20,000 nucleotides of DNA from a virus. Below are positions 1-20,000 of this stretch, in pieces (the first letter of the stretch is position 1; each line of letters begins with the position of its first letter). Under the pieces are notes generated by a model. That model saw only the letters and a program-made list of their open reading frames with translations. It searched no databases and was not told where the DNA came from. The translations under genes were made by a program, and so were the position numbers. The stretch is from IMG/VR virus record IMGVR_UViG_3300030202_000094, positions 1-20,000 of that record, one strand, 5' to 3'.

Positions 1-1779
1 CTTGCTGAGAAGACAGAGGGTGTAGTTACCTTTCCTAAGGGAATACCTCAGAATGACTACTACAATCGCTTTATGCAAGCTGAGGTAACTAAGACAGGTA
101 AGTTCAATGACCTAGCTGCACAACTAAGAGAGCAGCAAGACGTAATAAAAAGAAGAATGAACCAGTCAACTTGGCTTAGTGACAGATGGGATAGCTTTAC
201 ATCCTCAGCTACAGAGTTTGTCTTTGGTAAAACTGGTAAGAAACTAGACTTTACTAGGACTGACCCTGCGTCACGTCTACTTCAAGTAGGTTTCTACTCT
301 AAGTTTGGTTTCTTTAACCCTGACCAGTTTGTACTACAGGGTATACACTCTTTGACAGTAGCTGCAATATCACCAAGGCAAGGTCTAAAAGCTCTAGGTC
401 TTGTGTCACCTATGATGGTGGTAGCTAACTTACCAGATTCAGCAACTAGAAGACTAGCAGTTCAAAGATTGTCTAAGTTCTCTGGCATAGAAGAAACTGA
501 ACTAAATACTTTACTTAAGTATCTAGATGAAAGTGGTAGAAACTTTATCAATAACGAAGTTATAGAACTACAAGGACCAACTACTTTTGGGTCAGCAAGT
601 ACACTAGCAGGTAAAGCTCAAGAAAAAGTAGGTAGTTTTCTAGACTACAGTACTATGTTCTTTAGAGAGGGTGAGAGAGTATCACGTTTAACTGGTGTTA
701 TTACAGCTTTCCTAGAGCACAGAGCTAGAAGACCTAACATAGACCCATTGTCACCAGATGGTAAGCTTTGGATAACAAACAGAGAACAAGACCTAACCTT
801 TAGAATGACTACTCAGTCACGTAACCTTGCTCAAAGTGGACCTATGAGAGTGCCTACACAATGGCTTTCCTTCAGTATACGTGCTATGGAGAACATTGTA
901 GTAGGTAGAAACTTTACTGCAGGTGAGCGTGTTAGAATGTTTATGGTCATGGGGCCAATGTTCGGACTGACAGGTCTTGGTGCAGGTAAAATGGCTACGT
1001 ATTTTACAGAGCAACTAGGGTATGACCCAAGTGATGAGAACGCTGTAGAGACACACAACAGAATTAAGTACGGTTTGATAGATGCACTATTGTCAAACAC
1101 TCTAGGTACTGAAACTGCCTACGCAACTAGAGTAGCACCTGTGGATCAGTTCTTTGATACACACAAGAAGCTTACAGAAGAGAGTTTCTTTACAGCTTTA
1201 TTCGGTCCATCTGGTGAAATATCTAGAGATATGTTAGGTGTTGCTTCATCTGCTGTCAAAGCTACGATAGGTGGCAGACCTGAGATGGTAAGGGAAGACT
1301 TAACGCAGTTAGTGCGTAACCTTTCTACTGTTGATAAAGCTATAAAAATAAAAGAGCTTATAGAAACAGGGTCATACCGTAGTAGAACAAGAAAAGAGGT
1401 GGTAGGTAACTTAGAGCCTATGGCTGCAGCAGCAGTTCTGTTTGGTGCTACTCCTGCTCCTGTACAGAACTACTATGACTATCAAGAAATGGTCTACAAA
1501 AAGAACGATTACTACAGAGATATGTCTAAGAGACTGAGATCAAAGGCAACTCTTGCTGATTCTCTCTTGACAGAGGGTGATAAAGATGATATGATAAGAG
1601 GATTAAAGCTAAGAAACGAGATAAGTGATGAAATTGATTCGTCAAGACTATCTTCAACTCTAAAGATGGAGTTACAAAAAAGCTTAATAGACCCTGATTC
1701 TGTTATCAATTACTATAGAAATGCTATACGCCTTGGTATAGAGTACGAAACAGATTTACTTAATCAACAAATGAGATAA
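1..1779 (+). CDS. Large virion protein, C-terminal part (partial, probably internal/ejection protein)
   Basis: The frame is open from base 1, so this is the last 592 residues of a longer protein and the ATG at 73 is probably internal. No catalytic motif is seen. The sequence is rich in Arg, Phe, Thr and Ser, with hydrophobic stretches such as the segment around the Gly-rich GLTGLGAGK (about residues 318-326 of the visible part). Its position just upstream of another large protein, a lysozyme-domain protein and the lysis-type genes fits the large internal virion (DNA-ejection) proteins of T7-like podoviruses, which come late in the structural module. That role is inferred from context and a general resemblance to marine podovirus proteins. 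It could be another big structural protein. An SD-like AAGGA follows its stop and serves the next gene. Confidence 0.55.
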   Translation, partial: LAEKTEGVVTFPKGIPQNDYYNRFMQAEVTKTGKFNDLAAQLREQQDVIKRRMNQSTWLSDRWDSFTSSATEFVFGKTGKKLDFTRTDPASRLLQVGFYSKFGFFNPDQFVLQGIHSLTVAAISPRQGLKALGLVSPMMVVANLPDSATRRLAVQRLSKFSGIEETELNTLLKYLDESGRNFINNEVIELQGPTTFGSASTLAGKAQEKVGSFLDYSTMFFREGERVSRLTGVITAFLEHRARRPNIDPLSPDGKLWITNREQDLTFRMTTQSRNLAQSGPMRVPTQWLSFSIRAMENIVVGRNFTAGERVRMFMVMGPMFGLTGLGAGKMATYFTEQLGYDPSDENAVETHNRIKYGLIDALLSNTLGTETAYATRVAPVDQFFDTHKKLTEESFFTALFGPSGEISRDMLGVASSAVKATIGGRPEMVREDLTQLVRNLSTVDKAIKIKELIETGSYRSRTRKEVVGNLEPMAAAAVLFGATPAPVQNYYDYQEMVYKKNDYYRDMSKRLRSKATLADSLLTEGDKDDMIRGLKLRNEISDEIDSSRLSSTLKMELQKSLIDPDSVINYYRNAIRLGIEYETDLLNQQMR

Positions 1780-1788
1780 GGATTTACT

Positions 1789-3807
1789 ATGGCTGGATTT
1801 TCCATAGATATTGGTGACGAAGGTGTAGCTTACGAGAAAGCAGTAAAGATGCCCTCAGCAAGTACATCAGCAGCAGCAGTAGCTGGTACAGTTAAGTTAG
1901 CTGACGGTATCTTTAAAGTACTAGATCAGTATGACAAAGCTACAAAAGCATCAGGACCAACAGATAGCTCAATAAAGAGAGCAGCCTACGGTAAGTTAGC
2001 TCAAGCTGTCAACGCAACAAAAGGTCAAAGCCCTTTAAATACTAGAACTGCAGTAACTTCAGCTATAGTTGAGTACACAAACGCTGGCTTCGAGATTGGT
2101 CAAGCTGAAAAAGACTTGGTTACTTCAGCTACAGGTATAAACATAGACTACCTTGGATTTGATCCTAATCAGGCAGCTATAGACGGTGCATTAGAAACAA
2201 TAAGTAACAATAGAGCCTACTTATTTGGAGCTAGAGATAAACTAGACGCTACAGGTAAACCTTATACACAGACAGAACTATTACAAACAGCAATACAAGA
2301 AGTGCAGAAGGTTGAGTCAGCAGCTTTATATATATCAAACTCTCAAGTAACAGATCAAGCTGACTTTCAAAGAAACTATATGCCTCAAGCTAGAACACTT
2401 ATCTCAGACTTGAGGTCAAAGGTACTCTTGGGTCTTCAGATAGAAGCTGATGAGGGTAAGAGTATTATGCCTGAAAACCTAGTTAACTTAGAAGTAGAGT
2501 TAGCTAACTTAGATGGTTTTATAAAGAGTAAGATACCAGCAGGACTACCTGCAGACGTAAGTAAACCTTTGTTTGATGACATAGAAGTACTCAGAGGACA
2601 GCTAGACATTCTGAAAAACTTCGACAAGAAAAGATTAGATGCTAAAACTCTTGATCATATCAACAGAAATACTGAAGTTCTCCTAGATTTTGTTCAGAAG
2701 GAAGTTGACAATCCTGTTGTAGCTAACGCTCTACTGTCAGGAAACTTTGATGCTACAGCTTTAGTGTCAACTAAAATAACTGATCTAAAGAAGTCTCTAA
2801 ACAACTTAGATAAAGATGATCTAGAGTACGTTGACTTGTTTACCTTTGCTCCACCTGAGGTTGCTTCTAAAATATCTGGAAACAAGGTTGAGGCAGATAC
2901 AGGCGTAAAGACTACTCTACTTGATAACAGCTTAACTAATTTACACGATGTAGATGAGATAGAAAAAGCTCAAGATCGTAGCAACACTAAACGTAAAGAT
3001 GCTATATTCTTTGCTTCTATAGAAAGAGTAAATATAGTTGAACCTTCTAGTATGAATATACCAGAACACAGAGACAACTTCTTAGGTGGTATAGGACAAG
3101 CAACCATAAACATCTCTACATCTCCTAACATATTTAAACCATCTACACTCACTCAAATCTACAATGAGCAGACATACAAAAGCTTGGAGATTATAGACCA
3201 GCTTGACCCAACACAAGCCACTATAGCTAGAGCTAGACTAGCAGACGGACTAAAAGCTCAGTTAAATCTTGTTTCTACTGATGTATCAGGTTCTGATCAA
3301 GGCTCATACTTTAAGGTTACTGGTCTTGGTGAAATAGAATACGATTTAGAAAGACGTATAGATACAGGTCAGATACGTATGGATAGGCAGGTGTTGCCGC
3401 TTGTAAAAGGATTTGCATCTAAACACTACAATGGTAACGTAACTGCTATGGTAGCTGACAGAGGACGTAGGTTAAAAAATGAAGACCCAGTTGGCTATAA
3501 TCAGATAGAAAATGTAGGGTTTAATTTTTTAAATGCTTATGGTGATTACAAGAATGTGCTCAAGAACTCCAATAGAAAGAAGTTCTACATCAAGCATATG
3601 AAGCGACTAGGTTTATCAACAGAAGATATAGAACAAAGCTTAATAAAAGAAATAGAACAGACAGAACAAAAAGCTATGGGTACTTTACGTAACCCTTGGC
3701 CTATATTCTGGTCAGATGAAACCGACACTGATGAAAAACTATTCTTGTCTATCAAGAAGGGTGAGTACTACACTGACATCAACGGTGATGTAAGGATTAA
3801 AAACTAG
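1789..3807 (+). CDS. Probable virion protein, 672 aa, family not recognised
   Basis: This is a long ORF with an ATG preceded at about 6 bases by AAGGA, starting 9 bases after the previous stop. The N-terminus has an Ala/Ser-rich stretch (about residues 24-36). The rest looks mainly helical, charged and without Cys-rich or membrane segments. No enzyme motif is visible. Its stop (TAG at 3805-3807) overlaps the GTG of the lysozyme-domain gene by one base, so the two are probably translated together. Lying between a large virion protein and a lysozyme, it is most likely an internal virion or tail-associated protein of the ejection apparatus, but this rests on position only. Confidence 0.5.
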   Translation: MAGFSIDIGDEGVAYEKAVKMPSASTSAAAVAGTVKLADGIFKVLDQYDKATKASGPTDSSIKRAAYGKLAQAVNATKGQSPLNTRTAVTSAIVEYTNAGFEIGQAEKDLVTSATGINIDYLGFDPNQAAIDGALETISNNRAYLFGARDKLDATGKPYTQTELLQTAIQEVQKVESAALYISNSQVTDQADFQRNYMPQARTLISDLRSKVLLGLQIEADEGKSIMPENLVNLEVELANLDGFIKSKIPAGLPADVSKPLFDDIEVLRGQLDILKNFDKKRLDAKTLDHINRNTEVLLDFVQKEVDNPVVANALLSGNFDATALVSTKITDLKKSLNNLDKDDLEYVDLFTFAPPEVASKISGNKVEADTGVKTTLLDNSLTNLHDVDEIEKAQDRSNTKRKDAIFFASIERVNIVEPSSMNIPEHRDNFLGGIGQATINISTSPNIFKPSTLTQIYNEQTYKSLEIIDQLDPTQATIARARLADGLKAQLNLVSTDVSGSDQGSYFKVTGLGEIEYDLERRIDTGQIRMDRQVLPLVKGFASKHYNGNVTAMVADRGRRLKNEDPVGYNQIENVGFNFLNAYGDYKNVLKNSNRKKFYIKHMKRLGLSTEDIEQSLIKEIEQTEQKAMGTLRNPWPIFWSDETDTDEKLFLSIKKGEYYTDINGDVRIKN

Positions 3808-4577
3808 TGGCTAACATATCTATAGAGGGTGGAACTTTAATAGAAGAACAACGTAAGAAAGTTGTCGAAACTATTGCTGCTGTCAACGAGGGTAATGCCT
3901 CTGTTAGAGGTGGTTCCCTTGTAATAAAAAGAATAGATGAGGCAGTCGATGTTATTCAAGGTGGTATACAAGCTATGGAGCAACCGCAACCAGCATCACC
4001 TAATCCAGATAGACCCTTCTACCAATCTACAGTACCTATGGAGCAAAGATTTGAACAAAAAACTATTACTGATGAGCCTAGTTCTAGTGTTGCTGCTGAG
4101 GTGCAGCCTACAGATGGGAAAGTAGACCCTTGGAAAGAAACTTTGTTTGAATTTTTGAAAGAAGAAGAAGAGTTTAGAGGAGAGGCTTACAAAGCTACCA
4201 AAGGTGAGAAGTTTTTAACTATAGGTTTTGGTCACTACGGTTCAGACGTTAAAGAAGGTCAAACGATAACTGAAGAAGAAGCTGTAGCACAGTTGAGACA
4301 GGATATAGATGAAAGAATACCTGAAATAGAAAGAGCTATACCTTCTTTTAATACATTTTCTGATAACTTAAAAGTACAAATAGCTCAGAGTTGGTTTAGA
4401 GGTGGTATAGCAGGAAGTCCTGATACAATAAAGTTAATTAATGAAGGTAAATTTAAAGAAGCTTCTGTTGAATTTTTAGATAATGAAGAGTATAAAAACG
4501 CAAAAGAAAGACAGCGTTCAGGTATTATAAATAGAATGGATTTAGTAGCTGATGCTTTATCCAAGGAGACACAATGA
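3807..4577 (+). CDS. Lysozyme-domain (GH24-type) muramidase, endolysin or virion-associated
   Basis: The 256-residue protein starts at a GTG that overlaps the previous stop. Residues 1-105 are an extension with a Pro-rich linker (about 59-75). Residues about 110-250 match T4-type lysozymes (family GH24), which cleave the MurNAc-GlcNAc bond of peptidoglycan. The match includes catalytic Glu at about E121, the TIGFGHYG motif (138-145) with the equivalent of T4 Thr26 at T138, and a C-terminal INRMDL helix. The position aligned with T4 Asp20 reads Ala (A130) in YKAT, so the usual E-D-T set lacks its Asp. There is no signal peptide or membrane anchor, so release would need a holin, or the protein is carried in the virion. 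The ATG of the lipoprotein gene overlaps its stop (ATGA). The lysozyme fold is well supported; endolysin versus virion role is open. Confidence 0.8.
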   Translation: MANISIEGGTLIEEQRKKVVETIAAVNEGNASVRGGSLVIKRIDEAVDVIQGGIQAMEQPQPASPNPDRPFYQSTVPMEQRFEQKTITDEPSSSVAAEVQPTDGKVDPWKETLFEFLKEEEEFRGEAYKATKGEKFLTIGFGHYGSDVKEGQTITEEEAVAQLRQDIDERIPEIERAIPSFNTFSDNLKVQIAQSWFRGGIAGSPDTIKLINEGKFKEASVEFLDNEEYKNAKERQRSGIINRMDLVADALSKETQ

Positions 4578-4945
4578 GACTAGCACTAGCATTAACACTC
4601 GTACTATTCCTAGGTGGCTGTCTGTCACCTCTAGCACTAATGGGAAGCCTTGGTGGTGGTGGTAAAGGTGATGGCACTAACGTCAACGCCAACACACAGA
4701 TAGGTAAAGAGAACAACCAGTCAGCCATTGACCAGAGTAGAGACATATCAGGTGAGAACGTAAACGTCAACCAATCGCAGGGTGCTTTCAGCGTTGACGG
4801 TGATGCAGGTAACGTCAAGGTACTGAACCAAGACATACCTATGTGGATGATACTACTTGCTGTATTAGGGTGGATGCTACCGTCACCAATAGAAATATGG
4901 AGAGGCTTCTTAAAAACTATAACATTCGGTAGGTATCGTGGCTAA
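4574..4945 (+). CDS. Lipoprotein with C-terminal membrane helix, candidate unimolecular spanin
   Basis: The 123-residue protein begins with a lipoprotein signal peptide: basic MR, hydrophobic 3-14, and a lipobox LGGC with the acylated Cys at 16. The +2 residue is Leu, so sorting to the outer membrane is expected. Residues 25-85 are Gly/Asn/Gln/Val-rich with alternating polar and Val residues, suggesting a beta-rich periplasmic region. Residues about 88-105 form one hydrophobic helix, followed by a basic tail. An outer-membrane lipid anchor plus a C-terminal inner-membrane helix in about 120-130 residues is the architecture of u-spanins such as phage T1 gp11, which fuse the two membranes in the last step of lysis. 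Its place right after the lysozyme gene, with an ATGA overlap, fits. Assignment is by topology, not sequence similarity. A virion or other cell-envelope lipoprotein is the alternative. Confidence 0.55.
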   Translation: MRLALALTLVLFLGGCLSPLALMGSLGGGGKGDGTNVNANTQIGKENNQSAIDQSRDISGENVNVNQSQGAFSVDGDAGNVKVLNQDIPMWMILLAVLGWMLPSPIEIWRGFLKTITFGRYRG

Positions 4946-5180
4946 GATAAACAAAGCAAAGATGAAGTGCAACAGCCCTAAGCGTCAGGTCTCTGGCGGT
5001 AAGAAGTTTGTTGTCAAGGCTTGTCAGGGTGGTAAAGAAAAGATCATCAGGTTCGGTGATGCCAACATGACAATCAAAAAGAATAACCCTAAACGTAGGA
5101 AGTCTTTTCGTGCAAGACATAAGTGTGATACAGCTAAAGATAAGATGACTGCACGATACTGGTCATGTAAGAAGTGGTAG
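4938..5180 (+). CDS. Small Lys/Arg-rich conserved phage protein, 80 aa
   Basis: The GTG start at 4938 overlaps the end of the lipoprotein gene by 8 bases, with a TAGG a few bases upstream as a weak SD. The product is very basic and has four Cys (residues 12, 29, 63 and 77), an RRKSFRARHKCD segment (about 53-64) and a C-terminal SCKKW. I recall near-identical short proteins near structural genes of marine phages. I know of no established function. The paired Cys and basic surface would suit nucleic-acid or metal binding, but that is speculative. Confidence 0.7.
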   Translation: MAKINKAKMKCNSPKRQVSGGKKFVVKACQGGKEKIIRFGDANMTIKKNNPKRRKSFRARHKCDTAKDKMTARYWSCKKW

Positions 5181-5185
5181 AGTAG

Positions 5186-5575
5186 ATGGAGTTACCTAAA
5201 GTAAATATAGCAGTAATCGGTATTATCTGCAGTTCCTTGGGTGGTATGGTGTGGTACGCCTCAGAGCAAGCATCTATAATAGCTAACCTAGAAGAGACTG
5301 TAGCAATACTTGACGCTCAAAGCAATACGACTGACAAAGTAAATATGATCAGGGATATTGAGCAAAACAAAGACAACATAAACGAGATAGTCGGTATCAT
5401 GGCTGAGACTGAAGCAGACATTTACGATGAGACTGATGAGTTATGGGATGAGGTAGACGGTATGAGCCTGAGTATCATGCGTATCGTTGAGCTACAACAA
5501 AGAGTAGCAGTGTTAGAAAAAACACTAGAGTTCATCAGTCGTGATCACAAAGATATGCTTGATCCAAGGCACTAA
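5186..5575 (+). CDS. N-terminal membrane anchor plus coiled coil, 129 aa
   Basis: One transmembrane segment is visible at about residues 7-25. A long acidic, heptad-like region follows (about 30-118, with LEETVAILDAQ and LQQRVAVLEKTLEF), and the protein ends in DPRH. The start ATG is 5 bases after the previous stop. The topology of a short N-in anchor with a long periplasmic coiled coil is that of Rz-type inner-membrane spanins, and the lysis-like neighbourhood allows this. However, the acidic coil and the nearby u-spanin candidate make a structural or chaperone role equally possible. No family is recognised. Confidence 0.6.
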   Translation: MELPKVNIAVIGIICSSLGGMVWYASEQASIIANLEETVAILDAQSNTTDKVNMIRDIEQNKDNINEIVGIMAETEADIYDETDELWDEVDGMSLSIMRIVELQQRVAVLEKTLEFISRDHKDMLDPRH

Positions 5576-5577
5576 AT

Positions 5578-6024
5578 ATGATTGATCCACTCAGCGCATT
5601 GGCGATGGTCAAGGGTGGCATCAGTGCAGGTAGAACAATCGCATCAATGTCTAAGGAACTAGGTAGTTTCTTTGACAGTGTAGATGGCGCAAAGAAGGAA
5701 CACGAAAAGAAGAAACAAAGCCCTTTCAGTAGTACAAATGAAGAAGCTCTGGACACGTTTATGAAACGTCAACAGGCTAAACAGGCTGAAGAAGAATTGA
5801 GAGAGTTCATTGTTAACACTATTGGCTACTCTGCTTATCAGGAACTACTCAAACTTCGTAGAGAGATTGCTCAAGAAAGAAAAGAAGCAGAAAGACAAGC
5901 AAGAATAGACGCTGAACGCATAAAAGAAAATGCTGAGATGGCGTTTATTACTGTAGTAATTTTCTTGTTGATATGTGGTGGGGCGTTAGGTTTACTAGTC
6001 GCTATGGGTTGGGTCGATTTATAA
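5578..6024 (+). CDS. Coiled-coil protein with C-terminal membrane helix, 148 aa
   Basis: The ATG has AAGG about 8 bases upstream and lies 2 bases after the previous stop. Residues 1-40 hold Gly/Ser-rich amphipathic sequence. Residues about 55-120 are a highly charged Lys/Arg/Glu/Gln helix (predicted coiled coil). Residues 121-144 are a clear transmembrane segment ending in a short tail. This makes it a tail-anchored membrane protein. The stop overlaps the next ATG by one base (TAATG). Proteins of this layout occur at the end of structural modules in marine podoviruses as far as I recall. The function is unknown; a lysis accessory role is possible from context. Confidence 0.6.
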   Translation: MIDPLSALAMVKGGISAGRTIASMSKELGSFFDSVDGAKKEHEKKKQSPFSSTNEEALDTFMKRQQAKQAEEELREFIVNTIGYSAYQELLKLRREIAQERKEAERQARIDAERIKENAEMAFITVVIFLLICGGALGLLVAMGWVDL

Positions 6025-6326
6025 TGGTAGAGGAATACGACTTAGATAAGAACGGTAAGCTAGATGCCGAAGAGCGTCAGCTTTACCTAGACGATAGGCG
6101 TAGACGATTAGAGGATGACGATGCCAAGCGTGATGCCCAGCGTAACATGACTTGGTTTGCTCTATCAGGTATGGTGTTGTACCCTGCAGGTATCTTTCTA
6201 TGTACCTTAATTGGTCAAGAGACTGCAGCAATGTTGATAGCTGACATAGCTAACATCTACGTTGTATCTGTATCAGCCCTTGTCGGAGCGTACTTTGGGT
6301 TTACTGCGATGGGAAATAGAAAATAG
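6024..6326 (+). CDS. EF-hand loop plus two membrane helices, holin-like, 100 aa
   Basis: The ATG at 6024 overlaps the previous stop (TAATG). A longer reading from 5973 would lie inside the upstream gene and is not used. Residues 6-17 form a textbook EF-hand calcium loop with D6, D8, N10, G11, L13, D14 and E17 at positions 1, 3, 5, 6, 8, 9 and 12. A charged helix (18-40) follows, then two transmembrane segments at about 44-64 and 70-93, and a basic C-terminus. Two helices with both ends predicted inside is class II holin topology, and the gene sits after the lysozyme and spanin-like genes. The EF-hand loop is directly visible; calcium binding and holin function are inference. It could equally be a virion membrane-interacting protein. 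Confidence 0.65.
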   Translation: MVEEYDLDKNGKLDAEERQLYLDDRRRRLEDDDAKRDAQRNMTWFALSGMVLYPAGIFLCTLIGQETAAMLIADIANIYVVSVSALVGAYFGFTAMGNRK

Positions 6327-6338
6327 TAGAGGCGATTA

Positions 6339-6515
6339 ATGGCTAAATCAGTACCAACTAATCCTGCTCTTTGGTCTAGAGCTAAGGCAGCAGCAAAGAA
6401 AAAGTTTAAAGTATATCCATCAGCTTACGCAAATGCTTGGGCAGCTAAATGGTACAAGTCCAAAGGTGGTAAGTGGAAGGGTGCAGACAACAGAGTAAAG
6501 AAGAGGAAAGCTTAA
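6339..6515 (+). CDS. Small basic aromatic conserved phage protein, 58 aa
   Basis: The ATG at 6339 has GAGG 6 bases upstream. The 58 residues are Lys/Ala/Trp-rich, with a central YPSAYANAWAAKWYK motif (about 26-40) and a Gly-Lys-Trp tail. Similar short proteins with the PSAYAN/AAKWYK signature occur, to my memory, in many phages and some large viruses. Their role is not known. The stop overlaps the ATG of the next micro-ORF by one base. Confidence 0.7.
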   Translation: MAKSVPTNPALWSRAKAAAKKKFKVYPSAYANAWAAKWYKSKGGKWKGADNRVKKRKA

Positions 6516-6589
6516 TGAGAAGATACTTGAAAAGACTTTGGTGTGCGATTATGAATCGCAAGTGTAACCCAGAATGTGATTGTTGCTGA
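6515..6589 (+). CDS. 24-residue Cys-rich micro-ORF
   Basis: This is an ATG overlapping the previous stop (TAATG), with GAGG 8 bases upstream. It ends one base before the next gene's ATG. The peptide starts with a basic MRRYLKRLW and has Cys at 10, 17, 21, 23 and 24, ending CNPECDCC. The tight fit between two genes, the good ribosome site and the dense Cys cluster support a real gene, possibly metal binding. Its length makes chance a real alternative. Confidence 0.5.
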   Translation: MRRYLKRLWCAIMNRKCNPECDCC

Positions 6590-6590
6590 C

Positions 6591-6761
6591 ATGGCTAAAG
6601 GTGTAAAGCATTACTTTAGAGATGGTAGAGAATACAAAGGTGCTACCCACAAGATGCCTAACGGACAGATACACTCAGGTAAGACACACGGTAAAACAAG
6701 TAAGAGGTTGTACCACTTCAAAGACCTTAGTGCTACAGCAAAGAAAAGGGCTAGAGGATAA
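6591..6761 (+). CDS. Small basic His/Lys-rich conserved phage protein, 56 aa
   Basis: I take the ATG at 6591; the frame extends to an upstream GTG, which would overlap the 24-residue ORF. No SD is visible, so translation probably depends on coupling to the previous stop one base away. The product is basic, with HKMPNGQIHSGKTH (about 20-33) and a C-terminal HFKDLSATAKKRARG. It belongs to a short protein type I recall from marine phages, of unknown function. Its stop overlaps the next ATG (TAATG). Confidence 0.65.
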   Translation: MAKGVKHYFRDGREYKGATHKMPNGQIHSGKTHGKTSKRLYHFKDLSATAKKRARG

Positions 6762-6988
6762 TGGCTAAGAAGGGTGGCTTGGGTAAATGGTTTGCTGAGG
6801 AGTGGGTTGATGTTAAGACTGGCAAGCCTTGTGGACGTAAGAAAGCTAAGGGAAGCAAGCGTCCGTATCCAGCCTGTCGCCCGAAGTCGGTGGCAGGAAG
6901 AATCTCCAAGAAGGAGGCTTCCAAAAAGAAAGGACCAAAGAGAGTATCTTGGTCCACAACAGCATCAGGAAAGAAAAGAAAGAAGTAA
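6761..6988 (+). CDS. Small very basic conserved phage protein, 75 aa, last gene of the rightward arm
   Basis: The ATG overlaps the previous stop, with AGAGG close upstream. The sequence reads GLGKWFAEEWVDVKTGKPCGR (about residues 6-26), then a Lys-rich segment with SKRPYPACRPKS (about 32-43), and a Lys/Ser-rich tail. The two Cys (24 and 39) sit in PCGR and PACRP. I recall the KWFxEEWVDxKTGKPCGR/YPxCRP signature from many phage and large-virus small proteins of unknown function. The charge suits binding to DNA or RNA. A terminator follows directly. Confidence 0.7.
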   Translation: MAKKGGLGKWFAEEWVDVKTGKPCGRKKAKGSKRPYPACRPKSVAGRISKKEASKKKGPKRVSWSTTASGKKRKK

Positions 6989-7016
6989 GGGAGCCTAATT
7001 AGCTCCCTCTTTTTTT
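6989..7016 (+). terminator. Rho-independent terminator ending the rightward arm
   Basis: GGGAGC and GCTCCC form a 6-bp stem around a 7-base loop, followed by TCT and a run of six T. It starts directly after the stop at 6988 and lies at the point where the two arms converge. In the opposite direction the same stem is followed by a T-rich but interrupted stretch (TTACTTCTTTCTTTTC), so it may work weakly for leftward transcripts too. Confidence 0.85.
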
Positions 7017-7200
7017 ATACCTTTTGACCCCAATGGTGACAGTGAGAATCCAAGATCATCCAACCTTGTGCTTCAATTTGAAGCCTACCGTCAGCCAAAG
7101 AAACTAAACATTCTTTCTCTGTGTTAAAAACTCTAGGTGTACCAAAGCTTCTACAGTCTGTTACTGATACATTACACGCTAGAATTAGAGCAGTAAACAT
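7015..7200 (-). CDS. Small secreted-type Cys protein, 61 aa
   Basis: The start ATG lies directly upstream of the end of the DUF3310 gene with no gap. The N-terminus MFTALILACNV is short and hydrophobic. It is followed by Cys at 9, 16, 31 and 54, an FNTEKEC motif (about 25-31) and His/Trp at the C-terminus. Signal-like N-termini with spaced Cys and an F-T-x-K-E-C motif are common among tiny phage and proteobacterial periplasmic proteins of unknown function. It is the last leftward gene, and its 3' end touches the terminator T-run. It resembles the 57-residue product at 16962-17135 in layout. Confidence 0.6.
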   Translation of the reverse strand: MFTALILACNVSVTDCRSFGTPRVFNTEKECLVSLADGRLQIEAQGWMILDSHCHHWGQKV

Positions 7201-7422
7201 TTAGTTTCCTTCCATCTCCTGTATCAATCTGTCTAAGTACCACTTAGCTTTCTTGAGGTCTTCTACAGGTTTACCTTTGTACCTGTATCGGTGCATATAC
7301 TTCTTACAATTACCTTCTAGGTAGCCCATGAACATCATAGTGTCCATGTTATCCCTCATGTAATCAATACATTCTATTTCGCCATCTCCATAGTGAGGTG
7401 GCTTATTTACTACATCATCCAT
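7201..7422 (-). CDS. DUF3310 protein, related to T7 gp1.7 C-terminal domain
   Basis: The 73-residue protein matches the DUF3310 signature: KPPHYGDGEIECIDYM (about 7-22), GYLEGNCKKYMHRYRYKG (about 33-50) and EDLKKAKWYLDRLI (about 54-67). This domain forms part of T7 gp1.7, a phage nucleotide (dGMP/dTMP) kinase, and is very common alone in phages. Whether the stand-alone domain has kinase activity is not known to me. Its neighbours RNR and MazG also act on nucleotides. No SD is seen; its start lies one base beyond the stop of the 22-residue micro-ORF, suggesting coupled translation. Confidence 0.85.
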   Translation of the reverse strand: MDDVVNKPPHYGDGEIECIDYMRDNMDTMMFMGYLEGNCKKYMHRYRYKGKPVEDLKKAKWYLDRLIQEMEGN

Positions 7423-7423
7423 C

Positions 7424-7492
7424 TTACGTAAAGAAAAGTGAATGAATAGCTACTGCAGTTGCGAATACTGCGTATAGTTCTATGCCTATCAT
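7424..7492 (-). CDS. 22-residue single-helix membrane micro-ORF
   Basis: The peptide begins MIGIELYAVF and consists almost wholly of one hydrophobic helix. The ATG has AGAGGAT 5-7 bases upstream. The stop lies one base from the start of the DUF3310 gene, and the start is 11 bases past the RNR stop. The ribosome site, the fit in an otherwise empty gap and the membrane character support it. Short length keeps confidence moderate. Confidence 0.45.
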   Translation of the reverse strand: MIGIELYAVFATAVAIHSLFFT

Positions 7493-7503
7493 ATTGTTAT
7501 CCT

Positions 7504-9405
7504 CTAAGTTATATCAACCATTTCACATACGTCACCAGTGCAAGCAAATGTCTGGCTTGATTTAGTACTATCCTCTTTTTCGTAATTTGTCAAGAGTGAC
7601 CAATCTATTTTCTCTGGCATTAGTGACAATAATGTCACATACTCACTTTTCATTATGTCCTGATAAGGTGCTTGTTGGTAGGTGTGTTCGTTGTAAGGTA
7701 AGAAGGACACGCCTGACATCTCATCAAAATGTTTGTAGACAAACGCTCCAACCTCAAACCATTCATCCTTCCTGACGTTGATAGTCACACTAGGCTTGTG
7801 CTCACACCAATGCCTCTGATACATGAGCCATGTTTCTAGTTGATCTATAGCTGACATATCCTCAGTAACTATAGCATTGGCAGGAGACTTGATAGGGAAG
7901 CTGAACACTGTAGTCTGATCAGGTTTCATTACACAAGGTTCGCTAGGTATTCCCTGATCCTTCATAAAGGCTGTCAGTGGGTCTTTGTTGTCACCTCTTA
8001 CAGTCCTGATGTAGTGCTTGGAATGTCTTGCGTGGATACCTGAGGCACTGTCAACAAGTTGACTGACGGTTCCTGAAGGTTTGACGCAGGTAATAGCAGT
8101 GGAAGGATTAATCCCAAGAGTATTAGCCAAACTATTATTTGTGTTAACTGCAACCTGTCTAAGATTTTCGAGATTCTTCGATAGTCCATTTTTCTTACTC
8201 GTTAGTAAAGGGTTGTCCATTATGCCTGTTAGAGATACACCTAGCAGACGTTCTTCTTCTGTGTTGTCCTTCCATATCTTACGAAGGTATGGGAACTTAG
8301 TGTAGGTAGACTGTATAGTTCCTAGTGTAGTAGCTATCCTTACCTTACGTCCTAGATCAGCGAAGTTGTCGTTAGACCTGACAACAACCTCTGTCAAGTT
8401 ACAGAACTGGTATGGCCTAAGTATAATCTCTGAGCAAGGGTTAGTACCGAACTGCCAATCAGGATCACGTCTACCATACTTAGCTGCTTGTTCCTTGCTT
8501 GCTTCTCTATTGAAGATACCTCTCTCACCACTACCTGACTCGACAAGAGCCATCCACTCACGCATGAACGACAGACTATCAGGCTTCTCTGTGTAGGCTA
8601 CAGAGTTGTTAGCTAAAGCACGTTGAGGATCGTTAGTCCACCAATCACCTGACTTAGCGTGGCGCATCCTATCATCTGACAGGTTAGACAGACTAATCAT
8701 AGCTGACCTACGGACACCACCAACTACTACAACCTCACCAATCTTACACATAAGATCGTGACACTCTATTGATGATAGCTTACGTCCTTGTGCGTCCTTG
8801 AATATCTTTATTGAAAAGTTAAACAAGTCAACCAAAGGAGCAGGACCACTAGCTCTACCACCAAATGTCTTTAGTCTAGAACCTGCAGGTCTTACCTTTG
8901 ACACATCCCACTTAGGTATCTCTCCTGCCCACAACAGTGCTAGTATCTGTCTGAAAGCCTTAGCCCAACCCTCTTTACTGTCCTTGACAACAACTGTGGT
9001 GTCGCTCTCGTAAAGCTCAGGCACGTCAGGTAGCTGCTGCACAAACTGACGCTCTACGCTAAAACCTACACCAGTACCACATAACAGTATGAACATAGCC
9101 TCATCGAAAGACTTAGGGTCATCGACAGGTAAGTAACTACAGTTGTAGCCTGATGTGTTGTCTCTCTCCAACGCCTTACCTGCTGTCATCATAGCTCTCA
9201 TGCTAGGCATAACCTCTAGGTTAAGGATTGATTCCTCTATCTGATCCACAAAACTATCTCTACCCATGACAGGTACGACTACATTCTCCATGTATCTTTC
9301 AACAGTCTCAGCCCAAGTCTCTCTGCGTTGTTCTTTCTCTAACCAACGTGCATACCTTGAAGTGTGTATGAACGCTTGGTAATCGGTTGGTAAGTAGTTA
9401 TTCAT
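7504..9405 (-). CDS. Class II (adenosylcobalamin-dependent) ribonucleotide reductase, monomeric type
   Basis: The enzyme reduces ribonucleoside triphosphates to deoxy forms using coenzyme B12, supplying dNTPs for phage replication. The 633 residues carry the reductase motifs: C89 in GYNC, the thiyl-radical motif NPCSEI (C324), FCNLTE with the second redox Cys at 335, and a C-terminal Cys pair (622 and 627) for transfer of reducing equivalents. The PSGTVSQLVDSASGIHARHS segment is also typical. There is no separate small subunit gene and no glycyl-radical motif, so class I and III are excluded. It is shorter than the roughly 740-residue Lactobacillus enzyme. The ATG has GGAGG 5 bases upstream and overlaps the previous stop by 8 bases. 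B12-dependent RNR is a hallmark of SIO1-like roseophages. Confidence 0.95.
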   Translation of the reverse strand: MNNYLPTDYQAFIHTSRYARWLEKEQRRETWAETVERYMENVVVPVMGRDSFVDQIEESILNLEVMPSMRAMMTAGKALERDNTSGYNCSYLPVDDPKSFDEAMFILLCGTGVGFSVERQFVQQLPDVPELYESDTTVVVKDSKEGWAKAFRQILALLWAGEIPKWDVSKVRPAGSRLKTFGGRASGPAPLVDLFNFSIKIFKDAQGRKLSSIECHDLMCKIGEVVVVGGVRRSAMISLSNLSDDRMRHAKSGDWWTNDPQRALANNSVAYTEKPDSLSFMREWMALVESGSGERGIFNREASKEQAAKYGRRDPDWQFGTNPCSEIILRPYQFCNLTEVVVRSNDNFADLGRKVRIATTLGTIQSTYTKFPYLRKIWKDNTEEERLLGVSLTGIMDNPLLTSKKNGLSKNLENLRQVAVNTNNSLANTLGINPSTAITCVKPSGTVSQLVDSASGIHARHSKHYIRTVRGDNKDPLTAFMKDQGIPSEPCVMKPDQTTVFSFPIKSPANAIVTEDMSAIDQLETWLMYQRHWCEHKPSVTINVRKDEWFEVGAFVYKHFDEMSGVSFLPYNEHTYQQAPYQDIMKSEYVTLLSLMPEKIDWSLLTNYEKEDSTKSSQTFACTGDVCEMVDIT

Positions 9406-9553
9406 CTAATCCTCCGTTGTTCCAAGGGTAGCATGGAACGATGCTTTGTTTACAATACTTTTTGTTGTCCACCAGTAAAACTGGTAATATTATTATTACG
9501 AAGACACAGAATAATAAAGGCCATATCAGACCCTTAGTGGTGCAGTAGTTCAT
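9398..9553 (-). CDS. Small membrane protein with Cys, 51 aa
   Basis: I take the ATG at 9553, which overlaps the previous stop (ATGA) and has GAGGG about 8 bases upstream. An in-frame ATG at 9577 with GGAG 4 bases upstream is possible. Residues about 9-27 form one transmembrane helix. The tail has Cys near residues 34 and 41, with a PWNNGG end. The gene overlaps the RNR start by 8 bases. Function unknown. Confidence 0.6.
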   Translation of the reverse strand: MNYCTTKGLIWPLLFCVFVIIILPVLLVDNKKYCKQSIVPCYPWNNGGLDE

Positions 9554-9633
9554 TTGTAATCCCTCGTAAAAACCCATATAGCTCCTGCTATTACACAGAA
9601 TAATATAATCATAGCTGTGTAAATGTCTGTCAT
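9550..9633 (-). CDS. 27-residue single-helix membrane micro-ORF
   Basis: The ATG overlaps the MazG-like stop (ATGA), has GGAG 7 bases upstream, and its own stop overlaps the next ATG (ATGA). The peptide has one hydrophobic helix (about residues 7-21) and a charged TRDYK end. Linked overlaps on both sides and a good ribosome site make this a likely gene despite its size. A longer frame reading through the same bases (to 9679) has no such support. Confidence 0.55.
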   Translation of the reverse strand: MTDIYTAMIILFCVIAGAIWVFTRDYK

Positions 9634-9992
9634 CTCTTGTCTCCGTTGCCTCGTAGCGTTCCTCGCTTTTGTCTGCCATGTAACTTCTCTAGGTTACTAT
9701 AAGCTACGTTCTCCATGTCAACATTTAAGTCTCTACACAGAGCAGCTATATACCAGAGACAATCTCCTATCTCGTCAGCTATAGCCTCACGATCAAGCTT
9801 ACCATCTCTCATAATCTTCTTGACTTTGTTTGCTACCTCTCCTGCCTCAGCAGCTAAACCCAACGCAGGGTAAATGATTGCGTGTTTCTTATCATAGATA
9901 GCTGTCGTTGCAGCTTGCTGTTGATACTTATCCATGTCAAGAGGGTCTTGATTGTAGTATTGAAACGCATTTATATCGTCTAGAGTTATCAC
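9630..9992 (-). CDS. MazG-like nucleotide pyrophosphohydrolase, 120 aa
   Basis: I take the GTG at 9992, which overlaps the previous stop (GTGA) and has AAGGA about 9 bases upstream; an upstream GTG at 10010 is in frame. Counting from 9992, residues 49-52 and 74-77 give the metal-binding ExxE and ExxD (EAGE, EIGD) of the all-alpha NTP pyrophosphohydrolase superfamily, in the order MazG uses. These enzymes hydrolyse NTPs or dNTPs to monophosphates and PPi. Phage versions are thought to tune nucleotide pools or remove modified dNTPs; a role in ppGpp has been proposed and disputed. The location among RNR and nuclease genes fits pool control. Confidence 0.85.
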   Translation of the reverse strand: MITLDDINAFQYYNQDPLDMDKYQQQAATTAIYDKKHAIIYPALGLAAEAGEVANKVKKIMRDGKLDREAIADEIGDCLWYIAALCRDLNVDMENVAYSNLEKLHGRQKRGTLRGNGDKR

Positions 9993-10174
9993 TGTTCTAG
10001 TTCCTTCCACTCTCTAATTTCTACATCTAAATAAAAATAATCATTCATGTTGATAGTACCATCGTCTACCAACTTACGTATGATTGCTTCATCATCTAAA
10101 TCATTTTGTTCCATCAACAACTGTAGTCCGTAGTTATTGACAAGAGCTTCTATCTTACTATCGTGGTCAAACAT
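9989..10174 (-). CDS. Small acidic phage protein, 61 aa, unknown
   Basis: The ATG at 10174 has AAGG 7 bases upstream; a TTG two codons earlier is in frame but has no spacing for an SD. The product begins MFDHDSKIEALV, is acidic and helical, and contains LMEQNDLDDEAII (about 20-32). I recall short phage proteins with the FDHD...EQND pattern. Function unknown. It overlaps the MazG-like start. Confidence 0.7.
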   Translation of the reverse strand: MFDHDSKIEALVNNYGLQLLMEQNDLDDEAIIRKLVDDGTINMNDYFYLDVEIREWKELEQ

Positions 10175-10183
10175 TGTCAAGCC

Positions 10184-10393
10184 TTAATGTATCCAAAGTG
10201 AAGTTTCTTTTTCATGGAGTATGGGTGTAGTTGATTGCTTAAGTTTATTCATAAAACTGTAAGCAGCATTGAAGTCTTTAAACTCTAACTCTTCATCAAA
10301 GACTAGACCCTTCTCTTCAATCATACATAATAGTATCCACTTATCTCCTTGGTCTATTGGACCATCAAGATATTGATGTACTTTAACTTGCAT
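10184..10393 (-). CDS. Small protein of unknown function, 69 aa
   Basis: I take the ATG at 10393 because an AAAGG lies about 8 bases upstream; a GTG at 10402 is too close to it. The sequence mixes short beta-like stretches (KWILLCMIEEKGLVF, about 18-32) with a FKDFNAAYSFMNKL helix (about 38-51). No family is recognised. The gene overlaps the end of the 41-residue membrane ORF by 11 bases and lies 9 bases before the next start. Confidence 0.6.
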   Translation of the reverse strand: MQVKVHQYLDGPIDQGDKWILLCMIEEKGLVFDEELEFKDFNAAYSFMNKLKQSTTPILHEKETSLWIH

Positions 10394-10508
10394 CCTTCTC
10401 ACCTTTAAACCTATGTTTAAAAAACACTATCACGTTTATGAAAGTATTTAATGTTATCATTAGTATTAGCCAATATTGCCACCATCCTAGAGTACCTTGT
10501 TCAAGCAT
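10383..10508 (-). CDS. 41-residue single-helix membrane micro-ORF
   Basis: The ATG lies inside the last codons of endonuclease I (22-base overlap), after a purine-rich stretch. The stop lies inside the first codons of the next gene. The peptide has a hydrophobic Trp/Ile/Leu-rich segment (about residues 9-30) and a basic tail. It fills what would otherwise be a 94-base gap in a gene-tight region. Confidence 0.5.
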   Translation of the reverse strand: MLEQGTLGWWQYWLILMITLNTFINVIVFFKHRFKGEKDAS

Positions 10509-10897
10509 ATCTTCTTCTTTTTCTCTTTTATCCAGTCATGTGGTATTACTTCTTTAGCAAATAAGAAGCCGTAGTAATCACACCAGTCTGCATAGGTACT
10601 CTTCGCACCTTTGTTCAGTCTCTGGTAAGGATTACTAAAGACAAACCTTATGTCAAGCTCAGGGTGTAGCTCTTGTATCCACTTGTGTTTGTTCCTGTCA
10701 GGTAGAGTAAACCTACCCTTAGTCTCAACTATGATACCGTTGGGTAGGATAAAGTCAGGAGTATACTTCCTTACTCTCATATCACGCCACTGTACCTTTA
10801 GTGTCTCGTACTCAAACTTGACACGTTTCTTTGTAAGGTACTTAGCGTTACGCTCTTCTAGTCCTGATCTGAATCTGTGAACTTGGGTGGTTGCCAT
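10487..10897 (-). CDS. Endonuclease I, Holliday-junction resolvase, T7 gp3-like
   Basis: The enzyme cuts branched DNA and helps degrade host DNA and resolve replication intermediates. From the ATG at 10897 (136 residues) the T7 endonuclease I motifs are all present: RSGLEERN with E14 (T7 E20), YTPDF with D48 (T7 D55), and VETKGR with E58 and K60 (T7 E65, K67). An in-frame GTG/ATG further upstream (to 10924) would only lengthen the N-terminus inside the exonuclease gene; T7 gp3 starts at about this distance from the RSGLE motif. It overlaps the exonuclease gene by 40 bases, the same pairing of nucleases as in T7-like phages. Confidence 0.93.
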   Translation of the reverse strand: MATTQVHRFRSGLEERNAKYLTKKRVKFEYETLKVQWRDMRVRKYTPDFILPNGIIVETKGRFTLPDRNKHKWIQELHPELDIRFVFSNPYQRLNKGAKSTYADWCDYYGFLFAKEVIPHDWIKEKKKKICLNKVL

Positions 10898-11571
10898 ATC
10901 TGTTCTTCTTCTCTTCGTAGCCACAATAGCTTACCGTTCTCTATAACTCTTTCTTCATCACCACCGTAAGCTCTGACACACTCCTGATACAAGTCTTGTT
11001 CTGTCTGACAGTCAGCTAGTATCTTGTCAGCTTTCTTAGGACCAACGCCATAGATACCTTGTATGTTATCTGCTGAGTCGCCTGTCAGTATCTGTTTGTA
11101 AAAGAACTTGAGTCCACCAAACTCTTCGACTGTCTGCCAAGTACGTCTGTGTGGGTTGTAGTGTGTGCATGGTAGCTGTAACATATCTTTGTCTATTGAT
11201 ATGACAATGCTCTCAGGATTAGACCAGATACCTATAAGGTCATCAGCCTCTTCATCCTTGGACACAATAGCTTTCCAGTTGTCAATCAAGTGTTGTCTAA
11301 TATCACCAAGGTGGACAGGTCTTTCTTGTTTCCTGTTACCTTTGTATTCTCTAGTGACAGCAATCTCTTTTCTAAAGTTACCTTTACCTGTCAGAAATAT
11401 CTGATACTTATCATCAGTTACTTCCCACAGTACTGCCTCTAGTGCAGTCTCTATTAGCTCATCAATCTTTTCTACTGCTGCTTGTGTCTCTTCATCTGCA
11501 CAGGAGAAAGCTGCACGATAAGCAAACGGATCACCGTCAACCAGTATTTGCAAGTTGTCGTTCTTTTGCAC
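10858..11571 (-). CDS. 5'-3' exonuclease, FEN family, T7 gp6-like
   Basis: The 237-residue protein starts at a GTG with AAGGA 8 bases upstream. Metal-binding acids of the flap endonuclease family are seen: D12 and D14 (VDGD), E108/D110/D111 (EADD), D127/D129 (SIDKD), and D165/D168 (TGDSADN). A helix-hairpin-helix (IQGIYGVGPKKA, about 170-181) follows. Arg74 and Lys77 in TREYKGNR match the arch/gateway region. Its role is removal of RNA primers and degradation of host DNA. It overlaps both neighbours. The gene order SSB, exonuclease, endonuclease I is close to the T7 early/middle set. Confidence 0.93.
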   Translation of the reverse strand: MQKNDNLQILVDGDPFAYRAAFSCADEETQAAVEKIDELIETALEAVLWEVTDDKYQIFLTGKGNFRKEIAVTREYKGNRKQERPVHLGDIRQHLIDNWKAIVSKDEEADDLIGIWSNPESIVISIDKDMLQLPCTHYNPHRRTWQTVEEFGGLKFFYKQILTGDSADNIQGIYGVGPKKADKILADCQTEQDLYQECVRAYGGDEERVIENGKLLWLRREEEQIWQPPKFTDSDQD

Positions 11572-11782
11572 GTTGCCGTTCCTTCTCTGTCATTGGCCTA
11601 AGTATCTCGTCACTATAGTCCACTATGATTCCTGTGTTCCACTTACTACGTTCTTTCTCTGCTGCTTCGTAATTATCAAACAACTTTGGTTTGTATGATT
11701 CGTTTGTATTACAAGGCCATGACTCAGGCACGTAGTTGTAATCCTCATCAGTATCAAACATAATCATTACTGCGTATTTCAT
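11537..11782 (-). CDS. Hypothetical protein, 81 aa
   Basis: The ATG has GAGG 6 bases upstream, directly after the SSB terminator. The product starts MKYAVMIMFDTDEDY with a short hydrophobic beta-like strand, then acidic and aromatic residues. The C-terminus is a strongly charged helix (MTEKERQRAKERQ, about 64-76). The layout recalls small ferredoxin-like-fold phage proteins, but no family is recognised. It overlaps the exonuclease start by 35 bases. Confidence 0.65.
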   Translation of the reverse strand: MKYAVMIMFDTDEDYNYVPESWPCNTNESYKPKLFDNYEAAEKERSKWNTGIIVDYSDEILRPMTEKERQRAKERQLANTG

Positions 11783-11796
11783 ATCTAACCTCAGGG

Positions 11797-11820
11797 AAAA
11801 AGGACAGGGCCGAAGCCCTG
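11797..11820 (-). terminator. TTCG-loop rho-independent terminator after SSB
   Basis: Reading leftward, CAGGGC-TTCG-GCCCTG forms a 6-bp perfect stem (8 with a G-U pair) closed by a very stable TTCG tetraloop. TCC and five T follow. It lies 31 bases after the SSB stop and just before the next gene's ribosome site, so some readthrough is needed for the downstream exonuclease, RNR and other genes unless another promoter exists. Confidence 0.85.
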
Positions 11821-11850
11821 CCAGTTACAACGAAAGGAGTACATGGGTTG

Positions 11851-12339
11851 TTACCAACGATCCTCTGCAGCCATCTCTTCAAATGGTACGTGTTCGAGGA
11901 TGCCAACTTTCTCTAACCTTACTGAGGCGGTAGCTCCCTCACCGTAGATAGAGATTTTAACCTTAGCCTTAGTGCCGTTACCAAGAGCACCGTCTTCAAT
12001 ATAATCCCAAGGTTTATTGGTAGTGCCGTGAGTAACGGATGGCGCACCACCAAAGTCTTCAATACCAGAAGGGTGTTTGTTAGGACGTTTGAGTTTCATA
12101 CCTGCACGATTATCTGCTGCAGAGATTGGCTTGATCATACGGTTGCCCATTGATTCCTCAGGGAAACCCATCTCAACAATCTTCTGTAGCTCATCATCAT
12201 CCTTAGGTACGAACACAGTATTGAACTGTCCTTCTGTACGCTCATGGTATTCTGAGTCATCAATGTTGTCCTCGAAGATACGTGCGTAATACAAGTCACC
12301 TTCGAATACACCATACTTAGTTTTCTTTTTAGCTGTCAT
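11851..12339 (-). CDS. Single-stranded DNA-binding protein, T7 gp2.5-like
   Basis: The 162-residue protein would coat ssDNA at the fork and contact polymerase and helicase. It has a beta-rich body (YGVFEGDLYYARIFE at 9-23, AKVKISIYGEGATASVRLEKVGI near 125-147) and an acidic tail with a terminal aromatic (EEMAAEDRW), which is the protein-interaction tail typical of phage SSBs. It is shorter than T7 gp2.5 (232). A strong GAGGAG lies 7 bases before the ATG. With its own promoter upstream and terminator downstream, it looks set for high expression, as SSBs need. Family call rests on tail, size and context rather than clear OB motif identity. Confidence 0.8.
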   Translation of the reverse strand: MTAKKKTKYGVFEGDLYYARIFEDNIDDSEYHERTEGQFNTVFVPKDDDELQKIVEMGFPEESMGNRMIKPISAADNRAGMKLKRPNKHPSGIEDFGGAPSVTHGTTNKPWDYIEDGALGNGTKAKVKISIYGEGATASVRLEKVGILEHVPFEEMAAEDRW

Positions 12340-12371
12340 TTACAAGCTCCTCTTTACTGATTCGTTTCATC

Positions 12372-12400
12372 AACATACACTCAAATCCTTTTAATGTCAA
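12372..12400 (-). promoter_or_regulatory. Sigma70-type promoter upstream of SSB
   Basis: Leftward TTGACA (12400-12395), 17-base spacer, TATGTT (12377-12372), with a start expected near 12365, about 26 bases before the SSB ATG. It lies in the only sizeable gap (about 96 bases) of this part of the arm. The -35 is embedded in TGCTTGACAT, also found in the promoter candidate at 19866-19894. Confidence 0.65.
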
Positions 12401-12435
12401 GCAAAAAATGATAGGGAATAGTGCAAAAATCCAAG

Positions 12436-13452
12436 TCAATGAGTATCCTTCCAATTATATCCTATGTCAGTTGACCCTGCGAGTGGGCAAATCATACCAA
12501 ACTTTTCACCAGTGTCAACAATAGATTGCCTTTGTATCTTACCTAGTAGTTCAGCATCTTTCATCTGCCCACGCACTTCTGTTTGCCACTCATCGTGAGG
12601 CCACGTAACAAGCTTGAACTCAATGAACTGCCGCCTAGCTTTGTGTACCCAATCAAGTGCTGCGTGTTTCATTATGGTTGACTCACCATTCTGAAGCATA
12701 CCTGCTAGTGTCTTGTGTTCTGAAGGTACTATAACCCTACGCCCATCAAGACCTTTGAACCACCCACGTTTAGCTATGTGTGGTATAATCTTTTTCTTTA
12801 AGTCGGCAAGCCCTTGAATTGATTGCATAAAGTTCTCAACTGCTTGCTTCGCTTCTTTCTGATTGACCTTGAGTATCTGTGCTACCTTAGCATTACCTGC
12901 TCCTAGTAGGAACGCATAGATAAAAGTCTTAGCCATATCTCTTGTTATGTGGGACATACCTAGAGCCTTACGGTTGAGGTTGTGTATGTCTGTTTCATCT
13001 TCTCTCTTCCCTGACACGATAGCGTGTACGTATTCCTCTGACTTCATCAGGTGTGCAAGTACACGTAACTGGATACCTTCAGCGTCTGTACCTACCAAGT
13101 AACAGCCTTTGGGTACACACCACAACTCACGTAGTTGACCATCGTATCTATCCTTAACCTTCTCCACTGCAGTGACAGCATCACCATGAAACTGTGCAGG
13201 GATGTTAGCTTGGTTAGGATTTCTGTGTGCCATCCTACCTGTCCATGCACCAACGTGAGTAAAGCTACCGTGAATACGTGAATCGTCACCACAGTGTCCT
13301 AGCCACTCCACTAGTGAGGATCGCCTACCCTCAAGTGTCAACCACTCCGCTAGACGTTTGCCTCCTGCAGGTGCTGTCTCAGGCAGTGTGTTAAGGTTTG
13401 CCTCAGATAAAGTCCATCCAAACTTAGCAAATTTCTGTCCTCTTTCATCCAT
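12436..13452 (-). CDS. DNA polymerase (PolA/T7 type), C-terminal polymerase half of split gene
   Basis: This 338-residue half has the palm and fingers. Motif A is GTDAEGIQLRVLAHLM (T7 Asp475 equivalent). The O-helix motif B is TRDMAKTFIYAFLLGAG (T7 K522 and Y526 equivalents kept; T7 Y530 is Leu). KGLDGRRV follows, and motif C is PHDEWQ with the catalytic Asp. It ends GYNWKDTH, as T7 polymerase ends in NWxxxH. I take the ATG at 13452, which has AGGA about 5 bases upstream inside the endonuclease gene; a TTG four codons earlier is in frame. Its first codons overlap the endonuclease stop. The missing exonuclease half is at 13851-14750. Together the halves total about 640 residues against 704 in T7. 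Activity as a two-chain enzyme is inferred. Confidence 0.9.
   Translation of the reverse strand: MDERGQKFAKFGWTLSEANLNTLPETAPAGGKRLAEWLTLEGRRSSLVEWLGHCGDDSRIHGSFTHVGAWTGRMAHRNPNQANIPAQFHGDAVTAVEKVKDRYDGQLRELWCVPKGCYLVGTDAEGIQLRVLAHLMKSEEYVHAIVSGKREDETDIHNLNRKALGMSHITRDMAKTFIYAFLLGAGNAKVAQILKVNQKEAKQAVENFMQSIQGLADLKKKIIPHIAKRGWFKGLDGRRVIVPSEHKTLAGMLQNGESTIMKHAALDWVHKARRQFIEFKLVTWPHDEWQTEVRGQMKDAELLGKIQRQSIVDTGEKFGMICPLAGSTDIGYNWKDTH
13441..13448 (-). repeat. ATGAAAGA direct repeat, downstream copy at polymerase break
   Basis: Leftward ATGAAAGA begins at 13448 in the first codons of the C-terminal polymerase half. The same 8 bases occur at 13882-13875, 434 bases upstream. Both copies are in the same codon phase (GAA AGA), so removing one copy plus the insert joins the two polymerase frames. 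Confidence 0.6.
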
Positions 13453-13882
13453 TCTGTTCCTCAAATCTTTCTAAATATTTAAGTGCTCTTTTCAGCCCAT
13501 CAATATCATCACCTAACATACCTATACCTATATTACAACTTTTACAAAGCCATCCTCTGAAAGTTTCTTTCTCATGGCAGTGATCTAAATGTATGTCTAA
13601 ATTTTTTATAGAAGAAAAAGGTGTAGAACAGCACTCACAATTTTCTGGTGTAGGTGGAGCAGTTTTTCTTAGACTTGCTAGAATCTTACCTTGATGATTT
13701 GCACAGTCTTTGCATATGTGGTTGGTTAAAGTCTTTTCCTTACCATCAGAACCTAGTCTTCTATTTCTTCCAAAGAAATTAAAATTGTTAGGAAGATGTT
13801 GTTTACATCTAGAACAACATTTAGTGTCACCTTCAAATTTTATTTTTTTATTACCGAAAAGCTCTAGCTGACTGTCTTTCAT
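13445..13882 (-). CDS. Endonuclease VII-like HNH/His-Me endonuclease inserted in the polymerase gene
   Basis: The 145-residue protein has a T4 endonuclease VII-type core: Cys82/Cys85 and Cys113/Cys116 for a structural zinc, Asp100-His101 (T4 D40-H41) and Asn117 (T4 N62) at the nuclease site, in HLDHCHE and RGWLCKSCN. An extra zinc-finger-like part precedes it (C23/C26 and C57/C60). Such proteins are often free-standing homing endonucleases. The gene fills the break between the two polymerase halves almost exactly, overlapping the first by 32 bases and the second by 8. Its DNA is visibly richer in A+T than its neighbours, which suggests later arrival. Confidence 0.88.
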   Translation of the reverse strand: MKDSQLELFGNKKIKFEGDTKCCSRCKQHLPNNFNFFGRNRRLGSDGKEKTLTNHICKDCANHQGKILASLRKTAPPTPENCECCSTPFSSIKNLDIHLDHCHEKETFRGWLCKSCNIGIGMLGDDIDGLKRALKYLERFEEQNG

Positions 13883-14750
13883 AGTCTATATGTCCTTTCG
13901 TTTTCTCAAAGGGTTTCCATCCTGCATCCCACAGTCTCTCTATCCGCATCTTAGGTGAGGCAGGGTTGAAGTCTATGAAGTCGTAGCATACTAGCTCAGG
14001 CTCTTGCTTTGACCAGTCCACTACTGTCTTTGCGTGTTTCTCCTGTGCGTTGGTCACGTTGCTGTACAGTGTACCGTCAGCTTTCTTTCTGTACTTGATA
14101 CGGTTGACTTCCTCTAGCTTGGGTGGGAAGTCCTCTTGGAAAGCATCCTCAAGGTGTGCCTTGCGTTGTTCTATCTCATCAAGTAAATCTTCAGCCTTGT
14201 CCTTCTTGAAGTAGAAGCCGTTGTCTGTCATGGTCTGGCACAATATTTGTATGTCATGCTCACACCTCATAGCCCACTCCCACTCAGGATTATGTATTTC
14301 TTTCTTGAACTTATCGTACACTCTTAATGTAACTGTAACGTCCTGATGACAGTACTTTATCATTTCATCTGACAACATAGAGAAGTCTGAGAAGTCCATC
14401 TTGAAGTTACCTAGCCTGATGCCCCATGCCTTGAGTCCATGCCCATGCTTGATGTCGAAGTCAACCAGTCTGCTGACAATCAGTGTGTCTATGACTGACT
14501 CCAAAGGTATCAAGTCTTTCTTTACAAGGCGATTAATAATAGGAACATCAAAGCATATTCCGTTGTGGAATATAAACTTGTCATATCTATTACAGTACTC
14601 AATGAACCTCTCCTTCTCTTCCTGTAGTGTGGTGAGGTGAACAAAGTGCTCCTTCTCACCTGTCTGCACATCTTCTGCACAGATACACCAAATCTTTTCA
14701 GGAGTCAGTGATTCTGTCTCGATGTCCATTGCAACGATCTTATCTGTCAT
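13851..14750 (-). CDS. DNA polymerase (PolA/T7 type), N-terminal exonuclease half of split gene
   Basis: I take the second of two adjacent ATGs (14750), since GGAG lies 6 bases upstream; the first (14753) is too close. The 299 residues carry the three 3'-5' exonuclease motifs: MDIETES (D9, E11), HNGICFDVP (D68) and YCHQDVTVT (Y133, D137). The thumb region follows, up to NPASPKMRIERLWDAGWKP, which aligns just before the T7 palm. So proofreading should be intact, but all polymerase motifs are on the other chain. The last seven residues come from the inserted endonuclease DNA. It overlaps the preceding membrane-protein gene by 11 bases. Confidence 0.9.
   Translation of the reverse strand: MTDKIVAMDIETESLTPEKIWCICAEDVQTGEKEHFVHLTTLQEEKERFIEYCNRYDKFIFHNGICFDVPIINRLVKKDLIPLESVIDTLIVSRLVDFDIKHGHGLKAWGIRLGNFKMDFSDFSMLSDEMIKYCHQDVTVTLRVYDKFKKEIHNPEWEWAMRCEHDIQILCQTMTDNGFYFKKDKAEDLLDEIEQRKAHLEDAFQEDFPPKLEEVNRIKYRKKADGTLYSNVTNAQEKHAKTVVDWSKQEPELVCYDFIDFNPASPKMRIERLWDAGWKPFEKTKGHIDYERQSARAFR
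13875..13882 (-). repeat. ATGAAAGA direct repeat, upstream copy at polymerase break
   Basis: This copy contains the endonuclease start codon and the Glu-Arg codons at the end of the native part of the N-terminal polymerase half. After it, that frame continues with only seven foreign residues (QSARAFR) before a stop. Confidence 0.6.
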
Positions 14751-14952
14751 CATCTTCTCCTGTAAACTCTACCCACATTAGAGCTACTACGTTGAATATC
14801 CATAGCGAACTACTGAACATAACTTTTGGGAAGCTCATCTCTTCTGACTTTTCTAAAAAATAAAATATAGTTCTTACGTGTACGTAATACAAGAACACGC
14901 CAAAGAAATATATTACTGCTGCAAAGGCAGCGTAGGGATCAATATACTGCAT
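14740..14952 (-). CDS. Two-helix membrane protein, 70 aa, between helicase and polymerase
   Basis: The ATG at 14952 lies inside the end of the primase-helicase gene (14-base overlap), with a weak GAAAG upstream. Hydrophobic segments at about 8-26 and 43-62 predict two membrane helices; the middle and C-terminus (GEDDDR) are charged. No family is recognised. The position inside the core replication block hints at a link to membrane-located replication or host takeover, but nothing in the sequence proves it. Confidence 0.6.
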   Translation of the reverse strand: MQYIDPYAAFAAVIYFFGVFLYYVHVRTIFYFLEKSEEMSFPKVMFSSSLWIFNVVALMWVEFTGEDDDR

Positions 14953-16549
14953 ACTTTTCTTTCAATGTAAAGGAGTCAGGGTCAAACTGTAGCTGCCCTG
15001 CGTATCCTGTTGGACCTACTGGTCTGTTCTTTGTCACTAGTAGCTTGGTTGTGTTCCTCTCTTCTCTGTCCTCTGACATCTTGTCACGCTGTAGATCAAC
15101 TACAACTGAGGCACGTTGCTCAATCATACGACAGTACTTTACCTGACCGTCATCGTTAGTGTGTCCTATAGTTACAATACCTACACCCAACTCTGCTGCA
15201 AGCTTGGATAGCCTGACTGACAGGTCAGCTAGGAACTGCTCCTTGCTATCCTCTGTACCTGCGTTGGCAGATATGTCTTGGATAGGTTCGAAGAACACGT
15301 AGTTGACATCACACGCTTGAGACAGATACCTGATCTGTGACAGTAAGTCAAGTGGATCGTCCTCATCATTGAGAAAGAACTGGTATAGTCTCTCATCCTT
15401 GGTCAGCTTAGTGATAGCTTCCTGCACTAGACTGTCAGCGTTCTTGTCCTCTATCAAGTCCTTGCGTGTCAGGTTGTCACCCACTTCGTAGGATACCAAG
15501 CCAAGTATAGACCGTAGCTTAGTCTCTTCCATGTGCCACGTAGCTATCTTGATGTCAGGGTACTGACTGAGTATTCTGTACTCAAGGTAACGCATGAACT
15601 CTGTCTTACCAATACCTGTCTGTGCCTTGAACAGTGTGAAGTGCCCTTGCATCAAGCCTAAGCACATCTCATCGAACTCCTGCACACCTGTCTCCACGTA
15701 GATGTGGTTCTCTGACTTGTTGTACAAGCCAAGGAATTGATCAGGTGTATTCAGTATGTTAGCAGGTGTATACTTCCTAGCATTGAACCACGCTGACTTG
15801 AATGTCTTTGCTTGACCCTCTTGTAGGAACTCGTTGGCATCCTTGTACTTGTCAAGCTCCATGCGATAGACCTTGTTAGGGTACAGGCTTGCTATCTTTG
15901 CTGACACTGAGTTACCTTGGTCATCGTGTTCGATAGACAATACTATCTTGTCGAAGGAAGACAGGAACTTGTTTATCTTTTCCCATAGCTTGTGCGATGG
16001 TGTTGACGATGGCAACGACACAACAGGGTTGTCGAACTTAGGGTTGTGTAGCATCTGGTATGCTGACATAGCATCTAGCTCACCCTCTGTGATAGTAATG
16101 ATCTTGCTTGTGCCACTGTTCCATAGGTTCATACCGAACAACTCATCAGTCTTTAGGTTCCTAGCACTGAATGTCTTTGGTAGTTGCCTGACCTTCACAC
16201 CACCCGAAGGGTAGATGTACTCTTGTCGCACTGGTTCACCCTTGCCATCTATGAAAGTCTTACAGTCGTAGAACTCCATAGTTTCCTTGGTGATGCCACG
16301 ATAAGCCATGTGCATAGGCTTGACAAACTCTGTGACATTTGATTCTTGTTGTTGCATATCCCAAGATTCCTTGTTGTGTTTGTAAGTTGGATACTCTTCT
16401 TCTGCCCAGTTGTCAAGGTCTTTCATTTGTTTTGGGTAAGACCTGTTGCAAGAATGACACTTACCTGCCATAGTTTCTGTGTTGTATGAGAACGCATCAC
16501 TGCTATCACAGTCAGCAGCAGGACATTCTTTATGGCTTATCCAAGTCAT
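14939..16549 (-). CDS. Primase-helicase, T7 gp4-like
   Basis: The 536-residue fusion makes RNA primers and unwinds the fork. Domains in order: zinc-binding (C9, C14, C31, C34), TOPRIM primase core with TEGELDA (E155) and IEHDDQG (E207, D209), and a RecA-type hexameric helicase. The helicase has Walker A QTGIGKT (310-316), TWHMEE as the catalytic Glu region, VFFEPIQDI (Walker B), TIGHTNDDG (motif H3) and the late KNRPVGPTGYAG with the Arg-finger region. The TOPRIM position equal to T7 D207 is Glu. The ATG has AAGGAG 8 bases upstream. Slightly shorter than T7 gp4 (566). Confidence 0.95.
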   Translation of the reverse strand: MTWISHKECPAADCDSSDAFSYNTETMAGKCHSCNRSYPKQMKDLDNWAEEEYPTYKHNKESWDMQQQESNVTEFVKPMHMAYRGITKETMEFYDCKTFIDGKGEPVRQEYIYPSGGVKVRQLPKTFSARNLKTDELFGMNLWNSGTSKIITITEGELDAMSAYQMLHNPKFDNPVVSLPSSTPSHKLWEKINKFLSSFDKIVLSIEHDDQGNSVSAKIASLYPNKVYRMELDKYKDANEFLQEGQAKTFKSAWFNARKYTPANILNTPDQFLGLYNKSENHIYVETGVQEFDEMCLGLMQGHFTLFKAQTGIGKTEFMRYLEYRILSQYPDIKIATWHMEETKLRSILGLVSYEVGDNLTRKDLIEDKNADSLVQEAITKLTKDERLYQFFLNDEDDPLDLLSQIRYLSQACDVNYVFFEPIQDISANAGTEDSKEQFLADLSVRLSKLAAELGVGIVTIGHTNDDGQVKYCRMIEQRASVVVDLQRDKMSEDREERNTTKLLVTKNRPVGPTGYAGQLQFDPDSFTLKEKYAVY

Positions 16550-16550
16550 A

Positions 16551-16742
16551 TCAATACTCCTTTAGACTTACTCCATACACTTCTACTTTGTAATTGTCAA
16601 CCTTATTTTTTATTATGTCATCTAAAGTATCAGCAAGTTGTATCACTTCTTTATCTTCAGTTGGGTTAGTCTCTAATGTTTCTTTAAACAACTCGACAAC
16701 AATCTCTCGTATCATCTGTCTTGTCGTATCGTTTATGTGCAT
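16551..16742 (-). CDS. Small helical acidic protein, 63 aa, unknown
   Basis: I take the ATG at 16742, with GAGG about 9 bases upstream and one base after the preceding stop; an in-frame ATG at 16775 lies inside the upstream gene. The product begins MHINDTTRQMIREIVVEL and is helical and acidic, with a Lys/Tyr-rich C-terminus. Its stop is one base from the primase-helicase start, and its end supplies that gene's AAGGAG site. Confidence 0.6.
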   Translation of the reverse strand: MHINDTTRQMIREIVVELFKETLETNPTEDKEVIQLADTLDDIIKNKVDNYKVEVYGVSLKEY

Positions 16743-16743
16743 A

Positions 16744-16965
16744 TCATATTTCCTCTGTTGCAAGCACTGGTTCATCCGCTAGACCACAGAAGCACTCGCT
16801 ACCCTTGAGGTCAGTGATATTTTTTACCAAGTTTTTAACGTGTATGTTTGCTGAGTTGAGTTGACCTTGCAAGTCACGCACGTTACGCTTGAGTATTTCT
16901 ATTTCATCAGCCTGAGCAAGTATTATCTTCCTGTTCTTCTCAGCTTCCATTTCATCAGGCATCAT
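16744..16965 (-). CDS. Short coiled-coil protein, 73 aa
   Basis: The ATG overlaps the previous stop (ATGA); another ATG follows directly. Residues about 6-52 are a charged heptad-like helix (EKNRKIILAQADEIEILK and on). A CFC pair sits near residues 58-60. No SD is clear, so translation is probably coupled. Function unknown. Confidence 0.55.
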   Translation of the reverse strand: MMPDEMEAEKNRKIILAQADEIEILKRNVRDLQGQLNSANIHVKNLVKNITDLKGSECFCGLADEPVLATEEI

Positions 16966-17135
16966 TGTCTCGTATCCACTTCTAGACAGGCAAGCATTTC
17001 TGCACTGGTGTTAACTAGTACTACAGCCTTAGTCAAGGCATCTTGGCAGTCCTCTTTCTTGGTGAACGTGCCTAGCTGATAGTGTTCTACACCTTGGCTA
17101 GTCACTAGTTGCATCCACACTAGTATCCACATCAT
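16962..17135 (-). CDS. Small secreted-type Cys protein, 57 aa
   Basis: The ATG at 17135 has AAGGAG 7 bases upstream. It begins MMWILVWMQLVTS, a short hydrophobic N-terminus, then FTKKEDC (about 24-30) and a second Cys at 50. The layout resembles the 61-residue product at 7015-7200 (hydrophobic start, then F-T-x-K-E-C). It overlaps the previous gene by 38 bases in another frame, and its stop overlaps the next ATG (ATGA). Confidence 0.55.
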   Translation of the reverse strand: MMWILVWMQLVTSQGVEHYQLGTFTKKEDCQDALTKAVVLVNTSAEMLACLEVDTRQ

Positions 17136-17241
17136 CGGTACTCTCCTTAAATTTATCTCTAGCTACGCCTGTATCCTCAGATAGTTTATCAGCTATAGCC
17201 TTTGCAAGTTCTGTGTCTCCACAATCAATTATTATTTCCAT
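17098..17241 (-). CDS. Small acidic protein, 47 aa
   Basis: The ATG overlaps the previous stop (TAATG) and has a very strong AAGGAGG about 10 bases upstream. The product begins MEIIIDCGDTELAKAIADKL and ends with an Asp/Ser/Thr-rich tail. No family is recognised. Its 3' end also encodes the ribosome site and first codons of the next gene in another frame. Confidence 0.6.
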   Translation of the reverse strand: MEIIIDCGDTELAKAIADKLSEDTGVARDKFKESTDDVDTSVDATSD

Positions 17242-17408
17242 TAGTTATCTCCCTCCTTAATAAAAATGCAGTACTCATCTGTGTCGTACAGACGTATAGT
17301 AAATTCAGCTTTACCATCCCAACATGCGGTATAGACAGTACACTCACCTAGTTTGCTATCCATTGAACGTTCTGGAACGCAGTCGTAATATCCCTCAATT
17401 AATTCCAT
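17241..17408 (-). CDS. Small protein, 55 aa, unknown
   Basis: The ATG overlaps the previous stop (TAATG). The sequence is acidic, aromatic and beta-like, with Cys at 10, 23, 29 and 47 (YYDCVPE, YTACWDG, EYCIF). No SD is obvious, so coupling is likely. Function unknown. Confidence 0.55.
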   Translation of the reverse strand: MELIEGYYDCVPERSMDSKLGECTVYTACWDGKAEFTIRLYDTDEYCIFIKEGDN

Positions 17409-17590
17409 TAGTCCATACTCCTGTATTCATCATGGTATAGATTTGCATCCTCTAAATAGTTCCATGCACTCTCGTATGCAGCATCCCAGTTTGTGTGGTA
17501 GCCTGTAGCTATGTCATCATCAGCTAGTCTACACGCCCAGTGATTTTGACTAGGCTCATGGTCAAGTGGTAGTTCATCTTGTATCTGCAT
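17408..17590 (-). CDS. Small acidic aromatic protein, 60 aa
   Basis: The ATG overlaps the previous stop (TGATG), and the stop overlaps the next ATG. Asp, Glu, Trp, His and Tyr are abundant (NWDAAYESAWNYLEDANLYHDEY, in the C-terminal half). Overlaps on both sides in one frame chain support it. Function unknown; highly acidic small phage proteins sometimes act as decoys of DNA, but nothing here proves that. Confidence 0.6.
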   Translation of the reverse strand: MQIQDELPLDHEPSQNHWACRLADDDIATGYHTNWDAAYESAWNYLEDANLYHDEYRSMD

Positions 17591-17799
17591 CAGTCCATCC
17601 TCTCACGTTTACTCTTCCAGAATGTTGAAGGTTCTATTCTTACGTACTCAAGGTTAGGTTCTCTGAACATAGCAAGTATGTCCTCACAATACCTACTCTC
17701 GTCACCTATTGTTGCTGTTACCTTTTCTTTTGTTTCATTAGAATACTTTACTACTACATCATAAAATATTCTTGGTGCTTCTGCAAAAAAATCTTTCAC
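17590..17799 (-). CDS. Small protein, 69 aa, unknown
   Basis: It starts at a GTG with AAGGAG 9 bases upstream. It begins MKDFFAEAPRIFYDVVVKYS and contains beta-like stretches; the C-terminus is basic (KSKRERMD). It is the first leftward gene after the 66-base gap holding the rightward promoter at 17813-17840; the -35 of that promoter overlaps this gene's ribosome site on the other strand. Confidence 0.55.
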   Translation of the reverse strand: MKDFFAEAPRIFYDVVVKYSNETKEKVTATIGDESRYCEDILAMFREPNLEYVRIEPSTFWKSKRERMD

Positions 17800-17812
17800 T
17801 TTAATTTTCTCC

Positions 17813-17840
17813 TTGACAAACCAGAAAATGTTGGTATAAT
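17813..17840 (+). promoter_or_regulatory. Consensus sigma70 promoter pointing against the operon, with dyad at start site
   Basis: Rightward TTGACA (17813-17818), 16-base spacer, TATAAT (17835-17840): both hexamers match the sigma70 consensus. The start is expected near 17847, inside a dyad CTGTC-GTTA-GACAG (17845-17858), with outer AATAG/CTATT arms (17838-17842 and 17863-17867). The 66-base gap is unusual in a region where genes otherwise overlap. No rightward gene follows within the window. Confidence 0.6.
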
Positions 17841-17865
17841 AGGGCTGTCGTTAGACAGGGTACTA

Positions 17866-18054
17866 TTAGAAGTTAGGATACCATAGGTCACCTTCATCCA
17901 TCTGTCTCTTTATTTGTTCCTTCTCAGGCAAGTATAAGTCTACTGTCTCATCCTCACCCATCCATTCAGCATCATCAATGATCTTACATATGTCATTGTA
18001 GTACTGGTTTATAGGGATAACCGTAGCTATCCCTTTAGTTTCACTATCACTCAT
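17866..18054 (-). CDS. Small acidic protein, 62 aa, unknown
   Basis: The ATG has AAGGAT about 6 bases upstream and lies 2 bases after the HTH gene's stop. The product begins MSDSETKGIATVIPINQYYND and is rich in Asp and Glu, ending DLWYPNF. No family is recognised. Confidence 0.6.
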   Translation of the reverse strand: MSDSETKGIATVIPINQYYNDICKIIDDAEWMGEDETVDLYLPEKEQIKRQMDEGDLWYPNF

Positions 18055-18056
18055 AC

Positions 18057-18347
18057 TTATCCTTTAAGTTGTGTTTCTACTTCCTGTAAATCTTTTCTTA
18101 GCTTGAAGTAAGTTCGTGTCAAGTGAGCACGTGTAGTATTTAGTTTATAGTCAACCATACCTTTTGATTGTAGTAGCGATACACGATAAGCAATCCTGTT
18201 GAATGGCTCACGTAAAGCATCAGCAATCTGTTGTATTGTGAAGCCCTTGTTGTAGCACTCAGAGATTGCATCATCAATCACCTTGTAGTTGTAAGTAAAG
18301 TTATCTGCTCTGCTGTAGTGCTCAGTGTGTGTAGAATAATCAATCAT
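18057..18347 (-). CDS. Small HTH-type DNA-binding protein, 96 aa
   Basis: The ATG overlaps the previous stop (ATGA) and has AAGGAA about 7 bases upstream. Residues about 25-65 (AISECYNKGFTIQQIADALREPFNRIAYRVSLL, then SKGMV) read as a helix-turn-helix: an 'IADAL' second helix, a turn, and a recognition-like helix followed by a hydrophobic strand, as in small winged-helix or sigma-region-4-like regulators. The C-terminus is a charged helix (RKDLQEVETQLKG). It may regulate the arm; the dyads at 17845 and 19896 are candidate targets. The HTH call is by pattern only. Confidence 0.6.
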   Translation of the reverse strand: MIDYSTHTEHYSRADNFTYNYKVIDDAISECYNKGFTIQQIADALREPFNRIAYRVSLLQSKGMVDYKLNTTRAHLTRTYFKLRKDLQEVETQLKG

Positions 18348-18481
18348 TTTGTTTCTTCCTTCGTTGTTAAGTTTTCAATTTGTTTAAGGCAAATTCTTTT
18401 GTCTCTTGACATGATGACTAGTTTTCCTTTGTCATCATAGACTACCCATTTGCCATGAGGTAGTTCTTTCATAGTTACCAT
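18344..18481 (-). CDS. Small basic protein, 45 aa
   Basis: The ATG lies 6 bases after the previous stop, and its stop overlaps the HTH gene's ATG (ATGA). It begins MVTMKELPHGKWVVYDDKGK and continues with a Lys-rich helix. It fills the only gap between two supported genes in a consistent overlap pattern, so I accept it. Function unknown. Confidence 0.6.
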   Translation of the reverse strand: MVTMKELPHGKWVVYDDKGKLVIMSRDKRICLKQIENLTTKEETK

Positions 18482-18487
18482 TGTTTG

Positions 18488-18670
18488 TCAACCCTGTAGT
18501 TTACTTAATGTTTCTATATGCTTTTCAGCTTCAGCTAAATTCTTATACAAAGTCTTAGCTTGACCGTCAACGAATAGTCTATACTTGTAGTCACTACCTT
18601 TTCTTATTGGTAATGTTCTTACTTGATATACTTTAGTTGATGTTATTCTTTTATCTATTACAGTTTTCAT
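18488..18670 (-). CDS. Small basic protein, 60 aa
   Basis: The ATG overlaps the stop of the HhH-like gene (ATGA). The sequence is basic, with an N-terminal beta-like half (KVYQVRTLPIRKGSDYKYRLF, about 13-33) and a C-terminal helix (LAEAEKHIETLSKL). It resembles small phage strand-helix proteins, but no family is assigned. Confidence 0.6.
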   Translation of the reverse strand: MKTVIDKRITSTKVYQVRTLPIRKGSDYKYRLFVDGQAKTLYKNLAEAEKHIETLSKLQG

Positions 18671-19257
18671 ATCTTATTCTCTCTTTTCCATGTAGTCCAA
18701 GTGATAGCCTGCAGTACATGAGGCTTGACGTTCACACGCTTTGCCGCCCTTACATATACCTCTTGCATCTGTCTGTATACTTTCTTTGACATATTAGTCT
18801 TATCAGTAGTCAAGCCTTGCCTTATGCCTAGCGCAATGTTCAAGGCATGACCATCAATAGTGACCTCATTTAGTCCACGTATGTTTGAATAGAATGACCT
18901 GATCTTTTGTCCATTGAGCCTGTCAAGTATCTCATCATCACTAGTCAAGTCATCATCGAGTATAGACCAAGCCTTGAGCTTCATAGTGTTATAACATGAC
19001 ACCTTGAAGTCATCCAAGTCATCACCTTTGACCCATGCCTCACACATACGTTCACAATCGTGTACGTTGCGCTCCCACTTGTTGTTAGGTGACAATGCTG
19101 CCATTACACCTATCACAGTGTTTACGTTGGTATCTGTACGACTAGCGATAGCATAAGCGTATCTCTTAGCTCTGTCATACCACTCTACACCGTTGATTAT
19201 GTCGTGTGTCGTAGCTCTACGGTATACCTTTAGTATGTTTCTAACGTGTTGTGTCAT
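18667..19257 (-). CDS. Conserved phage protein, HhH/DNA-glycosylase-like fold suspected, 196 aa
   Basis: The gene starts at an ATG overlapping the previous gene by 4 bases (ATGA). Features seen: WYDRAKRYAYAIA (26-38), ALSPNNKWERN (54-64), a KLKAWSIL helix (93-100), LNGQKIRSFYSNI (114-126) and VTIDGHALNIALG (132-144). I recall the same series (ALSP...W..N, K...FY.NI, VT.D.HA) in a widespread phage/mobile-element family of unknown function. A K-x-x-x-F-Y-x-N segment followed by VT-x-D-x-HA is reminiscent of the HhH-GPD glycosylase fold, where the Asp is catalytic; D135 would be the candidate. The catalytic idea is inference. Next to early genes, a role in host or phage DNA modification is possible. 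Confidence 0.65.
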   Translation of the reverse strand: MTQHVRNILKVYRRATTHDIINGVEWYDRAKRYAYAIASRTDTNVNTVIGVMAALSPNNKWERNVHDCERMCEAWVKGDDLDDFKVSCYNTMKLKAWSILDDDLTSDDEILDRLNGQKIRSFYSNIRGLNEVTIDGHALNIALGIRQGLTTDKTNMSKKVYRQMQEVYVRAAKRVNVKPHVLQAITWTTWKRENKI

Positions 19258-19481
19258 TCATCCATTCCTTCCAATGCTAGTTTTATACATCGTTTGTTGA
19301 ATACACCACCATCTGGAGTTTTCTTTTTATACCAGTAGGCAGTTAGTATATTAACAGCCCTAGTCATTCCATTGTTTTGTACTGCATCATAAGCAGTTGT
19401 ATACAGTTCATAATCATTATTGATCCATAGTGATACGTTCCAGCTATTCCAGCTAGGCCATCCGTTATGAGGTTTAGCCAT
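19254..19481 (-). CDS. Conserved small Trp-rich phage protein, 75 aa
   Basis: I take the ATG at 19481 (GGAG 7 bases upstream); an in-frame ATG at 19487 is too close to it. The product begins MAKPHNGWPSWNSWNVSLWINND and continues ELYTTAYDAV. Trp/Asn-rich N-termini of this kind (NG.PSWN.WNVSLWI.ND) recur in small proteins of many phages, as I recall, with no known function. A TPDG motif lies in the C-terminal half. It overlaps genes on both sides. Confidence 0.7.
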   Translation of the reverse strand: MAKPHNGWPSWNSWNVSLWINNDYELYTTAYDAVQNNGMTRAVNILTAYWYKKKTPDGGVFNKRCIKLALEGMDE

Positions 19482-19662
19482 TAGCATTCTCCAATTCTTT
19501 TACGTGTTTGATCATCTCACTTACTGATTTGAAACAGTACTTGATGTCATTCAATTCGTCAAACACTTGTTGTAATAATTTTGTTGCTTGCTCATCTCTT
19601 TGAGCACCTAGTAGCACGAACACATGTTCTAGCTTTCGTGATATTCTCTCACCAGTATTCAT
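19474..19662 (-). CDS. Small helical protein, 62 aa
   Basis: I take the ATG at 19662: it overlaps the previous stop (ATGA), and GGAG lies 6 bases upstream. An in-frame TTG at 19674 is less likely. The product begins MNTGERISRKLEHVFVLLG and is helical with Gln/Lys/Glu. No family is recognised. Confidence 0.65.
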   Translation of the reverse strand: MNTGERISRKLEHVFVLLGAQRDEQATKLLQQVFDELNDIKYCFKSVSEMIKHVKELENANG

Positions 19663-19844
19663 GATATACTCCAATTTATAGCTATCTCTTTGCCAGTTTT
19701 AGGGCAGTTGTAGAACCCATCTGCACCTATGTCTTGCTTGTAGTCTTGCTTTAGTATCTCTACGAAATGTTTTTCATCTCTTGCCTCGATAATATCAAAG
19801 CTTACACCATAATCACTTTCAATATAAAATTCATATTCTTGCAT
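19659..19844 (-). CDS. Small acidic protein, 61 aa, first gene of the leftward arm in this window
   Basis: The ATG has AAGGAG 6 bases upstream and lies about 20 bases from the -10 of the promoter candidate at 19866-19894. The product begins MQEYEFYIESDYGVSFDIIEA, is acidic and aromatic, and contains a CPKTG segment near the C-terminus. Function unknown. Its 13-base leader GGAGTATATCATG is repeated before the next gene. Confidence 0.6.
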   Translation of the reverse strand: MQEYEFYIESDYGVSFDIIEARDEKHFVEILKQDYKQDIGADGFYNCPKTGKEIAINWSIS

Positions 19845-19865
19845 GATATACTCCTTATCTTTTTA

Positions 19866-19894
19866 GATAGACACACAAGCAACCCATATGTCAA
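19866..19894 (-). promoter_or_regulatory. Candidate sigma70-type promoter at the head of the leftward arm
   Basis: Leftward TTGACA (19894-19889), 17-base spacer, then TCTATC (19871-19866) as a weak -10. The -35 sits in TGCTTGACAT, identical over 10 bases to the SSB promoter. A start near 19859 would give a leader of about 15 bases before the first ATG. The weak -10 limits confidence. Confidence 0.45.
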
Positions 19895-19895
19895 G

Positions 19896-19930
19896 CATAA
19901 GTTGAGGTTGGCCTCAATTAGCTGCTTATG
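19896..19930. repeat. Dyad (interrupted hairpin) next to the -35 site
   Basis: CATAAG TTGAGG (19896-19907), TTGG loop, CCTCAA (19912-19917), 7 unpaired bases, CTTATG (19925-19930). This gives a 6-bp perfect inner stem and a 6-bp outer stem. A second, wider dyad of 11 bases with one mismatch (GACACACAAGC at 19870-19880 and GCTTATGTGTC at 19924-19934) shares the right arm and brackets the -35. It could be an operator or a terminator of upstream transcripts, though there is no T-run. Confidence 0.55.
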
Positions 19931-20000
19931 TGTCCAAGAAAAAGACACTCTTTTCCTAATGACCGACTTATTATCTTTTACGGTTCTATAAAGTGGGCTT

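Follow-up and report, generated by a model that had tools for sequence, protein, structure and literature searches.

Two minus-strand open reading frames, at positions 14753–13851 and 13452–12436 of a 20 kb virus fragment (the window, i.e. the whole stretch of DNA analyzed), together encode a T7-type (family A) DNA polymerase, and an endonuclease VII-like open reading frame at 13882–13445 lies between them. The two halves probably form a functional two-chain polymerase whose junction serves as a docking site for homing nucleases, and the nuclease in the window would be the current tenant of a pre-existing break and not its proven cause. The replication genes of the window are in cobavirus order and the virus is a cobavirus (Cobavirinae, Zobellviridae), one of the marine roseobacter-type phages; among annotated phages, Roseobacter phage CRP-5 and Lentibacter phage ICBM2 are nearest to it. 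The window also has a 196 amino acid open reading frame at positions 18667–19257.

The N half (13851–14753, minus strand) has a chain length of 300 aa and comprises the 3′–5′ exonuclease and the start of the thumb. It matches the Pfam families DNA_pol_A_exo1 (PF01612, 2.2e-9) and RNase_H_2 (PF13482, 1.2e-11) as well as phrog_17 (8e-50). The C half (12436–13452, minus strand, with its ATG at 13450–13452) has 338 aa, which comprise the rest of the thumb, the palm and the fingers; it matches DNA_pol_A (PF00476, 7.8e-34) and its polymerase motifs A, B and C are all intact. When aligned with the intact 626 aa polymerase of a related locus, L222, the N half covers residues 2–279 with 46% identity and the C half residues 294–626 with 65% identity, and a short linker is the sole part missing. 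The 145 aa chain encoded between the halves (13445–13882, minus strand) is a beta-beta-alpha-metal nuclease of the homing type with matches to Endonuclease_7 (PF02945, 6.5e-14), phrog_2633 (3.1e-19) and Hpy99I (4.7e-9). The profile, the zinc cysteines and the DH and N active-site residues place it, by sequence, in the Endonuclease VII family. The eight cysteines and the DH...CxxCN residues are invariant in 19 distinct EndoVII copies. The order exonuclease half, endonuclease, polymerase half had been described in the first-pass annotation, and both the positions of the three open reading frames and the profile matches agree with it.

An AlphaFold2 model of the intact L222 enzyme (pLDDT 90.6) matches T7 DNA polymerase with a TM score of 0.75–0.80. 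With its exonuclease, its A, B and C motifs and the T7 gp5 fold, the enzyme is a T7-type family A polymerase. In the model the break is located in the loop between helices 277–284 and 288–297, and by alignment this corresponds approximately to residues 350–366 of T7 gp5, a position which we take to be within the T7 thumb. The break had been described as lying between thumb and palm; given the T7 domain limits that we assume, it is instead between two thumb helices.

The three open reading frames overlap at both edges of the nuclease gene. A ribosome-binding-like AAAGGA at 13893–13898 (minus strand, as are all features here) is found within the Lys-Gly-His codons of the N half and precedes the nuclease ATG at 13880–13882. 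This ATG is 34 nt past the LWxxGW codons (+34); it is the start of the nuclease in the window, and relatives without a nuclease begin their C half there. Over 32 nt (13851–13882) the N half overlaps, by its 3′ end, the 5′ end of the nuclease, which is read in the +1 frame. At the other edge the nuclease stop and the C-half start overlap by 8 nt (ATGGATGA, 13445–13452), and this right edge is common to unrelated nucleases of relatives. The 3′ end of the nuclease contains a second ribosome-binding-like site, GAGGA at 13458–13462, ahead of the C-half ATG at 13452, and thus the nuclease gene does appear to supply both ribosome site and start codon for the second half, as had been suggested.

Relatives were gathered by four protein scans of IMG/VR together with annotated phages. 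This gave 254 loci with both halves, some of them near-duplicates: 115 have an intact polymerase, 79 are split without an insert and 60 are split with intervening DNA. Trees were built from 87 representatives. The cultured isolates CRP-5 and ICBM2, where the two polymerase genes are annotated in GenBank, are split at the same point as the window but are free of an insert and of a junction nuclease. The two polymerase open reading frames overlap in the nuclease-free splits. The C frame relative to the N frame is +1 in all of these (79/79) and 0 in the intact genes (90/90). The C half begins at the +34 ATG in 78 of the 79 nuclease-free splits, and in each of these 78 an SD-like word from the Lys-Gly-His codons precedes that ATG. 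The +34 ATG is absent from intact genes (0/89) and starts an open reading frame in 49/49 cassette-bearing loci of the lineage of the window.

Several other arrangements were seen among the relatives. In T5S1-type cobaviruses, which include L143–L146 besides L005, the polymerase halves are 2.4–3.2 kb apart. The halves of L005 are at 5498–6358 and 9083–10096 with a primase/helicase gene between them, and genes annotated as cobaltochelatase are located upstream. Small non-nuclease open reading frames that display a VPKEF/IPKEY-like motif at their end precede the C half in L148, L153, L154 and L005 of this lineage. Loci L041–L046 are about 92% identical to the window in the C half and 65% in the N half. 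Between the window and L044, dS is 0.47 in the C half against 1.66 in the N half. This hints at recombination at the junction; however dS is likewise unequal in L191/L164, a pair with intact genes, and the discordance was dropped as proof of recombination. Endonuclease VII genes near the polymerase in S-CBP2, CRP-6, a Votkovvirus and Pasto are not the same case, as they are beside intact polymerases and not inside them. In S-CBP2 (L006) the endonuclease VII-like open reading frame is unannotated and overlaps the 3′ end of the intact polymerase (4001–4345); endonuclease neighbors of intact polymerases are upstream in CRP-6 and downstream in AP013540 and Pasto.

The junction is occupied by nucleases of at least five types. 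The inserted open reading frames of the 49 cassette-bearing loci are EndoVII (25), the HNH phrog_1035 type (9), HNH with a resolvase-like HTH (HTH_7) (5), HNH_3 (4), T5orf172 (2, in L033 and L049) and four others, which are a T5orf172-like open reading frame in L024/L025, an HNH-like one in L060 and two unmatched ones in L076. The two open reading frames in L076, neither with a family match, occupy the junction at 3225–3807. In L024/L025 the +34 ATG opens a leader of 22 codons and the nuclease start is further down. The EndoVII, HNH_3, T5orf172 and HNH+HTH cassettes have a common right edge, ATGGATGAA, at which the end of the nuclease gene and the beginning of the C half overlap by 8 nt; neither the word nor the overlap was found in nuclease-free splits. 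The flanks may be nearly identical where the tenants differ: the window and L013 are 97/96% identical in the flanks and 38% in the nucleases, and L033 and L037 are 97.5/94.6% identical around the site, where L033 has T5orf172 and L037 has EndoVII. In L205 (4754–5056) the junction nuclease is shifted and shortened to 100 aa instead of 131, apparently a frameshifted homing gene in decay.

Filled and empty alleles at this fixed site are present in close relatives, as is characteristic of free-standing homing endonucleases (L078/L086, L103/L198, L120/L002, and L050/L060/L051 compared with L062). On the trees the inserts are scattered, with 11–12 changes, nearly all of them inside the main split clade of 46 split representatives. 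Spread of a cassette independent of its backbone, another mark of homing, is documented for the HNH+HTH tenant of L078, a nuclease of another type than that of the window. The backbone of L078 is 97.5/97.3% identical to nuclease-free L086 but 74/78% to L103, which is of a distant lineage, while its cassette and the one in L103 are 98% identical, and the identity switches at the ATG. L078 is demonstrably, from these alignments, a horizontal cassette transfer with the footprint of homing. Its recipient was already split, since the backbone matches that of L086, which is itself split. The first-pass description of a free-standing homing-type gene in the break is thus upheld. Its further proposal, that this nuclease broke the polymerase, is not: the same split is found without a nuclease in the 79 loci, CRP-5 and ICBM2 among them, and the alignments indicate that the split does not have to be the work of a nuclease, and that in at least one documented case, L078, it was not. 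The break region of related phages is homologous, as that proposal had supposed, and it is already split. Probably the break was already there when the nuclease moved in.

The leader sequences point in the same direction. The nuclease of L103 and L078 opens with 13 residues that also open the C half of nuclease-free L198, read in the +1 frame, and such a fusion is only possible after the split because the N and C frames are the same in an intact gene. In the wider branch of the window the leader Met-Thr-Glu-Asn is common to nuclease-free L062 and to L050, L051 and L060, which have three different nucleases. In the lineage of the window the order of events is read by analogy, because the loci within 5–6% of it in the C half whose junction is readable all carry a cassette; by this analogy the split would be older than the nuclease here also.

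The reverse order is considered unlikely. Here a homing gene would have split an intact polymerase, and later deletions joining the nuclease start to the C half would have given the nuclease-free splits. In its favor, the junction nucleases are widespread, the +34 ATG may be left over from a nuclease start, and the nrdA/mobE split of phage Aeh1 is a precedent (PMC2988022). A two-state rate model gives the ancestor of the main split clade a near-even probability, 0.54–0.58, of being nuclease-free, and a loss-only model fits the trees better than a gain-only model, which favors the nuclease-first order. However the linker of the nuclease-free splits (mostly 82–88 nt) is about as long as that of intact genes (mostly 87–93 nt), so that only the frame has changed and no nuclease remnant is present. 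The cassette-type right edge is missing from the nuclease-free loci, the deeper-branching lineages L181 and L203 are nuclease-free, and the cassettes of L078 and L103 entered genes that were split. Had a homing gene created the split, as in the Aeh1 type, close relatives without the nuclease would be expected to have an intact gene, whereas the nearest nuclease-free relatives of the window (L044, CRP-5 and ICBM2) are already split. The C-half tree rejects a single origin for the split forms as a whole (p-AU 2.5e-6), and the loop was therefore broken at least twice or was re-fused.

The 8-base word ATGAAAGA is present at 13875–13882 and again at 13441–13448, 434 bases apart and in the same codon phase, as the first-pass annotation had pointed out; the right copy encodes Asp-Glu-Arg of the C half. 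The repeat itself is real, but it was rejected as an insertion scar. Shuffled edges share a word of at least 8 bases with P ~0.08. The left copy is native, as nuclease-free L044 has TATGAAAGA at that place, and the right copy is spelled differently (ATGAACGA or ATGAACGT at the equivalent bases) in many cassette-bearing relatives. Across the 49 cassette-bearing loci the longest shared word has 5 to 11 bases and often falls at another place. Removal of the insert had also been expected to restore the reading Asp-Tyr-Glu-Arg-Gly-Gln across the join. Joining at the repeats leaves 69 nt between the two GW motifs, which is below the 78–135 nt of the intact relatives measured and the 73–121 nt of the insert-free splits displayed, and therefore restores no known ancestor.

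Production of a full-length polymerase by programmed +1 frameshifting or by splicing, so that the open reading frames would not be two proteins, is very improbable, although the overlapping frames of the nuclease-free loci, with the C frame always +1, are a point in its favor. No shared slippery codon was seen before the N stop in the relatives read, and the ATG with its SD-like word is constant. With the nuclease open reading frame in between, frameshifting would make a three-part fusion, and in T5S1-type relatives the separation of the halves, in L005 by another gene, excludes it. As to splicing, a group I or II intron was rejected since Rfam gave no match over 12300–15000 even at E ≤ 5, and an intein or split intein was rejected since Pfam and PHROGs searches of the three open reading frames gave no Hint/intein splicing domain. 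This is in line with the first-pass reading that the insert holds neither a ribozyme nor an intein.

Both halves are under strong purifying selection. Whether the gene is intact, split and empty or split and filled, dN/dS is 0.03–0.17 in each half. The catalytic residues are essentially invariant over the 126 split loci; the exceptions are one locus with N at D10 and two gaps at the first exo motif. These values and the retained residues indicate that the two-chain polymerase is almost certainly in use. They also make it scarcely credible that the split gene is degenerate and another polymerase is used, a reading for which no points in favor were found. By analogy with 43A/43B and with Aeh1 NrdA, discussed below, the two chains would assemble into an active polymerase. 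Thus of the earlier proposal that the nuclease left a two-chain enzyme, the two functional-looking chains stand, and the nuclease as the maker of the split does not.

The following sequence of steps is proposed. The replicative T7-type polymerase would be made as two separately translated chains that assemble across the thumb loop. In the nuclease-free state translation of the C half would begin at the out-of-frame ATG within the N-half 3′ end, and the conserved Lys-Gly-His codons would supply its ribosome site. A homing cassette may then enter the junction; the incoming nuclease would take over the +34 ATG, and the 3′ end of the cassette would provide the C half with another ribosome site and start. 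Unrelated nuclease types would replace one another, presumably as each cuts empty alleles and is then copied into them, and the nuclease of the window is predicted to cut empty alleles. In a wider sense it seems likely that a break in an essential replication enzyme has become a lasting docking port, at which unrelated nucleases are swapped within fixed edges, each of them taking the start codon away from the downstream half and supplying a replacement, and that the loop was broken, or re-fused, on more than one occasion.

T4-like and N4-like phages already provide examples of split polymerases with junction nucleases, and OM43 phages have a polymerase split at another place. The best-known split phage polymerase is gene 43 of Aeromonas phages 25 and 44RR (43A/43B), with a seg-type nuclease at the junction in phage 25; the two phage 25 proteins are purified together and have activity, and a review leaves open the order in which the split and the homing gene arose in phage 25 (PMC2988022). 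The cobavirus case is similar in that a replicative polymerase is in two parts, with a nuclease at the junction in one phage and none in a relative. It differs in that gene 43 is a T4-type, family B polymerase, whereas that of cobaviruses is family A and has dozens of filled and empty alleles with several nuclease types. In Aeh1 the nrdA gene is split by the free-standing mobE without splicing and both chains work (PMC2988022). The likeness is a free-standing nuclease in a split essential enzyme with no splicing; however the enzyme is another one and the nuclease is credited with making the split, while in cobaviruses nuclease-free relatives are split too.

OM43 phages MEP401 and MEP402 (Zobellviridae) have a split DNA polymerase with a small open reading frame that the authors take as a possible intron (PMC10580990). 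As in the window, a family A polymerase of a related phage group is in two genes with an open reading frame between. The split in MEP401 (L292, 6111–8221), of 387 + 236 aa around a 77 aa open reading frame, was nevertheless rejected as the same split: the break is at a different position, inside the polymerase domain. The intervening open reading frame has no assigned type. An HNH gene splits the DNA polymerase gene in Vibrio N4-like phages JA1 and VchO139-I, where an intron was suggested (PMC3670811); the HNH gene in a polymerase gene is alike, but those phages are of the N4 type. In ICP1-like phages different homing genes turn over at one place next to essential genes, forming HEG islands (PMC10448857). 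These islands bracket genes, whereas cobaviruses have a single junction within an enzyme with common start and stop edges. A literature search found no paper that discusses the polymerase split in cobaviruses. Three features appear to be new: intact, empty and filled alleles form a series, they have a start codon in common where split, and unrelated nucleases turn over within fixed edges.

Cobaviruses provide a natural series of intact, split-empty and split-tenanted polymerase genes. Some pairs in it are 97% identical, and it allows the order of events to be read and to be tested with cultured phages. The series shows gene fission surviving by out-of-frame internal initiation, and it offers a ready-made two-chain T7-type polymerase for biochemistry.
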